Below the pieces are notes generated by a model. That model saw only the letters and a program-made list of their open reading frames with translations, searched no databases and was not told where the DNA came from. DNA of 64,000 bases from Caldilineaceae bacterium (GTDB lineage: Bacteria > Chloroflexota > Anaerolineae > Caldilineales > Caldilineaceae): assembly GCA_022842065.1 (NCBI GenBank), contig JALHQH010000015.1:62001-126000 (forward strand). Reading direction: 5' to 3'. A program made the position numbers and the translations under genes. Positions 1 to 64,000 of this stretch are shown here, in pieces (position 1 is the first letter of the stretch; every line of letters starts with the position of its first letter).

Positions 1-2
1 AG

Positions 3-482
3 ACCGGCATGGGCGGGCTCGCTTTTTATGCCAAAGAATCTAAGTTCAACTGGGCGATGACCCATCTGCCCAAAGGGCCTGCCCGTCGCGCCACGCTGGG
101 CACCACCGACGGGTGGGCGATCTATAAAGGATCGCCAGCCCCCGATGCCGCCTGGGAGTTGATGCAGTTTCTCGTCAGCGATGACCTGCAAAATCTGATG
201 ACCGCGACCTGGGGTGGGATTCCCAACCGGATTTCCCTCTTCCCGAACTGGAAGGCAACCGTGATCAGCAACTTCCCGGTGACCGAAAATGCCAACCTGG
301 ACACGGTGTTGGAGGCGCTGCAAGAGGGCTATCCGATGTTGACCGAGGAATTCAAGAAGCAGGCTGAATCGCAAGTCCTGATCGACGCCGCCCTACAACA
401 GGTTTTCCAAGTGGGCGATACCCCTGTCTCAATTTTTCAAGAGGTCGCCCAACAGGTGACGGCCTTGAATCGCGAAGCATAA
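3..482 (+). CDS. ABC sugar transporter substrate-binding protein, C-terminal part
   Basis: The frame is open from the first bases of the window, so this is the C-terminal 159 residues of a longer gene. The stretch GWAIYKGS...PDAAWELMQFLVSDD is the usual C-lobe signature of family 1 extracellular solute-binding proteins, which bind sugars outside the membrane and deliver them to the permease pair. Two MalF/MalG-type permeases follow directly, so the assignment to a carbohydrate importer is firm. The sugar cannot be told. No ATPase subunit is visible; in such systems a shared MsmX/UgpC-like ATPase is often encoded elsewhere. The N-terminus and signal peptide lie upstream of the window. Confidence 0.85.
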   Translation, partial: TGMGGLAFYAKESKFNWAMTHLPKGPARRATLGTTDGWAIYKGSPAPDAAWELMQFLVSDDLQNLMTATWGGIPNRISLFPNWKATVISNFPVTENANLDTVLEALQEGYPMLTEEFKKQAESQVLIDAALQQVFQVGDTPVSIFQEVAQQVTALNREA

Positions 483-497
483 GTTTTGACAAGGGAC

Positions 498-572
498 GAC
501 GGACGCCCACCACCCGACAACCTATGGCTTCGGCAGGCTCAGCCGACGGTTGTCGGGTGGTGGGCGTCCGTC
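498..572. repeat. Long perfect palindrome with GGCTTCGGCAGGCTCAGCC loop
   Basis: Two perfectly complementary 25-bp arms (498-522 and 548-572) enclose a 25-nt loop that itself holds GGCTTCGGCAGGCTCAGCC (526-544). The same loop motif sits inside another palindrome at 26656-26718. It lies between the binding-protein and permease genes, so it could act as an mRNA-stabilising hairpin or attenuator that sets binding-protein excess over permease. No T-tract follows, so it is not a classical terminator. Confidence 0.8.
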
Positions 573-590
573 ATCAAAAAAACAACCACT

Positions 591-1538
591 ATGATGAAAC
601 AAACGTTACCTGCGCTGCCACAAAGTCGCCCCATCACGCGGCGTTGGCGGCTTTCACAAAGGACACAGGAAGAGATCGCCGGCTATCTCTTTATCATGCC
701 CTGGCTGATTGGCTTTCTGATCTTCACCGCCGGCACGATGATCTTCTCTTTTGGCCTGACCTTTTATAAGGCCGACTTGCTGACTGAAGCCAAGTTTATT
801 GGCTTTGGCAATGTGATCAAGTTAGCCAAAGACCCGCTCTTCTACAAAAGCCTCTGGGTCACCAGTTACTACACCTTCTTTACGGTGCCGCTGAGTATCA
901 GCTTGGGCTTAGCCATTGCCATCGGGCTGAACCAAAAGTTGCCGATCCGTTCGCTCTGGCGCGCCTTTTATTATATGCCGTCGCTGGTCTCGGGGCTGGC
1001 GGTCGCTATTTTGTGGACCTGGGTCTTTAACCCCGACATTGGGTTGCTCAATCAAAGCCTGAAACTGATCGGGATTGAAGGGCCACGTTGGCTTTTTTCG
1101 GAAAGCTGGGCGATGCCCGCCTTTGTGATCATGGGGCTTTGGAGCAGTGGGTCGAATATGCTCCTCTATCTCGGCGGCCTGCAAAGCATCCCCACCCCCC
1201 TTTATGAAGCCGCCAAGATCGACGGGGCCAACGGTTGGCAGCGCTTCTGGAAGATCACCTTGCCGCTGCTCTCGCCGACGATCTTTTTTAGCCTGATCAC
1301 CGCGATCATCGGTTCCTTTCAGGTCTTTACCCAGGCATTGGTGATGACCGAAGGTGGGCCCAATTTTGCCACGTTGACCATGGTGCTCTATCTCTATCGC
1401 ACCGGCTTTCAGCAGTTGAATTTTGGCTATGCCTCGACCTTGGCCTGGGCGTTGACGGTGATTATTTTGGCCTTTACCCTCTTAACCCTGCGCAGTTCGG
1501 CCCTGTGGGTCTACTATGAAGGGGAACTGAAAAGATAA
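591..1538 (+). CDS. Carbohydrate ABC transporter permease (MalF type)
   Basis: Inner-membrane permease subunit of the sugar importer, 315 residues from the ATG at 591. An upstream TTG in the same frame at 486 would add 35 residues encoded by the palindrome at 498-572, which is unlikely to be real protein. The binding-protein-dependent transport EAA loop is clear at about residues 206-226 (EAAKIDGANGWQRFWKITLP). Several hydrophobic helices are seen, the first starting near residue 30 (GYLFIMPWLIGFLIF). The gene is 3 bases upstream of the MalG-type permease gene, so the two are co-transcribed and probably form the heterodimeric channel. No strong ribosome-binding site is visible. Confidence 0.9.
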   Translation: MMKQTLPALPQSRPITRRWRLSQRTQEEIAGYLFIMPWLIGFLIFTAGTMIFSFGLTFYKADLLTEAKFIGFGNVIKLAKDPLFYKSLWVTSYYTFFTVPLSISLGLAIAIGLNQKLPIRSLWRAFYYMPSLVSGLAVAILWTWVFNPDIGLLNQSLKLIGIEGPRWLFSESWAMPAFVIMGLWSSGSNMLLYLGGLQSIPTPLYEAAKIDGANGWQRFWKITLPLLSPTIFFSLITAIIGSFQVFTQALVMTEGGPNFATLTMVLYLYRTGFQQLNFGYASTLAWALTVIILAFTLLTLRSSALWVYYEGELKR

Positions 1539-1541
1539 ACG

Positions 1542-2444
1542 ATGGCAACTGGTGACATGGCTTCTTTAACTAGTAAACCCCCTCTGCAACCAACGGCGCA
1601 CGCTCGCCGACCAAGTCCGCGCCGTTGGTTGCAGACATCGTTCACGCTGATCCTGGTGGCGCTTGGCTCGGTGATCTTTGTGATTCCCTTTTTCTGGATG
1701 ATCTCGACCTCGGTCAAATCGACCGAACTTGTCTATCTATTTCCCCCGGTTTGGATTCCTGCGGAACTGCACTGGGAGAATTATACCGAAGCGTGGCGGC
1801 GCGTGCCCTTTGTAACTTTTTACAGCAACACAGTCGTGATCGTTCTCGCTAACTTGGTTGGGACGCTCCTTTCCAGCTCGCTGGTGGGCTATGGCTTTGC
1901 GCGGCTGCGTTTTCGCGGGCGCGATTTTCTCTTTCTCGTGCTACTCAGCACCATGATGCTGCCCAGCCAGGTGACGCTGATTCCCAATTATTTCATCTTC
2001 AGTCAGCTGGGCTGGGTCAACTCGCTCAAACCGCTGATCATTCCCACCTATTTTGGCAGCGCCTTTAACATCTTTCTGCTGCGCCAATATCTCATGACCA
2101 TCTCGCCCGAATTGGATGATGCCGCCAAGATCGATGGCTGCAACTTTTTCGCCATCTACTGGCGGATTCTGCTGCCGCTGGCTGCGCCGGTGCTTGGCGT
2201 TGTCGCCATCTTCCAGTTTACCTATGATTGGAACGATTTTTTTAACCCGCTCATTTATGTGAACAGCCCCAAATTCTTTCCCGTCGCCCTCGGCCTGCGT
2301 ATGTTACAAGGCACCCTGGTCAATGTGCCCGTGCAGCAAGTGATGGCAATGACGCTCGTCTCGATTATCCCCGTGCTGCTCGTCTTTCTGGTTGCCCAGC
2401 GTGCCTTTATCCAGGGGATCGTGATTTCAGGTGTTAAGGGATAG
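1542..2444 (+). CDS. Carbohydrate ABC transporter permease (MalG type)
   Basis: Second membrane subunit of the sugar importer, 300 residues. The EAA-type cytoplasmic loop is at about residues 192-212 (DDAAKIDGCNFFAIYWRILLP), and a MalG-like C-terminus ends in QRAFIQGIVISGVKG. The first ~30 residues are polar and basic before the first helix (FTLILVALGSVIFVIPFFW). It starts 3 bases after the MalF-type gene and is followed after about 33 bases by a cyclophilin gene. Family and role are secure; the substrate is unknown. Confidence 0.92.
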   Translation: MATGDMASLTSKPPLQPTAHARRPSPRRWLQTSFTLILVALGSVIFVIPFFWMISTSVKSTELVYLFPPVWIPAELHWENYTEAWRRVPFVTFYSNTVVIVLANLVGTLLSSSLVGYGFARLRFRGRDFLFLVLLSTMMLPSQVTLIPNYFIFSQLGWVNSLKPLIIPTYFGSAFNIFLLRQYLMTISPELDDAAKIDGCNFFAIYWRILLPLAAPVLGVVAIFQFTYDWNDFFNPLIYVNSPKFFPVALGLRMLQGTLVNVPVQQVMAMTLVSIIPVLLVFLVAQRAFIQGIVISGVKG

Positions 2445-2477
2445 GGCCGTCAATTGAAAATAGCTACAGGAGCCAGA

Positions 2478-2999
2478 ATGACCATTCCGATCCTCATCGC
2501 CACTCAACTTGGCGATATCTACGCCGAGCTCTATCCCGAACAGGCCCCGATCACGGTGGCCAATTTCCTGCGCTATGTCGATGCCGGCTACTATCAGGAT
2601 GGCAAGTTCTGGCGCACCTGTACGCTCGACCCGGACAACCAGCCGAATAATGCGATCAAGATCGAAGTGATTCAGGCAACGGTGCGGGCCGACCAGGAGC
2701 AAGCCAAATTCGATCCGATCGCGCTGGAACGCACGACTGTGACCGGGTTGCGCCATGGTGATGGTGCCCTTTCGATGGGCCGTTTTGCGCCCGATTCGGC
2801 CCAAGGTGACTTCTTCATCTGCATCAACGATCAGCCATCGCTCGATTTTGGTGGCCTGCGCAATCCTGATGGCCAAGGTTTTGCCGCGTTTGGTCAGGTT
2901 ACCGCCGGCATGGAGGTCGTGCGCGCAATTAACCGCGCACCGCTGGTTGACCAAACGTTGACACCGCCGCTCGTGATCTATCGTATTTCACGTCAGTGA
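2478..2999 (+). CDS. Cyclophilin-type peptidyl-prolyl cis-trans isomerase
   Basis: 173 residues from the ATG at 2478, chosen over an upstream TTG (2454) because AGGAG (2468-2472) is well spaced from it. The cyclophilin fold is shown by GDIYAELYPEQAPITVANFLRYVDAG near the N-terminus, the MG(R)FAP...GDFFICI segment and the closing FAAFGQVTAGMEVVRAI. The usual FHR catalytic segment reads FWRTC here, as in many divergent bacterial cyclophilins, so activity may be altered. No signal peptide is seen, so it acts in the cytoplasm. Its place inside a sugar-uptake gene set is unusual but recurs in related genomes as far as I know; it may simply be carried along. Confidence 0.88.
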   Translation: MTIPILIATQLGDIYAELYPEQAPITVANFLRYVDAGYYQDGKFWRTCTLDPDNQPNNAIKIEVIQATVRADQEQAKFDPIALERTTVTGLRHGDGALSMGRFAPDSAQGDFFICINDQPSLDFGGLRNPDGQGFAAFGQVTAGMEVVRAINRAPLVDQTLTPPLVIYRISRQ

Positions 3000-3050
3000 A
3001 CGTGGATTGACGCTTTTGGGATGTGTCCCCCAAAATGGGTGAGTCGTACC

Positions 3051-3097
3051 ACGTCCCCGGCACAGGCGAAAAATTGGTTCGTCTGTGCCGGGGACGT
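3051..3097. repeat. 20-bp-arm hairpin between genes
   Basis: Arms 3051-3070 and 3078-3097 pair with one mismatch around a 7-nt loop. It lies downstream of the cyclophilin stop codon. It lacks a downstream T-tract, so it looks more like one of the window's dispersed palindromes than a standard terminator, though it could still stop or stabilise transcripts. Confidence 0.6.
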
Positions 3098-3211
3098 TTA
3101 CCCCAGCATTGGGCCGCACCTCGCTTTTCGACCTGTTGCATTTTCCTCTGCTCCCTGGTAAGCTACCCCTTACCAAACTCATTACCCCACGCCATCTAAA
3201 AAGGAACGACC

Positions 3212-4066
3212 ATGTATCTTGGTTTTAGCACCTGGGCCATGCCCGATCTGGCCATCGACCCTGTCATCGCGCACCTGGCCCAGTTGGGCTTTGACGCGAT
3301 TGAGATCTGCGTATTGCCCCGCTTTTCCACCGCGCTGGCCCACCTGGACCAGGCCGAGCGCAACCGGATTGCTCAACTGCTGCGCGATCATAACCTGAAA
3401 CTCTCGTCCGTCTCTTCCTACATCGGCATGATGGATGGTGATGCGGCGCAATTTGCCGAAAATCGCGACTATCTCCAGCGCACCGTCGATCTGGCCGCCG
3501 AGTGGCGCGATCTCTGGATCCCTACGGGGCAACCGCCGGTAGTCGTCAGCGGCCTGGGCGGCACCCCGGGCGACATTGCCACGCGAGAAAGCCAACTGGT
3601 CGACCGCCTGAATGAAGTGGGCGAATACGCGGCGGCGCAAGGGGTCACCCTCGCCTTTGAACACCATGTCGGCAATGCCTACGAAACGCCGGATCAGACC
3701 GTGGCGTTGATGCAGCAAGTTTCCTCACCCGCGGTCAGAGTTAACTTTGACATTAGCCACTTCAATGTCATGGGCTTCTCGATTGAGGAATCGGTGGACA
3801 AACTTATCCCTTACGCCGCCCATACTCACGTCAAAGATGAACTGGGCCGCGCCCCCACGCACCAATATCTCATCCCCGGCGAAGGCGAATTTGACTATGC
3901 GCGCTACCTCAAGGCGATGCAGGCGCGTGGTTATCAGGGCGCCATCTCCACCGAGATCAGCATGATGGTGCAGCGCCGCCCTGCTTACGATGCCCTCGCC
4001 ACCGCCACCCGTTCTTATGAAGTACTCAGCCAGGCCTTTGCCGCCGCCGGGATCGCACGTGGTTGA
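3212..4066 (+). CDS. Sugar phosphate isomerase/epimerase family (TIM barrel)
   Basis: 284 residues, preceded by AAGGAA about 8 bases before the ATG. It belongs to the xylose-isomerase-like / AP-endonuclease-2 TIM-barrel family: metal and catalytic positions are seen in LAFEHH (Glu/His), NFDISHFN (Asp/His), HTHVKDELG (His) and GAISTEISM (Glu). Such enzymes isomerise or epimerise sugars, inositol derivatives or 3-keto sugars. The presence next to a sugar importer and a MocA dehydrogenase fits an oxidise-then-isomerise catabolic route. Exact substrate unknown. Confidence 0.88.
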   Translation: MYLGFSTWAMPDLAIDPVIAHLAQLGFDAIEICVLPRFSTALAHLDQAERNRIAQLLRDHNLKLSSVSSYIGMMDGDAAQFAENRDYLQRTVDLAAEWRDLWIPTGQPPVVVSGLGGTPGDIATRESQLVDRLNEVGEYAAAQGVTLAFEHHVGNAYETPDQTVALMQQVSSPAVRVNFDISHFNVMGFSIEESVDKLIPYAAHTHVKDELGRAPTHQYLIPGEGEFDYARYLKAMQARGYQGAISTEISMMVQRRPAYDALATATRSYEVLSQAFAAAGIARG

Positions 4067-4078
4067 TGTTTGATGCTC

Positions 4079-4140
4079 TTTTGCCATAGATAAACACAGA
4101 TGATTTATCCGTGTTCATCTGCGTTTATCTGCGGCAAAAA
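4079..4140. repeat. Dispersed palindromic repeat (GATAAACACAGAT type)
   Basis: An imperfect inverted repeat: the left arm begins TTTTGCCATAGATAAACACA and the right arm ends ATCTGCGGCAAAA. Short repeats of the form CGCAGATAAACACGGAT are common unexplained intergenic repeats in several phyla. It fills most of the gap before the hydrolase gene. Confidence 0.6.
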
Positions 4141-4180
4141 CTACAACTGCCCCAACCCATGCTCAAATTAGGAGTTACCA

Positions 4181-4987
4181 ATGCCCTTTGTGGCGGTACG
4201 CGATCTCAATCTCTACTACGAAATGGCCGGGACAGGCCCGCGGTTGCTCTACATTAACGGTACCGGTGGTGATCTGCGCCGCAAGCCGAATGTCTTTGAC
4301 TCGCCGCTCGTTGATCAGTTCACCATCCTGAGCTATGACCAGCGCGGCTTAGGGCAGACCGATCGGCCAACGACGCCCTACACGATGACCGATTACGCCG
4401 AAGATGCCAATGCCCTGCTCGACGCACTGGGCTGGGAGCGGTGCGCGGTGATGGGGGTCTCCTTTGGCGGGATGGTGGCCCAGGAGTTTGCCGTGTGCTA
4501 TCCTGAACGGATCGAACGGCTGATCCTCGCCTGTACGAGTAGCGGCGGGGCCGGTGGCGCATCTTATCCCTTGCACGAACTGCTTGATCTGCCGCTGCTG
4601 GAAAAGACAATGCACATGATGGCAATCGGTGACACGCGCCAGGATCGTGCTTGGCAAGCGGCGAATCCACCAATGGTCCAAGCCCTGGTTGACTTTGCGC
4701 TCGCCGCGGCCGCCGTGGGGGCCGATGAACCAGGCCGCGAGGTAGGGGCGCGCCTCCAGATTTTGGCGCGCAAAGATCATGACACCTATGCTCGGCTGCC
4801 GATGCTGAAAATGCCCGTCTTCATCTGTGGCGGGCGCTATGATGGCATTGCTTCGCCGACCAATCAACAAGCGTTACAACAGCAGATCCCCCATGCGCAG
4901 CTTGAATTGTTTGACGGTGGTCACGGCTTTCTCCCACAAGACCCTACTGCTTATCAGCGCATTATCGAATTTCTGTGTGCGAAATGA
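4181..4987 (+). CDS. Alpha/beta-fold hydrolase
   Basis: 268 residues with AGGAG (4169-4173) before the ATG. The catalytic triad can be read directly: nucleophile Ser94 in GVSFGGM, acid Asp221 in CGGRYDGIAS, and His248 in DGGHGF. The oxyanion segment NGTGGD lies near residue 26-31, and SYDQRGLGQTDRP is typical of the 3-oxoadipate enol-lactonase / epoxide-hydrolase-like branch. It probably hydrolyses a small ester or lactone; a sugar lactone would suit the neighbouring dehydrogenases, but that is a guess. Cytoplasmic, no signal peptide. Confidence 0.88.
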   Translation: MPFVAVRDLNLYYEMAGTGPRLLYINGTGGDLRRKPNVFDSPLVDQFTILSYDQRGLGQTDRPTTPYTMTDYAEDANALLDALGWERCAVMGVSFGGMVAQEFAVCYPERIERLILACTSSGGAGGASYPLHELLDLPLLEKTMHMMAIGDTRQDRAWQAANPPMVQALVDFALAAAAVGADEPGREVGARLQILARKDHDTYARLPMLKMPVFICGGRYDGIASPTNQQALQQQIPHAQLELFDGGHGFLPQDPTAYQRIIEFLCAK

Positions 4988-5082
4988 ACTACATAGGAGC
5001 ACGACGGTTGCAAACCGGGTGCTACTCAAACAAAGCCTGCCTCCGCGGGCTGTTTGTTCGTTTGTTTAGCTTGCCGCTCACC

Positions 5083-5130
5083 AATGCGTCACGCATCACG
5101 TTTTACGCATCACGCATCACGTTTCACGAA
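5083..5130. repeat. ACGCATCACG / TTTCACG repeat cluster
   Basis: Degenerate back-to-back copies of CGCATCACGTTTTACG and TTTCACG-like units. The same family is seen, in either orientation, at 13571-13622, 50430-50465 and 60375-60512, always between genes. Confidence 0.7.
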
Positions 5131-5149
5131 TCAAGAAGGAACCCTTATC

Positions 5150-6349
5150 ATGACTCTCTCTCTCGCCCTCATCGGCTGCGGCGGCATGGGCCGGCGCCAC
5201 ATTGGTGGTATGCGCCAATTGCACCGCATCGGCAAAATGCCCTTTGAACTGACCGCCGTCTGTGATCTCTATGAAAGCAGCGCCCAAGGTGCGGCTGATC
5301 TGGCTGCCGAAGCACTCGGCAAACGACCCGCAGTCTGCACCGATCTCAGCCAGTTGAGCGATGTCGATGCCGTGATCCTGACAACATCACCCGAAACGCA
5401 CGCGGCGCTGGGCATTGGCGCGATGGAACTGGGCATGCATGTCATGACCGAAAAGCCGATGACTCTTACCGTTGCCCAGGGCCGCGCGCTGATCGCCGCT
5501 GCACAACGCACCAACCGCAAGCTCGCCGTCGCCGAAAATTATCGCTGGGATCCGATCAACCGCCTCGCCAAGGCCCTCATTGACAGCGGCGCCATTGGCA
5601 ACCCCTATCTCTCGATCCAGTCGAGCTCTGGTGGCGGCGAAACCGTGGCAATTACCCCGTGGCGTCACCTGCGCGCCAAGGGGGGTATCATCGTCGACAT
5701 GGGCATCCACTATGCCGATCTACAGGAATTTTACTTGGGGCCAATTGCCCAAGTCGTCGGCATGAACGCGCTGATCGACCGCGAACGCGTCGACGCGCAG
5801 GGCCAAAAGCACCCCTCCGACTCGGAAGATCTCATGGCCGGGGTAGCACGTTTTGAACGGGGCGCGCTCCTGCACTATCTGATGGACCGCGCTGGCCGTG
5901 GTGAAGGTCACTTTGTGCGCACGATCCACGGCACCGGCGGCAGCCTCGCCATCCCCCATGATCGTACCGGCAAGCCACTCCACCTGGTGCAGCGCCACAA
6001 TCTCAAGGATGAAGTGATTCCCGAAAGTGAATTGCTGGCCCTCGTCCCTGATTTTGCCGTGAACGAGCTGACCGCCGCGCTCTTTGGTGGCGAACGGCAG
6101 AGTTCTTACCAGATGGCCTTTACCGACATCGACACCAGTTTGCTGGGGATCGAACAGGTTGACTTTATCGAAGCGATTGTGAAGGACCGCGAGCCGGAAG
6201 TGACCGGTGAGATCGGCCTGCGCGCCTTAGCGCTGATCATGGGTTTCCTGGAGACAGAGTTGTTGGGGCGGATTGCGACGATGGCGGAGTTAACCACTTC
6301 GGAGACGTTGCCTTATGAAGCGTTGGTGAATCAGGCTATCGGTGCCTGA
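5150..6349 (+). CDS. Gfo/Idh/MocA family oxidoreductase
   Basis: 399 residues from the ATG at 5150, which has AAGGA (5136-5140) ahead of it; a longer frame from 5054 translates the intergenic repeat cluster and is rejected. N-terminal Rossmann motif GCGGMG at residues 9-14 binds NAD(P), and the family EKP motif (catalytic Lys102) is at 101-103. Family members oxidise or reduce sugars, inositols or their derivatives. The C-terminal half has the expected alpha/beta substrate domain with GGIIVDMGIHYADLQEF. It probably works with the sugar isomerase-like and hydroxyacid dehydrogenase genes beside it. Confidence 0.92.
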   Translation: MTLSLALIGCGGMGRRHIGGMRQLHRIGKMPFELTAVCDLYESSAQGAADLAAEALGKRPAVCTDLSQLSDVDAVILTTSPETHAALGIGAMELGMHVMTEKPMTLTVAQGRALIAAAQRTNRKLAVAENYRWDPINRLAKALIDSGAIGNPYLSIQSSSGGGETVAITPWRHLRAKGGIIVDMGIHYADLQEFYLGPIAQVVGMNALIDRERVDAQGQKHPSDSEDLMAGVARFERGALLHYLMDRAGRGEGHFVRTIHGTGGSLAIPHDRTGKPLHLVQRHNLKDEVIPESELLALVPDFAVNELTAALFGGERQSSYQMAFTDIDTSLLGIEQVDFIEAIVKDREPEVTGEIGLRALALIMGFLETELLGRIATMAELTTSETLPYEALVNQAIGA

Positions 6350-6355
6350 ATCAAA

Positions 6356-6654
6356 GCCTCGTGTTAACATCCAAGCTACCCATCACTGCGATTAAGGTAA
6401 GCGACCTCACCCCTGCACCCAGTGGGTACCCGCCTTTGGGAACCGCTCCAAGTTGGAGAGGGGAGCAATTCTCCCCTCTCCGGCGCGGAGAGGGGGTCAG
6501 GGGGTGAGGTAGATCGGCCCCTCCTTACCTTAATGGCAGTGTCCCTAGCCATCCCCTGCTAAGGGCGGGGACAGTTGACCCTGAAACAGTTCCTCCCCTT
6601 GCCAGGGGGAGGTTAGGAGGGGGTTAGTCGTTACGCCTCGTGTAAACATCCAAG
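6356..6654. repeat. ~280-bp repeat-rich insertion bounded by 20-bp direct repeats
   Basis: GCCTCGTGTtAACATCCAAG at 6356-6375 is repeated as GCCTCGTGTaAACATCCAAG at 6635-6654 (one mismatch). The material between holds GC-rich inverted repeats, including AGGGGAG...CTCCCCT and the CCCTTGCCAGGGGGAGG...AGGAGGGGG unit that resembles the repeat at 23087-23179. This looks like a small insertion that duplicated about 20 bp or a recombination product. The 383-base gap between genes holds no other gene. Confidence 0.55.
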
Positions 6655-6732
6655 TCGGGGAAGGTGGCAAGGCCAAAACTTATCAGGTGCGCCAAGTGTT
6701 GGCCGCAATTGATAAGTTGGAAGGACTGACAA

Positions 6733-7050
6733 ATGGTTAACCACGAGCACTATACTTACCGCGTAATCTGGTCGGCAGAAGATGGCGAATTTGTGGGATT
6801 ATGCACCGAATTCCCCAGCCTTTCTTGGCTCGACAACACAATCCAAGGTGCGTTAAACGGCATTGTGGATCTCGTCAAAACTGTAATCGCCGATATGGCT
6901 ACGACTGGTGAGACAATGCCTGAACCGCTTAGCCATAAGCGCTATAGTGGCAAGTTTCAGGTTCGTATTCCACCAGAGCAACTGGCTATACAGGCGGCTG
7001 AAGAAAAAGTTAGCCTAAATCGGTATATCAGTGCGAAGCTGGCCGGTTAG
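6733..7050 (+). CDS. HicB-like antitoxin family protein
   Basis: 105 residues. The N-terminal half (YRVIWSAEDGEFVGLCTEFPSLSW) is the partial RNase-H-like HicB fold and the C-terminal part (GKFQVRIPPEQLAIQAAEEKVSLNRYISAKL) is a ribbon-helix-helix type DNA-binding segment. HicB proteins neutralise the HicA mRNA interferase and repress their own operon. No hicA is found on either side. Immediately upstream is an open stretch ending GGT TAA that overlaps the ATG by 8 bases and encodes about 27 residues (ending KLEGLTNG); it may be the remnant of a former partner gene interrupted by the repeat insertion at 6356-6654. It could also be a stand-alone HicB-like regulator. Confidence 0.8.
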   Translation: MVNHEHYTYRVIWSAEDGEFVGLCTEFPSLSWLDNTIQGALNGIVDLVKTVIADMATTGETMPEPLSHKRYSGKFQVRIPPEQLAIQAAEEKVSLNRYISAKLAG

Positions 7051-7086
7051 CAATCCAATACAACCAGACGTAGAAAGTAACCATTG

Positions 7087-8157
7087 ATGACCGCAAGTAC
7101 CCGTCCCAAAATTCTCTTCGCCTTTAGCCAACAAGTCTGGGATGGCTTTGTCGATCCCGTCGAGCTGGCGCGTCTCGAAACCTTTGCCGACTGGCAGTGG
7201 GTGCCCTGCGAAGGGGGCGGGCGCACCTACTTCCGCGCCCACGATGACCAGGCAACCAGTGAAGCACTACGCAACCAGATCGGCGACGCTGACGCACTCA
7301 TCGTCTGCCACGGTGCTCCTTATATCGACGCCGCCATTCTCGACGTCGCGCCCAAGCTGCGTTTCATCGGTGAACTGGAAGGCGACCGCTTCGCTGGGCG
7401 CATCGATCTGGAGGCCGCCTGGGCGCGCGGTATCCGCACCGTCGATGTGACCAACGGCTCTTCCTACCCGGTTTCCGAATGGGCGCTGGGCTTGATTCTC
7501 GTCTCCATGCGCAATGGCGGCGCGCACTTCCGCCGCATCATTGCCGGCGACACCGCGCGCGATCCCAATCTGCGTGCGCAGATGCCGGGACGGCTAATGG
7601 GCAAGCGGGTCGGCTTTATCGGCTGTGGCCACATGGGGCGGCTGCTGCTCAAATTGCTGCGCCCCTTTAACGTCGAAGCGTGGGTCTATGACCCTTATCT
7701 GCCGCGCGAAATGGCCGAGGCGCTGGGCTTTATCCAGAGTTCGCTTGACAATGTGCTCTCCCAGTGTGATGTCGTCGTCTGTTTGGTGCCGTTGACGCCG
7801 GGGACCAAAGGCATGATCGGCCAGCGTGAGTTAGCGCTGATCCCGTCCGGTGCTGTCTTTGTTAACGTCTCACGCGGCGCGGTGGTCGATTCGGCGGCGC
7901 TGATTGCGCGGCTCAAACGGGGCGATATCATCGCCGGGCTTGATGTCTTTGATCCCGAACCCTTCCCCGCCGACAGTGAGATTATCCGCCTGCCGAATGT
8001 CTTTCTCAGCCCCCATGTCGGCGCGCATACCGGTGATCCCTATCGACCGTTTTTGGCGCTGATGGTCGATGAGGTAGACCGCTTCTGCCAGGGGCACGAA
8101 ACCCATTTTGACCTGACGCCGCGCTCGCTGGCGAACCGGACGGGGCAGACGCTGTAA
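7087..8157 (+). CDS. D-isomer-specific 2-hydroxyacid dehydrogenase
   Basis: 356 residues from the ATG at 7087 (a TTG lies one codon upstream). The NAD-binding motif GCGHMG is at 179-184. The catalytic set is visible: Arg263 in NVSRGAVVD, Glu291 in DPEP, His310 in SPHVGAHT. Members reduce 2-keto acids (glyoxylate, hydroxypyruvate, phosphoglycerate) using NAD(P)H. The 2-domain layout is normal. In this setting it may act on a sugar-acid or hydroxypyruvate product of the neighbouring enzymes; substrate not determinable from sequence. Confidence 0.9.
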   Translation: MTASTRPKILFAFSQQVWDGFVDPVELARLETFADWQWVPCEGGGRTYFRAHDDQATSEALRNQIGDADALIVCHGAPYIDAAILDVAPKLRFIGELEGDRFAGRIDLEAAWARGIRTVDVTNGSSYPVSEWALGLILVSMRNGGAHFRRIIAGDTARDPNLRAQMPGRLMGKRVGFIGCGHMGRLLLKLLRPFNVEAWVYDPYLPREMAEALGFIQSSLDNVLSQCDVVVCLVPLTPGTKGMIGQRELALIPSGAVFVNVSRGAVVDSAALIARLKRGDIIAGLDVFDPEPFPADSEIIRLPNVFLSPHVGAHTGDPYRPFLALMVDEVDRFCQGHETHFDLTPRSLANRTGQTL

Positions 8158-8171
8158 TTATCTATCTAGCC

Positions 8172-8201
8172 CAGTGCGGCTAGGCACATTAAGCCGCACT
8201 A
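8172..8201 (+). terminator. Hairpin after the hydroxyacid dehydrogenase gene
   Basis: AGTGCGGCT (8173-8181) pairs perfectly with AGCCGCACT (8192-8200) over a 10-nt loop, 15 bases after the stop codon. No T-run follows, so terminator activity is uncertain. Confidence 0.4.
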
Positions 8202-8267
8202 GCTGCGGATCGCAAATTATTCCCAACTAACCGCCAGGGTAGCACCTGGTAGACAAAGGCTAAACCC

Positions 8268-9293
8268 ATGCAACCAATCCGTTTTGGCTTCTGCGTTCCC
8301 ATTTTTGCTTCCCCCGGCGGTCGGCTCTTTCGTACGGCCAACTATGCTGCGCTCGATACCGCCACGACAATGGCCATGGCCCAGGAAGCCGATGCGCTCG
8401 GCTATGATGACCTCTGGGTCGCCGATCATCTGATGCTGGGCCAGGATAACGCCATCCTTGAAGGGTGGACGACCCTCGCTGCGCTGGCCGGCATGACCAA
8501 ACAGGCGCGCTTGGGGCTGATTCACCAGGCCCACTTTTTTCACTATCCAACTATCGCCGCCAAGATGACTGCCACCCTCGACCAGATCTCCGGCGGCCGC
8601 TTCCTCTTCTTTACCGACCCGGCCTATGGCAAGGCGGAGCACATTGCCTATGGGCTGCCCTTCCCACCGGATGTGGACGAAGCGGTGGCGCACACGCTCG
8701 AAGGCGCGGAGATTGCCCGACTGCTCTGGCAGGCGACCGCACCGGTTAGCTTTCAGGGTCAGTACTATGCCTTTGAAAAGGCCACCGCCACGCCACTGCC
8801 GGTGCAACAACCGCATCCGCCGATCTGGTTTGGTCGCAATCACCCTGCGATCCTTGCTGCCTGCGCCCGTTATGGCCAAGGCTGGAACACCACGCCGGCC
8901 ACCGTCGAACAGACACGCCAGCTGATCGCCGAGTTAAAGGCTGCGTGCGACGCCGCGGGGCGATCAATGGACGAAATTGAACGCAGCCTGGAGACCCAGC
9001 TGCTCATTGCCCCCGATCAAGCTGCCCTGCGCGCTCGCCTGCGCGAGATGGTGGCGCTCGTCCCCAACGATACCTACGCCCCCGATGTGGTCGCCTATCT
9101 GGCGGAGGAGACGGACGAATTGCCGCCTTCGCTGGCGGAACGCTATATTATTGGCACGCCGGCCCAAGTACAAGCACGGATGCAGGAATATATCGACGTG
9201 GGTATCACTCACTTCATGCTCTGGTTCATGGACGCCCCGCGCCGCGATGGATTGCAGCTCTTCGCCGAGACGATCTTTCCGCAGTGGCGTTAG
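8268..9293 (+). CDS. LLM class flavin-dependent oxidoreductase
   Basis: 341 residues, luciferase-like TIM-barrel flavoenzyme using FMN or F420. The family pattern is present through the length: DALGYDDLWVADHLM near residue 42, FLFFTDPAYG, PVQQPHPPIWFGR near 183, and the closing GTPAQVQARMQEYIDVGITHFMLWF. The N-terminal start FGFCVPIF is typical. Substrate unknown; relatives oxidise or monooxygenate diverse small molecules, including F420-dependent alcohol or sugar-phosphate dehydrogenases. Ribosome-binding site is weak. It is separated from the oligopeptide operon by 356 bases with a palindrome and a strong promoter. Confidence 0.88.
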   Translation: MQPIRFGFCVPIFASPGGRLFRTANYAALDTATTMAMAQEADALGYDDLWVADHLMLGQDNAILEGWTTLAALAGMTKQARLGLIHQAHFFHYPTIAAKMTATLDQISGGRFLFFTDPAYGKAEHIAYGLPFPPDVDEAVAHTLEGAEIARLLWQATAPVSFQGQYYAFEKATATPLPVQQPHPPIWFGRNHPAILAACARYGQGWNTTPATVEQTRQLIAELKAACDAAGRSMDEIERSLETQLLIAPDQAALRARLREMVALVPNDTYAPDVVAYLAEETDELPPSLAERYIIGTPAQVQARMQEYIDVGITHFMLWFMDAPRRDGLQLFAETIFPQWR

Positions 9294-9335
9294 TATGACG
9301 GTAGGATGGGTTGCGCCTAGAGCACTACAAAATTA

Positions 9336-9395
9336 AAGCGATCCACGAAGCAACACGAAGAGCAGTCAAAATTCGTGTTGCTTCGTGGATCGCTT
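9336..9395. repeat. 24-bp-arm perfect palindrome
   Basis: Arms 9336-9359 and 9372-9395 are perfectly complementary around a 12-nt loop. The arm core CCACGAAGCAACACGAAG resembles intergenic repeats known from several phyla. It lies just after the LLM gene and could end its transcript, but it has no T-tract. Confidence 0.75.
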
Positions 9396-9534
9396 GCTGC
9401 CCACTCCGTAAAAATTCAAGTTTTGAACTGGCCTGCGGGGATGAAGCCAACCTAGTTGCGCTTCTCCGTTCAACCATCTCGATAGGCCATAGAATTGTTG
9501 AAAATATCCTGCTCTTTTCCTCGATAATTGCAGT

Positions 9535-9563
9535 TTGACCCTCATCCCCGCTACCACTATAAT
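9535..9563 (+). promoter_or_regulatory. Sigma-70 promoter of the oligopeptide ABC operon
   Basis: TTGACC (9535-9540) and TATAAT (9558-9563) are separated by exactly 17 bases, close to the housekeeping consensus. The predicted start of transcription is about 9570, some 80 bases before the GTG of the first ABC gene. Confidence 0.7.
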
Positions 9564-9649
9564 AGCGCTATCCCAATTATACTATTCGAATTTGTGCGGC
9601 CCACTGTGCCACTATCCTGGTCACTGGGCTACAACCAACGGAGATACGT

Positions 9650-10650
<1,001 letters not shown>

Positions 10651-10654
<4 letters not shown>

Positions 10655-11691
10655 GCATCCTCTTAGAAGCAGATCATGTGACCAAAGCCTTTGGCGGCGG
10701 TTTTCTTAACCAACGGCAGACCGTGGCGCTGGAGCCGCTCTCGCTCAGCATTGATGATGCCCAACCCGCAGTTACCGTCGTGGCCGGTGAGAGTGGCAGC
10801 GGCAAAACCACCCTGGCGCGCCTGCTGCTGGGGATGATCGAGCCGAGTGGCGGGCAGATTCGCTATCGCGGCAAAGATCTGACGGCCATGAGCGGCGAGG
10901 AGCGTAAAGTCTTCCGTCGCGAGGTGCAGGCGATCTTTCAAGATCCCTTTGAAGTCTATAATCCGTTTCACAAAGTTGACCGTGTGCTGACCACCCCGAT
11001 CCGCAAGTTTGGGCTGGCCACTTCGGAAGCAGCTGGGCGTAAGTTAATTTATGAGGCCCTGGAGATGGTTGGGTTGCGCCCCGAAGATACCTTGGGCCGC
11101 TATCCCCATCAACTGAGTGGCGGCCAGCGGCAGCGCATTATTGTGGCGCGTGCCCTCGTGCTCAAACCGCGTGTCATCATCGCCGACGAGCCGGTTTCCA
11201 TGGTTGATGCCTCGTTGCGTGCCACGATTCTCGAAAGTCTGCTCAAGCTGACCAATGAATTGGGCATCTCGCTGGTCTATATCACCCACGATCTCACCAC
11301 TGCGTACCAGGTCGGGGATAACATTCTGGTGCTCTACCAGGGCGCAGTGACCGAGCTTGGCCATGTCGAGCTGGTGATCAAGCAGCCCCAGCATCCCTAC
11401 ACCCAACTGCTGGTCGATTCGATCCCGCTGGCCGATCCTAACCACCGTTGGGGTGAACATGCCCTGCCCGCCGCGGTCGATGAAGAGATCAAGCCGAGTG
11501 CGCAGGGTTGCAAATTTGCCGGCCGCTGTGCCCATGTCATGCCGATCTGCACCCAAAAGGCGGTTCCCTTCTTTCGCACCGATCACCGCCGCGCCGTTGC
11601 CTGTTTTCTCTATCAGGATCAACCGTCGATGGCCGCGGCCGCGATGCCCCAACTCTTAGGGCAGTCGGCTGAACAAAGGAATGTTTTATGA
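10651..11691 (+). CDS. Oligopeptide-type ABC transporter ATP-binding protein (DppF type)
   Basis: 346 residues from the ATG at 10651, which overlaps the previous stop as ATGA; a longer in-frame extension from 10498 lies inside the previous gene and is rejected. Walker A GESGSGKT at 46-53, LSGGQRQR at 155-162, Walker B VIIADE at 175-180. Walker B is followed by EPVSMVDAS, the form usual in DppF/OppF proteins. The C-terminus carries CKFAGRCAHVMPIC, the family cysteine cluster. It forms the second half of the ATPase dimer. Confidence 0.92.
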
Positions 11692-12698
11692 ATTTACGCT
11701 ATCTGCTCACCCGCCTCGGCTCCTTTGTCCTGGTGATCTTTGTGGCGGTGACGCTCAACTTTATTGTGCCGCGGCTGGCCTCGGGTGATCCGGTGACGCA
11801 GCGGCTGGAAGCAATGGCCAACCAGGGCACGGCCTTGGGCGGCGACTTTACTAAGCTGGTCGAAGCCTACAAAAAGAAATTTGGCTATGACAAACCGCTT
11901 TGGCAACAATATCTGAACTACTGGGGGGACATCTTCCAGGGTGATCTCGGCTATTCGATCAGCCGCTATCCGGCCCGCTCTTGGGATATTATCCGTCGCG
12001 CCCTGCCGTGGACGGTCGGCATGTTGGGCACGGCCACTTTGCTCGCCTTTAGTGTGGGGACGCTAGCCGGCGCACTCCTCGCCTGGCCGAGTACCCCCGC
12101 CGCGCTGACCAAGGCGATCATCCCGCTCTTTATTGTCTTTTCGGCAATTCCCTACTATCTGTTGGGCTTGCTCTTGCTCTTCCTCTTTTCGCTGACCTAC
12201 CCGGTCTTTCCCACCGGCGGCGGTCATAGTATCTTTATGCGCCCCGGCTTTAACTTGCCCTCGATCATCGACATCCTGAAACATGCCACCTTGCCCGCGC
12301 TGTCGATTGTGCTGGCGAGTATTGCCTTCTGGGCGCTGGGCATGCGCGGTATGATGGTGACGGTGCAGGGCGAAGATTATATGACCCTGGCCGAAGCTAA
12401 AGGGCTGAGCCGATCGCGTCTCTTCTTCCGCTATGGGTTGCGCAACGCCTTTCTACCCCAAGCTACCCACCTGGCGATGGCGATGGGCCATGTCGTCTCC
12501 GGCGCGGTGTTGGTCGAAGTGATCTTTCGTTATCCGGGCATTGGCTTTGCCCTCTATGAGTCGATCATCGGCAAGGATTTTTTTGTGATGCAAGGGATCC
12601 TGCTGCTGCTCATTCTCTCCATTGCCTTTACGCTGATGGTGATGGATCTGATCTATCCGCTGCTTGACCCGCGCGTCAGTTATGGGAGGACCAATTGA
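11688..12698 (+). CDS. Oligopeptide-type ABC transporter permease (DppB type)
   Basis: 336-residue inner-membrane permease, ATGA overlap with the ATPase gene. The first helix begins LLTRLGSFVLVIFVAVTLNFIVPRLASGDP, the standard DppB opening. The EAA-like loop AEAKGLSRSRLFFRYGLRNAFLP is near residue 228-250. Six hydrophobic helices are apparent. Substrate may be peptides, but this transporter class also imports oligosaccharides or nickel in other bacteria. Confidence 0.92.
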   Translation: MNLRYLLTRLGSFVLVIFVAVTLNFIVPRLASGDPVTQRLEAMANQGTALGGDFTKLVEAYKKKFGYDKPLWQQYLNYWGDIFQGDLGYSISRYPARSWDIIRRALPWTVGMLGTATLLAFSVGTLAGALLAWPSTPAALTKAIIPLFIVFSAIPYYLLGLLLLFLFSLTYPVFPTGGGHSIFMRPGFNLPSIIDILKHATLPALSIVLASIAFWALGMRGMMVTVQGEDYMTLAEAKGLSRSRLFFRYGLRNAFLPQATHLAMAMGHVVSGAVLVEVIFRYPGIGFALYESIIGKDFFVMQGILLLLILSIAFTLMVMDLIYPLLDPRVSYGRTN

Positions 12699-13561
12699 GT
12701 ACACAAGCTGTGACCATGCCTGGACAGCGCTTTGTTCTGCCACGCATCAATCTGCCATTAGTCGTGGGCATTATTCTACTCCTCTTTGTTGTCGCCCTGG
12801 GCACGGTAGGCCCTTTGCTGGTCGATACCGACCGCGCCGAGGTGGGGGCCGTCGTACCCAGTCAATCCCCTTCCGCTGAATACTGGCTGGGGACGGATGT
12901 CCAGGGCCGCGATGTGCTGGCGATGTTGATTCTCGGCACGCCGCAGACCTTGAAGATCGGGCTGATCGCCGGCTTTGTCGGGCTGGGGGTGGGCATTGTG
13001 CTGGGGCTGCTCTCCGGCTACCTCGGTGGCCCGGTCGATGCGGTCGTGCGCCTGCTGACCGATGTCTTTATGACGATTCCCGCACTGGCGATCCTGATTG
13101 TCGTTGCCTCGTCGATTCGGGTGTTGAGCATCGAAGCAATGGCACTGATCGTCGCCTCGCTCTCGTGGATGGCCCCCACGCGCGCAATTCGGGCGCAGGT
13201 GCTCACTCTGCGTGAACGGCAATATATCCAGATGGCCAAACTCTCCGGCCTCAACAATCTGGAGATCATCTTTCAGGACATTCTGCCCAACCTGATTCCC
13301 TATATCGCCGCCACCTTTGTGCTTTCGGTCTCGTCGGGCATTCTGGCCGCGATTGGGCTGGAAGTGTTGGGGCTGGGGCCTTCGCATCTGCCGTCGTTGG
13401 GCATGATCATCTTCTGGGCGCAATTCTATGATGCGGTTTTTCGTGGGCTCTGGTGGTGGATTTTGCCCCCCATCGGCGTCCTGCTCCTGATCTTTGTCGG
13501 TCTCTTCCTCATCTCGATGGGACTCGACCGAGTTTCCAACCCTCGGCTGCGGCAGCAGTAG
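12695..13561 (+). CDS. Oligopeptide-type ABC transporter permease (DppC type)
   Basis: 288 residues from a TTG that overlaps the DppB stop (TTGA), with GGGAGGA (12684-12690) well placed. An ATG 21 bases on is the alternative start. The DppC pattern is clear: an N-terminal helix, then WLGTDVQGRDVLAMLILGTPQTLKIGLIAG, and the EAA loop MAKLSGLNNLEIIFQDILPNLIP. It forms the translocation channel with the DppB-type subunit. Confidence 0.92.
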   Translation: MSTQAVTMPGQRFVLPRINLPLVVGIILLLFVVALGTVGPLLVDTDRAEVGAVVPSQSPSAEYWLGTDVQGRDVLAMLILGTPQTLKIGLIAGFVGLGVGIVLGLLSGYLGGPVDAVVRLLTDVFMTIPALAILIVVASSIRVLSIEAMALIVASLSWMAPTRAIRAQVLTLRERQYIQMAKLSGLNNLEIIFQDILPNLIPYIAATFVLSVSSGILAAIGLEVLGLGPSHLPSLGMIIFWAQFYDAVFRGLWWWILPPIGVLLLIFVGLFLISMGLDRVSNPRLRQQ

Positions 13562-13570
13562 AGGGCGAGG

Positions 13571-13622
13571 CGTGAAGCGTAAAACGTGATGCGTAAAACG
13601 TGATGCGTGTATCGTGAAATTT
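13571..13622. repeat. ACGTGATGCGT repeat cluster
   Basis: Tandem degenerate units (GTGAAGCGTAAAACGTGATG, GCGTAAAACGTGATGCGTG). Same family, opposite orientation, as 5083-5130. Lies between the DppC-type permease and the binding-protein gene. Confidence 0.7.
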
Positions 13623-13679
13623 GATGTGTACAACTCCCCATTCATTGATTGACCAAAGCAGTAACAAAGGAGAAAAGGT

Positions 13680-15527
13680 ATGAAAAGGTTGACTTTCGGG
13701 CGACAGCAGCTACCGCTGTTGCTCAGTGCATTGTTGGTTTTGTTGATGGTCGCGGCCTGTACCGGTACCCCAGCCGCCCCGGCGGCAGGTGATGAGAGTG
13801 GTGCCGTCAGCGAATCGACCGTTGGGTTGAGCGCGGCGGAGTCGGCGGCGCGCAGCATTCCGCGCAGCAAGACCTTGGTCTTACAGCGCGGTGGTACGTC
13901 GATTGCGGACTACAACGTGATGAATCCCTACAGCCTGGGTGGCTTGGGTCGGGTGCGCGATACGCTAAACAAGACGGTTTACGAGTTTCTCTTTTATTAC
14001 AACCACAACGACGGTGTGATCACCCCGTGGCTGGCCACCGGCTACGAGTATAATGACGATTTCACCGAGATCGTGATCAACCTGCGCGAAGGGGTGGAGT
14101 GGAGCGATGGCAACCCCTTCACCGCCAATGATGTCAAGTACACGTTGGAGACCATTCGCGATAACGATACCCTGGTCTTTGCCGCACAGATGCAGGAGTG
14201 GATCAAGGAGATCAACGTCAGCGACGATCTGACCTTTACCATCGTCCTCAACAAGCCGAACCCCCGTTGGCTCTTCTCCTTCCTGGCCGAGAATTCCGAG
14301 ATCAACCTGGCGATTCTGCCCAAACACATCTGGGAAGGACAAGATCCGGAGACCTTTAATAACTTTGACCTCGAACAGGGCTGGCCGGTCGGCACTGGCC
14401 CTTTCCGCCTGGTGGCGGTCAGCGAATCGCAACAGGTCTTTGATCGCCGCGACGATTGGTGGGCCGCCAAGAGCGGTTTTGCCGAATTGCCCGAAGTTGA
14501 GCGTATTATCCGTATCCCTGGTGGTGACGCCGCCGGTGCCACCCGCCTCTTTACGCAAGGCGAAGTTGACTTTGGTGGTCCGCTGCAAAAGGGTGACTTT
14601 GAAGCCGCCCGCGAACGCAATCCTGACCTGGTCTCGTGGCGCAAAGAGGGGCCAAGCTGGGGTACCGCCGACGCCTGTGGTTATATCCTTGGGCTGAACA
14701 ACGTGGTTGCCCCCTTTGACAACCCCGATGTACGCTGGGCGATCAACTTTGCCATCGACCGCCAGAAGCTGGTCACGCTGGCCTATGAAGATAGCACCGT
14801 GCCCATGGTGCTGCCCCTGTCCAGCTTTGGCGGCGTGATGGCCTATGCTGACAAGGTGCAAGATCTGGTGGATGCCTCTGGGATTGCCAATCAAGATCTG
14901 ACCAAGGTTGAAGAGCACATGACCGCGGCTGGTTACACCAAAGATGGCGAAGGCTTCTGGGTGGACGGCAGTGGTGCTCGCGTGGTGATGACCATGATCT
15001 CCACCGGTGGTCTGCGCCCCATGGGGCCGGCCCTGGCCCAACAACTGCGCGATGCCGGCTTTGACGCCATTGCCAAACACGACGAGACCGGGCAACTGGT
15101 CAACGGCATTCGCGACGGTTCGGAGAGCGCCTGGATCGAGCCCCATTGTGGTGCAGCCCAGGAACCCTTCCCCACCTTCAGCCACTTCCACAGCAAATAC
15201 TCGGCTCCCATCGGCGAGTCAACCGGCTATCGCTGGGCGAACAGCCGCTACGCCAACCCTGAGTACGATGCGATCATCGACGCCATGGAAGCCATGTCCC
15301 CCTCGGCGGATGATGCCCAATATGTCGAACTCTTCCGCCAGGCTGCCACCATCTGGCTGCGCGATCTGCCCGAAATTGTGCTGGCCGAAGAGCGCCACGT
15401 CTGGACCTATAACGCCCGCTGCTGGACCGGCTGGCCCAACGAAGAAGATCCCTACATCGCCCCTTATGATGTCTGGGGTGCCTTCTTGCAGGCGATCTTG
15501 CGGCTGAAATCGACGGGGGCGTGTTAG
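13680..15527 (+). CDS. ABC transporter substrate-binding lipoprotein, family 5
   Basis: 615 residues with AAAGGAGA 8-10 bases before the ATG. The N-terminus is a lipoprotein signal: basic MKR, hydrophobic core, lipobox VAAC with Cys27, then a Thr/Pro/Ala-rich linker. Family 5 (DppA/OppA-like) hallmarks include VYEFLFYYNHNDGVITPWLATGYEY and LREGVEWSDGNPFTANDVKYTLE. It captures the ligand outside the membrane for the permease encoded just upstream. The C-terminal 'NEEDPYIAPYDVWGAFLQAI' part resembles binding proteins for oligosaccharides or large peptides. Last gene of the operon. Confidence 0.93.
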   Translation: MKRLTFGRQQLPLLLSALLVLLMVAACTGTPAAPAAGDESGAVSESTVGLSAAESAARSIPRSKTLVLQRGGTSIADYNVMNPYSLGGLGRVRDTLNKTVYEFLFYYNHNDGVITPWLATGYEYNDDFTEIVINLREGVEWSDGNPFTANDVKYTLETIRDNDTLVFAAQMQEWIKEINVSDDLTFTIVLNKPNPRWLFSFLAENSEINLAILPKHIWEGQDPETFNNFDLEQGWPVGTGPFRLVAVSESQQVFDRRDDWWAAKSGFAELPEVERIIRIPGGDAAGATRLFTQGEVDFGGPLQKGDFEAARERNPDLVSWRKEGPSWGTADACGYILGLNNVVAPFDNPDVRWAINFAIDRQKLVTLAYEDSTVPMVLPLSSFGGVMAYADKVQDLVDASGIANQDLTKVEEHMTAAGYTKDGEGFWVDGSGARVVMTMISTGGLRPMGPALAQQLRDAGFDAIAKHDETGQLVNGIRDGSESAWIEPHCGAAQEPFPTFSHFHSKYSAPIGESTGYRWANSRYANPEYDAIIDAMEAMSPSADDAQYVELFRQAATIWLRDLPEIVLAEERHVWTYNARCWTGWPNEEDPYIAPYDVWGAFLQAILRLKSTGAC

Positions 15528-15624
15528 GCAGTTGAGGATGCCCTGGCCACACCTAGGGCGCAAAGCCGGCGGCAGCTGTCAGTTGTAGATCATGCCGGTT
15601 AATTCATCAGCATGGTGCGTGGAG

Positions 15625-15686
15625 AGGGCAGGAGCAGAGCGGTGGCAAAACTTTGTCGCCGCCCTGCTCCTGCCCTACTTTTTTTG
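15625..15686 (+). terminator. Rho-independent terminator of the ABC operon
   Basis: AGGGCAGGAGCAGAGCGG-type arm pairs with CCGCCCTGCTCCTGCCCT, followed at once by ACTTTTTTTG. It is about 100 bases after the binding-protein stop codon and fits a strong intrinsic terminator. Confidence 0.8.
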
Positions 15687-15838
15687 TTTGGGTTGTTGCA
15701 TCGGCTTCGTGTGGCGAATTCATAACAACTGTTTACAAGGAAGACAAATTTTAGGACTTTATTCCTGATTGACATGTAAGGTAGATTTCCATAAAATGAC
15801 GGAGGCAAAATACAACATTGGCCTGAATAACCCTTTGC

Positions 15839-15989
15839 TATACTCAAATCAGAATGAGACCCCTAGTTTCGGTCAGCGTGCGTCGCACTGACCAAAGAAT
15901 CTAGCGGACTGGAAACAGTTGGCGGTCAGTGCGACGCACGCGATCCCGTTAGCCAGCAAAACTCCGGTTCTCAACTTGACTTCAGTATA
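15839..15989. mobile_element. MITE-like element upstream of the RHS island
   Basis: Imperfect ends TATACTCAAATCA... and ...TGACTTCAGTATA resemble those of the element at 20495-20637 (TATACTCAAGTCAG / CTGACTTGAGTATA). The core holds an 18-bp-arm palindrome (15876-15893 with 15924-15941). AACTCCGGTT (15960-15969) near the right end also matches the other element's AACCGGAGTT. No coding capacity. The 530-base gap between genes holds this element and the terminator before it. Confidence 0.6.
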
Positions 15990-16057
15990 AAAACCAAGGA
16001 GCAAAAGTATATGCGATTTATCCCCCCCCAGCCTGCCCCACGAACCCAACCTATGCG

Positions 16058-18130
16058 GTGGCTTATGGCTATGATCAGCATCACGGCACCGACCCCGAAG
16101 GCGATGGCGGCACCGACCGCGGCCGTGGGCAACTGACCAGTGTGAGCAACAGCGATTACAGCAAGGCTTTCTACTATAATGACCTGGGGTTGCTACGCAG
16201 CGATGTGATTACGATTAGCGGGTCGATCAGTTATACTACCCGCTACAGCTATGACAGCTATCGCCGCCCCAGCCAAACGATCTATCCCGGCGGGGAGACA
16301 ACCACGCTCTATTACAATAGCATGGGGCTACCGGCTAAGTTGAACAGTAGCACCTTTGGTGATCTGATCGACGGCAGTACAGATGTCGGGGCCGTGACCA
16401 ATGCCGTGACCTATGACATGGCCGGCCGGCTGACGGCGTCGCGTACAACAGTGAATAATCGCCACATCAGCTACAGCTATTTCCCCTGGCTGGGCAGTAG
16501 CAACAATACGAATGGTCGCTTAGACACGATCAAGGTCGGACGCACGACCGGTGCAGCCGATCTGCTGGCGCTGGGCTATAGCTACGACAGCTTTGGTAAC
16601 ATTAGCAGCCTGACCGAACAGTACAACGCCGATACTAGCGCCACCAATAGCTTCGGCTATGACCAGCAGAACCGACTGACGGAAGCCTACAATCCCGTGG
16701 TCACTGGACCAGATTACAGTTATGACAGTATAGGGCGGTTGACCGGCTACGAAGGACTAGGTTACACCTACGACAGCGCTCACATCCACGCAGTGGACCT
16801 GGTCAACGGCGTGGACCGCTACGACTATGACGCCAACGGCAACATGACCGTCCGCAACAAGGGGCTGAGCAGCGAACAGACCCTGACCTGGGACCACGAA
16901 AATCGGCTTGAGACGATCACCGGTGGTGGCCTGCCCACTGAGAGCTATCTCTACGACGCAGACGGGGCGCGCATCAAGAAAACCAGCAACGGCGTCAGCA
17001 CCTACTACATCAGCCCGCTCTTTGAGGTGACCGGCAGCGTCGAGACGCGCTACTACTACTTTAACGGCCAACGCGTCGCCATGCACAACAGCAGTCCGGC
17101 GACGAATGGCGTGGTCACCTATCTGCACAGCGACCACCTGGGCAGCACCGTCCTCACCACCGACACCAGCACCAACCCCAGCGGTGACCAACGCTACTAC
17201 GCGTATGGCCAACAGCGCGACCTTGGCCCCGTCGCGACGGATCACCAGTTTACGGGGCAGAAGTTGGATGGGACGGGGCTGCAATACTACAATGCGCGAT
17301 ACTACGACCCAACGCTGGGGACCTTTATCTCGCCGGATACGATTGTGCCGGATCCGGGGACGTTGATCGACTACAACAGGTACGCCTATTCGAGAGCGAA
17401 TCCGCTGAAATTTTCAGATCCATCGGGCCATGACCCGCTGGATACTGCTTGGCAGGAAGAATTCTTCAAAAATCATGGCCGCGCGCCCGGGCAGGACGAT
17501 ATCCGAGGACGATTGTTTTCTTTAGTGTTGCCAGGAAGTGGTGCCAATGGAGCATGGACTTCGGAAGATTGGAACTTGTTTGCGGGTAACTTTGAAGCAT
17601 TTTTCAATGGAGGGCAAGAATGGCCACTTGCGGATACAAAGTTATCCCCAGGACTAGAGCGGTTTGCCACCCGTGTTGATAAGCTTTCATCGTACTATGC
17701 TGGTGGGGAAGAAGATAACTTTGTACGTGCTACTGGGACACTCTTTGGTGGGCTTGATTACCGGGATCCGCTACTGGTGAGCCTTATTGAACTAATCGAT
17801 GCAATCGCGGGAACGACTAACCTACCTCACTTGGCCGACGGTACAGATGGTTGGGCGCAGCGCTTTCTGGAGCCACACGATGATCCAGGGCATCATTTCA
17901 TTGGTCTTTTCTATGCAGGCTATTTCCATGGCCCATATACTGGGCATGTCGGTAACATAGCACGTGATTGGGGTAACTTACCCGATCTTAGCTTAGGGAT
18001 CGTCGGGGTTAATCAAGGCGTGCGATTTCGGCAAGGGGAGTTTGGTATCCACGACCTCGGCAATGTCATTCGCCGTGAAGGCAGTAACGCTGGATTTCCT
18101 TGGGCTACTTTTTTGGCTACAGGTAGGTGA
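16058..18130 (+). CDS. RHS-repeat core protein with unique C-terminal tip (cassette 1)
   Basis: 690 residues from a GTG. Residues 1-450 are YD/RHS repeats (GYDQQNRLTEAYNP, YSYDSIGRLTGYE, RYDYDANGNMTV) ending in the RHS core (DHLGSTVL, QYYNARYYDPTLGTFISPD, DPSGHD near 455). The last ~230 residues are an unrelated tip containing DDPGHHFIGLFYAGYF and FRQGEFGIHDLGNVIRR, which I do not recognise. In RHS proteins this position carries a toxin or effector. No signal peptide or long N-terminal shell is present, so this is a truncated or orphan cassette. An ATG with a good AAGGAG site at 16011 is in another frame, separated by a run of eight Cs (16022-16029); one extra C would join them. The next gene overlaps the stop codon. 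Confidence 0.8.
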   Translation: MAYGYDQHHGTDPEGDGGTDRGRGQLTSVSNSDYSKAFYYNDLGLLRSDVITISGSISYTTRYSYDSYRRPSQTIYPGGETTTLYYNSMGLPAKLNSSTFGDLIDGSTDVGAVTNAVTYDMAGRLTASRTTVNNRHISYSYFPWLGSSNNTNGRLDTIKVGRTTGAADLLALGYSYDSFGNISSLTEQYNADTSATNSFGYDQQNRLTEAYNPVVTGPDYSYDSIGRLTGYEGLGYTYDSAHIHAVDLVNGVDRYDYDANGNMTVRNKGLSSEQTLTWDHENRLETITGGGLPTESYLYDADGARIKKTSNGVSTYYISPLFEVTGSVETRYYYFNGQRVAMHNSSPATNGVVTYLHSDHLGSTVLTTDTSTNPSGDQRYYAYGQQRDLGPVATDHQFTGQKLDGTGLQYYNARYYDPTLGTFISPDTIVPDPGTLIDYNRYAYSRANPLKFSDPSGHDPLDTAWQEEFFKNHGRAPGQDDIRGRLFSLVLPGSGANGAWTSEDWNLFAGNFEAFFNGGQEWPLADTKLSPGLERFATRVDKLSSYYAGGEEDNFVRATGTLFGGLDYRDPLLVSLIELIDAIAGTTNLPHLADGTDGWAQRFLEPHDDPGHHFIGLFYAGYFHGPYTGHVGNIARDWGNLPDLSLGIVGVNQGVRFRQGEFGIHDLGNVIRREGSNAGFPWATFLATGR

Positions 18131-18900
18131 TGATGCAAATAAAGTATTTCCTAATGCTGATTTTGCTACTGATCCTTGGCTGTGATAGACCATTACCGCC
18201 ACCGTCTACGCCGCCACCACCGCCACCTGAACTACTTAACTTGCCAAAGCAGGCATGGGCTGGACAAGGGCTTATCGCTTGGGAGCTACCAGCCGTGCCG
18301 TTTGACGATAACAGCAGCAACATGACTACTGGGGAGCGACTAGGTTATTTTGTCTACGGGGCAGAGGTGACGATTGAAAACTATGCATGGTCAATACCTA
18401 CCCAGGTGTTTTGGGTCTACTTGCGACAGAATGACCTGGTAGGATGGGTGCGTTTTTCTGGCGTGCTCTTCATTGGTCCCCCTGAGAGTGAGGTTAACTT
18501 TCAGGCACTCAATAATTCTCTGCCGGTGCTGGCGGAAAGCAAAGTGTTAACTCTACGCGATCTTGATGGACGCTTGATGTACGATCTACGCTTTGCATGT
18601 GTGCGAGCAACAGTCTATGGCACTGAACGACCGATGGTAGAAGTCATCCAGACCTTCCACGATCAGAGCATCGCAGCTGGTTGGGATTTCGCTGACAGAT
18701 TTGATATCCGCACTGTTCACTACATTACGTTGACAAAGCCAGGAATCGGCTCGGCAATGCTTTACTCACTGGATGAACCTTTGCCGGAAGGCTGGTCCCA
18801 TTATGAAAAGAAGCCATCGGCAGTTGCTGATTACCCTACCGTCTATGCTATCGAGGTTAGCTACTATGGCCCAGTCAGCGGCTGTGGTTGGCCGGATTGA
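18130..18900 (+). CDS. Putative lipoprotein, candidate immunity partner of RHS cassette 1
   Basis: 256 residues from the ATG at 18130, which overlaps the RHS stop; a GTG at 18127 and an ATG at 18133 are alternatives. The N-terminus is a lipoprotein signal: KYFLMLILLLILGC with lipobox Cys18, then a Pro-rich linker. The remaining 200 residues have no family I recognise. Direct overlap with the RHS tip and export to the cell envelope are what one expects of an immunity protein against an RHS toxin, but this is inferred only from context. Lower GC than the flanking operons. Confidence 0.65.
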   Translation: MMQIKYFLMLILLLILGCDRPLPPPSTPPPPPPELLNLPKQAWAGQGLIAWELPAVPFDDNSSNMTTGERLGYFVYGAEVTIENYAWSIPTQVFWVYLRQNDLVGWVRFSGVLFIGPPESEVNFQALNNSLPVLAESKVLTLRDLDGRLMYDLRFACVRATVYGTERPMVEVIQTFHDQSIAAGWDFADRFDIRTVHYITLTKPGIGSAMLYSLDEPLPEGWSHYEKKPSAVADYPTVYAIEVSYYGPVSGCGWPD

Positions 18901-18925
18901 CGGATAGCTTAATATCTGGATTGGA

Positions 18926-20398
18926 GTGAAAAGACACAGAGATGGTCGGACCCCTTCCGTCGTCTCTGTGTTTTCTCGCGTTAATCCAGCTTGCGATGCT
19001 GAGCTTGTTCGCCTAGCCGAATCTGACTACAGCTACGACAGCACCTACATTCACGCCGTCGACCAAGTTAACGGCGTGGACCGCTACGACTATGATGCCA
19101 ATGGCAACATGACCGTCCGCAACAAGGGGCTGAGCAGCCAACAGACCCTGACCTGGGACCACGAAAATCGGCTTGAGACGATCACCGGTGGCGGCTTGCC
19201 GACTGAAAGTTATCTCTACGATGTTGATGGGGCGCGCATCAAGAAAACCAGCAACGGCGTCAGCACCTACTATATCAGCCCGCTCTTTGAAGTGACCGGC
19301 AGCGTCGAGACGCGCTACTACTACTTTAACGGCCAACGGGTCGCCATGCACAACAGCAGTCCGGCGACGAATGGCGTGGTCACCTATCTACACAGCGACC
19401 ATCTAGCAAGTACCGTCCTCACCACCGACACCAGCACCAACCCCAGCGGTGACCAACGCTACTATGCGTATGGCAAACAGCGCGACCTTAGCCCGGTCGC
19501 GACCGATCACCAGTTTACGGGACAGAAGTTGGATGGGACGGGGTTGCAATACTACAATGCGCGATACTACGACCCAACGCTGGGGACCTTTATCTCGCCG
19601 GATACGATTGTGCCGGATCCGGGGACGTTGATCGACTACAACAGGTACGCTTATGCAAGAGCGAATCCCCTCCGTTTGGTGGACCCATCGGGGCATGCAC
19701 CCTGTCAAGCTTCAGGTGGTGTTTCTTTTTGCGACAATGTTGGGAGCAGGGGTGGTCCTAGCTGGTGGACCAGCGATGAGGTCCGCCGGGTCGAGGTTGA
19801 AAATTATGGTATCTTCGACAAGGAGCATATCAAACGTGGTTACCGATCTGCTGAATTCTTTATGGTACAAACGCAAGCAGCTGTAGCTCGTGGTGGCGGT
19901 GAGCATAGTCGCCCTGGTCGTTCTGGAGATAGTTATGCAGTGTTGTATGCAGTGTCAGGTGACATCGAATCTGACCAGCTAGATAGTATTGTACTAGGAA
20001 TCTATACTGACTTTGAGGTGGGGTATGAAGCCCACCAAGCCCAAAATCCTTTCAACTGGTCCGCCTACTCACCTGAAGATCTGCCTTCTGATTTCTTAGG
20101 TGCCTGGGCCTATTTGAATGGGGTTAAACAATACCAGGTACCTGACTTACTGGAACGAATGGGCGAAGTCACGCCGGGCGGAAACAGTTCGATTGTGTTT
20201 AGTGTTGTCGGAACACCAGATGGTGGCTTTGGCGTATCAGGTCTTCCTAGAAACTATGCATTTCTGCCGATGGCCCCGTCTTTTGAAGATTATGGCTATG
20301 GCATGTCTCAGATTACATGGCAGAACGTCGCTTGGCCGAATTGGATGACCTATTCGATTGCCGAAAGTGGTCCTAATACTTGGCAGCGGGCTGAGTAG
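18926..20398 (+). CDS. RHS core fragment with a second, different C-terminal tip (cassette 2)
   Basis: 490 residues in this frame. From about residue 37 it is near-identical to cassette 1 at the nucleotide level (16773-17433 versus 19036-19696), through the RHS core to DPSGHA at about 253. The first ~35 residues are not RHS and include a copy of the dispersed TGAGCTTGTTCG motif, so the true 5' end has been lost; the gene is best seen as a silent or displaced cassette. The tip (about 257-490) is unrelated to tip 1 and carries GDSYAVLYAVSGDI and SPEDLPSDFLGAW; function unknown. A small membrane protein gene follows after a MITE-like element. Confidence 0.65.
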   Translation: MKRHRDGRTPSVVSVFSRVNPACDAELVRLAESDYSYDSTYIHAVDQVNGVDRYDYDANGNMTVRNKGLSSQQTLTWDHENRLETITGGGLPTESYLYDVDGARIKKTSNGVSTYYISPLFEVTGSVETRYYYFNGQRVAMHNSSPATNGVVTYLHSDHLASTVLTTDTSTNPSGDQRYYAYGKQRDLSPVATDHQFTGQKLDGTGLQYYNARYYDPTLGTFISPDTIVPDPGTLIDYNRYAYARANPLRLVDPSGHAPCQASGGVSFCDNVGSRGGPSWWTSDEVRRVEVENYGIFDKEHIKRGYRSAEFFMVQTQAAVARGGGEHSRPGRSGDSYAVLYAVSGDIESDQLDSIVLGIYTDFEVGYEAHQAQNPFNWSAYSPEDLPSDFLGAWAYLNGVKQYQVPDLLERMGEVTPGGNSSIVFSVVGTPDGGFGVSGLPRNYAFLPMAPSFEDYGYGMSQITWQNVAWPNWMTYSIAESGPNTWQRAE

Positions 20399-20494
20399 AA
20401 ACTGCCAGGATTAAGCAAACGACAGACAGATATCACAGACATAGGTTGAATTGTCTATGAAATTTGTCTGTCGTTTTTCTGCCTATAAACATTC

Positions 20495-20637
20495 CTATAC
20501 TCAAGTCAGCTTGGGAACCGGAGTTTTTAATCTTCCGGGAAGGGGTCAGGCGTAATCGGGTAAACGAGCTGATTCGTGACCCCTTCCCGGAAGATGGGTT
20601 GACGAAAACTCCGCTTTTCATTCTGACTTGAGTATAG
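20495..20637. mobile_element. MITE-like palindromic element between tip 2 and its downstream gene
   Basis: Perfect 15-bp terminal inverted repeats CTATACTCAAGTCAG / CTGACTTGAGTATAG bound 143 bp. Inside is a second inverted repeat (ATCTTCCGGGAAGGGGTCA with TGACCCCTTCCCGGAAGAT). The same GACCCCTTCC core motif occurs in the palindrome at 53736-53793. No reading frame. It probably separates cassette 2 from its own downstream gene. Confidence 0.75.
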
Positions 20638-20664
20638 TATCAACTAACAAACAGGCGATTCACA

Positions 20665-21105
20665 ATGACAGTAGTTCGCAAAGTGGCTCTAATTACAATT
20701 TGTACAGTAACCTTGCTTGGTGGTATATCAATCTGGGCAGTAAATTCGCCTCTTGTCGAAGATTATTATCTCATATACTATACGCGTGAAAAATCTGAAG
20801 GGGCTTTTGTCTTAGCCTTTACGATCGCACTGCGGCGTAATCATCCAGCTGTCTATCAAATGGCAGTACCCGATCAGCATCCTAGACTCGATCAATGGAT
20901 GAAAACCCACCAACCGCAATTCTGCAAGCGCAAAGCGTATCTTATGCTAGGTGGCGGTGGCACAGTTGAAGGGAATCAGGTCGTCTATGCCTGTACAAAT
21001 GCAAATCCGGATATCTATGATTACGCCCTTACCATTGATAATATCATCATTGAAAACAATCTGATCACAGACTGGGGTCCAATCAAAGAAGAGATCAGCA
21101 AATGA
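20665..21105 (+). CDS. Small membrane-anchored protein, candidate immunity partner of cassette 2
   Basis: 146 residues. A single hydrophobic segment at about 7-27 (ALITICTVTLLGGISIWAV) would anchor it, with the rest outside the cytoplasm. The body includes two cysteines (QFCKRKAY and VYACTNANP) and no motif I recognise. It follows the second RHS tip as the lipoprotein gene follows the first, so an immunity role is plausible but rests on position only. Its AT-richer composition suggests recent acquisition. Confidence 0.6.
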   Translation: MTVVRKVALITICTVTLLGGISIWAVNSPLVEDYYLIYYTREKSEGAFVLAFTIALRRNHPAVYQMAVPDQHPRLDQWMKTHQPQFCKRKAYLMLGGGGTVEGNQVVYACTNANPDIYDYALTIDNIIIENNLITDWGPIKEEISK

Positions 21106-21422
21106 TAATCTCACTTATTACATCAGCCCACTCTTTGAGGTGACCGACAGCGATGTCATCCGTTACTACTACTTCAACGGCCAACGCGTTGCCATGCACA
21201 ACAACAGCCCGGCGACCAACGGCGTCTATACCTACCTGCACACCGACCACCTGGGCAGTACCGTGTTGACCACGGACACCAGCACCAATCCCAGCGGCGA
21301 TCAACGCTACTACGCCGGAGTTTACCCTGAGCTTGCCGAAGGGGCAAACAGCGTGACCTTGTCCCCGTCGCCACGGATCACCAGTTTACGGGACAGAAGT
21401 TGGATGGGACGGGGTTGCAATA
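21106..21422 (+). pseudogene. Third RHS core fragment (cassette 3), disrupted
   Basis: Starts right at the stop of the previous gene with TYYISPLFEVTDSD and continues RYYYFNGQRVAMHNNSPATNG...DHLGSTVLTTDTSTNPSGDQRYYA, matching cassettes 1 and 2. At 21325-21343 the motif CCCTGAGCTTGCCGAAGGG replaces the normal TATGGC and shifts the frame; homology resumes as DNA to about 21420 and then stops. A clear decayed cassette with no tip. Confidence 0.8.
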
Positions 21423-21550
21423 CCTCACCAGTAGCTACAGCTGGTAACCTTGCTGCACCAACGACCGTAGCGTAACACACTGCTCTCACCAGATAGGGTG
21501 GCACCTAACTAACAATCTGTGTGATGGTTGGCACTTGTTCTTTACTAAGC

Positions 21551-21590
21551 AAAGGGGTTGCGGCAACGCGCCGCAACCCCTTTTGGTGTA
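21551..21590 (+). terminator. Hairpin with T-run after RHS fragment 3
   Basis: AAAGGGGTTGCGG (21551-21563) pairs with CCGCAACCCCTTT (21571-21583), followed by a short T/G-rich stretch. A bidirectional terminator is possible, since A-rich sequence precedes it. Confidence 0.6.
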
Positions 21591-21616
21591 GTGTTTTTTA
21601 TCTGTCACGCCGTCTC

Positions 21617-21770
21617 CTACGGCAACGCGGCCTCAAACTCGTCCCACGTTGCTGCGTCGAGCGCTGGGTTGACGAGGGTGTTGCGTTGGGCGAGGGTGCA
21701 GGTGCGCAGCCGCTGCTCGACATCACTGGGCAGCTCGCCCAAGCGGTGACTTGAACGAGAAGCGATTGTG
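21617..21770 (-). pseudogene. Remnant of a DUF4351/Rpn-type transposase-nuclease protein
   Basis: Read on the minus strand this gives HRLGELPSDVEQRLRTCTL...NPALDAATWDEFEAALP and a stop at 21617. The spacing LG-LP-x-x-VE-x-RL ... LDAAT-x-DEFE matches the C-terminal DUF4351 segment common in Rpn/PD-(D/E)XK transposase-like proteins. The rest of the gene is missing. It lies at the right border of the RHS island, consistent with past mobile-element activity. Confidence 0.4.
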
Positions 21771-21865
21771 TTCATTGCGCTGGCCAAAGACCGCCCAGTA
21801 GATGAGTGGTAGCGTCGGTTCGACCACCGTTTCCCGCCTACGCTGATGATGTCAATGCGTTGGCT

Positions 21866-22870
21866 CTACCCAATCTGTGCCACTGCAACCCGCGCTGCCT
21901 GTTTGATCGCCTGATCGACTGCCTCTAAGATCGCCACATCCTGAATCGCCCGCGCCGGGGTGTAGTAGGGGGCTTGGCCGCTTTGGTAGGCCTCGATAAT
22001 CGCTTGCCACATACTCTCATAGACGACTTCTGGCGGCACAGGAATGACTTCCTGCCCCTCTTTGCGTTCGATGACAATGCGCTCGGCCTCGACGCTGATC
22101 ACCCCGGTGGTGCCGTGAATGTAGAAGTAATTCTTGAGCGCCGGCAGATAGGAGGAGTGGCTCAACGTGCCGGTTAACCCATTCGTGTAGTTGAAAAGCA
22201 TGGCGACCTGATCGTACTCACCATATTCTTCCCGCAACTTGCGTCCCGTAGCGGCGACGCTGTTGGGCGGGCCGAAGATGCGCGAGAGGCTGGCGATGAT
22301 GTGAATGCCGCCGTCAAAGAGGGTGCCCAAGGGAAAGTTGGCCTCTTTGCGCCAGGGGGTGTTCTCGTAGCGCATCGCGCCTTGGCCAATGTCCGCTTCG
22401 AGATGTTGCACCCGTTCCCAGAGAATCGGCTCGCCGATTACACCTTGCGCCAGGAGGGCGGCCAGTTGGGCGTCGGCATGGCGATAGGCCAACTGCTCGG
22501 TAATCAACAGTTGCCGCCCCAAGCGTTCTGCTGTCGCCATTAACTCCTTGCCTTCGGCTACCGAACGGGCTATTGGCTTCTCCATGATCACATCTTTGCC
22601 TGCCGCCAGCGCGGCGCGCGCCACCGGCGCATTGTAGGCAATCGGTGTCAACACCTGCACCACCTTGACTTCGGGCAGGGCAAGCAGTTCGTGGTAATCG
22701 GCGACGATCGTGGCTTGGGGAAATTCGGCTCGGGTGGCATTTCGCCGTTCCTCACTCAAATCACAAAAGGAGACTGGGTTAAAAAGACTTTCTTTGCTCG
22801 TCATGATCGGCTTGTGGACGCGCTGCCAGATCAACCCCAACCCAATCACCCCTAAATTTACAGCGGACAT
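21866..22870 (-). CDS. Gfo/Idh/MocA family oxidoreductase
   Basis: 334 residues from the ATG at 22870, preceded by AAGGAAAA; a longer frame to 23017 translates an intergenic repeat. Rossmann motif GVIGLGLIW is near residue 8-16 and the EKPIARS motif holds the family catalytic Lys. The C-terminal domain has the usual GTLFDGGIHIIASL pattern. It oxidises or reduces an unknown sugar or polyol with NAD(P). An amidohydrolase lies upstream on the same strand across a repeat-filled gap; they may form one transcription unit. Confidence 0.9.
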   Translation of the reverse strand: MSAVNLGVIGLGLIWQRVHKPIMTSKESLFNPVSFCDLSEERRNATRAEFPQATIVADYHELLALPEVKVVQVLTPIAYNAPVARAALAAGKDVIMEKPIARSVAEGKELMATAERLGRQLLITEQLAYRHADAQLAALLAQGVIGEPILWERVQHLEADIGQGAMRYENTPWRKEANFPLGTLFDGGIHIIASLSRIFGPPNSVAATGRKLREEYGEYDQVAMLFNYTNGLTGTLSHSSYLPALKNYFYIHGTTGVISVEAERIVIERKEGQEVIPVPPEVVYESMWQAIIEAYQSGQAPYYTPARAIQDVAILEAVDQAIKQAARVAVAQIG

Positions 22871-22948
22871 ACGCTTTTCCTTCTTTTTCAATAATCGATT
22901 GATCGCTTTCCCCGGTGTAGGCCCGATATCTGTGTCACCGATAAGGAT

Positions 22949-23041
22949 GGAAATAGAACGCAGATTTTTTGGATTAGGCAGATTTACGCTGATTTTATCC
23001 GCCCAGATCCGCCGCATCAGCCAACTCAGCGTTCTATTTCC
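22949..23041. mobile_element. Small inverted-repeat element with GGAAATAGAACGC ends
   Basis: 13-bp perfect terminal inverted repeats (22949-22961 and 23029-23041) bound 93 bp. Interior text GGATTAGGCAGATTTACGCT... recurs in the repeat at 32512-32597, so both are copies of one family. Confidence 0.65.
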
Positions 23042-23086
23042 ACAGCAGTACGACGGGAAAATCGTAAGTTTGTGGTACTTACCAAG

Positions 23087-23179
23087 CTACCCCTCCCTAA
23101 CCCCCCCTGCTAAGGGAGGGGATCTAGCTGGGAGACTCAGGTTCCCTCCCTTAGCAGGGGAGGGTTAGGGAGGGGTTAG
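23087..23179. repeat. CCCTCCCTAACC inverted repeat
   Basis: About 35-bp near-perfect arms (23087-23121 and 23144-23179) of GGGTTAGGGAGGGG type. A relative is present at 6591-6630. Together with the preceding element it fills the 329-base gap between the MocA oxidoreductase and amidohydrolase genes. Confidence 0.65.
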
Positions 23180-23199
23180 TCATTATAGTTTGTGATCAC

Positions 23200-24069
23200 T
23201 TAAGCCCGATCTGGCACTAGCCGCAAGGCGTTCTCCGCATAGATCTTGCTCAGTACGGTTTCCGGCAATGCCAGCGAGTTGAGAAACTCTTGCAGTCGAT
23301 TGTCAAAACAGTCGCGGCCATAGAGCAGCCGATCCTGAAATTCGATCAGAAACTCTTTGGCAAAGCCTGGATCGCGGCTGAGTGCGGTCAGTGCCGAGCC
23401 GGCGGAGAGATCGGCCATCAGGTTGGGGTAGGTGCGCAACATCTGTGGCACTTTGCCCCCCGGTGTCACTGCGCCCTTGGGATAAGGCACTTTGTTGTAC
23501 TGATCGTCGCCGGCGATATGCGCCCAGAAGCCGGGGGCATGGCCGATAAAGGTTGCCCCTGGACAAGCACGCACGGCGCGCTCAAAGGGCTCAATGCCAC
23601 CGCCATACCACCAGTTGGGCCGCGGATATTTGCGCCCGGTCTCAAACTCGTAGTCAATATGCACGGTGATTGGCAGCCCCTTTTCGCCACAAAAACGGAA
23701 GAGGCGCAGGGCGTCCAGATCGTCATACATCAACCGCAGCTTTAACTCGCCATAGACCTGCACGCCATGCACCGCCATCGCCGCTTCCAGTTGATCAATC
23801 GCATCCGGCCGCCGCGGGTCTGGCCCATAACAGAGCACAAACTTGTCCGGCGCCTGCTCCTTGTAGGCAAGGCAGCGGGTAAAGGGAATCGGGTAGCCAT
23901 TGGCGGCCACCAGCGAAACGGTGTTGTAGGCTGGATCATACTCGGTGACTGGCGCTTCCCAGGAGAGGAGCCAGGTTTTTTCAATGTTGTACTGTGCCAT
24001 ATTCGCCAGAAATTTGGTGAGATCATGGCGGTGCCAGTCGGGGTGGTTATGGGCATCGATAATGCGCAT
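23200..24069 (-). CDS. Amidohydrolase family protein (metal-dependent TIM barrel)
   Basis: 289 residues, with AGAGGAA before the ATG. The opening MRIIDAHNHPDWH supplies the paired His of amidohydrolase-2-type metal sites; later positions are PITVHIDYEF, FIGHAPGFWAH and the conserved late Asp in LLYGRDCFDN. Members include uronate-cleaving decarboxylases and lactonases. It probably hydrolyses or decarboxylates a small metabolite. The neighbour MocA dehydrogenase suggests a sugar-related substrate, but this is not shown by the sequence. Confidence 0.85.
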   Translation of the reverse strand: MRIIDAHNHPDWHRHDLTKFLANMAQYNIEKTWLLSWEAPVTEYDPAYNTVSLVAANGYPIPFTRCLAYKEQAPDKFVLCYGPDPRRPDAIDQLEAAMAVHGVQVYGELKLRLMYDDLDALRLFRFCGEKGLPITVHIDYEFETGRKYPRPNWWYGGGIEPFERAVRACPGATFIGHAPGFWAHIAGDDQYNKVPYPKGAVTPGGKVPQMLRTYPNLMADLSAGSALTALSRDPGFAKEFLIEFQDRLLYGRDCFDNRLQEFLNSLALPETVLSKIYAENALRLVPDRA

Positions 24070-24215
24070 GGGACGTTGTTCCTCTTGGTTGGCCGGAAGG
24101 TTGGGCTTGGTTTGAAGACGCCATGCTGATTATATCAAATTGCGCCTGAATTGAAACGTTGCGTTTAGGCAGCTAATTTGACCACAGACGGCGGCCTGGG
24201 GTACGCTGCCCAACC

Positions 24216-26435
24216 ATGAAGAACGTACAATTTTTGACCGCAATCATCAAGCATCCCATCCGCCCGCGCCCGTGGCCCTACGCGGGTCTGCTGCTGACGT
24301 TGACGCTCTATCTCACCGTGGCCACCGTCTATCTGCTGGTGACGCCGCCGCTGGCCGGCTTTGACGCCATCGCGCACATGAACCACATCAACTATTTGCG
24401 CAAGTTCCAGCAGGTGCCGCCCATCGACCACGCCACCGCCGAATTTTCGTATGAGCTGCTCACCCAGCCGCCGCTCTACTATACCCTGGCCGCGCTAGCC
24501 AGCGTGGGCACTCCCTATGCCGATGCTGATGCGCAGACCCGCGTCCAAGCGAATCTCTATTTTCCTGGGCTGAGTAAACAGCAGAGCATTGCCCTGCCCA
24601 CGACCCCCGCCGCCGTGCAGCGCGCCTGGCTGATTGCGCGCCTGGTTTCACTGTTGGGCGGTGTGATAACTGTGGCGACGGCGTGGCTGTGGGTGCGCTT
24701 GGTCGCACCGGGGCAAAGTGGGTTGGCCACGGCCGTGGCGACGCTGGTGGGATTAAATCCGCTCTTCCTCTTTATTTCCACTTCGGTGACCAATGATGCC
24801 TGGGCCGCCGCGGGGATGGTGGCGGTCGTCTGGTTGACCACCGCGCTTGCCCAACGCCCACAGGCGACGACCAGGCAGTGGTTTCTGCTCGGCTGTGTGG
24901 CTGGGGTGGCCGCGTTGACCAAATATAGTGTGTTGCTGGTTGCCCTGCCCGCGCTGGTTATCCTGATTCAACAGCGGCGGTTAAATACCTGGCGCGGTGC
25001 CTCAGCGGTTGTGTTGCCGATCCTGGGCGGCGTTGCCCTGACCGCGGGTTACTGGTATGGCCGCAACCTGTTGGTTTATCACGAGTTGATCCCGCTCAAC
25101 GCGATGTCGGTGATCATTACCACCTTGCAACGCCCGGTGCTCATGGATTGGGCGGAGGTGTGGACGCTGCTCCCCTTTCTCTTCTACAGCTATTGGGGAC
25201 TCTTTGTCGCGATCTTTGCGCCCGCGCCCTTTTTCCGCTTTGTGCAAATTATCACCCTTATTGGGGTGACGGGGCTAGTGATCAGCGCGTTCCGCCCCTT
25301 TACCCGTGAGTTGCGCGCTGGGTTGTTGCTGGCGCTGTTCTGGTTTGGGGCCACGTTGGTGAGCATGATCAACTATATGCGCCTGATCTCCTTTGGCGAA
25401 CAGGCGCGTTTTTTGCTCCCCGCCGCGCCGGCCATAGGGCTGTTGCTGCTGGTGGGCTGGCGCGGCTGGTTGCCCCAACGCGGTTGGCCTTGGCTGGCGC
25501 GGCTGGCCCCTCTTTGTTTCCTTGCGATTGCCCTTTGGCCGCTGCCAACGCTGCGCGCGCACTTTGCCACCCCACCGGTTGTCGCCGCAGACTTTACGCC
25601 AGCGCGACCGGTTAATGCCACCTTTGCCGGCGGGATGACCCTTGTTGGTTATGACCTGGCGCAAGGGGCTGCCCTGGTACCCGATGAACAGTTGCCGCTT
25701 AATCTCTATTTCACCACGGCCGCGCCCATCGCCGCCGATTACACCTTTTTTCTCCAACTGGTCGATGCGCAGGATCGCATCCTCTATCAATATGATGGTG
25801 CCCCTTACGCTGGTCGCTACCCGACCCGTGCCTGGCAGCCCAACCAACGCTTTGTTGATGACTATGAGTTAACGGTTACGCCGCCCCCGACCGCAGCGAC
25901 GTTGGCCACGCTGATCCTTGGTTTTTATCCCTTTGGCTTGCCCAACCAGCGGCTCGCGCTCTTTGATGGCGCTGGCGCGCCGATTGGGGATCGGTTGATC
26001 TTGGGCCAAGTCCGCCTGTTGCCCCAGCTGCCACCCATCGCCACATCCACCAATGCCATAGCCCGTTGGCAAGCTGGGATCGTACTGCTTGACGCCCAGG
26101 TCACCACGGAAGGTGGACAAGCTGCTGCGGTTGATGTGCACTTACGCTGGCAAACCACAACGCTGCTCAACCGCGATTACACTGTCTTTGTCCAATTGCT
26201 CAATGGGGCTGGTGAGCTTGTCGGGCAGTACGACGGCCAGCCGCGTAACGGTCTTGCGCCCACCGCCACCTGGCTCGCGGGTGAAACCATTGACGACCAC
26301 TACCGTGTCCCCTTCACCGCCCCCTGGCAGCAGATCATCGTCGGCCTCTATGATCCGCAAAGTGGCGTCCGCTTGCCGCTAGTGGCAGGTAGTGACGGGG
26401 CTGACTTTGTGGTCATCGCGCCACCAGCCCGCTAA
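24216..26435 (+). CDS. Large membrane glycosyltransferase (GT-C / GT39-like) with C-terminal beta domains
   Basis: 739 residues. An N-terminal helix is followed by the extracytoplasmic loop LLVTPPLAGFDAIAHMNHINYL with an acidic residue typical of GT-C enzymes that use polyprenyl-phosphate sugars. About ten hydrophobic helices run to residue ~450. The rest is extracytoplasmic with two similar beta-rich modules: VGYDLAQGAALVPDEQLPLNLYF...FLQLVDAQDRILYQYDG... and a second with LLDAQVTTEGGQAAAVDVHLRW...FVQLLNGAGELVGQYDG. The architecture is common in Chloroflexota. Acceptor and sugar unknown. Confidence 0.75.
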   Translation: MKNVQFLTAIIKHPIRPRPWPYAGLLLTLTLYLTVATVYLLVTPPLAGFDAIAHMNHINYLRKFQQVPPIDHATAEFSYELLTQPPLYYTLAALASVGTPYADADAQTRVQANLYFPGLSKQQSIALPTTPAAVQRAWLIARLVSLLGGVITVATAWLWVRLVAPGQSGLATAVATLVGLNPLFLFISTSVTNDAWAAAGMVAVVWLTTALAQRPQATTRQWFLLGCVAGVAALTKYSVLLVALPALVILIQQRRLNTWRGASAVVLPILGGVALTAGYWYGRNLLVYHELIPLNAMSVIITTLQRPVLMDWAEVWTLLPFLFYSYWGLFVAIFAPAPFFRFVQIITLIGVTGLVISAFRPFTRELRAGLLLALFWFGATLVSMINYMRLISFGEQARFLLPAAPAIGLLLLVGWRGWLPQRGWPWLARLAPLCFLAIALWPLPTLRAHFATPPVVAADFTPARPVNATFAGGMTLVGYDLAQGAALVPDEQLPLNLYFTTAAPIAADYTFFLQLVDAQDRILYQYDGAPYAGRYPTRAWQPNQRFVDDYELTVTPPPTAATLATLILGFYPFGLPNQRLALFDGAGAPIGDRLILGQVRLLPQLPPIATSTNAIARWQAGIVLLDAQVTTEGGQAAAVDVHLRWQTTTLLNRDYTVFVQLLNGAGELVGQYDGQPRNGLAPTATWLAGETIDDHYRVPFTAPWQQIIVGLYDPQSGVRLPLVAGSDGADFVVIAPPAR

Positions 26436-26448
26436 CCTTTCACTCGTC

Positions 26449-26523
26449 TAGGACTTACGTAGTTATCTCTGGCTTCGCGCCCAAAGGGCCCCTGCTCAGC
26501 TGCCGGTAACTGCATAAGTCCTA
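26449..26523. mobile_element. Short element with TAGGACTTACG ends
   Basis: TAGGACTTACGTAGTTA at the left and TAACTGCATAAGTCCTA at the right are imperfect inverted repeats around 75 bp. TAGGACTTACGCA-type ends are widely seen flanking small transposon remnants. No coding capacity. Confidence 0.55.
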
Positions 26524-26655
26524 CCGTTAACAAAACTACCCCGCAGGCGAGGCAAAACCTATCCGGTTGACTAGTCTCTCCCCGCCAGATTATTGCTAAG
26601 CTGAGGGTGAAACGGACGCCCACAGCCGCTTCAGCCTCAATGAATTTAATGGTGA

Positions 26656-26718
26656 TAGGCGTTATCCAGGGCTCTTTGGCTTCGACAAGCTCAGCCGCCG
26701 AGCCCTGGATAACGCCTA
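26656..26718. repeat. 19-bp-arm palindrome with GGCTTCGACAAGCTCAGCC loop
   Basis: Perfect arms 26656-26674 and 26700-26718 enclose a loop with GGCTTCGACAAGCTCAGCC at 26678-26696. The design is the same as at 498-572, with unrelated arms but the same loop. With the element before it, it fills the 402-base gap ahead of the CBS protein gene; no gene seen there. Confidence 0.8.
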
Positions 26719-26837
26719 ATAAGATACTTGATCCAATCGTTGGTCCGCTACATCTGCCCAAGCGGCTGTGACCCGACAACTGGTGTGCCATGGGATGCGC
26801 AACTGCTTTGGACCCTACTCTGGATGGAGGTTTGTTT

Positions 26838-27323
26838 ATGAATGAAGTCTCAGTCGGTGGTGTAGAGCCGGGCGCGACTGCGCCCGATCCGGTTGCCCGG
26901 TGGCGCAGCATGCAGGTCCATGAAATGATGGCGACGCCGGTGGCCTGTGTTGATGAAGCGACCTCAGTGCCCGCAGCCCAGGCGTTAATGAAGGAACGCA
27001 ATATCCGGCGCTTGGTTGTGATCGAGGATGGCAAACTTGCCGGCATTGTGACGTTGGGCGATATTCGGGGCGCATTGCCATCGGAAGTAAGCAATCTGAA
27101 CCGGGCCGAGCTGGATTATCTGATGCAGCAGGTTAAGATCGCGCGTATTGTCCAGCGCGATGTGATCACGGTCAAACCGGAAGCGACGCTGGCTGACGCT
27201 GCCCGCCTGATGGTGCGTTATAAGATCGGCGGTCTACCCGTTGTCAATGACGCACATCAAGTGGTTGGAATCATTACTGAATCCGATATTTTCAATCAAG
27301 TGGTCAAGCTCTTTGATGCCTAA
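26838..27323 (+). CDS. CBS-domain pair protein
   Basis: 161 residues from the ATG at 26838, with TGGAGG (26824-26829) ahead; an upstream ATG at 26790 lacks such a site. Two CBS domains: about 23-82 (VHEMMATPVACVDEATSVPAAQALMKERN...GIVTLGDIRGAL) and about 105-155 (RDVITVKPEATLADAARLMVRYKIGGLPVV...ITESDIF). CBS pairs bind adenine nucleotides and act as energy or redox sensors. No effector domain is attached, so it probably acts in trans. Partner unknown. Confidence 0.92.
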   Translation: MNEVSVGGVEPGATAPDPVARWRSMQVHEMMATPVACVDEATSVPAAQALMKERNIRRLVVIEDGKLAGIVTLGDIRGALPSEVSNLNRAELDYLMQQVKIARIVQRDVITVKPEATLADAARLMVRYKIGGLPVVNDAHQVVGIITESDIFNQVVKLFDA

Positions 27324-27371
27324 CCACCGACTGGTACCTTGTTGTTCGGGCAAAATAATTGAGCACGCTGA

Positions 27372-27432
27372 CAAAGGGGAGGGTGGCGTCGCTTTGCGCA
27401 ATGACTGCGCGGCGCCATCCTCCCCTTTTGTT
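27372..27432 (+). terminator. Rho-independent terminator after the CBS gene
   Basis: CAAAGGGGAGGGTGGCG pairs with CGCCATCCTCCCCTTTTG, ending in a T-run; about 50 bases after the stop codon. Confidence 0.7.
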
Positions 27433-27578
27433 TGTGTGCCTTCGGCTCCCGCTGATTAAGCGCTGAACCTTGTGCCTGAGGGTAAATATTCGCGCCGCGC
27501 GCTGCATGGGGTACAGTTGTGTTGTCGGTGGCAAAAATCAAGTGACGAAGTTCTATATCAATGACCAAGGAGAATCAA

Positions 27579-28499
27579 ATGGATACAAATCATCAATTGC
27601 GTGGCATTTTTGTGCCGACCTTAACCCCTGTCCAACACGATCTGCGACCGGACTTTGGACGCTGGCTGGCACATTGTCGCTGGTTACTGGCCGCCGGTGC
27701 GCATGGCCTCTGCCCCTTTGGCACCACCAGCGAAGCCAATTCCTTTTCCGTCGAAGAGCGCATCGATCTGTTGACCCAATTGATCGATGCCGGCATCCCT
27801 GCGGCCCAAGTGATGCCCGGCACCGGCTGCTGCGCGCTGCCGGACACCGTTCGCCTCACAGCCCACAGTGTCACTATGGGCTGTGGTGGCGTACTCATGT
27901 TGCCGCCCTTCTATTACAAAGGGGTGAGTGATGATGGCCTCTTCCGCAGTTATGCCGAAGTGATCGAGCGCGTGGGTGACCGGCGGCTGCGCATCTATCT
28001 TTATCACATTCCACCCATTTCCCAGGTTGGCATCAGCCTGGCCCTGATCGAGCGGCTGATCACGGCCTATCCAACCATCGTGGTTGGCATCAAGGACAGT
28101 TCGGGTGATTGGCAGAATCTGAACGCGATCCTGCAAGCGTTCCCCGGCTTTGGCACCTTTACCGGCAGCGAGAAATTCTTCTTGCAGACTCTGCAAGCCG
28201 GCGGTGCCGGCACCATCAATGCCGTGGCGAACATTATGCCTGGTCCCCAACGCCAACTCTTCGACCATTGGCAAGGGGCAGAAGCCTTGCAACTGCAGGA
28301 GAAGATCAATCAACTGCGCACAGCTACGCAGGGTTTCGCCGCCATCCCCGCGCTCAAACAGATCCTCACGACGCTCCACAACGACCCAGGTTGGCTCTTC
28401 GTGCGCCCCCCATTGACCAAGCTCAGCGCCATCGACGCCGATACCCTGATGGCCAAGGTTGCTCTCATCCCTGATCTGCAGGTGCCGGTTTTTGCGTGA
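27579..28499 (+). CDS. Dihydrodipicolinate synthase / N-acetylneuraminate lyase family protein
   Basis: 306 residues from the ATG at 27579, which has AAGGAG just ahead; an ATG six codons upstream is the other choice. The pyruvate-binding GTTSE is at 48-52, the catalytic Tyr142 lies in IYLYHIP and the Schiff-base Lys172 in VVGIKDSSGD. All are at positions expected for the superfamily. Members condense or cleave pyruvate with aldehydes (lysine synthesis, sialic acid or sugar-acid breakdown). As it stands alone next to sugar genes, a sugar-acid aldolase role is as likely as DapA. Confidence 0.88.
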   Translation: MDTNHQLRGIFVPTLTPVQHDLRPDFGRWLAHCRWLLAAGAHGLCPFGTTSEANSFSVEERIDLLTQLIDAGIPAAQVMPGTGCCALPDTVRLTAHSVTMGCGGVLMLPPFYYKGVSDDGLFRSYAEVIERVGDRRLRIYLYHIPPISQVGISLALIERLITAYPTIVVGIKDSSGDWQNLNAILQAFPGFGTFTGSEKFFLQTLQAGGAGTINAVANIMPGPQRQLFDHWQGAEALQLQEKINQLRTATQGFAAIPALKQILTTLHNDPGWLFVRPPLTKLSAIDADTLMAKVALIPDLQVPVFA

Positions 28500-28560
28500 G
28501 GATGACAGGATGACAGGGTGAAGGGGTGAAGGGGTGAAGGGGTGACAGGGTGACAGGGTG
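28500..28560. repeat. GGGTGAAGGGGTGACA tandem repeat
   Basis: Consecutive units AGGATGACAGG, GTGAAGGG, GTGACAGG. The reverse complement (CACCCCTTCACC...) follows the element at 28601-28754, so the pair forms a large inverted repeat split by that element. Confidence 0.7.
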
Positions 28561-28600
28561 ATCTCGTCGCCTGAATCATCCCATCATCTTGTCACCCCTT

Positions 28601-28754
28601 GATACTGTTGCACTATCTTACGAAATGGGGTTAAAACCCCTTGCTAACAGCGAGAAGCCGCCTCAGCGGCTAGGAGCGTTTTCTCAGCCGCTGCGGCGGC
28701 TTCTCGTTGTCAGGCCGGGATTTGAATCCCGTTGTAAGATAGTGTAACAGTATC
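28601..28754. mobile_element. MITE-like element inserted in the GGGGTGA repeat
   Basis: 21-bp terminal inverted repeats (28601-28621 and 28734-28754, one mismatch) beginning GATACTGTTGCACTATC. The core has CGAGAAGCCGCC...GGCGGCTTCTCG arms. ACCCCTT directly flanks both ends (28594-28600 and 28755-28761), a possible 7-bp target duplication, although the flanking repeat makes that ambiguous. Confidence 0.7.
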
Positions 28755-28776
28755 ACCCCTTCACCCCTTCACCTTG

Positions 28777-29538
28777 TCACCCTGTCACCCCTTCACCCCC
28801 TGGCAACGTCGGCACATAACCCGTCAACACCATCAGGCCAATCAACAGCAGATCGCGCCAGAAGAGCCAGAGGCGCACGGTATAGTAGACCTGTTGGTAG
28901 AGCTTGCCGCGTGTCACCGGGTCATAGTCGACCAGGATGATGCAGTGGTCGTCGCCATTGAGCATCAAATTATGGGCGCGCAGCAGATTGCGCTGCACCA
29001 AAAAACTCCACAGCCGCCAGGGCAACATGTGGGGCTGGTTGAGTTGCGCCCGTTCGGCGTGGCTAGCACTCGCGCGACCATAGAGATCAGGCATCCAGCC
29101 CCGTTTGAAATAAGCCCCAACCGCCCGCCAAATAATGTAGAGCAGTTGCCTGGCCAGTTGTGCGCGGCGCTGCAAATTGAGCTGCGCATAGTTAATGGAC
29201 GCCAAGGATCGCGCATTGCCATAATAGGGTTGGAGGGTCAACAACTGGGGGACACCGGCATCCCCTTGCGCAATCAGAAAGTAATTGGGAATGCTGTGTC
29301 GCTTCGTCATCACCGTGGCAAAGCGCCGGGCCGCTTTACGCAACACGATTGCCTGCTGTAGCGTCGTCGCATCTTTATGGTAAGGCGTACTTTTGACCTT
29401 GACCACATAGCGGCGGTCGTCGGTGCAATAGACTTCCGTTTCATTGCCACCGCCAATTCGTTCCAGGTGTAGGTCGGTATCGAGGGGGGCGAACAGTTGA
29501 TTCTTGTGCAGATTTTGCATAGCGGTAGTGGTTGTCAT
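28777..29538 (-). CDS. Protein-kinase-like fold protein (LPS-kinase-like), unrecognised family
   Basis: 253 residues; an internal ATG at 29520 is another possible start. The layout resembles a small kinase-like fold: GGGNETEVYCTDDRRYVVKVKST (strand with a candidate ATP-binding Lys), and late NLLRAHNLMLNGDDHCIILVDYD with Asn and Asp placed as in the catalytic loop and metal-binding Asp. The C-terminal ~30 residues are hydrophobic (LWLFWRDLLLIGLMVLTGYV) and may contact the membrane. Possibly a lipid or sugar kinase. Its 3' end lies within the CACCCC repeat, which encodes the last few residues. Confidence 0.55.
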   Translation of the reverse strand: MTTTTAMQNLHKNQLFAPLDTDLHLERIGGGNETEVYCTDDRRYVVKVKSTPYHKDATTLQQAIVLRKAARRFATVMTKRHSIPNYFLIAQGDAGVPQLLTLQPYYGNARSLASINYAQLNLQRRAQLARQLLYIIWRAVGAYFKRGWMPDLYGRASASHAERAQLNQPHMLPWRLWSFLVQRNLLRAHNLMLNGDDHCIILVDYDPVTRGKLYQQVYYTVRLWLFWRDLLLIGLMVLTGYVPTLPGGEGVTG

Positions 29539-29603
29539 TGCTTTTTTTCTAAATAGGTCGATATACTGATTTTATACGCAGAGGATACAAAAACGATTCA
29601 TTT

Positions 29604-29613
29604 GTGGTATAAT
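29604..29613 (+). promoter_or_regulatory. Extended -10 promoter of the histidine kinase gene
   Basis: TGG directly before TATAAT (29608-29613) gives an extended -10 element. A convincing -35 is not obvious. It lies 60 bases before the preferred kinase start. Confidence 0.5.
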
Positions 29614-29675
29614 GTGAATTAAATCACAAATGCTCTTTGCTGATCAAATTGTATGCAGTAGATTTGCCGTTACCC

Positions 29676-31799
29676 ATGAATCCAATCTCGGCTTTTTTGG
29701 TGGACAATCTTATCTTTGTCTTTTTCCTCTATGGACTCGCTTTTTTTGCCATGGGGCTGGCGTTGTTATTAGCGCGCCGGCGCAACGCGTCGTTTCCATT
29801 AGCTGTCGCGCTTGGTCCGCTGGCCGCCTTTGCCCTGTTGCATGGTGCCCATGAGTGGTACGAGATGTTTCAACTGATTGCCGCCCACCGTAGCAGCAAT
29901 CCGCCCTCGCTGTGGGTGGAGGGGATGCGGCTGGCCCTGCTTGTGCTCTCTTTCCTGGCGTTGCTTTGGTTTGGAAGTACCTCGCGCCCCATGCGCACCC
30001 CACGCCGCTGGCCGCGTTATCTGCCGCTGTGGGGGCCATTGAGCCTTTGGCTGTTGAGTAGCCTGCTGGTGTGGCTGATCTGGCAACCAACCCTGGCTGC
30101 ATGGTTGGCAATGACCGATGTGCTGGCACGCTATTTACTTTGTATCCCTGGCGCACTGCTGGGGGCGTGGGTATTAATGGCCCAACAGCGCACCTTTCGT
30201 GAACAGAATCTCACCCAATTTAGCCGCGATCTAGTCTGGTGTGCCAGCGCGCTTTTGCTCTATGGCGTGATTGGCCAGCTCTTTGTCCGTCCCACTGCGT
30301 TGCCGCCTTCGACCTGGCTCAATAGTGCCACCTTTCTGGCCTGGTTTGGCATTCCGGTGCAACTTTTCCGCGCGTTGATGGCAACTGCCTGCACCTTTTT
30401 TCTGACGAACGCCTTGCGTGTCTTTGATGTGGAAAGTCAGCGTCGTCTGGATGAAGCCAATCAGCGCCGTTTGTTGGCGCAAAGTCAAGCCTTGGCCGCG
30501 GAACGGCGCAGTGTGAGTGAAATCTCGCGGCTCAATGACGAGCTACGCCTGAGCACGCGGGAGTTGGCATTGCTGCTTGAACTTTCCAACCTCTTGGTAA
30601 TGCCACAGCCATTGACGGCGCGACTGACGACAGCGCTGGAAAAGATCGTCGCTAATCTCCATTTTACCGATGCTGGTCTCATCCTGCTCGTCAACCGGGA
30701 AACCGGGGAGGCGACTGATGCGGTCCATACCGGCTTCATTGATACCACTTATGTGGCAGCTGGTCAGTCACGCTATAACCTCACCTTGCAGTTGGGCCAG
30801 CGCAGTATTGCGGAAAGCCGCGCCTTGTGTGCCCATGCCGATGGCCAGGTGCTCGAGATCCTGGTCGAAGTGAATCTGTTGACGCAAGCCTGTGCCCAAT
30901 ATCTCAGCCCCACCCTCTATATTGCCCTGCCGCTCCATGCCCAACAACAGGTGATCGGGTGCCTGGCGCTGGCACGCACCAAGGGCAGTGCCCAACGTTT
31001 GAGCCCCGATGAGTTGCGGTTAATCACGGGGATTGTACAACAGTTGGGCCTTTCGCTGGAAAATGCGCGACTCTATCAAGCGGCGCAGCTGCGCGAAAAG
31101 ATGTTGAGCGAACTGCTGAACCAGGTAGTGGGCGCGCAAGAGGCCGAGCGCCAACGGATTGCACGTGAACTCCATGACGCCACTGGCCAATCATTAACCG
31201 CTATTGCGCTCGGGTTGCGCGGTGTTGAAGCACTGACCGTGGCCGGCCAACCGGTGCCTGCGCAACAGATCCAAGAGATCGTCAACTTTGCCACCAGCGC
31301 GCTGGGCGAGTTGCGCCAGCTCATCGCCGATCTGCGTCCCTCTCAGCTTGATGACCTGGGCTTGGTGGCTGCCCTCCGTTGGTATGTCCAGGAGTATGAA
31401 CGGCGCACCCAACTTGGGGTTGCTTTTGTCGTCGATGGCACCCCAAGCCGGTTGCCGGCGGAGTATGAAACGGTGATCTTCCGCATTACCCAGGAAGCGC
31501 TTACGAACATTGCGAAACATGCCCGTGCCACTCAGGTTACCCTGACCGTGAGCTACTACCTGGCGCGGATCTGTGTCACCATCGCGGACAATGGCAGCGG
31601 GTTCGATCCCGCCACCTTGCATGGGCGTGATGGTCAGCGGCCAGGTTGGGGCTTGTTTGGCATCCGTGAACGCGCCTTGTTATTGGGGGGGCAGTGTGAG
31701 ATTGATAGCGCCCCAGGGGCCGGTAGCCAGGTGCATGTCGAGATCCCATTGCTCATCGCAGCCGGCGGCGCTGCTTCGCCACTAGGCGTTAATAATTAA
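29676..31799 (+). CDS. Membrane sensor histidine kinase, NarL/DesK type
   Basis: 707 residues from the ATG at 29676; the in-frame TTG at 29637 would add 13. About seven hydrophobic helices occupy residues 1-240, then a short coiled segment (RRLDEANQRRLLAQSQALAAERR), a GAF-like domain (about 270-460), the HisKA_3 dimerisation segment RQRIARELHDATGQSLTAIALGL with the phospho-His, and a HATPase domain with ITQEALTNIAKHA (N box) and VTIADNGSGFDP (G1). It autophosphorylates in response to a membrane or cytoplasmic signal. The response regulator gene follows after 44 bases. Confidence 0.92.
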   Translation: MNPISAFLVDNLIFVFFLYGLAFFAMGLALLLARRRNASFPLAVALGPLAAFALLHGAHEWYEMFQLIAAHRSSNPPSLWVEGMRLALLVLSFLALLWFGSTSRPMRTPRRWPRYLPLWGPLSLWLLSSLLVWLIWQPTLAAWLAMTDVLARYLLCIPGALLGAWVLMAQQRTFREQNLTQFSRDLVWCASALLLYGVIGQLFVRPTALPPSTWLNSATFLAWFGIPVQLFRALMATACTFFLTNALRVFDVESQRRLDEANQRRLLAQSQALAAERRSVSEISRLNDELRLSTRELALLLELSNLLVMPQPLTARLTTALEKIVANLHFTDAGLILLVNRETGEATDAVHTGFIDTTYVAAGQSRYNLTLQLGQRSIAESRALCAHADGQVLEILVEVNLLTQACAQYLSPTLYIALPLHAQQQVIGCLALARTKGSAQRLSPDELRLITGIVQQLGLSLENARLYQAAQLREKMLSELLNQVVGAQEAERQRIARELHDATGQSLTAIALGLRGVEALTVAGQPVPAQQIQEIVNFATSALGELRQLIADLRPSQLDDLGLVAALRWYVQEYERRTQLGVAFVVDGTPSRLPAEYETVIFRITQEALTNIAKHARATQVTLTVSYYLARICVTIADNGSGFDPATLHGRDGQRPGWGLFGIRERALLLGGQCEIDSAPGAGSQVHVEIPLLIAAGGAASPLGVNN

Positions 31800-31843
31800 T
31801 TGTTCTCCATTAATTATTCGTTAGAGTTCAGGAGTGTTATCAG

Positions 31844-32503
31844 ATGAAAATTCGTCTGCTGTTGGTGGATGATCACCAGATTGTGCGCGCCGGCCTGCGG
31901 ATGCTTTTTCAGGCGGAAGCTGATATGGAAATTGTGGGGGAAGCGGACAGTGGCGAGGAAGCGGTACGCGCCGTCGCCGCGTTGAAACCACAGGTGGTGA
32001 TCATGGATGTGGCCATGCCGGGTATGAATGGCATTGAAGCCACCCGGCGCATCCGCGAAATCAGCCCAGAAACAGCCGTATTGGCCCTCACCATGCATGA
32101 GGATGAGCAATATTTCTTCGAGATGCTCAATGCCGGGGCTGCTGGCTACATTCCCAAACGCGCCGCGCCGGATGATCTGGTCTCAGCGATCCGTGTGGTC
32201 CATCAGGGCAATGTCTTTTTATATGCCAGCCTGGCCCGTTTTCTCGTCAAAGATGCCCTGGAACGCTCCGCTGCTGATGGCAATGGCGAACCTCATCTGC
32301 TCGAGACTCTGACCCCCCGTGAGCGTGAGGTGCTGACCTGCATTGCCGAAGGGCGCACGAACCGCGAAATCGCCGCAGCACTGGTCATTAGCCCCAAGAC
32401 GGTTGATCGCCATCGCGAGAATATCATGGCCAAGCTCAACTTACACAACCGCGCCGAACTGGTCAAATTCGCGATTGCCAGGGGGCTGATCAAGCTGGCT
32501 TAG
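31844..32503 (+). CDS. LuxR/NarL-family response regulator
   Basis: 219 residues, CAGGAG ahead of the ATG. Receiver domain with acidic pair VDDHQ, phospho-acceptor Asp55 (VIMDVAMPG) and conserved Lys in YIPKRA. C-terminal LuxR helix-turn-helix LTPREREVLTCIAEGRTNREIAAALVISPKTVDRHRENIMAKL. It should be phosphorylated by the kinase encoded upstream and bind DNA as a dimer. The two face the respiratory operon convergently, so regulation of that operon is possible but not shown. Confidence 0.95.
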   Translation: MKIRLLLVDDHQIVRAGLRMLFQAEADMEIVGEADSGEEAVRAVAALKPQVVIMDVAMPGMNGIEATRRIREISPETAVLALTMHEDEQYFFEMLNAGAAGYIPKRAAPDDLVSAIRVVHQGNVFLYASLARFLVKDALERSAADGNGEPHLLETLTPREREVLTCIAEGRTNREIAAALVISPKTVDRHRENIMAKLNLHNRAELVKFAIARGLIKLA

Positions 32504-32511
32504 GCTGATCG

Positions 32512-32597
32512 GGAAATAGAACGAGGATTTAACGGATTAGGCGGATTTTCGCTGATTTTATCCGGTTTATCCGCCTAACCCGCTAAATCCGCGTGCC
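32512..32597. repeat. GGAAATAGAACG inverted repeat, second copy
   Basis: Near-perfect 22-bp arms (32525-32546 with 32569-32590) and the text GGAAATAGAACG...GGATTAGGCGGATTT shared with 22949-23041. Located between the convergent response regulator and Cys-rich protein genes, where it could also help stop transcription from both sides. Confidence 0.65.
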
Positions 32598-32619
32598 ATT
32601 ATTACTTACTGGCGGCGCT

Positions 32620-33024
32620 TTAGTCATCACCACCGCCAGTGTGGGATAACGCGTTTGCTGGTGCAATGGTCAGTGGCAGGGCAAAGATCGCACAGTTGAC
32701 ACAGGCTGTTGGCAGGTGCCCTTCCTGGCGCATGCGTGCTAACCAGCAAGGCAATGTGGGCTGTTGGTTGGCGGCACAGTGCGCGCGTTGGTCAGCCGGA
32801 CAAGCCCGTTGCACCCAACAGGGAGGTGTTAGCGCTTGTACCATCTGTTGGGCAGTTGCTTGCGCATCCCAGGCTTTGGCCCGCCCATAGGCGCTTGCTT
32901 CCGCCGCCCACCGTGTATCCAGCCGCTTTAGCCAACCGCTGATCAGCACAATCACCGCCAGCGGTATCCCCAGCCGTAACAGAAACAGAGCTAACACAAT
33001 GGTTGTTTCATAGATCGCTGTCAT
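32620..33024 (-). CDS. Cys-rich single-pass membrane protein, last gene of the NrfD operon
   Basis: 134 residues from the ATG at 33024, chosen because GTGAGGAAAC precedes it and it starts 11 bases after the NrfD stop; a frame to 33144 overlaps that gene. One N-terminal helix (TTIVLALFLLRLGIPLAVIVLISGWL) and then a soluble part with seven cysteines (CWVQRACPADQRAHC, PCWLAR, TACVNCAIF). The pattern could hold a metal centre or disulfides; I know no named family. The helix resembles the 43-residue protein at the head of the operon. Confidence 0.7.
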   Translation of the reverse strand: MTAIYETTIVLALFLLRLGIPLAVIVLISGWLKRLDTRWAAEASAYGRAKAWDAQATAQQMVQALTPPCWVQRACPADQRAHCAANQQPTLPCWLARMRQEGHLPTACVNCAIFALPLTIAPANALSHTGGGDD

Positions 33025-33034
33025 TGTTGTTTCC

Positions 33035-34186
33035 TCACTTTTCCGCAACGAGGTAACGGACCCCCACATACCACCCCAAGGTTGCCCCGGCCAGAATCCC
33101 CACCGTCGATAACCACTCGAGAATGTGCGGCGCGTAAACGACAAATTCTTGCGTGGTTGTGATCAACTGTTGGGCAAAGAGCGTGGCATCAAAGCGATTG
33201 AGACCAACCCCGATCAGGACGAGCAGCGGGGCTAGCCATTGGATCACGCGGTCACGTCGCCACCCTGGCCACCACCAGATCACCACCGGGATGATCACCC
33301 CAACCACGAGTTCGCTCGCCCACAGCAGGGCAGTGGGGCTACCACTGGTCAATCCACCCAACTCGCCAGCTAGGGCCAACTCCCCAATTTTTAGGGCTAA
33401 ATAGAGCAGCGCCACCAACGACATCCCCTTGCCCAGCGTCGCAATCACTTGCTGGTCAAGCGGCCAGCCTTTGATCTGACAAGCCTCCTGGTAGCTCAAC
33501 AACCCCATACTAAAGCCCATCATCACCGCCGAAACCAGAAAGAGCAGCGGCAGATAGGGGCTGTACCAGAGCGGGTCGAGTCGATGGGGCATGTTCAAGT
33601 AAAGCGTGCCCAGGGTCGATTGATGCAAAGTCGAGAGCGTCACGCCCAGGATTGTCACCGGTGTTATCAAGCGCGCGACCCAGGGGAGTAAGCGCTGCCA
33701 GCCCAGCCAGCCTAAGATCTCGGGGCTGACTTCAATTACAAGCACGGTGGTGTAGAGCAGCACGCACCAACTGATCTCAAAGAGCGGCGAATGGAAATTC
33801 CAAAAGAGGATAAAGTGATAAAAACGATCCGGCCGCCCCAAGTCGAGCACCAGCAGCAGGAGCACCGCCACATAGCCCATCAGGCCGGCAAACAAGGCCG
33901 GTCGCAGCACGGCCTGCAGGTGATGAAAATGCAGGACATGCACCACAAAGGCCATCGTAAAACCGACGCCGGCCACGGCAATTAGGGCAAAGTCAAAGCC
34001 AATCCAGATCCCCCAGGGATATGTGTCATTGAGGGCCGTGGTCGCGGCCAGCCCAGCAAAGAGCCGCCCAACGCCGGCCACTACCCCCACCATCATCAGC
34101 GCGGCCAGCAGGCCGATCACCACCCAGTCACGCCGGAAGGGGCCAATTGTAAAGGGTTCGTTGTGGGTAAGCGTATGCACGGTCAT
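33035..34186 (-). CDS. NrfD/HybB-like quinol-interacting membrane subunit
   Basis: 383 residues with about nine to ten hydrophobic helices. The family is recognised from YPWGIWIGFDFALIAVAGVGF, HFHHLQAVLRPALFAGLMGY, DLGRPDRFYHFILFWNFHSPLFEISWCV and STLGTLYLNMPHRLDPLWYSP. NrfD/PsrC-type subunits move electrons between the quinone pool and a periplasmic Fe-S subunit. Its ATG overlaps the stop of the Fe-S gene (ATGA), so they are translated together. No molybdopterin or hydrogenase catalytic subunit is encoded nearby. Confidence 0.93.
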   Translation of the reverse strand: MTVHTLTHNEPFTIGPFRRDWVVIGLLAALMMVGVVAGVGRLFAGLAATTALNDTYPWGIWIGFDFALIAVAGVGFTMAFVVHVLHFHHLQAVLRPALFAGLMGYVAVLLLLVLDLGRPDRFYHFILFWNFHSPLFEISWCVLLYTTVLVIEVSPEILGWLGWQRLLPWVARLITPVTILGVTLSTLHQSTLGTLYLNMPHRLDPLWYSPYLPLLFLVSAVMMGFSMGLLSYQEACQIKGWPLDQQVIATLGKGMSLVALLYLALKIGELALAGELGGLTSGSPTALLWASELVVGVIIPVVIWWWPGWRRDRVIQWLAPLLVLIGVGLNRFDATLFAQQLITTTQEFVVYAPHILEWLSTVGILAGATLGWYVGVRYLVAEK

Positions 34187-35325
34187 GAGTTCTCGTCATC
34201 ACTTTCTGGTTGTGCGCTCTCTGCTGCGGTTGCGCACTCACTTACAGACTCTGCTGCTTCGTCAATCGCGCTGGTTAACACGACTTCAATGTGCTGGCCG
34301 TGGTGTTTGGTCAGGCGATGTAGTACGGTCGCCACGGTTGCCACGCCCAGTGCCACCAGCGGTGTGCGTTCCATCGCCAGCTCGGCGACGGCGGGAATCG
34401 GTTCGTTGCCGAAGGTGGGAAAGCCAAGGCTGGCAAAAGGCTGTGCCGCCAAGTAGAGTACCGACGTTCCACCGACCTCGAACTCGCCATAGACGTGATC
34501 GACATACCGATCCGGGTTTGTCGCGATCTGCGCATGCGCTTGGGCCAGCAATGCCTCCCGTTTGCCAAAACGTAGTGCCCCATTCGGACAGGCCGCCACA
34601 CAGGCCGGCAACTCACCTTCAGCCTGGCGTGCTGCACACAGCTGGCACTTGTGGATCAGCCCCAAGGGGTTTTCCCAATCATAGGTCGGGACACCAAAGG
34701 GGCAAGCATATTGACAGTAGCGGCAGCCGATGCATTTGTCCGCATCGTAGATCACCGGGCCGCCGGCACTTTTTTGTAACGCCCCCACCGTGCAGGCCGA
34801 CACACAAGCGGGATGTTCGCAGTGCATACACTGGCGTTTGACATAGACCGTCCGCTCTTCAGCCATGTTGATCGAGATTGTACGGTCGTCAATAAATGAA
34901 TACGCGTTGCTCGTCAGTGTGGTCGGTGGTGTCGTGCAGGCTGGCCGCTGATTAACTTCTTGACAGGCCACGGTGCAAGATTCACAGCCCGTGCAGCGCG
35001 TGAGGTCGATCAGCAAGCCAACGGTTAGATCAGCCGTTTCGTCTTGCATGGGCGGCACATCGACGGTCGCCTGTGTGCGTTGCGGCAGGGCCGTGGCCAG
35101 AATTAACGCCGTGGCGCTCATGCCGGTCCATTTGAGTAAGGTGCGCCGTGAAAGTTTGTGGCTGCTCAGTTGTCGCCTAAAAACACCTTCCGTGCATGGC
35201 GAGTCCGTGACTCGCAACCGACTAGGGCGAGTCACGGACTCGCCATGCACAAATCGGGCAATTAATTTTAGATGCTCACTTCGTGTGGCAGGCATTGGGT
35301 CGAACAGTTCAATCTTGCTCATCAT
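34183..35325 (-). CDS. Tat-exported 4x[4Fe-4S] ferredoxin-like electron-transfer subunit (HybA type)
   Basis: 380 residues. Twin-arginine motif SRRTLLKW at residues 59-66 followed by a hydrophobic core, so it is exported folded. Four cysteine groups for [4Fe-4S] clusters: CTGCESCTVAC, CMHCEHPACVSAC, CIGCRYCQYACP, and CQLC...CVAACPNG. A C-terminal helix is present before an acidic tail. It should pass electrons between the heptaheme cytochrome and NrfD-like subunit. Oddity: residues 26-45 are encoded by a perfect 24-bp-arm palindrome (35192-35250), pushing the Tat motif unusually far from the start. Confidence 0.92.
   Translation of the reverse strand: MMSKIELFDPMPATRSEHLKLIARFVHGESVTRPSRLRVTDSPCTEGVFRRQLSSHKLSRRTLLKWTGMSATALILATALPQRTQATVDVPPMQDETADLTVGLLIDLTRCTGCESCTVACQEVNQRPACTTPPTTLTSNAYSFIDDRTISINMAEERTVYVKRQCMHCEHPACVSACTVGALQKSAGGPVIYDADKCIGCRYCQYACPFGVPTYDWENPLGLIHKCQLCAARQAEGELPACVAACPNGALRFGKREALLAQAHAQIATNPDRYVDHVYGEFEVGGTSVLYLAAQPFASLGFPTFGNEPIPAVAELAMERTPLVALGVATVATVLHRLTKHHGQHIEVVLTSAIDEAAESVSECATAAESAQPESDDENS
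35192..35250. repeat. Palindromic element inside the Tat leader of the Fe-S subunit gene
   Basis: Arms 35192-35215 and 35227-35250 are perfectly complementary (24 bp), loop 11 nt. The element is in frame with the minus-strand gene. Its right arm recurs at 47293-47316 with one mismatch, so this is a dispersed repeat rather than part of the original gene. Confidence 0.85.
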
Positions 35326-36191
35326 TCCGCCTTTTTCGTGCCCCAGCGACTCACAAATAACATAAAGACGATGCCGATAAAACCGCCCAAACTGATGCCG
35401 ATCCCCAACGCCACCGGCGTCATGATTCCCATGGCGCGCAACTGCCCTTCGGCTGATTGCAATTGGGTGGCGAGTGTGGCACTCTGGGCTGAGGCGTCGG
35501 TGCTCATTTCAGTGGCAGACCAGTCCACGTTCTGCACATCTTCACGGTGACAGTCGAGACAGCTCTCGGCAGCGACCTTGACAAAATCGTGGCTGGGGGT
35601 CATCAAACCAACGGCTGGGTCGCTGCTGGCCAGGGCATTATGTAAAGTCGGCGTCGGTAGGTGACAGGCACTGCAAGTGACGTCGTCCGCCCAATGGGCT
35701 GTGTGAAATTGATCTTCAATCGGCTGTTGATGACAGGAAACACAGAGCGTTTCATCGGTCAAGCGCAGCTCTTGCGAATGGGAGAGATGACAGCTAATAC
35801 ACTGCACTTCGGCTTCGGCGTGGGTTGAGTCTTCCCACTGCGTAAAGGTCTCTTCATGGCAGTCGGCGCAAATCGCGGAATCGACGGCCAAGGTCATCAT
35901 GTCGGCGCGCGGGTGCTCTTCAATATATTCGCCATGACAGTCAACACAAGTTGCGCCATCGGTATTGGTGCCGGCATCAAGCGCTGTGGCATGGGGCGAG
36001 GCGTGCCAGGCCTCATTTTCCGCTTCGTGGCAGTCGGCGCACGGTTGGTCTTTGCCCGCCAGCGGTAAGTGGGGCGGCAGCGCTTGGGCCTGGCTGGTTG
36101 ACGTGTTGCATAACAACGCCAACCAGATCAGGGTGCTGATGAACAACCAGCGCAATAGACTAATTGGGGCGTGCCTGTAGATTACGCCCAT
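35322..36191 (-). CDS. Seven-heme c-type cytochrome, membrane-anchored
   Basis: 289 residues from the ATG at 36191, which has AAGGAG 6-11 bases ahead; a longer frame to 36287 lacks such a site. Signal peptide or anchor at about 11-32 (LLRWLFISTLIWLALL). Seven CxxCH heme sites: CADCH, CVDCH, CADCH, CISCH, CVSCH, CSACH, CLDCH. A C-terminal helix (MTPVALGIGISLGGFIGIVFMLFVSRW) tethers it to the membrane. It is an electron carrier on the outer face that would exchange electrons with the Fe-S subunit, whose start overlaps its stop by 4 bases. Confidence 0.93.
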   Translation of the reverse strand: MGVIYRHAPISLLRWLFISTLIWLALLCNTSTSQAQALPPHLPLAGKDQPCADCHEAENEAWHASPHATALDAGTNTDGATCVDCHGEYIEEHPRADMMTLAVDSAICADCHEETFTQWEDSTHAEAEVQCISCHLSHSQELRLTDETLCVSCHQQPIEDQFHTAHWADDVTCSACHLPTPTLHNALASSDPAVGLMTPSHDFVKVAAESCLDCHREDVQNVDWSATEMSTDASAQSATLATQLQSAEGQLRAMGIMTPVALGIGISLGGFIGIVFMLFVSRWGTKKAE

Positions 36192-36250
36192 AAGAGACTC
36201 CTTCAGTGGGAATCGTGTAGTCAAGCGGCCACAGTAACTACTCAGCCGTC

Positions 36251-36269
36251 GCCTGAGCTTGTCGAAGGC
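36251..36269. repeat. Copy of the GGCTTCGACAAGCTCAGCC motif
   Basis: GCCTGAGCTTGTCGAAGGC sits between the 43-residue gene and the cytochrome gene. Flanking text (AGTAACTACTCAGCC just before) also recurs near 47250 as AGTAACTACTCGGCC. Confidence 0.7.
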
Positions 36270-36340
36270 AGAGGCGGGCTTCAACAAAGCTTAGGTGAGG
36301 GTCGTAGTAGTTGGCCACAAGCGATTCAGATAGAGATAAA

Positions 36341-36472
36341 CTACGATTGCAGATGTAAGACCCGTGTACAGAAGAGGCGCATCAGCCACATGAAAGCCAG
36401 CGGTATCCCAAAGCGTAAGAGTAAAAGGCCGCTGAAAACACCTGTAACGAGTAGCAGTTCTAGCGTGGTCAT
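36341..36472 (-). CDS. 43-residue membrane protein at the head of the respiratory operon
   Basis: A short frame with a near-ideal start: AAGGAG 6 bases before the ATG at 36472. The product is one hydrophobic helix (TLELLLVTGVFSGLLLLRF...IPLAFMWLMRLF) with a short basic tail. Its LLRFGIPLAFMWLM segment aligns with LLRLGIPLAVIVLI in the last gene of the same operon, so the two appear related. It may be a small assembly or stability subunit of the NrfD complex. No homologue can be named. Confidence 0.6.
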   Translation of the reverse strand: MTTLELLLVTGVFSGLLLLRFGIPLAFMWLMRLFCTRVLHLQS

Positions 36473-36969
36473 GAGTAACTCCTTTTGCTGCAAGCGCTGA
36501 ATCGGGAGTCTTTCTCCCCACTCAATTGCTTGTGTTCAGTTTACCATTGTGGGTGAAGGGCTGCATCGGGTCTGTACCCCATTGTGCGGCGCAACTATGG
36601 GTGGGGCGAGGCATGGGGAAAGTACTGTTATTCCCCAGACGCTGCCCTAGCCGATGGGAGATTTCCCCAGGAAGGTAATGGGTATACCCAGCAACGAGGT
36701 GCCCCTTCGCACCGCGATTGCGCTCTACTGATAATGCGCACCACAGATTTGGTTAACCGTACTTTTAACCGAAATGAAATGAAGTCCTAGGCTGGATTTA
36801 TCAATTAATCAAGTTGTGTTACACTGTGGGCGACGATTCAATGTCGATCAAAAGTGCGCACTGTTTGGAAATTCGGTATGCTCCCTAACTAAATTGAACT
36901 TCAAATTAGGGGAATTTACCTGCCGTTGTCAAAACAATCGCATCAAAGGTCAGTGACAAAGTTACTACA
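36473..36969. other. Intergenic region between divergent operons
   Basis: About 500 bases between the minus-strand respiratory operon and the plus-strand ECF sigma gene. It must hold both promoters, but no site close to consensus is obvious. No gene-sized frame with a start site is seen. GGGGAAA/TTTCCCC short repeats occur around 36613-36670. Confidence 0.5.
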
Positions 36970-37557
36970 ATGGTTTTGTCTTCGCACACAAGTACACCGA
37001 TCGACGACATTCAGCTGCTCCGCGCAATCGCCCAATCCGATCAGGCTGCCTTTATGCAGCTTTACCAACGGTATTGCAATTTGGTCTACAGTCTGGCCCT
37101 ACGTGTGCTGCGCCACCAGACCCTGGCCGAAGAAGTGACGCAAGATGTCTTCTTAAAAATCTGGCAACAACCCGATCGTTGGAATCCGGCGTTAGGTCAA
37201 TTTAGTAGTTGGTTACTGACGATTACCCGGAATGCGGCAATCGATCGGCTGCGCAAAGAACAACGTTATCCCCACGCTGAACAGGGTGGCCCCAGTGAGC
37301 TCTTCTTTGCCGAGATCGCCGAAGGGGCAATTAGTGACAATCCACTCTGGTTTGAAGGCCAGATCTTGCGCCACCTCTTGCAACAATTACCCGATGAACA
37401 ACGTCAATTAATTGAGCTGGCTTTTTACCAGGGGTACACCCATAGCGAACTAGCGGATGGTTTGGCCATGCCGTTGGGGACGGTCAAGACGCGGTTACGC
37501 AGTGGGTTACAGAAATTGCGCACCTTGTGGGAGGAAGCACATCCGCCGGCACCGTAG
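36970..37557 (+). CDS. ECF-type RNA polymerase sigma factor
   Basis: 195 residues. Region 2: AFMQLYQRYCNLVYSLALRVLRHQTLAEEVTQDVFLKIWQ and WLLTITRNAAIDRLRKEQR; region 4: LPDEQRQLIELAFYQGYTHSELADGLAMPLGTVKTRLRSGLQKLR. The overall shape is close to SigK-like ECF factors. The next gene encodes an RskA-type anti-sigma factor, which fits that group. It would direct transcription of an envelope or redox stress regulon when released. Confidence 0.94.
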   Translation: MVLSSHTSTPIDDIQLLRAIAQSDQAAFMQLYQRYCNLVYSLALRVLRHQTLAEEVTQDVFLKIWQQPDRWNPALGQFSSWLLTITRNAAIDRLRKEQRYPHAEQGGPSELFFAEIAEGAISDNPLWFEGQILRHLLQQLPDEQRQLIELAFYQGYTHSELADGLAMPLGTVKTRLRSGLQKLRTLWEEAHPPAP

Positions 37558-37779
37558 CTGATTGCTGCGCCGTTAGCACCGCGCCGCTGATTACCTAGGC
37601 GCACGCGCAAGATGAATTATAAAAGAAAATGAGTAGAATATTAATGCAATATAAATAAAAAGTGATAAAATGAACGCAATTGGCCCTTGTGGTTAAATCT
37701 AAAAGAGGGCTTTGTTACGTTACCTTATAGATAGAGAAAAAGTAAAGTATTGTTAAGTTTATAAAGCAAAAGTCTCTCC

Positions 37780-38634
37780 ATGTTTTCTGATGATCGCTTT
37801 CTAAGGCAATCCGAACCAGCGCTTGACCCATGTGATACTGTGGCCGCGTTGGTCCCGGCGCATAGTATTGGCGCAACTGATGACGAGGAAGTTAACGTCG
37901 TCCATACCCAGCTCGCCGACTGTCCGCAAGCAGCCGCCGAGCTAGCCCATTACAGCCAACTGGCTGAGTTGCTGCTTTACAGCGCGCCCCCAGTGGCCGC
38001 GCCCCCGGCAGTGGCGGCCCGTTTACGCGCGGCAATGACGGCTACCGCCCTGCCGGGTGAGCGACCAATCCTGTTGCCTAGTGGCACATTGGGTGCTGCG
38101 GCCGGACGCGATGGATCACACGCCGGCAAAACCAAAAAAAATAGCCGCTGGTCATTTTCGTATCTGACGACCGTGGCCGCGACGTTGCTGCTGTTGGCGC
38201 TCAATGGCACCTTTCTGGTGCAGAATCGCCAACTACAGACGCGCCAAACCGAATTGGCCAACGATCTGGCGCAACAAAATCGGGCGTTGATTCTGCTCTC
38301 CGCGGAAGCGCCAGAAGAAGTGGAGCTTTTCGACCCTGACGGCACCACCGCGGCGCAGGCCGACATTCTCTGGAATACAAGTTTGGGCATCGCCGTGGTC
38401 TATGTGCGGGCCTTTCCCGCCTCACAGCCCGATCAAGCGTATCAGATCTGGTTAAATCAGGGCGATAGGAAAACCAGTGCCGGTCTTTTTCAGGTTGATG
38501 ACAGTGGCATGGGGTTGCTTGTCTTTCCGCTGCAGCAGTCACTGGATCTGTATGATAGCATTGGCATTACCCCGGAGCCCCAAACGGGTAGCCCTGGCCC
38601 GACCGCACCACCAGTGGTGCGCGGCCCGGTCTAA
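37780..38634 (+). CDS. RskA-type membrane anti-sigma factor
   Basis: 284 residues. The N-terminal ~90 residues include a degenerate anti-sigma domain (TQLADCPQAAAELAHYSQLAELLLYSAPP); the zinc-binding His/Cys set is not intact. One helix at about 127-147, then the extracytoplasmic anti-sigma-K domain: SLGIAVVYVRAFPASQPDQAYQIWLNQGDRKTSAGLFQVDDSGMGLLVF. It should hold the upstream ECF sigma factor at the membrane. The 222-base gap to the sigma gene is long and AT-rich for a coupled pair, so the anti-sigma gene may have its own promoter. Confidence 0.88.
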   Translation: MFSDDRFLRQSEPALDPCDTVAALVPAHSIGATDDEEVNVVHTQLADCPQAAAELAHYSQLAELLLYSAPPVAAPPAVAARLRAAMTATALPGERPILLPSGTLGAAAGRDGSHAGKTKKNSRWSFSYLTTVAATLLLLALNGTFLVQNRQLQTRQTELANDLAQQNRALILLSAEAPEEVELFDPDGTTAAQADILWNTSLGIAVVYVRAFPASQPDQAYQIWLNQGDRKTSAGLFQVDDSGMGLLVFPLQQSLDLYDSIGITPEPQTGSPGPTAPPVVRGPV

Positions 38635-38652
38635 AACTGCCCCGCCCCCCTG

Positions 38653-39855
38653 CTACGCCCCGCCCACTGGCCGCCCCAAGCGCGCTAACAGTGCCTCGAC
38701 ATAGGGCACCCCTGCCGGACGACAACTGTAGACACAGGCCAAACGTAAGCGTGTGGCATCCGCATAGGCGGCGATGCGCGCCGCAACCGCTGGGGATGGC
38801 TCATAGGCTGCCAGCAATGCGCTGGTTGCTGTGGCGCTCTCGGCCCATGTGCAGCGCCCTTGGATGGTGCGCAATTCAAAGTGGACCAACACATTCGCCA
38901 GATCCAGTGCCGCTTCGCCCACCGCCAGTAGATCAAAGTCGAGCAAGCCATGCTCGGTGCTGCCGGTTGCTGGATTGACCCAGAGAAAAATCTGTTTGTC
39001 ATAATAGTCACGATGCAGTAAGACGACCGGCGTGGTGGCCGCGCGTAGCGCCTTATCGATCCTTGCTGTCTGTGCGTTAATGGCCTGGGCGGTGGTCGGC
39101 GCTAACCAACGCAGCTGTTGCAGCCACTTTTCCATCACCCCAATCTCGCCCTCGGCGGTATGAGGCTGTGCGGTCGCCGGCAGCGGGAAACGGTGCAGCC
39201 GCTGCAGAATGAGTCCGCTATGGTGTGCTGCCATGGCCAACGCACCTTCGTCGAGTAGATCACCAACCGACTTACCTGGCAGTGCCGTCAGATAGAGAAT
39301 GCCTCGTTCGGCATCATAGGCCTGGACGGCTGGCGTTCGAAAGTGGCCAGCGGCTAACTGTTGCATCTGCTGCATGGTGGCGACCAGGGCTGCTGTGCGC
39401 TCGGGCCGGACCACCTTGGCATAGAGCAGTTGACCCTGCTGGCGCAGGCGTACCACCGCGCGGCGCTCTGGGCGGTGGACGATCATCTCCCCCTGTTCCT
39501 GGTTGAGCAGAGGGGCCAACCCTACCAGACGGCGATCTGCGCCCCCCGGTTGCAAGAAGATCTGGCGGACTGGATCGGCCCAAAGGTTGGTCCCTTCGCC
39601 CTTGACCAGACGTGCCGTTGCCTTAAAGATCTTCAAAAATTGGGGTTGGTCACCTAGCCATTGGCCTGGTGCTAAGCGCCCCTGCTGGTCGGCATATTCC
39701 AAGCCAAAGTGATCCGGGGCTTGTGGCCAAACGCGTTGTAACCGCAGTATCCCCGGGGCCAACCCCAAGGGCGCAGCCTCGCCTGCCGTCAAAGTCAATT
39801 GTGCGAAAGGTTGAAAACCGGCAGATAACGCTGCCGACATGGGCTGCTCTAACAT
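38653..39855 (-). CDS. Phosphotransferase (APH-like fold) of the glycoconjugate cluster, second copy
   Basis: 400 residues. The C-terminal half is an aminoglycoside-phosphotransferase/choline-kinase-like domain: VVLLHRDYYDKQIFLW (catalytic loop with Asp) and HGLLDFDLLAVGEAALDLANVL (metal-binding Asp). The N-terminal ~140 residues are unusual and may be a separate module. Genes for such kinases next to glycosyltransferases often phosphorylate sugars or sugar acceptors rather than antibiotics. It overlaps the preceding phosphotransferase gene by 7 bases. Substrate unknown. Confidence 0.75.
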   Translation of the reverse strand: MLEQPMSAALSAGFQPFAQLTLTAGEAAPLGLAPGILRLQRVWPQAPDHFGLEYADQQGRLAPGQWLGDQPQFLKIFKATARLVKGEGTNLWADPVRQIFLQPGGADRRLVGLAPLLNQEQGEMIVHRPERRAVVRLRQQGQLLYAKVVRPERTAALVATMQQMQQLAAGHFRTPAVQAYDAERGILYLTALPGKSVGDLLDEGALAMAAHHSGLILQRLHRFPLPATAQPHTAEGEIGVMEKWLQQLRWLAPTTAQAINAQTARIDKALRAATTPVVLLHRDYYDKQIFLWVNPATGSTEHGLLDFDLLAVGEAALDLANVLVHFELRTIQGRCTWAESATATSALLAAYEPSPAVAARIAAYADATRLRLACVYSCRPAGVPYVEALLARLGRPVGGA

Positions 39856-41252
39856 AATCGCTCCTTATCCTTGAGGATGGTGCCAACGCGTTGTACGGTG
39901 GCCGCTACCGCGGTGGGCCACAGCGGTGACCAACGCTGGCGAAAGGGTTCCCCGGCCAGGCGTAGCAGCCGGATCGCACGGTGCAGTGTCACCTGTGCCG
40001 GGGCGGGCGGGGTGGGGGTGGCGTCGGTATAGCCGGCCAACAACGCGGTCGTTAGGGGCGGCAAATGGGCCGCAGGCAGTATCCCACGCACCACGGCCTG
40101 ATCCAACCCGGCGAGAAAGGCCCCCAAGTCGGCGGCTGGATTGCCATATCCGGCGCGATCAAGATCGAGCAAGGCCACCGCTGGTGAACTGTCCAATTGG
40201 CCCGTTGCTGCCTTGCACAGCAAGATCTGATCCGCGGAAAAGTCACCATGCAGCGGCCGCCACGGAAAAGATGTGCTTGCCAACGCAGCGGTGAGTTGGG
40301 CGACCAGCGCCGTGACGGGCGCGTGCAATGCCGGTAGGAGCGTGATGACACTCGCCGCGGCGGCTTGGAGTGCTTCACTTTCCGCGGCGATTGTATAGCG
40401 CGTGGTAAGGGCCGGTTGGCTCTGGTGGAAGCGGGCCAACGCCGCGCCCGCGGCGCGCACGCCGGCAATCGCTGCTGTCGTCGGCGGGGGCAGCGGACCA
40501 GGCCCCACCGACGGTAGCAAGAGCAACTGATCCAAGCCCGTCCCCGCGAGCCAACCAAGCGCCAGCATCTGGTCCTGTTCCACTGTCCCTAACAAGGGCG
40601 GGAATCCCAGCTCGGGGTGCGCGGCACAGGCTCGTTGGTTGGCAATGGCGGTGGCAAAGGTCGCTTTACTGTAGCAGCGGAGCGTTGCCACCGGGCCGGC
40701 GGCTGTGCTGACCCGGGCCACATAGCGCCGTTCCGGTTTGTAGCGCAAGGGCGTGAGCGTTCCCTGCCAGCCGGCACGCTGGTGGGGCAATAATCGCCGT
40801 AACAACTTGTGGCGGCGTTGTTGTTCCTCCTCGTTATTCCCATACAGCTTGATCAACCCCTTCAGCCGCCGGTCGTGGGGAAAGAAGCAGAAGCTGACCT
40901 GTTGATCCGCGCTGCGCAGGAACCCTGGTAACTCATGCTCGCCGGATACCGCGCGAGTTGCTGGCGCAGCACGCGGTGGCAGTTGCGCCAGCTTGGCCAG
41001 CTTGGCTGCTTCATCCTGGGCAAAGGTAATGCCGTAGAGCTGTTGTACCCCGTCTGCCGTTGCCAATTCATAGCCCACCAGGCAGTTGGTCCCCGGTTTA
41101 TAGCGCACATAGGTGGGGGTTAGGCGGTTGATCGACAGGTGGGGACAGTATTGCTGCACCTGGGCTCGTACTTGCTCCGGATCCAAGAGCGTGGCCAGCC
41201 CTGGCAGTTGGGGGTCGCGCCTTACTAATGTCGCATCAGCCGGGGCTAACAT
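39849..41252 (-). CDS. Phosphotransferase (APH-like fold) of the glycoconjugate cluster, first copy
   Basis: 467 residues. Kinase-like motifs: PLHGDFSADQILL (catalytic loop) and ALLDLDRAGYGNPAADLGAFLAGL (metal-binding Asp). The N-terminal part contains INRLTPTYVRYKPGTNCLVGYEL, which resembles the nucleotide-binding lobe of this superfamily. It overlaps the end of the GT-ABC fusion gene by 17 bases and the next phosphotransferase gene by 7, so all are one transcript. Probably acts on the same glycoconjugate as its neighbours. Confidence 0.75.
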   Translation of the reverse strand: MLAPADATLVRRDPQLPGLATLLDPEQVRAQVQQYCPHLSINRLTPTYVRYKPGTNCLVGYELATADGVQQLYGITFAQDEAAKLAKLAQLPPRAAPATRAVSGEHELPGFLRSADQQVSFCFFPHDRRLKGLIKLYGNNEEEQQRRHKLLRRLLPHQRAGWQGTLTPLRYKPERRYVARVSTAAGPVATLRCYSKATFATAIANQRACAAHPELGFPPLLGTVEQDQMLALGWLAGTGLDQLLLLPSVGPGPLPPPTTAAIAGVRAAGAALARFHQSQPALTTRYTIAAESEALQAAAASVITLLPALHAPVTALVAQLTAALASTSFPWRPLHGDFSADQILLCKAATGQLDSSPAVALLDLDRAGYGNPAADLGAFLAGLDQAVVRGILPAAHLPPLTTALLAGYTDATPTPPAPAQVTLHRAIRLLRLAGEPFRQRWSPLWPTAVAATVQRVGTILKDKERLC

Positions 41253-44200
41253 GGGTCAGCTCCTTGCCGTTTGTGTGTGGCGGCGCGGGGTCGCTATTGG
41301 GTTCATGGCTAACCCGTCTGTCGGTGGCAGTTGATTTAGCCGCGCGCCATTCATTGTTCGCATCTGGCGCGCGGTTGGTCAACCCTGGCTCCTCTGCTGT
41401 CTGTAACCCGTACATCGTGGCGTAGCGCCCGCCCAGCGCGACCAACGCCGCGTGTGTCCCACGTTCCACGATCTGGCCGGCTTCCAGATAGAGAATCAGA
41501 TCAGCGGTGGCGGCGAGTTTGAGATCATGGGTGATCAGGAGCGCTGTACAGCCGTCCATTAACTGGCGCAAGGCGGTATTAACGGCCTGGGCATTTGCTT
41601 CATCAAGCCCCACGGTCGGCTCATCGAGAATCACAATCGGGGCGCGGCGTACGGCCGCACGCGCCACGGCAATGCGCTGCCGTTGCCCGCCGGAAAGGGT
41701 CGCCCCCCGCTCACCCAATCTGGTGGCATAGCCCGCGGGCAGCGTCATGATAAAATCATGTGCATTGGCCTGGCGCGCGGCCGCTTCGATCGCTTCGTCA
41801 TCGGCGTCCGGCGCACCATGGCGGATGTTGGCACCCACGCTTTCGCCAAAGAGTAGACTCTCCTGCAACACCACACTCATCTGGCCACGCAGCGAAGCCT
41901 GTGTATAACAACGAATGTCAACCCCATCCAGCAAAATCTGTCCCTGGTTGGGTTCATAGAGCCGGAGCAGCAGGCTGGCCAACGTTGATTTGCCCACCCC
42001 GGAAGCACCGACCACGGCTACCCGTTGGCCAGGGGCTAGCGTAAACGAGAGATTGCGTAAAAGCGGTTGCTCGCCATAGGCAAAGCTGACCTGCTCAAAG
42101 CGAATTTCCCCCTGAAAGCGCGGTGCTTCCAGCGCATCGGGGCGATCCTGGATTGCCGGCGGCGTGTCGAGGATGTCGAGTACCCGCTCGCCGGAGGCCA
42201 CCGCTTTGGCAATGCGCCCCGTGTATTTGGCCAGATCGCTCATCGGGCGAAAGGCGCTTTTGAGATAGCTGAGGAAGATGATCAGATCGCCCAGGGTTAA
42301 GGTACCGCGCAGGACCAGATGGGCCCCATACCAGAGCACCAGCGCGGTACCCATGCCGATAAAGAGATCAACTGTGCGTTCCAGGCTGGCGGCCAGACGG
42401 GTCGCTTTAACGCCATCTTTGAGACTCTTACGGTTGGCAGAGCCAAAGAGCTCATTTAACGCGCCCTCCAGCGAGAAGGCTTTGACCACGCGCATGGCAC
42501 CCAGCGCTTCGCTGGCGGTGGCGGCCATGTCGGACTCGCGGCGGCGCTGATCGCGGGCCGCCTGCCGAATGCGTTTGGAAAAGCGCTGCATGGTCAGGGT
42601 CGCCAGCGGAAAGGTGATCACGCCGAGCACGGCCAGTCGCCAATCGAGCCAGAGCATCATCCCCAGCATACCCACCAGGGTGAGCAGATTGACGAGCAGT
42701 GGCAACAACGCGGTGACGGCGACTTCCTGTAGTCGTCCCACATCACCGATGAGACGGGTCAGCAGATCGCCACCGCGGGCATTCGTGTGGTAGGAAAGGG
42801 AAAGTCCCAGCAGGTGTTGATAGAGCTCGCTGCGGACTGCTGTCAACACCCGGTTGCCCGCCAGCGCGGCAAAGACCGTGCTAAAGTAACCGGCCAGCGC
42901 ACGCAGGGCAACAATGCTCAGTAGCCCTACCGCGGCTGTGACCAGCGTACCCTCCGCACCCCAGCTTAAGAGCCAGGCGGGCAGCGCGGCGCGCTGTCCA
43001 CTCAGCAGGTCAACCACAATTTTAAGGGGCCACGGTTCCAGCAAGCGCAAGCCAATCCCTGCCAGCAGGGCCAGCAGGGCACCAGCAATCAGCAGCTTTT
43101 GTTGGGCAAGCTGGGGTCGCAGCCGGCGCAACAGTTGCCAGAGGCCTGGCAACGCAGCGGCCAGACTTTGGGCATTGGTCGTCGTGGCGTTTGTGCTCTT
43201 TTTGTGCTTTTCCTCACGCTGCGCTGTTTCCTGCGGGTGTGCTTGTGTGTTGGGTACGGTGGCGGCGATTAGGGCTGGCGCGGGCAAATGAGCCAATTGC
43301 AGCAACTGTGCTGCGACCGCATCCCAGGTGTGGTGGGCGCGAATGGTGGCGTGGGCGGCATTGCCCAATCGTGTGCGCAGGGAACTATCATTGCGCAGGC
43401 GCAGCAGGCTACTTGCCAGCGCGCGGCTATCGCCAGGCGCACAGAGCAGCCCATTCTGCTCATGGTCAACTAAGTTGGTGATCTGGCCAATCGCACTGGC
43501 CACCACGGCCCGGCCGGCAGCCATATATTCATAGAGCTTCAGCGGCGAGAAGTAGAAATTTTCTAACTGGGGGTACGGCACCACGGCAACATCCATTGCC
43601 GTCAACCACCGCCCGATCTCATCATGGTTCACCGCCCCTGTAAAGTGTACAGCCGCCAATAGGTGCCGCGTGGCCAATCCAGCTTCCAGCTCGGCGCGCA
43701 TGGGGCCATCACCGACGATGAGCAGCCGACTCTCCGGCGCTAGATCATGGACGAGGGCAAAGGCCTCTACCAGGACCTCCAGCCCATGCCAGGCCTTTAG
43801 TGAACCGACAAAGCCGATGGTAAAGGCTGCTGCGTCGAAGGGGAGGTGGGGGGAAGTCGTTGGGGAGAAGCGTTCAATGTCGACGCCATTCGGAATGACC
43901 TGCACCTTGCCGGCGGCCTCCGCAAACTGATTGAGATAGTCAGCTACCCCGTCGGAGACGGCGATGATCTGATCGGCTGCCCCAAACGCGCGGCGGGCGA
44001 CGGCTGCGGCAGCCGCCTGATCAACCAGGCCGCGGTGTTGCTGCTGCTCTTCGATTAAGGGTGCATTCACTTCGAGCAGGGCCGGGATGCCGTGATGCCG
44101 GGCAAACCCCATGGCCCCATCACTCCAGAGCGAGTACCGTTCATAGATCATGGCAAAGGGCGTACCGGCCGCGTTGGCGACTTGGAGTGCCTCTGCCAGC

Positions 44201-44448
44201 CGTGGATTGGCTGCCAGTGCCGCGGTTTCGCGTTCGGCCGTCGTCAAGCCTTTGGGCAGGGCGGGCAGTTGATGGACAACGACCTGGCGCAGATCGGCTG
44301 GGGCTTCCCCCCCTAGACGCATGGTGAAAAGCTCAACCGTGGCCCCGCGCCGCTGGAGCGCCCGCATCACTTCCTGGACATGGATTGAGGCTCCTTTCTG
44401 CCCGAAGACAGGGATCCCAGGGTCCATACAAATATAGGCAATTCGCAT
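41236..44448 (-). CDS. Fusion of GT4 glycosyltransferase and ABC exporter (MsbA-like)
   Basis: 1070 residues. Residues 1-390 are a GT4 glycosyltransferase (G-rich start FGQKGASIHVQEVMRAL, VIPNGVD at 185-191, PLKLYEYMAAGRAVVAS at 302-318). After a polar linker (400-430), residues 430-745 are a six-helix ABC exporter domain and 780-1020 its ATPase: Walker A GASGVGKS at 814-821, LSGGQ at 918-922, Walker B IVILDE at 938-943. A sugar-adding enzyme fused to its own flippase is uncommon and suggests that the glycan is finished and exported in one step. The start overlaps the upstream gene's stop (TAATG). Confidence 0.9.
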   Translation of the reverse strand: MRIAYICMDPGIPVFGQKGASIHVQEVMRALQRRGATVELFTMRLGGEAPADLRQVVVHQLPALPKGLTTAERETAALAANPRLAEALQVANAAGTPFAMIYERYSLWSDGAMGFARHHGIPALLEVNAPLIEEQQQHRGLVDQAAAAAVARRAFGAADQIIAVSDGVADYLNQFAEAAGKVQVIPNGVDIERFSPTTSPHLPFDAAAFTIGFVGSLKAWHGLEVLVEAFALVHDLAPESRLLIVGDGPMRAELEAGLATRHLLAAVHFTGAVNHDEIGRWLTAMDVAVVPYPQLENFYFSPLKLYEYMAAGRAVVASAIGQITNLVDHEQNGLLCAPGDSRALASSLLRLRNDSSLRTRLGNAAHATIRAHHTWDAVAAQLLQLAHLPAPALIAATVPNTQAHPQETAQREEKHKKSTNATTTNAQSLAAALPGLWQLLRRLRPQLAQQKLLIAGALLALLAGIGLRLLEPWPLKIVVDLLSGQRAALPAWLLSWGAEGTLVTAAVGLLSIVALRALAGYFSTVFAALAGNRVLTAVRSELYQHLLGLSLSYHTNARGGDLLTRLIGDVGRLQEVAVTALLPLLVNLLTLVGMLGMMLWLDWRLAVLGVITFPLATLTMQRFSKRIRQAARDQRRRESDMAATASEALGAMRVVKAFSLEGALNELFGSANRKSLKDGVKATRLAASLERTVDLFIGMGTALVLWYGAHLVLRGTLTLGDLIIFLSYLKSAFRPMSDLAKYTGRIAKAVASGERVLDILDTPPAIQDRPDALEAPRFQGEIRFEQVSFAYGEQPLLRNLSFTLAPGQRVAVVGASGVGKSTLASLLLRLYEPNQGQILLDGVDIRCYTQASLRGQMSVVLQESLLFGESVGANIRHGAPDADDEAIEAAARQANAHDFIMTLPAGYATRLGERGATLSGGQRQRIAVARAAVRRAPIVILDEPTVGLDEANAQAVNTALRQLMDGCTALLITHDLKLAATADLILYLEAGQIVERGTHAALVALGGRYATMYGLQTAEEPGLTNRAPDANNEWRAAKSTATDRRVSHEPNSDPAPPHTNGKELTHVSPG

Positions 44449-45692
44449 TAAACTTCCTCCCTTGCCAATTCGGTGGCCTGCTGCCCTGCGATGTGGGCAT
44501 AGTGCCGGCGAATGGCCACCGCATTGGCGCTACTGGCAAAATTCGTTTCGATCAACTGGCGTGCGGCCCGGGCCAGTTGCACCCGCAGCAACGGTTGCTC
44601 TAAGAGTTGCTGCATGGCATTGGCGAGCGCCAGTGGATCACGTTCGGGCACCATCAGCCCGGTTTTGCCATCCGCGAGTACTTCCGGGATGCCGGTGACG
44701 CCAGTCGAGACGCAGGGCGTACCTAGTGCCATTGCTTCGAGCAAGACCGTGGGCAGCCCATCGCGATTGCCATCCCCACCGACGACGCAGGGGGCGGCAA
44801 AGAGGGCGCCCTGTTGGACATGGTGCGCCACCAGGCTTTGCGGCCGCGGCCCCAACAGGGTCACCTGTGCCGTTAACCCATGACGGTCGATCTGGCCTTG
44901 CAACGCGGTTGCCAACTGCCCGTCACCGATGATTTCACACTGGAAGTCAACGGCGCGTTGGTGCAGAATGGCACAGGCCTCGATCAGATCACCAAAGCCT
45001 TTTTTCTCAATCAGCCGGCCCACGGCCACAATGCGCCGTGCCCGTTCCAGCGGCTCCGCATAGGCAAAGCGGGTCAGGTCCAGACCATTGTAGATCCGCA
45101 CTACATTGGTCGCCGCATCACCATAAAGATCTTGCAGGTATTCAATGTTGTAGTCACTGACCGTAATCACGCGGCCGGCGTCCTGCAACTTGCGCCGTAG
45201 ATCAGCGGGATCGACCTCTTCGTGAAAGATATCTTTGGCATGAGCCGTAAAGCAGTAGGGGATGCCCGTTAACCGACTGACCAGGCGCGCCACGCTCGTC
45301 GAAACCGAGCCAAAGTGGGCGTGGAGTAGATTTATCTCCTGTTCGATTACCAGGGGGGCAATCAGCAGCGCCTGGTAGAGATCATCCATCTGGAGATCCG
45401 GCTCAGCGCGCAGTAGGGATAGCAACGCTGGATAGCGGCTTGCCCCTTGGCGCAATGTCTCCCACAGGTCGAGCGCTTTGCTGGCTTTGGGATTTACATA
45501 GATGACAGGGGCCAGAACACGGGCATACTCTTCGTGAAAGCGGCCATCGACTGGGCTACGCAGCGAAAAGATCGTCACGGCCAGCCCGGCTGCCTCGTGG
45601 GCCAGAATTTCATTGACAATAAAGGTCTCAGAGAAGCGCGGGTACATTTTGAGGATGTAGCCGACGCGCACTGTTTGGTTGTTTGTTCGCAT
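44448..45692 (-). CDS. GT4-family glycosyltransferase
   Basis: 414 residues from the ATG at 45692 (GGAGA is correctly spaced for it; an ATG two codons earlier sits too close). GT-B fold with an N-terminal KMYPRFSETFIVNEI opening usual for polysaccharide GT4 enzymes, RIYNGLDLTRF in the middle, and the donor-site stretch PTVLLEAMALGTPCVSTGVTGIPE near the C-terminus. Acts on a nucleotide-sugar donor at the inner face of the membrane. It overlaps the upstream glycosyltransferase gene by 65 bases and abuts the fusion gene. Confidence 0.92.
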   Translation of the reverse strand: MRTNNQTVRVGYILKMYPRFSETFIVNEILAHEAAGLAVTIFSLRSPVDGRFHEEYARVLAPVIYVNPKASKALDLWETLRQGASRYPALLSLLRAEPDLQMDDLYQALLIAPLVIEQEINLLHAHFGSVSTSVARLVSRLTGIPYCFTAHAKDIFHEEVDPADLRRKLQDAGRVITVSDYNIEYLQDLYGDAATNVVRIYNGLDLTRFAYAEPLERARRIVAVGRLIEKKGFGDLIEACAILHQRAVDFQCEIIGDGQLATALQGQIDRHGLTAQVTLLGPRPQSLVAHHVQQGALFAAPCVVGGDGNRDGLPTVLLEAMALGTPCVSTGVTGIPEVLADGKTGLMVPERDPLALANAMQQLLEQPLLRVQLARAARQLIETNFASSANAVAIRRHYAHIAGQQATELAREEV

Positions 45693-46929
45693 GAGCATTC
45701 TCCAACATAAAAGGGCGCGGCATCGTTTTGCTGCGCAAACGTGGGGCCGCCAGCAGGTGCAGGGCCAGGTTGGGCAGACGGTTTAAGCCATCGAGATCGA
45801 CCGGGTGACGGGGCCGTGCCGGCGCTGGTTGCCGCTGTGCCAACCAGGCGGAGAGATGGTGGGGCGTTAACTGATCGGGATGGACCATGTCGAGCAGCCC
45901 CAGCGCTTGTAAGCGTTCGGCGCGGATCCATTGTTCCAGGCGAGGGGAAACGCGCGGGACCAGTAGCGCACGCTTCTGGAGCGAAAGAATTTCACAGGTG
46001 GTGTTGTAGCCCCCCATGGCCACGATGGTATCGGCCCGCTGTAATAAGGCCCCAGGCTCGGCGGCAAAATCGAGCACTTTCAGCCGTGGCCGCTGCGCGG
46101 CGCAGGCGGTCAGCACCTCGCGTTGGCTTTGTGGCATAAAGGGACCAGTGAGAATCACGCCGGTCATGGCGGCGGGCAGCTCGGCCTGCGCAAACGCATG
46201 GGCGACCGCGTAGCCATCCTGCCCGCCCCCCACGGCACAGAGGGCCAACGGTTCGTGTTCGCCGCAAAGTTCCGCCGGCAGGGGCACCGTCGCAGGCTGC
46301 GGCTGCCCGTAGCGATTGAGATAGCCTGTATAGGCGACCTTGGCGCAAATGTCATCAGCAAAGCCATATTCGTGGACCGCGTCGTAAACGGTGGGATCGC
46401 CATAGACCCAGACCGCATCATAATAGCGGCGTACCGCTTCATCGCTCTGGGCTTGCCGCCACTCGCGCCGGGTGGTGGCGGGATCATCGAGCACATCGCG
46501 CAACCCAAGTACACACCGGGTTTTGCCTAGGGTGCGCAGGGCCTGGAGTGCCCCTTTCAATTCATCGAGCGCGCCATAGGGCACTTTGTCAACAATCAGG
46601 AGATCGGGGGCAAACGCGGTGAGCGCTGCCTCAATCATTGCCCCGCGCAACTTTAACAGGTGGCGCAAGGGGACCCCTAAGGTGCGGGCCGCATAGTTTC
46701 CATCCGCCCCTTTGCCCAGTGCCGGCAGGGTAAGACAATCGGTGCCGGGAGGCAGATCAAACGTACCGGCGATATGGGTGCCAGAGAGTAAGAGGATCGC
46801 TGGTTCTGGGAGCCCATTGGCCAGCGCCCCGGCAATGGCCAGGTTGCGGCGAATGTGGCCAAGGCCTTGGGTATCATGTGAGTAAAGGGCAATCCGCAAA
46901 TGGGGATTGCGCAGTTGATGGGTAAACAT
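45628..46929 (-). CDS. Glycosyltransferase (GT28/MurG-like)
   Basis: 433 residues from the ATG at 46929 (AAGGAAAG ahead). Opening HLRIALYSHDTQGLGHIRRNLAIAGAL is typical of GT-B enzymes of the MurG/GT28 kind; the C-terminal donor domain has ALCAVGGGQDGYAVA and ADTIVAMGGYNTTCEILS. First gene of the five-gene minus-strand cluster. Its last ~21 codons overlap the start of the next gene in another frame, a strong sign of translational coupling. Substrate unknown. Confidence 0.85.
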   Translation of the reverse strand: MFTHQLRNPHLRIALYSHDTQGLGHIRRNLAIAGALANGLPEPAILLLSGTHIAGTFDLPPGTDCLTLPALGKGADGNYAARTLGVPLRHLLKLRGAMIEAALTAFAPDLLIVDKVPYGALDELKGALQALRTLGKTRCVLGLRDVLDDPATTRREWRQAQSDEAVRRYYDAVWVYGDPTVYDAVHEYGFADDICAKVAYTGYLNRYGQPQPATVPLPAELCGEHEPLALCAVGGGQDGYAVAHAFAQAELPAAMTGVILTGPFMPQSQREVLTACAAQRPRLKVLDFAAEPGALLQRADTIVAMGGYNTTCEILSLQKRALLVPRVSPRLEQWIRAERLQALGLLDMVHPDQLTPHHLSAWLAQRQPAPARPRHPVDLDGLNRLPNLALHLLAAPRLRSKTMPRPFMLENAHANKQPNSARRLHPQNVPALL

Positions 46930-47534
46930 AGTAACTTTCCTTTGCTGATCCATGATCAGCGGCTATTGCGACCTGCAATCACTTTGGCGTGTGCGCTGCG
47001 CTGTACGCTGGTGGCCTAGTGCAGGTGATCTCTCAATCATGTCGCGCTAAGCAGATCTTCCGGTTATAGCTGCACAGAACCATCGCAGCGGGAATAAATA
47101 CATCGATTAACCATCGTCGTTAACAATTCGATAACCAGTTGTTCATCAATCAGCGCAGTATGATTGATAAAGATGGCATGGGCATTGGACAAAGATTGGA
47201 GTCTTTCTCATGAGCCGACTGCTGTGGGCTTGGTGCTGGGTTGCTTTATAGTAACTACTCGGCCTGTGCTCGCCGCATCCGTGATGCGGCGGCGAGTCAC
47301 GGACTCGCTATGCACGAGCGGCTGAATAGGTAGGCTTTATGTTAACAAAGTTAATGAATGATTAATAGGATCGGTAGGACAGTCGTGCGCGGCTAAGGGG
47401 ACGGTCTTTTCGTCCCCTTGGCGCTGTCCAAAGGGGTAGTCAGGTTGGGTCGCAGTGGCCAAAACAACAAAAAGCCCTGTCCACAAGGACAGGGCTACGC
47501 TACTATATGTCACTTTAATTGTTCCCGTGAATTG
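46930..47534. other. Intergenic region upstream of the glycoconjugate cluster
   Basis: About 600 bases. It holds a repeat block at 47257-47320: CTCGCCGCATC-CGT-GATGCGGCGGCGAG and then a copy (47293-47316) of the palindrome arm at 35227-35250. A short hairpin (AAGGGGACG 47395-47403 with CGTCCCCTT 47411-47419) follows. The promoter for the glycosyltransferase cluster must lie near 46930-47100 but is not evident. Confidence 0.6.
47468..47496 (-). terminator. Rho-independent terminator (minus strand)
   Basis: AGCCCTGTCC (47473-47482) pairs with GGACAGGGCT (47487-47496); read on the minus strand it is followed by TTTTTG. It is 40 bases downstream of the small gene at 47535-47942. Confidence 0.8.
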
Positions 47535-47942
47535 TCACACGGCTGTCGGCAGGTGAACCGCAAATGGGCTGGCGTCGTAACCGGTTGCCGTCACTTCGGG
47601 GTCGCGGCCACCGTGCGCAGTGGGCAGCTTGCCCACACTCTGTTCGATGAGTGTAACCAGGTCGGTCAGCTGTTGGATCGGCCAAGCGCAATTGTGCAGC
47701 AGTGCCGCCTGGTTGTTGGCATTGGCGTCAATGCGCACGAGGAGCGTGGTGGGGGTGAGCGGCCAGGCTTGGTTGCCATCCACAATGACCAGTTGTGGCC
47801 CAAAGTGGGCCAGCAACTCATCCGGGCGGCGTTTGGCCGGATCCACGCGGATGACCGCGAGCCGCGGTGACTGCCGGAGCGCGGCCTCGACGACGGCCAG
47901 CATAATTGATGTGCCATAGAGCGCCACGCGCACCAGTTGCAT
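47535..47942 (-). CDS. Conserved small protein of unknown function
   Basis: 135 residues from the ATG at 47942, with GAGGAA 9-14 bases ahead; the frame extends upstream to 47990. It begins MQLVRVALYGTSIMLAVVEAALRQSPRLAVIRVD and continues RRPDELLAHFGPQLVIVDGNQAW, an alternating alpha/beta pattern like a truncated receiver or Rossmann-type domain. The last 30 residues are polar and low in structure. No catalytic motif is seen. It has its own terminator. Function not recognised. Confidence 0.65.
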   Translation of the reverse strand: MQLVRVALYGTSIMLAVVEAALRQSPRLAVIRVDPAKRRPDELLAHFGPQLVIVDGNQAWPLTPTTLLVRIDANANNQAALLHNCAWPIQQLTDLVTLIEQSVGKLPTAHGGRDPEVTATGYDASPFAVHLPTAV

Positions 47943-47985
47943 TGGCCTGTTCCTCGTCCTTTCATAATCCGCTGGTTTCTTCATA

Positions 47986-48043
47986 CACAAAAGCAGGCAT
48001 ACCGCTTGGCTTTGCCATGCTGTGCGGTGTGCCTGCTTTTGTG
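47986..48043 (-). terminator. Hairpin terminator after the small DUF5666 gene
   Basis: CACAAAAGCAGGCA...CCGC pairs with GCGG...TGCCTGCTTTTGTG over a long loop, 60 bases downstream of the stop of the minus-strand gene at 48103. Confidence 0.65.
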
Positions 48044-48102
48044 CGATTCAACTGGCGCGTCGGGGGTGGTGGATGGTTGGTTCGGTGGTTAGCCGCTGCG
48101 TG

Positions 48103-48423
48103 TTAGCGACAATCGCGCATGGGTTCGCTATCAATCTCGTGTACTTTGCCGTTGCGGATATCGACCTTGGCGCAGACCCCGACGGCCAACTGACCCTCTA
48201 GCTGATCAAACTGGGTGCCTCTGACCGTGGTGACGGTGCGGCCGCCAATGGTCCACGTGCCCTGCAGGCCCGCTGGTTTGCTCTGGACAATGCCATAAAA
48301 GCGCTCCCGGTTCTTGTCACCGCCCTTGGCCATGACATCGGCTGGGCTCAAGGTGAGGGGTAGGAGGATGGCGAGAGCCATTGTGCCCATGACCACTTTG
48401 TGTTGTAAATTGCGCAGATTCAT
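48103..48423 (-). CDS. Small secreted DUF5666-like protein
   Basis: 106 residues from the ATG at 48423, preceded by AAGGAG. Signal peptide at about 1-32 (KVVMGTMALAILLPLTLSPADVMA). The mature part is a single DUF5666-type unit: FYGIVQSKPAGLQGTWTIGGRTVTTVRGTQFDQLEGQLAVGVCAKVDIRNGKVHEID, close to each repeat of the 656-residue protein encoded at 51394-53364. DUF5666 is a small beta-rich domain of unknown function found in secreted proteins. It ends in a Cys-containing tail (RDCR). Confidence 0.85.
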   Translation of the reverse strand: MNLRNLQHKVVMGTMALAILLPLTLSPADVMAKGGDKNRERFYGIVQSKPAGLQGTWTIGGRTVTTVRGTQFDQLEGQLAVGVCAKVDIRNGKVHEIDSEPMRDCR

Positions 48424-48663
48424 CTTGATTTCTCCTTGATTGTTTGGTTGTAAATCGGTCGTACGCTGCATGATAGGCCATCATTTGCCTGCTAACGGTT
48501 GGGAAGCGCTGCTGCCTTTGTCTGCGCTTTCCTTGGCCTCAGTATACGCTGGTCGTGGTTGGTTGAACATGTGCTTTCGGTCAGTCTTTGCGCGCTGCAA
48601 AGATCAGGCTTTTCACTGCTGGTGCCCTGTCTCATCGGCCAGGGGATGGTAGCTAGTTTTGCC

Positions 48664-48705
48664 CGAAAAAACAGTTGCCCTGTCCAAGCGGACAGGGCAA
48701 CTGTT
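48664..48705 (-). terminator. Rho-independent terminator of the histidine kinase gene
   Basis: AACAGTTGCCCTGTCC (48670-48685) pairs perfectly with GGACAGGGCAACTGTT (48690-48705); on the minus strand it runs into TTTTTT. Confidence 0.8.
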
Positions 48706-48758
48706 GCCATTCGGTGCTGTTGTCGTCGGCACGGGCATGAGAGAGTACGACTACACGG

Positions 48759-48845
48759 CTAAGGAACGAGGATTAAATAAGAGCAAAAAGTTTCTGGTCG
48801 CATACCATCAGAAGTGGTGGGCTTAATATAATCCTCGTTCCTTAG
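48759..48845. mobile_element. 87-bp element with CTAAGGAACGAGGATTA ends
   Basis: Perfect 17-bp terminal inverted repeats (48759-48775 and 48829-48845) around a short non-coding core. It lies between the kinase terminator and the kinase stop codon. Confidence 0.75.
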
Positions 48846-48862
48846 TACAGTGCAATCAAGTT

Positions 48863-50416
48863 TCAATAAATATTGTGCTCTAGGGGGATCGCCAGCTCCC
48901 CGCTCGACAGCGGGGAGCTGGCGATCCCCCTAGAGCGCTTGAACATGCTATAACTTGTTTGTGCCACTGAGGGACGGCTGGGTTTGGCTTGGGTGGGGGC
49001 GGCTTTGGTCGCATGGCACTGGTGCAGCCGTAGCAAGATGGTGGTGCCCTGCCCTACCTGTGAGATCACCTCTAGCGAGCCGGGTAAGGTGCTGATGCGC
49101 GCTAGCATGCCGCGCAGGCCAAGCCCTGCTTGTTGAGATGGGATGATTTGTGCCGGGTCGAAGCCCTGGCCATCATCCTGGATGCTGATTTGTGCTTCAT
49201 TGCCAACGACCGCACAGTGGACCGTCACCCGTTGGGCACCGGCATGTTTGTAGACATTGTTTAACGCCTCTTGAATAATACGATAGATCTGCTCGCCGGC
49301 TTCGATCGGCAAGGGCAAGGCGGTAAAAGCCGGCGAAGCCACCAATTCCGTCTGGATGAGATATGCCTCTTGATACTGTTGCAGGTAGAGGCGCAAGCGT
49401 TCTACCAAACCTTGCTCACTACTCTCCCCCGTTTGTAACTGTAAAATAAAGTCACGCAGCTCGACATGGGCATTTTTCGCCACCTTGACCAGCCGCAGCA
49501 ACAGATCGTCGGTCGCGTCGGCTTTGCCTTTGGCCAGTAACATGCGCGCCGCCTGGGTTTGGGCATTGACATAGCCCAGTACCTGGCCGAGACTGTCATG
49601 TAATTCGCGCGCCAGCCGTTCCCGCTCTTGGAGCACGACCAGCGTCTGTTGCTGTTGGCGGAGCGCGGCGGCCGCTGTCTGCTGCGCTGCATGTTGCAGG
49701 CGAATGATTCCATCGGCGCGCGTGACAATCAAGAAGAGTGCCCCATAAAGGCAGGCTAAGATCAGCCCCACCCCGAGCATCAGTTGCCATTGGGTGCTGT
49801 TAATGTGCTGCAAGAGCGGGGTTACATTGCTATAGAGTTCAAACACTGCCGCAATCTCACCCTGCGGGCCGGCAGGACGGACGGCCATGTAAGTAGAAAG
49901 CACATTTTGTTTTTCGATCACCCCCTCAAACGCGCTGAACTTGTCCCGATAGGTCAGCTCGCTGGCAATCTCACCACGCAGCGCCTGCTGAAAGCCACTA
50001 TTGGCCGCACCATTTTCTCCAATTTGGCTGAGTTCGGTGGAAAAGATTGTGTTGCCTTGGAGATCATAGAGCTTAATTTTGATCACGGCCAGACCCGCCA
50101 TTTGGGCCACCACATCACCTCGCAAATGCCAGAGTCGATCGACATTGGTCGGGGCGGTCTGTAGCGGCACGCCCGGCAGTGTAACGAGAGGTGGTAGGGG
50201 AGGGACGACCGGCGCTGGTGTAGTGGCGGCAAAGAGGGGGACAAATTCCGGCCAGAGCGTATTGGCAAAGAGCTGGGTAAGGGCTAGATTTTTGCTCTCT
50301 TCCAACTGGATAAAGGTACGCACCGCCACCGTGCGGTAGAGCATGCCCAACAGGATGGTCACAATCACAAAGGCAAAGAGGCTAGCGATCGAGAAGTAGC
50401 GGCGCAAACGAAACAT
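48863..50416 (-). CDS. Sensor histidine kinase, NarL type, with extracytoplasmic sensor
   Basis: 517 residues. N-terminal helix (IASLFAFVIVTILLGMLYRTV), an external sensor region of about 190 residues (HLRGDVVAQMAGLAVIKIKLYDLQGNTIFST...), a second helix (LMLGVGLILACLYGALFLIV), the HisKA_3 segment RERLARELHDSLGQVLGYVNAQT with the phospho-His, and a HATPase domain with IQEALNNVYKHA and ISIQDDGQGFDP. The partner regulator gene is upstream on the same strand. The last ~24 residues (SSPLSSGELAIPLEHNIY end) are encoded by a 28-bp-arm palindrome, so the tail has been replaced by a repeat. Confidence 0.9.
   Translation of the reverse strand: MFRLRRYFSIASLFAFVIVTILLGMLYRTVAVRTFIQLEESKNLALTQLFANTLWPEFVPLFAATTPAPVVPPLPPLVTLPGVPLQTAPTNVDRLWHLRGDVVAQMAGLAVIKIKLYDLQGNTIFSTELSQIGENGAANSGFQQALRGEIASELTYRDKFSAFEGVIEKQNVLSTYMAVRPAGPQGEIAAVFELYSNVTPLLQHINSTQWQLMLGVGLILACLYGALFLIVTRADGIIRLQHAAQQTAAAALRQQQQTLVVLQERERLARELHDSLGQVLGYVNAQTQAARMLLAKGKADATDDLLLRLVKVAKNAHVELRDFILQLQTGESSEQGLVERLRLYLQQYQEAYLIQTELVASPAFTALPLPIEAGEQIYRIIQEALNNVYKHAGAQRVTVHCAVVGNEAQISIQDDGQGFDPAQIIPSQQAGLGLRGMLARISTLPGSLEVISQVGQGTTILLRLHQCHATKAAPTQAKPSRPSVAQTSYSMFKRSRGIASSPLSSGELAIPLEHNIY
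48877..48936. repeat. 28-bp-arm perfect palindrome in the histidine kinase 3' end
   Basis: Arms 48877-48904 and 48909-48936 are perfectly complementary with a 4-nt loop. It lies in frame within codons 494-514 of the 517-codon gene. Confidence 0.85.
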
Positions 50417-50429
50417 GGGTACTCCTTTG

Positions 50430-50465
50430 TGAAACGTAAAAGGTAATGCGTAAAACGTGATTCGT
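50430..50465. repeat. ACGTAAAACGTGATTCGTG repeat cluster
   Basis: Short run of the same degenerate units as 13571-13622, located between the kinase and response-regulator genes. Confidence 0.6.
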
Positions 50466-50516
50466 GAAATTACCCGACACGCCGCACATTGGGCGGGCTT
50501 CAGTCATTGCTGTTGC

Positions 50517-51188
50517 TCAGGAGAGGGCTAATGCTTCGTCGGTAATCAGACCGGTGCGGACAGCATAGGCTACCGCTTGGGTGCGGTTGCGCAGATGAAG
50601 CTTTTGCAGAATCTCTTGTAGGTGATACTTCACCGTGCGCTCGGTGATAAAGAGCTGATCCGCCACTTCTTTGTTGGTCTGCCCCTGGGCGATCAGCCGA
50701 AGCACCTCCAATTGGCGCTCGGTCAGCTCGTCAACGCCGGCGGCGTCCTTGGCTGCCACTTTGGCCGGTTGGGCGCGGTGGGCAAATTCGCGCAGAATTT
50801 TGGTGGCCAGATCCCGCGGCATAGGCGCTTCGCCGCGTTCTAACCCAGTGAGCAATTCAAAAAAATGTTCCACCTCTAGCTGTTTGAGCAGATAGCCGGT
50901 CGCGCCCGACTTAATCGCTTCAAAGAGATGGGCATCATCGGCAGACATGGTCAACATGACAATTTGCACTTGGGGCATCAATGTTTTGATCTGACGCGTA
51001 GCCTCCAGCCCATCGCAGCCAGGCATGTGGATATCCATCAAGATGACATCCGGCTGCAGGCGTTGAGCCATGGTTACGGCTTCAAAGCCATCATGCGCAA
51101 CGCCAACGACCGGCATGTCATTGGCGCGTAGTAGATTTTGTAGCCCCTCTAGAAAAAGGGCATGGTCATCGACAAGTAAAATCTTCAT
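50517..51188 (-). CDS. LuxR/NarL-family response regulator
   Basis: 223 residues from the ATG at 51188 with GGGGAG ahead. Receiver domain with phospho-acceptor Asp52 (VILMDIHMPG), then a LuxR-type helix-turn-helix: LTERQLEVLRLIAQGQTNKEVADQLFITERTVKYHLQEILQKLHL. It lies directly before the NarL-type kinase gene and should be its partner. The pair sits among genes for DUF5666 proteins, which are candidate targets, but the sequence does not show this. Confidence 0.94.
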   Translation of the reverse strand: MKILLVDDHALFLEGLQNLLRANDMPVVGVAHDGFEAVTMAQRLQPDVILMDIHMPGCDGLEATRQIKTLMPQVQIVMLTMSADDAHLFEAIKSGATGYLLKQLEVEHFFELLTGLERGEAPMPRDLATKILREFAHRAQPAKVAAKDAAGVDELTERQLEVLRLIAQGQTNKEVADQLFITERTVKYHLQEILQKLHLRNRTQAVAYAVRTGLITDEALALS

Positions 51189-51352
51189 GGTGCTCCCCTG
51201 ATCTCCTTCAGCCACCCTGCTGCGGTGACTGCTCCTGTAAATCGACGAAAAATGTGGTTGCTTTTTCTGCTGTCTTTACCTGCCGCTGACCACTCCTGTT
51301 CGGATTAAGTGGCTATGCTGTGTGCTGTGTAGGGGCAGTTCACGGCACAAAT

Positions 51353-51387
51353 CAACGGCCGGAAAGGCTTTGGCTTTCCGGCCGTTG
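51353..51387 (-). terminator. Hairpin terminator after the DUF5666 repeat protein
   Basis: CAACGGCCGGAAAG (51353-51366) pairs with CTTTCCGGCCGTTG (51374-51387), just after the stop codon of the minus-strand gene. Confidence 0.7.
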
Positions 51388-51393
51388 GGTGGG

Positions 51394-53364
51394 TTAGCGA
51401 CTCAACAGCGGCAGGAAGAGTTGGCTATCCAGCGTCATGCTACGAATCTGGGTGGCAACTTGCGTGCCGTCGGCGGCGCTATAGCTATTGACGAGTGCCG
51501 TCTGACCGGTGGCCAACGCTCCTTGTAAATCGTTGAGGTCGGTAGCCGGCGTAACAGTGTAGCTGACGCCATCAATGACCCAGGTTGTCGCCTGTTGACC
51601 GGCGGCCTGCAAGGCACCACCATTTCCGCCGTTGTCATCAATCCGGCCAAAGCGGTTGTTGTCACCAGCACCCGGGGGCACAGCCACTTCAATTTCGTGT
51701 AGGATGTTGACCCCTTCGCGCAGGAAGTATTCCATCTTCACATAGGCACCCAGCCCCAAGAGACCGTCATTTTCGTTGAACTTGGTCGTGCCGGTTGCCA
51801 CGAACGTCGTGCCGCCCACCGTCCATTGCCCGACAAAACCACTGGGGGGCATCTGCTCGACATAACCAAAGAGCGTGGCATGGCTCTGATCATCGGCCCC
51901 GTTATCTTCGCTGCTGAGCTTGATCTGGCGGGCGATACGTGCTTGGGCGGCATTGGTGTAGTATTTGACCCGTACCTGCTGCCCCACCACAAAGTTGCCA
52001 CCAGTCGGGACCAGCGTCGTCGTGCTGCTCACCGTATAGCTAATGCCGCTAATGTTCCAGATCCCAATCAGATCGGCCGGTAGACGCTCGATGAGGCCAA
52101 AGGCATGGCCTTCGCGACCGGCATGGTCGTCACCACCGCCCTGCTGTCCACTAAACTTGGTTTCAATCTCACGGGCATAGAAGGTGCCGTCGGCCTGCAC
52201 ACTAAAATGGACCTTCACGGTGACGCCAACCCCGAAGCTGCCATTACGTTGTTTGAATTCGGTCGCGTTATCGGCAACAATCGTAATACCGCCGATGTTC
52301 CAGTCGCCAATTAACGCGGCGGGGAAGCTCTGCAGGAGGCCGTAGAGTTCGCCACGGGCGCTACCATCATCACCACCATCGCCGCCGTTGTCATCGCCAC
52401 AGCGGAAACCGCTGGTCGTCTCAATTTCACGGATGGTCGTCGGAGCATTCACTACCAGGTGAACCTTGACACAGGCACCCACACTAAAGTTGCCACGTTC
52501 TGTTTTGAACTCGGTGCTTGCCGTTGCCTGATAGGTCGTCCCGTTGATGACCCAGTCACCAATGAGAGCTGCGGGCATGCTTTCGATCCGGCCGTGAATT
52601 TCACGCGCATTGTCCGGTGTCGTGGTCGCATCGGGCGTAGTGGTCGCGGTTACGGTGCCGCTGGGGGTGGGGGCCGCGGCACAATCACGGCGGTCTTCCG
52701 TCTCAATGCGCAGGGCTTGGCGTGGTTCGGTGCCTGGTGCATAGCGCACTTCGACACACGCGCCAGGGACCAATGGGCCATCACTCTGGCGGAGACGGGT
52801 ACTTTCGCTCACCACATAGGTCACCCCACCAATTTGCCAGTTGCCGACAAAGCCAACGGTGGGCAGCGTATTTACAATGCCGCGCACTTTAATGCCATCA
52901 TCACCCGTCGCCGTGGCAGAAGGCGTGCGGCTGGGGGTAATAGAGGCATCAGGCGTGCTGGTGCTGCTGGGGGTACCGGTGCCGTCAGGCGTCTCGGTAA
53001 CGGTAGGCCCCCCGGCGCGACAATCATCAGCGCTCTTGGTGGCCAGCTTGGTTGCCTGGAAGGGGGCAGCTGTACCGACATATTCAACTTCCACACAACT
53101 GCCAAGGGCAAAGGCCCCTTTGTCGGTGTCAAATTCGGTACTCGTATCTGCCACAAAGCGGCGACCCGCCACTGTCCATTCGCCCATCAGGCCGGCGGTG
53201 GGCATGGCTTCAACCTGCCCCTTCCACTCTAATTCACCAAAGGCGCTGGCGCTTTGTGCGCTAAAGAGCAGAGCAATGCTTAACAACAACAGCGTCCCCA
53301 AGGCCATTAACGGGCGTAACCCGATCTGGGGGTTTTTAACATCTACCATAAGCTCACGTGACAT
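51394..53364 (-). CDS. Secreted DUF5666 tandem-repeat protein
   Basis: 656 residues. A signal peptide (core LMALGTLLLLSIALLFSAQSASA) ends near residue 42. The mature protein has six clear DUF5666-type units of about 60-70 residues, each with the pattern G-x-(V/I/L)-x-x-x-P...G-x-W-x-(V/I)-x-G...T-x-(F/L)...V-x-V-x-Y (for example QVEAMPTAGLMGEWTVAGRRF and RIESMPAALIGDWVINGTTY), plus a degenerate seventh. Two Pro/Thr/Ser linkers join the first three. The C-terminus ends SQLFLPLLSR, like the S8 protease (RFYLPLVSR) encoded next to it. Function unknown; a cell-surface structural or binding role is likely. Confidence 0.85.
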   Translation of the reverse strand: MSRELMVDVKNPQIGLRPLMALGTLLLLSIALLFSAQSASAFGELEWKGQVEAMPTAGLMGEWTVAGRRFVADTSTEFDTDKGAFALGSCVEVEYVGTAAPFQATKLATKSADDCRAGGPTVTETPDGTGTPSSTSTPDASITPSRTPSATATGDDGIKVRGIVNTLPTVGFVGNWQIGGVTYVVSESTRLRQSDGPLVPGACVEVRYAPGTEPRQALRIETEDRRDCAAAPTPSGTVTATTTPDATTTPDNAREIHGRIESMPAALIGDWVINGTTYQATASTEFKTERGNFSVGACVKVHLVVNAPTTIREIETTSGFRCGDDNGGDGGDDGSARGELYGLLQSFPAALIGDWNIGGITIVADNATEFKQRNGSFGVGVTVKVHFSVQADGTFYAREIETKFSGQQGGGDDHAGREGHAFGLIERLPADLIGIWNISGISYTVSSTTTLVPTGGNFVVGQQVRVKYYTNAAQARIARQIKLSSEDNGADDQSHATLFGYVEQMPPSGFVGQWTVGGTTFVATGTTKFNENDGLLGLGAYVKMEYFLREGVNILHEIEVAVPPGAGDNNRFGRIDDNGGNGGALQAAGQQATTWVIDGVSYTVTPATDLNDLQGALATGQTALVNSYSAADGTQVATQIRSMTLDSQLFLPLLSR

Positions 53365-53688
53365 AATTCTCTCCTCGAAGACACCACGATTGTGGTGTGA
53401 TTGATAATCGTTCTCTCAACGATTGATTGATAAGGTCGGCAATGATGGTCTGTACAATTGACATTTGCGCCCCGGTTGCAGCGTATTTTTCCGTGGCACA
53501 TTGCTAAGGTGCAAAGGGCGCAACCCAAAAATACATGAGTTTGCCAAATTTGCTAAAGCTGGTGGTTTGTCTTCTCGGTGCAAAAGTGGTCGCGTAGGGG
53601 CATGTGGCGCCGCGGAAACAATTTGCCGACGAGCCACCAATTTGCTGCGCCGCCCCGCGTGTATATCTGACAATACAGTGGAATTGAG
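53365..53688. other. Intergenic region upstream of the DUF5666 gene
   Basis: About 320 bases before the next element. Frames here overlap in both strands without start sites or family motifs. It should hold the promoter of the DUF5666 gene; no clear consensus is seen. Confidence 0.4.
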
Positions 53689-53867
53689 TTTAATACCCTG
53701 TAAATTAAGTAACTGACAATTTTGAGGGGCAAAGTCTTCCTGGAAGGGGTCACGCCAACGCTGCGCAGCGTTGGCGTGACCCCTTCCAGGAAGATCGTGT
53801 TCCCGACCAGCCCAGAAAAATCTGCAAAGGCTTAATTTACAGAGTACTTAATTTACAGGGTATTAAA
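53689..53867. mobile_element. MITE-like element with a 58-bp perfect palindrome core
   Basis: 23-bp perfect terminal inverted repeats (53689-53711 and 53845-53867) starting TTTAATACCCTGTAAATT bound 179 bp. TGAG flanks both ends (53685-53688 and 53868-53871), a possible 4-bp target duplication. The core 53736-53793 is a loop-free palindrome with 29-bp arms, including GGAAGGGGTCACGCC. Confidence 0.8.
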
Positions 53868-53894
53868 TGAGGGTGAAGGGAAGGTACAACAACG

Positions 53895-53957
53895 GTGACC
53901 GTCACGGTCCGCGCGGTGTTTGTTCAACCGGCGCTGTGATGGACTGTGACGGTCACC
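53895..53957 (-). terminator. Inverted repeat after the S8 protease gene
   Basis: GGTGACCGTCACGGTCC pairs with GGACTGTGACGGTCACC (one mismatch) around a long loop, immediately downstream of the protease stop. No T-run, so termination is only possible. Confidence 0.45.
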
Positions 53958-53964
53958 TGGCTGA

Positions 53965-55818
53965 TTAGCGGCTGACTAGAGGTAGATAGAAGCGCTGCAA
54001 CGGCGTGGGTAAAGTGCTGGTCGGTGTGGCGATGGGGGTTGATGTTGGTGATGGTGGTGGTGGTGTCCCTGGCGGCACCGTGGGGGTGGGTGTCGCGCCG
54101 GCACTTTGGATGCTCGCCGCCACATCCAACAGCCCGCCCAACTGGTCGGGGTAGGTGGGATTCTGGCTGTCAAGATTGATGGCATGGGCGGCAAAGTTGG
54201 CTTCAATGGCCGCCACCGAAGCCAGCGGCAACTGTTTGCGCACCAAGGCGGCTGCGCCACTGACAAAACCAGTGGCCATCGATGTGCCGCTCCAACTGGC
54301 ATAACCACTGCCCTGGGCGCTGATCATCGTAGAGGTGATGCCGACCCCAGGTGCCGCAATGTCAATCCAATCAACGCCGTAGTTGGCAAAATCTGCCTTG
54401 ATCCCGGCACTGTCAACGGCGGTAACACTGATCACGTGGGGATAGCTGGCGGGATATTGGGGCAGGCTGCTGTTGAGATTGCCGGCCGCGGCCACCACAA
54501 TCACGCCCTGCGCAATCACCCTGGCAATCGTGTCGCGCAACACTCGCGAATCATTTTCGGCACCGAGGCTCAAGTTGATCACATCCGCCCCTTGTTGCAC
54601 TGCCCATTCAATCGCATAGGCCAGGGTAAAGGTGTTGCCGCGACCATTCGAATCGAGCACACGCACCGGCAACAGTTGGCTCTGGGGACTGACCTTGGCA
54701 ATGATGCCGCTAATGTGGGTACCGTGACCCCAGCCCAGCCCATCGCCTTCATCCTGTGGTTCGCTGTCATCCGCCACCATGTCGTAGCCGGCCAGCAAGC
54801 GCCCGGTAAAAGCACTATGGGCTAGATCGATACCCGTGTCAAGAACTGCCACGATCATGCCTGCCCCTTGTTCCTGCGCTAACGCGGCGTCCAGATTAAT
54901 CTGTGCAAAGGCCGACTGGTTGGTATAGCCGCTGGGATCTTCGCCACCCCACCGCCAGGTTTTGTATCCATGCCCCTGGGGAATCCCACCGACAAAATTC
55001 AACTCGGCCCAAATCACATCCGGATCGGCGCGCAGGCGCGGCGCGGCTTGCTCTTCGTCGTCATCAGCGGTGCCAAAGAGATAAATATTGGCGGAAGCCA
55101 GCAGGGTCGCCTGTGGCGTTAAACCATAGCGGCTGGCCACCGTGGTCGAAAGTACCCCAGTTTGCAGCCGCACCACGACTTCATTCAATTCATGGTCATC
55201 AACGCGCACACGGTTCGCTTGAAAACGGCTTTCACCCTGCCATTGCCCACGCGCTTCCAGCCAACTTCCCACTGGTGGCACACCATCATCGAGCCGGGTG
55301 GCACTGTTGACGATCAGCGTGATCGTCAGTTGACGCGCGGTTTGAATCAGCCACTCACCAGAGCCGCCGGCGGGGGCGCTCAACAAGATCCCTTTGACCT
55401 CCGCTTCACGCCCATCGTCCTCTTCGCGCTCGATTCGTTCGGCGCGCAGCCAATTTGTGGCTGCCCACTCCCCTTTGGCCTTGATTAATTGACCGCTGGC
55501 TGGTAGGGCAGGGTCAAACCGGGTTTCGCTGTCCGCACTCACGCGGTAAATACGACCACTTTGGCTACGCACCTGCCAATCGCCAATCCCGGCGGGATGG
55601 TTGGGGGCATTGAGCACAACGCCCTTAATCTCGCCATCGCTATCGCTCTCGGTTCCCGGTTCGGTGGCCAGGACACCCAACCAAAACACAAGGCAGGCGA
55701 TGAGTGCCACGGCCAGCGCACTGGTGAAGGGCAGGAAGCGCCGGCCAGTGCAAGGCCACGTGTTACTTGGCTGCCCGGCTGGTGTAGGCATAGTTGGTCG
55801 TCGATGTACAGGCACCAT
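53965..55818 (-). CDS. Secreted subtilisin-like (S8) protease with DUF5666-like domains
   Basis: 617 residues. N-terminal helix at 30-51 (signal or anchor), then two DUF5666-like units (about 62-130 and 138-206), a propeptide-like segment, and the catalytic domain. The catalytic triad is Asp327 (AVLDTGID), His365 (GWGHGTH) and Ser513 (SGTSMATG). A Pro/Thr linker leads to the C-terminal tail RFYLPLVSR. It should cleave proteins outside the cell. It starts 3 bases after the stop of the CHAT gene, so it is in the same operon. Confidence 0.93.
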   Translation of the reverse strand: MVPVHRRPTMPTPAGQPSNTWPCTGRRFLPFTSALAVALIACLVFWLGVLATEPGTESDSDGEIKGVVLNAPNHPAGIGDWQVRSQSGRIYRVSADSETRFDPALPASGQLIKAKGEWAATNWLRAERIEREEDDGREAEVKGILLSAPAGGSGEWLIQTARQLTITLIVNSATRLDDGVPPVGSWLEARGQWQGESRFQANRVRVDDHELNEVVVRLQTGVLSTTVASRYGLTPQATLLASANIYLFGTADDDEEQAAPRLRADPDVIWAELNFVGGIPQGHGYKTWRWGGEDPSGYTNQSAFAQINLDAALAQEQGAGMIVAVLDTGIDLAHSAFTGRLLAGYDMVADDSEPQDEGDGLGWGHGTHISGIIAKVSPQSQLLPVRVLDSNGRGNTFTLAYAIEWAVQQGADVINLSLGAENDSRVLRDTIARVIAQGVIVVAAAGNLNSSLPQYPASYPHVISVTAVDSAGIKADFANYGVDWIDIAAPGVGITSTMISAQGSGYASWSGTSMATGFVSGAAALVRKQLPLASVAAIEANFAAHAINLDSQNPTYPDQLGGLLDVAASIQSAGATPTPTVPPGTPPPPSPTSTPIATPTSTLPTPLQRFYLPLVSR

Positions 55819-55821
55819 GGT

Positions 55822-58800
55822 TCAATCTCCAATCACAAAAAAGGCTGCCCAGTAATAGGGGTGTAGTCCAGCCGTATCCGCCGCACGTTGGGCTGCGCGC
55901 AGTGCGGCGGCTGGACGACTGCTTGTCGCCAGGGCCGCGCTGTGGACCTCGTTCCTATCGTTACTGAGCAGAAAGGTATAAAAGTGATCCATCAGATCGG
56001 CGGCACTGGCGTCGTGGACATTCCAGAGGGTAGCGATCAATTCGGCGACACCGGCCCCCAAAAAGCCGCGCGCCAGCCCGACCACTTCATCGCCCCCGCG
56101 GACCCGGCCCACGCCACTTTCACACGCGCTTAACACGACCAAACGCGCCGCTACGGGCAGACGATAGAGCTCGCGCACATCGATCCAGCCGTCAGCCAGC
56201 TTGAGGGCCGAAAAGAACGGGTTATCAGGACGAAAAAGGCCATGGGTTGCAAGGTGTAAAATGTCGGCTTGTGCTGCCTGGGCCAAGCCGGCCCGCCCGG
56301 CCTGATCACCCAGAAAGAGCTGTGCCCCATCAAAATGCTGGGCCGCGCGCTCAACTTCGCGGCGGGCCGCGGGAATGGCCGGATCATCGACGGCCAGGCC
56401 TGCCCATGCGCGCCAGGGTGACTTTGGCCGGTTGGACGCAGACGTTGTGTCGGCATAGACTTCGCCTGCCCGGCGGCGTAAGGCCGCGACACTGGCGCTC
56501 GGGGCATAGGTACACTCAAAGTGGTGAAGCAAATAGGCCTCGCCATCCCACAGCGCATGAAAGGGCAGCCGGTGCAGCGCACCAACCGGGACGATTAGCA
56601 GGCGGGTGGCCTGTAACTGGTCGCGCATGGGCGCAATGACCAACTGGTAAAGGGTGGCGAGTGCTTCGCGTAGCCGTGCTTGTAGACGGGCACCGTGACG
56701 TGTCAGATAATCACCGCCCACCTCGGCGCGCCCAAGCTGAAAATGCAACTCGGCCATTGCCTGTTGGACAGCAGCCACCGTTGCGAGCCGACGATAGACC
56801 CTGATCGTTGCCCAGTCAACGAGAAAGGCCGCCACTGTGTCACCGTCGATCAGGTAGAGGATCGCCTGTTGGTCGGTCGCCAGGGTCTGCTGAAAGACGG
56901 TAAGATCGACCGCTGCGGCCTGCTGGAATAAGCCGGACTGGCGCCATTCCAGCCGTTGCAAGCTGGCTTCATGGGCCAGCAACTCCTGGCTGAGCTGTGG
57001 ATCAAGCCGGCGGCTGCCACTTTCACCCAGCAGTTGGTTATAGAGCCAATGTAAGCGCTGGCGTAAGCGGGCAACTTCGGTCGCAACTTCAGGCGCATCT
57101 GGGCCGGTGGGAAGGGCCAACTGTGCGCTTTCACCCTCAGGGGCTGTGCTGTCAGGGGCTGGACGCGCGGGCTGGGTGCTGTCAGGCAATTCACTTGCCG
57201 TGGCGGCCAAGAGTCGTTCCAGCAGAGTGCGTGAGCGCGCCCGTTCAACGACGGCAAAGGCCGCTGCCAATAGCTGATCGGACTGGCTAGCTTTGCTGTC
57301 CGCGGCGTCAGCCTCGGCGATCACCCCTGCTTGGTCCGCGCCCGCAGGTTGACTGGCCAGGTCGAGCAGCAGTTGCACCAGATCTTCATAGATCTGGTTT
57401 TTGTCATCCAAAAAGGCGGTGCGCACCTCTTCAATGCTGAGGGTCGCGCGTGTCGCTTCGAGGAGGGTGATGGCGATTTCAAAATGGGCACGGGCCGCGC
57501 TGCGCTCACCTTCGGCTTGGGCCAGACGCCCCAGCATGTGGTGTAGGCGCAGCGCGTAATGGGGCAACGGGCTGGCGCTGATCGCTGGTGCTAGCGTGCT
57601 GCCAATCAGTGTGGCGATGCTGGCGGCCCAGTGGTGGGCCGCCACAAAATCGCCCTGGGTAATGGCCAGCTGCATGCGCAAAATCTGTGCTTCAACCAAA
57701 CCACCGAGATCCCAAATCAGCGCTGTCCCGTTTTCCCCCTCGCCGGGCACCTGGGCGAGTAAAGAGTCAAGCAACTGGATGGCGAGTGCTGGCTCCCCTT
57801 GTCGCTGGGCCAGGGTGGCCTGGGCTAACGTGGTCCGCTGTTGCCAAAAGCGATTTTCCAGCTGCGTAAAAAGGAGCTGTGCCGCCTGTAGCTGCTGCGT
57901 GGCCTGGCTTAATTCCCCGTTGCGCAGGGCAAGTAGACCCGCGGTATAGTGGGTCTGGCCCAGTTCATAGGGTTGATCAGCGCTGCGAAAGAGGGCTTCA
58001 CTGCGGGTGAGCGCCTGTTGTGCCTCCGGCAGCAGATTCATCACCAGGTAGGCCATTGCCTGTTCCAGCAGCAATTCATCGGCCTGGCGTAACTGTTCCA
58101 GATCGGGCGTCGCGTTGGCCGCTGTTGGTGGGACAAGATTAACCCAAGCCGCGTCAAAAGCAGCGAGCGCTTCACTGTAACGCCCGCTGCGCAGGTAAAG
58201 GCGACCACGGTTGGTCTGTGCCCGGCCCTGATTCGTCTGGTCATTGCTTTGGGCAAAGCCCGCTTCGGCTGCCAGTAACGCCGCTTCGGCTGCGTCCGGC
58301 TGATCGAGAAAGGTGAGCGCCGTGGCCCGATTAAGATCATTGTGCGCCAGCTCCGCGGTGAGGGTTGCCAACTGCGCCGCAATCGGCGGCGGGCTAGTCA
58401 GTGCCTGCAAAAGTTGCCGACTTTGCGCAAAGGCGGCCAACGCCAGGCTATGCCGCTCGGTATAGGCCAACAGCGTCCCCAGGTTATGATAGGCACTTGC
58501 CTGTTGGATGCTCTGCTCAAACGCCGCCGGCGGTTGCTGCTGCCAGGCTGCAATCGCGGTGCGTGCGGCGGTTTCGGCGGCGGCATAGTGACCTTGCATG
58601 GCCAATACCTGGGTGAGACCAAGCAGGGCGCGTGTCGCACCGGTCGTTTCACCCGCTGCTTGCCAAGCGCTTTGGGCCTGCGTGAGGAGCTTTTCGGCTT
58701 CGGCCAGCGCGCCGGCAAAGAGTTGCAAGCGGGCATGCGCATAGGCCAGTTGCGCCTGGGTGGCCGGTGCCAGAGGGGCCGTGGTGGCCAGTTGCGTTGC

Positions 58801-58992
58801 CAGGGCATCCGCCACGGCCAGCCACTGCCCGGCGCGTTGTGGATCAATCTCTGATTCGTATAGTGATGATGTGGCGAGGCTGACCAGGCTAGCCTCAGTG
58901 GCGTGCCCTTGGCGCTGTAATGTGCGCAATGCCTCGTCAACGGTCAAATCGGCGAACGCAGCTAGCCAAGGGCTGGGGGAAGGGGTCGTCAT
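55822..58992 (-). CDS. TPR-CHAT protein (caspase-like protease)
   Basis: 1056 residues. The N-terminal ~500 residues are TPR-like helical repeats (AYHNLGTLLAYTERHSLALAAFAQ, GRYSEALAAFDAAW, ELGQTHYTAGLLALRNGELSQATQQLQAA). The C-terminal ~360 residues are a CHAT domain with the caspase-like dyad His917 (HLATHGLF) and Cys957 (LSACESG), followed by GDEVVGLARGFLGAGVAELIATLW. CHAT proteins cleave specific targets when activated through their helical part. Its start overlaps the anti-sigma stop by 4 bases. No membrane segment, so it acts in the cytoplasm. Target unknown; regulators in the same operon are obvious candidates. Confidence 0.9.
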   Translation of the reverse strand: MTTPSPSPWLAAFADLTVDEALRTLQRQGHATEASLVSLATSSLYESEIDPQRAGQWLAVADALATQLATTAPLAPATQAQLAYAHARLQLFAGALAEAEKLLTQAQSAWQAAGETTGATRALLGLTQVLAMQGHYAAAETAARTAIAAWQQQPPAAFEQSIQQASAYHNLGTLLAYTERHSLALAAFAQSRQLLQALTSPPPIAAQLATLTAELAHNDLNRATALTFLDQPDAAEAALLAAEAGFAQSNDQTNQGRAQTNRGRLYLRSGRYSEALAAFDAAWVNLVPPTAANATPDLEQLRQADELLLEQAMAYLVMNLLPEAQQALTRSEALFRSADQPYELGQTHYTAGLLALRNGELSQATQQLQAAQLLFTQLENRFWQQRTTLAQATLAQRQGEPALAIQLLDSLLAQVPGEGENGTALIWDLGGLVEAQILRMQLAITQGDFVAAHHWAASIATLIGSTLAPAISASPLPHYALRLHHMLGRLAQAEGERSAARAHFEIAITLLEATRATLSIEEVRTAFLDDKNQIYEDLVQLLLDLASQPAGADQAGVIAEADAADSKASQSDQLLAAAFAVVERARSRTLLERLLAATASELPDSTQPARPAPDSTAPEGESAQLALPTGPDAPEVATEVARLRQRLHWLYNQLLGESGSRRLDPQLSQELLAHEASLQRLEWRQSGLFQQAAAVDLTVFQQTLATDQQAILYLIDGDTVAAFLVDWATIRVYRRLATVAAVQQAMAELHFQLGRAEVGGDYLTRHGARLQARLREALATLYQLVIAPMRDQLQATRLLIVPVGALHRLPFHALWDGEAYLLHHFECTYAPSASVAALRRRAGEVYADTTSASNRPKSPWRAWAGLAVDDPAIPAARREVERAAQHFDGAQLFLGDQAGRAGLAQAAQADILHLATHGLFRPDNPFFSALKLADGWIDVRELYRLPVAARLVVLSACESGVGRVRGGDEVVGLARGFLGAGVAELIATLWNVHDASAADLMDHFYTFLLSNDRNEVHSAALATSSRPAAALRAAQRAADTAGLHPYYWAAFFVIGD

Positions 58993-59597
58993 GCCAACTC
59001 CAATGCTTCGAGCAAAAGCGCGGCACCCGTCGGGGGCAATAGATAAAGGGCGTACGCGCCGGCCGGCAGGCCAGTGAGGCGAAAGCGGCCTTGGCCATCA
59101 CTTTCACCTGTCTGGATGAGCGTGCCCGCTGGCTGTTGCAATTCGAGCCACATGGGCAGCAGGGGCGCGTCTGTCTGGAGCGGCAGCACTTCGCCTTCCA
59201 GTGTAAAGGTGCCATCGTGCTGTTCAACCAGCAGTTCGACCTCGGCCTGTGGCGTGGCATAGAGCAGCCGATAACCGGCCGGACCAGCGGTACGCAGACC
59301 CTGCGCTTGGCTCTGCTCACGCCCATTCCAGAGGACCGATGCGCGGATCGTCTCGATGAGACTGGCCAGGCGTGAGGGCTGTGCCGGGATTTGGGTAAAG
59401 AGTTGGGTGTAGCGGCTCAATGCGGCCTCACTTGGCCTACTCTGGCGGGCCAGGGCCAGATTCGTCGCCAGCGCCGTCAGTTCTGCCAACTGCGCGCGAC
59501 AGGTTCCACAGCCGGCCAGATGGGCCGTTGCTGCCCCGTCCGGCTGATCGCTATCAAAGGCAAAGGCATAGAGTTGGTCTTGATCTAAATGGGTCAT
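58989..59597 (-). CDS. Zinc-finger anti-sigma-like protein with a carboxypeptidase-regulatory-like domain
   Basis: 202 residues. Near the N-terminus, His26-x3-Cys30-x2-Cys33 (HLAGCGTC) is the zinc-binding anti-sigma (ZAS) motif. No clear membrane helix follows, so it seems soluble. The C-terminal part (GTLIQTGESDGQGRFRLTGLPAGAYALYLLPP) is a beta-sandwich like carboxypeptidase-regulatory domains. It is encoded 120 bases after the ECF sigma gene and overlaps the CHAT gene, so it should bind that sigma factor. A soluble anti-sigma could be controlled by CHAT-mediated cleavage, which is an inference. Confidence 0.82.
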   Translation of the reverse strand: MTHLDQDQLYAFAFDSDQPDGAATAHLAGCGTCRAQLAELTALATNLALARQSRPSEAALSRYTQLFTQIPAQPSRLASLIETIRASVLWNGREQSQAQGLRTAGPAGYRLLYATPQAEVELLVEQHDGTFTLEGEVLPLQTDAPLLPMWLELQQPAGTLIQTGESDGQGRFRLTGLPAGAYALYLLPPTGAALLLEALELA

Positions 59598-59717
59598 GGG
59601 TTTTGCATTCCAATGGTCGAAAATTCGATTTTCAGGCTAACTGGCGGTTACTGCACTGGGGTGCCAATCACTTCTGTCCCAAAGGTGCGCTTTGGCTACG
59701 TCAAAAATACATGAGTT

Positions 59718-60359
59718 TTATTCATGATGAATGAGTTCCTGCGCGTGAAAACCAAGCCCCTCCAGCAAGGTGCGCAACTGTTGCAGGCAGCGGTTGCGCG
59801 TGGGGCCAATGCTACCCTTGGGGATCTCCAGTTGACTGCTGATCTCATCATAGGAGGGCTCGGCTGGGTCAAGAAAGATCAAGGTGAGCAGGAGTCGACA
59901 CCGTTCTCCTAGCCGCGCCAGCCCGGCGGCCAACGCTTCCTGCTGGCCCCAGCCTTGGAGTAACTCGGTCATGGTGGGCAGGGGGCGGCTTAAGGGCTGC
60001 ATCACGGCTGGGGTTGTGGTCAAGCCCGCTTCCCCGCTGGGGTTACCTTCGCTGGTGGCCAGGTCGCCGGCGGCCAGGGTTTCCTCGCGTTTGCGCCGTT
60101 GCAGGGCACGCCAGCTATAGCGCCGGGCCGTCGTCATCAGCCAGGCCGGCAGGCTCTGCGGATCTACCAATTGGGGCAAGCCCTGGGCGAGCGCCAGAAA
60201 AACCTCCTGGCCGACATCATCAACCTCGGCCGCAGTGAGCCCGTACCGGACCGGGATCGAATGGACCAGCCGGGCATAGTGGTGGACAAGTTGCTGCCAG
60301 GCCCGGCTATCACCGCGGCGGCAGCGGGCAATTAAGTCATGATGGTCAATGGCACTCAC
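59718..60359 (-). CDS. ECF-type sigma factor of the CHAT operon
   Basis: 213 residues from a GTG at 60359 (AAAAGG precedes; frames extending to 60467 translate the repeat cluster). Region 2: LIARCRRGDSRAWQQLVHHYARLVHSIPVRYGLTAAEVDDVGQEVFLALAQ and LMTTARRYSWRALQRRKRE; region 4: LGERCRLLLTLIFLDPAEPSYDEISSQLEIPKGSIGPTRNRCLQQLR. First gene of the operon ECF sigma - anti-sigma - TPR-CHAT - S8 protease. It probably switches on its own operon. Confidence 0.92.
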   Translation of the reverse strand: MSAIDHHDLIARCRRGDSRAWQQLVHHYARLVHSIPVRYGLTAAEVDDVGQEVFLALAQGLPQLVDPQSLPAWLMTTARRYSWRALQRRKREETLAAGDLATSEGNPSGEAGLTTTPAVMQPLSRPLPTMTELLQGWGQQEALAAGLARLGERCRLLLTLIFLDPAEPSYDEISSQLEIPKGSIGPTRNRCLQQLRTLLEGLGFHAQELIHHE

Positions 60360-60374
60360 AATAATCAACCTTTT

Positions 60375-60456
60375 GTTTGTAATGCGTGATGCGTAAAACG
60401 TGATGCGTGAGTAGTGATGTGTGATGCGTAAAGGCGCATGTTGCCAATCCAGCACC
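60375..60456. repeat. Degenerate ATGCGTGATGCGTAAAACG cluster
   Basis: Several partial units of the ACGCATCACG family next to the TCACGTT array. Confidence 0.6.
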
Positions 60457-60512
60457 TCACGTTTCACGTTTCACGTTTCACGTTTCACGTTTCACGTTTC
60501 ACGTTTCACGTT
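60457..60512. repeat. TCACGTT x8 heptamer array
   Basis: Eight uninterrupted copies of TCACGTT (56 bases), about 100 bases upstream of the ECF sigma start. It is long enough for slippage and lies in the promoter region of the CHAT operon. Confidence 0.85.
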
Positions 60513-60758
60513 ATCATACCCTACCTCAGCCCTTTAGCGTAGCGCACTTGTGCTGTCGTGACAAGCGACAGCCGTTGGATCTGCGGGATCCAAAAAATTC
60601 TGGCCACGTGCGGTGCGGGCGCTTGCGGAAAACGACACTTATCAACGCTCTGCGTTTGGTCATTCTACCCCATCTGGCGTAAGATTAGCTGGAAAATTGA
60701 GATTGAATCCCCGCAGCAATGGGCTAGCACACGACGGCCTAAATAGGCCACAGTGCTG

Positions 60759-60810
60759 CTGTGTGTAGCCGGTTCGTGACCGGCGCCGGTCACGAACCGG
60801 CTACACACAG
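60759..60810. repeat. 52-bp perfect palindrome
   Basis: Loop-free palindrome, arms of 26 bp centred on GGCGCC at 60784/60785. It is between the CHAT operon and the divergent membrane-protein genes. The remaining part of this 561-base gap (60360-60920) holds the repeat clusters and the promoters of both sides; no gene seen. Confidence 0.85.
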
Positions 60811-60920
60811 GTGAGCGATTGGCTTATTTGCGCCGCTATGTACTAGTACGCGCTGGGTCTTGGGGATGGATCGTCGTCTAAATAAACGATAAACTACTCT
60901 ATGATAGGAGAAAGTTATTC

Positions 60921-61322
60921 ATGGCTTACGGCTTAGTACAAGCGCACTCTGGCTGGCGCTACCTTGTCATTTTATTCCTGGTGCTGGCGTTGGTGAAATA
61001 CCTGATTGGCATCGTTGCCAAACAAGAGTGGTCTGGGTTTGACAACTTCCTTGGCCGCTTCACGCCGATTGTGCTCGACATTCAATGGTTGCTTGGCATT
61101 GTCGTCTGGGTCATGCAACAGCGCTGGAATGGGGCCGATCCGGCCACCAGTTGGGAGCACCCTTTCACCATGACCCTGGCGTTGGTCGCCGTGCATATCG
61201 GCTGGTCGCGCGCCCGCAAAGCTACCGACAGCGCGACCAAGTTCCGCGCCGCAACCGTCGGCTTTTTGCTGGCCGGCCTCCTCGTCGCGCTCGGTGTGGC
61301 CCGGATCACCGGGGTGATGTAG
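60921..61322 (+). CDS. Four-helix membrane protein with AHSGWRY motif (paralogue 1)
   Basis: 133 residues, AGGAG about 10 bases ahead. Four hydrophobic helices: 12-33, 47-67, 79-96 and 112-130. Conserved-looking polar points include AHSGWRY (His9), EHPFTM and VAVHIGW. The protein is clearly related to the next one (HSIWRY, RHPALM, VIVHYGW). Histidines in membrane helices might bind heme, as in cytochrome-b-like families, and some databases carry similar proteins under that name, but binding is not shown here. Function unknown. Confidence 0.75.
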   Translation: MAYGLVQAHSGWRYLVILFLVLALVKYLIGIVAKQEWSGFDNFLGRFTPIVLDIQWLLGIVVWVMQQRWNGADPATSWEHPFTMTLALVAVHIGWSRARKATDSATKFRAATVGFLLAGLLVALGVARITGVM

Positions 61323-61469
61323 GTACAAGAAAATCGGTAAATCGGTAAATCGGTACACAATTATACAAGTATAGAAGTAACTTAGCGTGAAAGCGTTATC
61401 GCTGTTTATCGATTTACTGATCTACCGATTTACCTCCCTCTCTTCACTACAACGCAAGGCAACGGATAA

Positions 61470-61880
61470 ATGGACGAATTGATTGCCGGTCTAGTCAATG
61501 CACATTCGATCTGGCGCTATGTCGTGCTGATCATCGGGGGGATTACGCTAGGGCGATTGCTGCGGGGGTGGGTGCGCCGGGATCGGTGGCAACCACGGGA
61601 GGAGCGGCTTAGTCGGCTCTTTGTGACGGCGATCGATATTGCGCTGGGGTTGGGGCTGTTGGTCTGGTTGCTGCAAGGGCGTTGGGACGGGGCTGATCTG
61701 CTGCGCAGTTGGCGCCACCCCGCCCTGATGATTGTGGCCGCGGTGATTGTCCATTATGGCTGGTGGCGGATCCAAGACGCGCCGGCTGGTCCGCTCCGCT
61801 ATGGGCGCGGCTTACTCTACTTCGTCCTCGCCAGTGGGGTGATTGTTGTCGGCCTGATGCAGCTACAAGGAGTCTTTTAG
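61470..61880 (+). CDS. Four-helix membrane protein with HSIWRY motif (paralogue 2)
   Basis: 136 residues, paralogue of the previous gene and separated from it by a short repeat (ATCGGTAA units at 61333-61355 and their inverted copy near 61415-61435). The four helices and His positions (AHSIWRY, WRHPALM, VHYGWW) line up with the first protein. They may form a heterodimer. The gene is close to the putative promoter of the tRNA gene. Confidence 0.75.
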   Translation: MDELIAGLVNAHSIWRYVVLIIGGITLGRLLRGWVRRDRWQPREERLSRLFVTAIDIALGLGLLVWLLQGRWDGADLLRSWRHPALMIVAAVIVHYGWWRIQDAPAGPLRYGRGLLYFVLASGVIVVGLMQLQGVF

Positions 61881-61925
61881 CAGCCTCACGCCGCATCTTT
61901 ATTTGCTCGCAACTGGGCAAAAATT

Positions 61926-61954
61926 TGGCGGCGCAGGGCGGTTGTGCTATACTA
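61926..61954 (+). promoter_or_regulatory. Probable promoter of tRNA-Gln
   Basis: TTGGCG (61926-61931) and TATACT (61949-61954) with a 17-base spacer, about 92 bases upstream of the tRNA 5' end. Confidence 0.5.
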
Positions 61955-62045
61955 CACAATGTTGCGTACTGCTGTTATTGTTGTCTTAATTGGCAACAGA
62001 TGCCCACACAGTAGACGCCTACAGTGTAATCAATTATATCGCCGA

Positions 62046-62120
<75 letters not shown>

Positions 62121-62124
62121 AAAA

Positions 62125-62175
62125 AAGCCCCGCCGGTTTTGACTAAACGACAACCCGGGCGGCTCTTTTGTGATT
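62125..62175 (+). terminator. Terminator after tRNA-Gln
   Basis: AGCCCCGCCGG...CCGGGCGGCT inverted arms ending in CTTTTG. The remaining 270 bases before the next gene show no gene. Confidence 0.6.
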
Positions 62176-62449
62176 GGTGCTAAGCGCAGGGTCCGCGCCA
62201 ATTAACTGCGTGCTACGGTGCGTTGATTTGCATAATCGGCCAAGTGCCAGACTGATTTGGCTTGGTTGTGCAGTTGTAAATCGGCGCTGTGAGGCTTTTG
62301 TTGTAGATATCCTTAATGTATTGTAAATAATTCATCCGAGGGATTCCGGTTGCTAGCACGATTAATTATTTAGCCAACAGTAGGTTAATTTAACTACTGC
62401 CAATCTGCCTTGCAACTGTCGTTATTGGCGTGACCGGAGGATTTTGCCT

Positions 62450-64000
62450 GTGAAGTATTTACAAAGCGCTGGATTGACTAGTTTACTCCTAAGTGGCCTG
62501 CTGCTGTGGGCATTGCGCACACCTTTGCCGCTAGGCGCGCAGGTGAGCTATCCTGTTTCCGGCGTGGTGAATGCAGTTGCCAACCTGCGCACCGGCCCTG
62601 GCACCACCTATGGGGTACACAGCCAGGTGCAGCCGGGCGCACGGCTGACCATTACCGGCTGTAACAATCCGTGTACCTGGTATCAACTGGCGAATGGCCA
62701 TTGGATCGCGACCTTTCTGGTTGATCTGGTCGCGACCACAACTGCGGCGCTGGTCGCTGAACCAACCCCTATGCCACTGACTGTTGTGGCTTGGAATACA
62801 GAGCTGAATGGCGCGGATGTGGCACAGATTGGCGCCCGGATTGCGGCCTTTCAAGAGGTTGATCTCTGGGGTTTGAGTGAGATCAACCAGCCCGCGGCCG
62901 TACCGATCCTCGAGGCGGCCGCCGAAGTGGGCGAAGCGGCGGATTATCGCGCGGTGTTGGGGCAATCCGGCAGCGGTGATCGGCTGCTGGCGCTCTATGA
63001 CAGCAGCCGTTTTACGCTGGTTGATACCTGGGAGATTGATGCTATCAACACGACCGGCAATGCTCGCGCTCCCTTGGTGCTACACCTGCGCGAGGCAAGT
63101 GGCAACGAGTTGCTCTTTATGGTTAACCATCTCTACCGAAGCCGGGACGAGGAGCGCCATCAGCAGGCCCGTTTGCTCAATGCCTGGGCGGCAATGCAGA
63201 CTTTGCCTGTGATTGCCGTGGGTGACTATAATTTTGACTGGGCGCTCAACGGGGGCGAGGCGGACCATGATTTGGGCTATGATCTGCTGACCGCCGACGA
63301 TCACTTTACCTGGGTACGCCCGCCGACGCTCGTTACCACCCAATGTAGCGGCTGGCCCTGTGAATTCAACAGTGTGTTGGACTTTACCTTTACCGCGGGT
63401 GCGGCCCAAAGCTGGCGTGCCAGCGCTGAGATCGTGATCGTACCGGGCGACTTTCCCGATGATGCCACGACCAGCGATCATCGCCCGATCTTAACGCGCT
63501 TCTGGCCAAGCGCCGATACCCCAACCACTGATACCCCAATTACTGATAACCCAGTGGCGACAGCAACCCGATCCCCGGTCGCGTCTGGCCCGACTGCCAA
63601 CCAGGTCGCCAACCTGCGTCTTGGTCCCGCTACCACCTATCCCCTGGCTGGCCAGGTGACCGCCGGTGAGGCGTTATCTCTGGTCGGGCGCAATGGGGCG
63701 GGTGATTGGTATCAGTTGGCGACGGGGGCGTGGATCGCCGCCTTTTTGGTTGATGGGGCACCCACCACCTTGGCCCTGGTCGAGGTGACCCCACCTACTG
63801 CCGCGCCGCTCCCACCGACCGCGCTCCCGGCTGCCGTTCTCCCGCCCACTGCGCCGCCAATCCTACCGACTGCCATCCCGGTCGCCCCGACCATTGCCCC
63901 CGCCGGTGTCGCCCAGGTCGTCATCAGCACTGTTTACTATGATGGCCGGGTGGCGCGAGTGGAGAGTGACGAATATGCCGAGATCGCCAACGTGGGGAAC
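62450..64000 (+). CDS. Secreted SH3b - endonuclease/exonuclease/phosphatase - SH3b - lamin-tail protein (partial)
   Basis: 517 codons from a GTG with GGAGG (62436-62440) ahead; open to the end of the window. Signal peptide with core [16 protein letters not shown]3b domain 1 ([17 protein letters not shown]...[16 protein letters not shown]), then an EEP-type nuclease fold ([41 protein letters not shown] at the end, all catalytic-set positions), SH3b domain 2 ([17 protein letters not shown]...[15 protein letters not shown]), Pro/Thr linker, and a start of a lamin-tail-like domain ([12 protein letters not shown]...[10 protein letters not shown]). Probably a surface-bound nuclease or phosphatase. 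Confidence 0.85.

Follow-up and report, generated by a model that had tools for sequence, protein, structure and literature searches.

The protease-controlled sigma factor closest in logic to the operon described here is that of Craspase, where, according to the relevant part of PMC10028731, the TPR-CHAT protease Csx29 cuts Csx30, an inhibitor of an ECF sigma factor (CASP-sigma). For gene context the nearest described group is ECF54, for which section 3.3 of PMC8999054 lists carboxypeptidase, subtilase and CHAT proteins and proposes proteolytic control without an anti-sigma factor (Casas-Pastor 2021 and Huang 2015 are cited in that paper for the group). Class I (ZAS) anti-sigma factors, as laid out in part of PMC7406223, have three helices with a zinc motif over the second and third, and a fourth helix that binds region 2 of the sigma factor. 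In Myxococcus xanthus the ECF sigma factor DdvS is likewise under an anti-sigma factor, DdvA, whose chain (8rw5, 8rot) matches the TPR-CHAT body, although DdvA is by its entry title a single transmembrane protein, whereas the anti-sigma and CHAT proteins described here are separate, soluble and encoded beside an exported protease.

The original prediction had put no name to the arrangement, and this has to be revised, as its context resembles that given for ECF54 in PMC8999054 (section 3.3) and its proposed logic that of Csx29/Csx30/CASP-sigma as outlined in part of PMC10028731. Gene context and cleavage logic are thus already known from ECF54 and Craspase and the locus is not categorically new; what is new is a CRISPR-free module of separate genes whose anti-sigma domain belongs to class I, together with its homology to ECF54-like loci. 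Literature searches returned, apart from the Csx29 paper, nothing naming both a CHAT domain and an anti-sigma factor, nothing joining CHAT domain, zinc finger, sigma and Chloroflexi, and nothing joining three or more of CHAT, sigma, carboxypeptidase regulatory-like and S8 family, all weak negatives since most subscription journals lie outside the scope of these searches.

Layout and components of the operon

The window (the whole 64,000-nucleotide stretch of Caldilineaceae DNA that was analysed) carries the four ORFs on the minus strand in the order sigma, anti-sigma, CHAT, S8 (Table 1). The single strand, the 4-base overlap between the anti-sigma and CHAT genes, the 3-base gap between CHAT and S8, the intact His917/Cys957 dyad, the anti-sigma factor without a membrane anchor and the protease for export had all been put forward in the original prediction, and all were found again, the last as a prediction. 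A gap of 120 bases separates the sigma and anti-sigma genes. Other annotated genes nearby in the window belong to a two-component system or encode a DUF5666 protein.

Table 1. Positions of the operon genes and of the protein features discussed in the text
Feature	Position in window	Strand	Basis
ECF sigma factor of 213 aa with regions 2 and 4	59718..60359	-	Domain matches, GTG start
Soluble anti-sigma protein of 202 aa, made up of a class I anti-sigma domain and a carboxypeptidase-regulatory-like beta-sandwich	58989..59597	-	
Anti-sigma domain, residues 1-68, helices 6-14, 21-29, 31-52, 57-68	59394..59597	-	AF2 model
Zinc motif H26-x3-C30-x2-C33	59499..59522	-	11-member alignment
Arg102, candidate site of cleavage in the loop that joins the anti-sigma and beta domains	59292..59294	-	Alignment, model
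C-terminal beta-sandwich, residues 108-201	58995..59276	-	Strands from about 108 in model
TPR-CHAT protease, 1056 aa, without signal or membrane segment	55822..58992	-	
Helical TPR part, residues 33-601	57190..58896	-	TPR_12 1.4e-07; paired helices in model
Catalytic His917	56242..56244	-	Alignment
Catalytic Cys957	56122..56124	-	Alignment
Exported S8 (subtilisin-like) protease, two N-terminal DUF5666 matches, Pro/Thr-rich tail	53965..55818	-	

The sigma factor matches Sigma70_r2 at 4.7e-10 and, over its whole length, exceeds the TIGR02937 cut-off (6.6e-16); its region 4 match (0.0071) is below the Pfam cut-off. Translation likely starts at the GTG at 60359, 9 nt downstream of AAAAGG, and not at 60467, the mechanically assigned start of a longer ORF, which falls inside a tandem repeat. 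A sigma-70 scan of the surroundings of the start found nothing, and the suggestion that a promoter motif for the sigma factor could be recovered was not borne out: upstream of 81 sigma genes no pair of words with spacers of 15-19 bases stood above shuffled sequence, the best pair occurring in at most 9 sequences as against 7, 8 and 9 in three shuffles.

The model of the anti-sigma protein (AF2, 43-row alignment, mean pLDDT 88.6) has four helices, a less certain linker with an exposed loop and a beta domain. The predicted helix layout fits class I, with H-x3-C-x2-C over helices 2 and 3 (H26, C30 and C33 are invariant in an 11-member alignment) followed by a fourth helix; the protein differs from class I in that a beta-sandwich with an invariant Arg loop replaces the membrane anchor. 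Its own matches to the NCBIfam antisigma model (residues 24-74, 0.0028) and to CarboxypepD_reg (0.0015) are below cut-off, and among 43 family members (alignment A3) Pfam at E <= 0.1 gave CarboxypepD_reg in 24 and zf-HC2 in 11. In a structure search the beta domain is Ig/fn3-like, and beta-domain folds fill the matches listed, with no anti-sigma fold among them. The highest 19-residue hydropathy is 1.33, indicating no membrane segment; a segment above 1.9 occurs in six of 48 anti-sigma ORFs read from stop to stop, five of these six being weaker matches to the family.

The zinc residues are retained in 81-82 of 100 aligned anti-sigma rows adjoining CHAT. As soluble zinc anti-sigma domains are often tied to redox sensing (PMC7406223, in the part dealing with them), it might be that CHAT cuts some other protein and that the operon is a stress regulon whose anti-sigma factor answers the zinc or redox state. 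We consider this very improbable, as several relatives have the operon but an altered motif or none (L002, L004, L006 from Rubrobacter taiwanensis, and L022), and zinc is therefore not the shared input.

The CHAT domain (PF12770) scores 195.5 bits against a cut-off of 24 (1.8e-57), no membrane segment is indicated in the protein (19-residue hydropathy at most 1.48), and its nearest named full-length relatives are from Caldilineaceae and Caldilinea. The closest solved folds in a structure search are Csx29 and separase; separase (C50) is near in fold, but the CHAT of the window is a bacterial TPR protein for which a cut at Arg is only a candidate. His917 and Cys957 are invariant across a 36-sequence CHAT alignment that includes the window's protein, and the dyad is present in all 88 module CHATs having both columns (as the genomes of our two locus collections overlap, the dyad counts, the zinc count above and the CHAT-neighbour and Arg102 counts given below may hold some loci twice). 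Such conservation speaks against a role in which CHAT would regulate without cutting, as a sensor subunit that binds the beta domain and pulls the anti-sigma protein off the sigma factor by a change of shape, since pure binding does not need a dyad, and we think this unlikely; yet the dyad is no mark of this module, as it is also retained in 45 of 47 CHATs that have no anti-sigma neighbour.

The S8 protein matches Peptidase_S8 (2.6e-43) and, twice, DUF5666, ends in RFYLPLVSR and has a hydrophobic segment at about residues 34-52 (hydropathy 2.55) that is a predicted export signal. It carries the motifs of the catalytic triad, the residues of which we take to be D327, H365 and S513. Judged by eye, an N-terminal hydrophobic, signal-like segment is present in about 38 of 41 S8 ORFs, the exceptions being two pieces in L064, and L041. 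The output gene is exchangeable: in three of seven scanned CHAT loci without S8 (L164, L165 and L195) an amidohydrolase gene lies directly after CHAT, and in the other four the genes in this place are mutually unrelated.

Conservation of the gene set

A genome scan with the 36-sequence CHAT alignment gave 79 loci (from the best 80 of a larger number of matches), in many of which a sigma factor, an anti-sigma protein of one family and an S8 protease adjoin CHAT on the same strand. The complete one-strand module of sigma factor, soluble anti-sigma protein, TPR-CHAT protease and exported S8 protease recurs in Chloroflexota, Acidobacteriota and Actinomycetota. After removal of near-identical loci (52 reduced to 50), 34 of the four-gene loci have the order seen in the window, 11 have CHAT and anti-sigma swapped and five are otherwise arranged. 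The window's order is usual in Chloroflexota and Rubrobacter and occurs in one Armatimonadota locus (L010); most Acidobacteriota loci of the CHAT scan have the swapped order. Across the 50 loci the distances of the four proteins correlate, most strongly for anti-sigma and CHAT (r 0.77; 0.58-0.66 for the other five pairs), none of 500 permutations reaching the observed value for any pair, with the kinship of the species left uncorrected. The four-gene set is no chance neighbourhood; we give virtually no weight to accidental adjacency, which is refuted by conservation of the set across phyla with a changed gene order.

To lessen the bias towards CHAT, genomes were then searched with the anti-sigma family alone, using a 43-row profile in place of a narrow 11-row profile that had found few places in six genomes. 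At E <= 1e-15 matches were obtained in 30 of 251 Chloroflexota and 11 of 149 Acidobacteriota genomes. Among the 198 Actinomycetota genomes, 131 match at E <= 0.001 and nine have strong full-length matches, most of the matches listed for this phylum being confined to the anti-sigma domain. Neighbours were counted in 69 anti-sigma regions, comprising 35 of 37 Chloroflexota and 18 of 19 Acidobacteriota matches (those of two seed genomes being left out) and 16 Actinomycetota regions that were picked by hand because they reach into the beta domain, the other partial matches listed, mostly confined to the anti-sigma domain, being left aside. Within 4.5 kb on the same strand, 58 of these regions have a sigma factor, 49 CHAT, 29 S8 and 23 all four genes; S8 was not found nearby in 40, several of the regions ending at contig ends.

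The linkage is also seen from the side of CHAT. An anti-sigma gene lies within 3.5 kb of 86 of 135 CHAT rows outside Csx29, and these 86 have a sigma factor in 82 cases and S8 in 57, as against five and three for the 49 rows without anti-sigma, a number of these rows being truncated where the contig stops. The original prediction had proposed co-occurrence in Chloroflexota as a check, and the outcome supports it: CHAT is present in all 29 Chloroflexota genomes with the anti-sigma protein (the seed genome being left out) and in only three of 20 without it, the two sets not being matched for genome size. The refuting case named in the original prediction, that relatives do not keep the gene order, clearly fails, the set being conserved in at least three phyla. 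In one acidobacterial genome there are seven anti-sigma loci.

It could be argued that CHAT is a killing protease fired by phage infection and that the sigma factor raises its supply, in keeping with the action of TPR-CHAT proteases in Craspase (PMC10028731, in part), with the control of a defence island by DdvS, the sigma partner of DdvA (PMC12288465, in part), and with matches of the S8 protein to two PADLOC models (subtilase, 1.8e-23; IetS, 2e-07). PADLOC, however, has no match for CHAT, the anti-sigma protein or the sigma factor, the anti-sigma protein had no match in 72,556 plasmid records and CHAT none in 50,697 phage records, and the multiple loci of the acidobacterial genome are more like a regulator family; the annotated neighbours in the window also speak against defence. 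With so little support from these searches, a role in defence or cell death appears distinctly unlikely.

Relationship to Craspase and ECF54

The cleavage logic proposed for the module is that described for Craspase in part of PMC10028731, but without CRISPR. The window has no ORF of the size of Cas7-11 (the largest listed is 1070 aa, against 1614 aa for an ORF of L216 taken as Cas7-11 by size and place), and its CHAT scores 66.2 bits against the Csx29 model, for which the curated cut-off is 300. In ten regions of the Csx29 family the anti-sigma profile matches a single ORF, weakly (L219). That the module descends from Csx29, or Csx29 from the module, was considered and is unsupported, as some ordinary CHATs without the module score almost as well as that of the window against the Csx29 model (63.5 bits) and Csx29 forms a separate clade on a long branch (2.98), not nested among module CHATs. 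In the same tree a 75-row node holding the window's CHAT has an SH-aLRT of 98, and monophyly of all module CHATs is not supported (99-row node, SH-aLRT 1).

With ECF54, as described in section 3.3 of PMC8999054, the window shares an ECF sigma factor near CHAT, a subtilase and a carboxypeptidase-domain protein, a likeness of gene context; ECF54 is described in that section without an anti-sigma factor, whereas in the protein of the window there is an anti-sigma domain of class I whose zinc motif is intact. Seven actinomycete loci (L149-L153, L155 and L156) encode a shorter anti-sigma homologue whose match begins near the fourth helix, at model positions 50-59 (in L151 at 26), with the sigma factor adjoining in six and about 4 kb away in L156. 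In three of them, whose context resembles that of ECF54 (L150, L152 and L153), S8, sigma and the carboxypeptidase-regulatory protein lie on one strand and CHAT on the other. A search with one shorter homologue returned 856 proteins; among the 120 matches listed all named ones are from Streptomyces, and three are called 'Carboxypeptidase regulator...' by UniRef. All 120 retain the Arg, none has the zinc motif, and they are without the first three helices.

A profile of 12 shorter proteins (A4) aligns with that of the full family over 135 columns that take in helix 4, the loop with the Arg and the beta domain (probability 99.1, E 1.1e-18), and five CHATs of the shorter-homologue loci fall inside the 75-row clade; the sigma factors of these loci form a clade of their own (six rows, SH-aLRT 99). 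From this profile comparison, the CHAT clade and the common Arg, the actinomycete carboxypeptidase-like proteins and the anti-sigma protein of the window are one family. Matching context leads us to infer that the shorter homologues are the ECF54 proteins, and the ECF54 'carboxypeptidase' is thus very probably a relative of the window's zinc anti-sigma protein. If true, this would revise the picture of ECF54, with an unexplained 'carboxypeptidase' becoming an anti-sigma relative that can be tested in Streptomyces, where genetics is easy.

The same relatives bear on the possibility that the sigma factor is itself the protein destroyed by CHAT (or S8), with the anti-sigma-like protein as an adaptor, since proteolytic control of the sigma factor without an anti-sigma factor is what section 3.3 of PMC8999054 proposes for ECF54 and the streptomycete proteins lack the first three anti-sigma helices. 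On the other hand, the protein of the window is modelled with all four helices and most rows beside CHAT keep the zinc residues, and S8 is unlikely to act on a cytoplasmic sigma factor because of its N-terminal hydrophobic segment. Destruction of the sigma factor therefore seems to us quite improbable.

Proposed switch and the Arg102 loop

We favour a cytoplasmic ECF sigma module switched by proteolysis, in which CHAT cuts the anti-sigma protein and frees the sigma factor. At rest the four-helix domain at the N-terminus of the soluble anti-sigma protein would hold the sigma factor. Binding of a signal by the TPR part would switch on the caspase-like site, and CHAT would then dock on the beta-sandwich of the anti-sigma protein and cut the loop around Arg102, so that the sigma-binding and beta domains come apart; what remains would release the sigma factor or be degraded, and the output of the active sigma factor would include the co-encoded exported S8 protease. 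Several parts of the scheme are ones that we infer: that the sigma factor is inhibited, which protein is cut and where, what the signal is, and that the operon is transcribed by its own sigma factor. This scheme, to which we give about even credence, is favoured by the linkage in both directions, the correlation of distances, the dyad, the Arg102 loop and the precedent of Csx29 and Csx30.

To our knowledge, the CRISPR-driven Craspase is the only case in which a caspase-like protease has been shown to switch an ECF sigma factor in the cytoplasm. More tentatively, and at somewhat less than even credence, the module may represent a CRISPR-free caspase-to-sigma pathway of at least three phyla with a cut beside Arg, of which ECF54 with its 'carboxypeptidase' would be the same switch minus the first three helices and Craspase one CRISPR-coupled case. 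As a stand-alone and widely conserved operon it offers a compact system for asking what TPR-CHAT proteases sense and cut.

Arg102, at which the cut perhaps takes place, sits in loop 97-107 of the predicted model and is the sole invariant column in the 43-member anti-sigma alignment. Two observations weaken the reading of Arg102 as the cut site. The cut sites of Craspase orthologues are not conserved, lying between A and S, L and D, or M and K (PMC11106740, in part), and Arg102 is invariant without CHAT: it is conserved in all 91 relatives that adjoin CHAT and equally in 21 of 21 without a detected CHAT neighbour, in a collection gathered with a profile that includes Arg102 itself and was built from seed proteins encoded next to CHAT. 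As it is just as fixed in the streptomycete relatives listed above, Arg102 may be structural.

Flanks of the operon

Perfect repeats lie on either side of the operon (coordinates in the table below). Upstream of the sigma gene there is a 52 nt palindrome, and just upstream of its start eight tandem copies of TCACGTT which, read on the strand of that gene, contain TGAAAC; we take this hexamer to resemble an ECF −35 element, a likeness that may be due to chance. Between the S8 gene and the next gene is a MITE-like element with terminal inverted repeats of 23 nt and an internal palindrome of 60 nt.

The product of the next gene downstream of the S8 gene has seven DUF5666 matches and ends in FLPLLSR; the S8 protein ends in YLPLVSR and the S8 protein of L001 (a CHAT-scan locus) in KVYMPVIVR. 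Ends of this type are possibly a surface-sorting tail of Chloroflexota. Two-component genes are also found downstream of the operon.

Features of the window and of L219, a Csx29-family region
Feature	Location	Strand
HisKA_3 histidine kinase and LuxR-type response regulator	window 48863-51215	same as operon
DUF5666 protein gene	window 51394-53364	
MITE-like element	window 53689-53867	
Internal palindrome	window 53735-53794	
S8 gene	window 53965-55818	minus
TCACGTT repeat	window 60457-60512	
Palindrome	window 60759-60810	
Sigma and anti-sigma-family ORF	L219 891-2722	
Csx29-family gene	L219 3886-6198	opposite to 891-2722

Related loci in other genomes

Some Chloroflexota relatives of the anti-sigma carry H-x3-C-x2-C twice in tandem, N-terminal to the beta domain (L200, L205, L207, L031, L036, L037, L041 and L047). 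The 4.5 Mb genome of G215 (Chloroflexota) gave no match in the anti-sigma family search at E ≤ 1e-15 despite its 27 CHAT matches. The acidobacterial genome G585 has seven anti-sigma copies (L177, L182-L186 and L189), six of which are adjoined by sigma and CHAT genes. The neighbourhood of a Csx29-family gene at L219 contains a sigma gene and an ORF whose match to the anti-sigma family is weak (4e-6).
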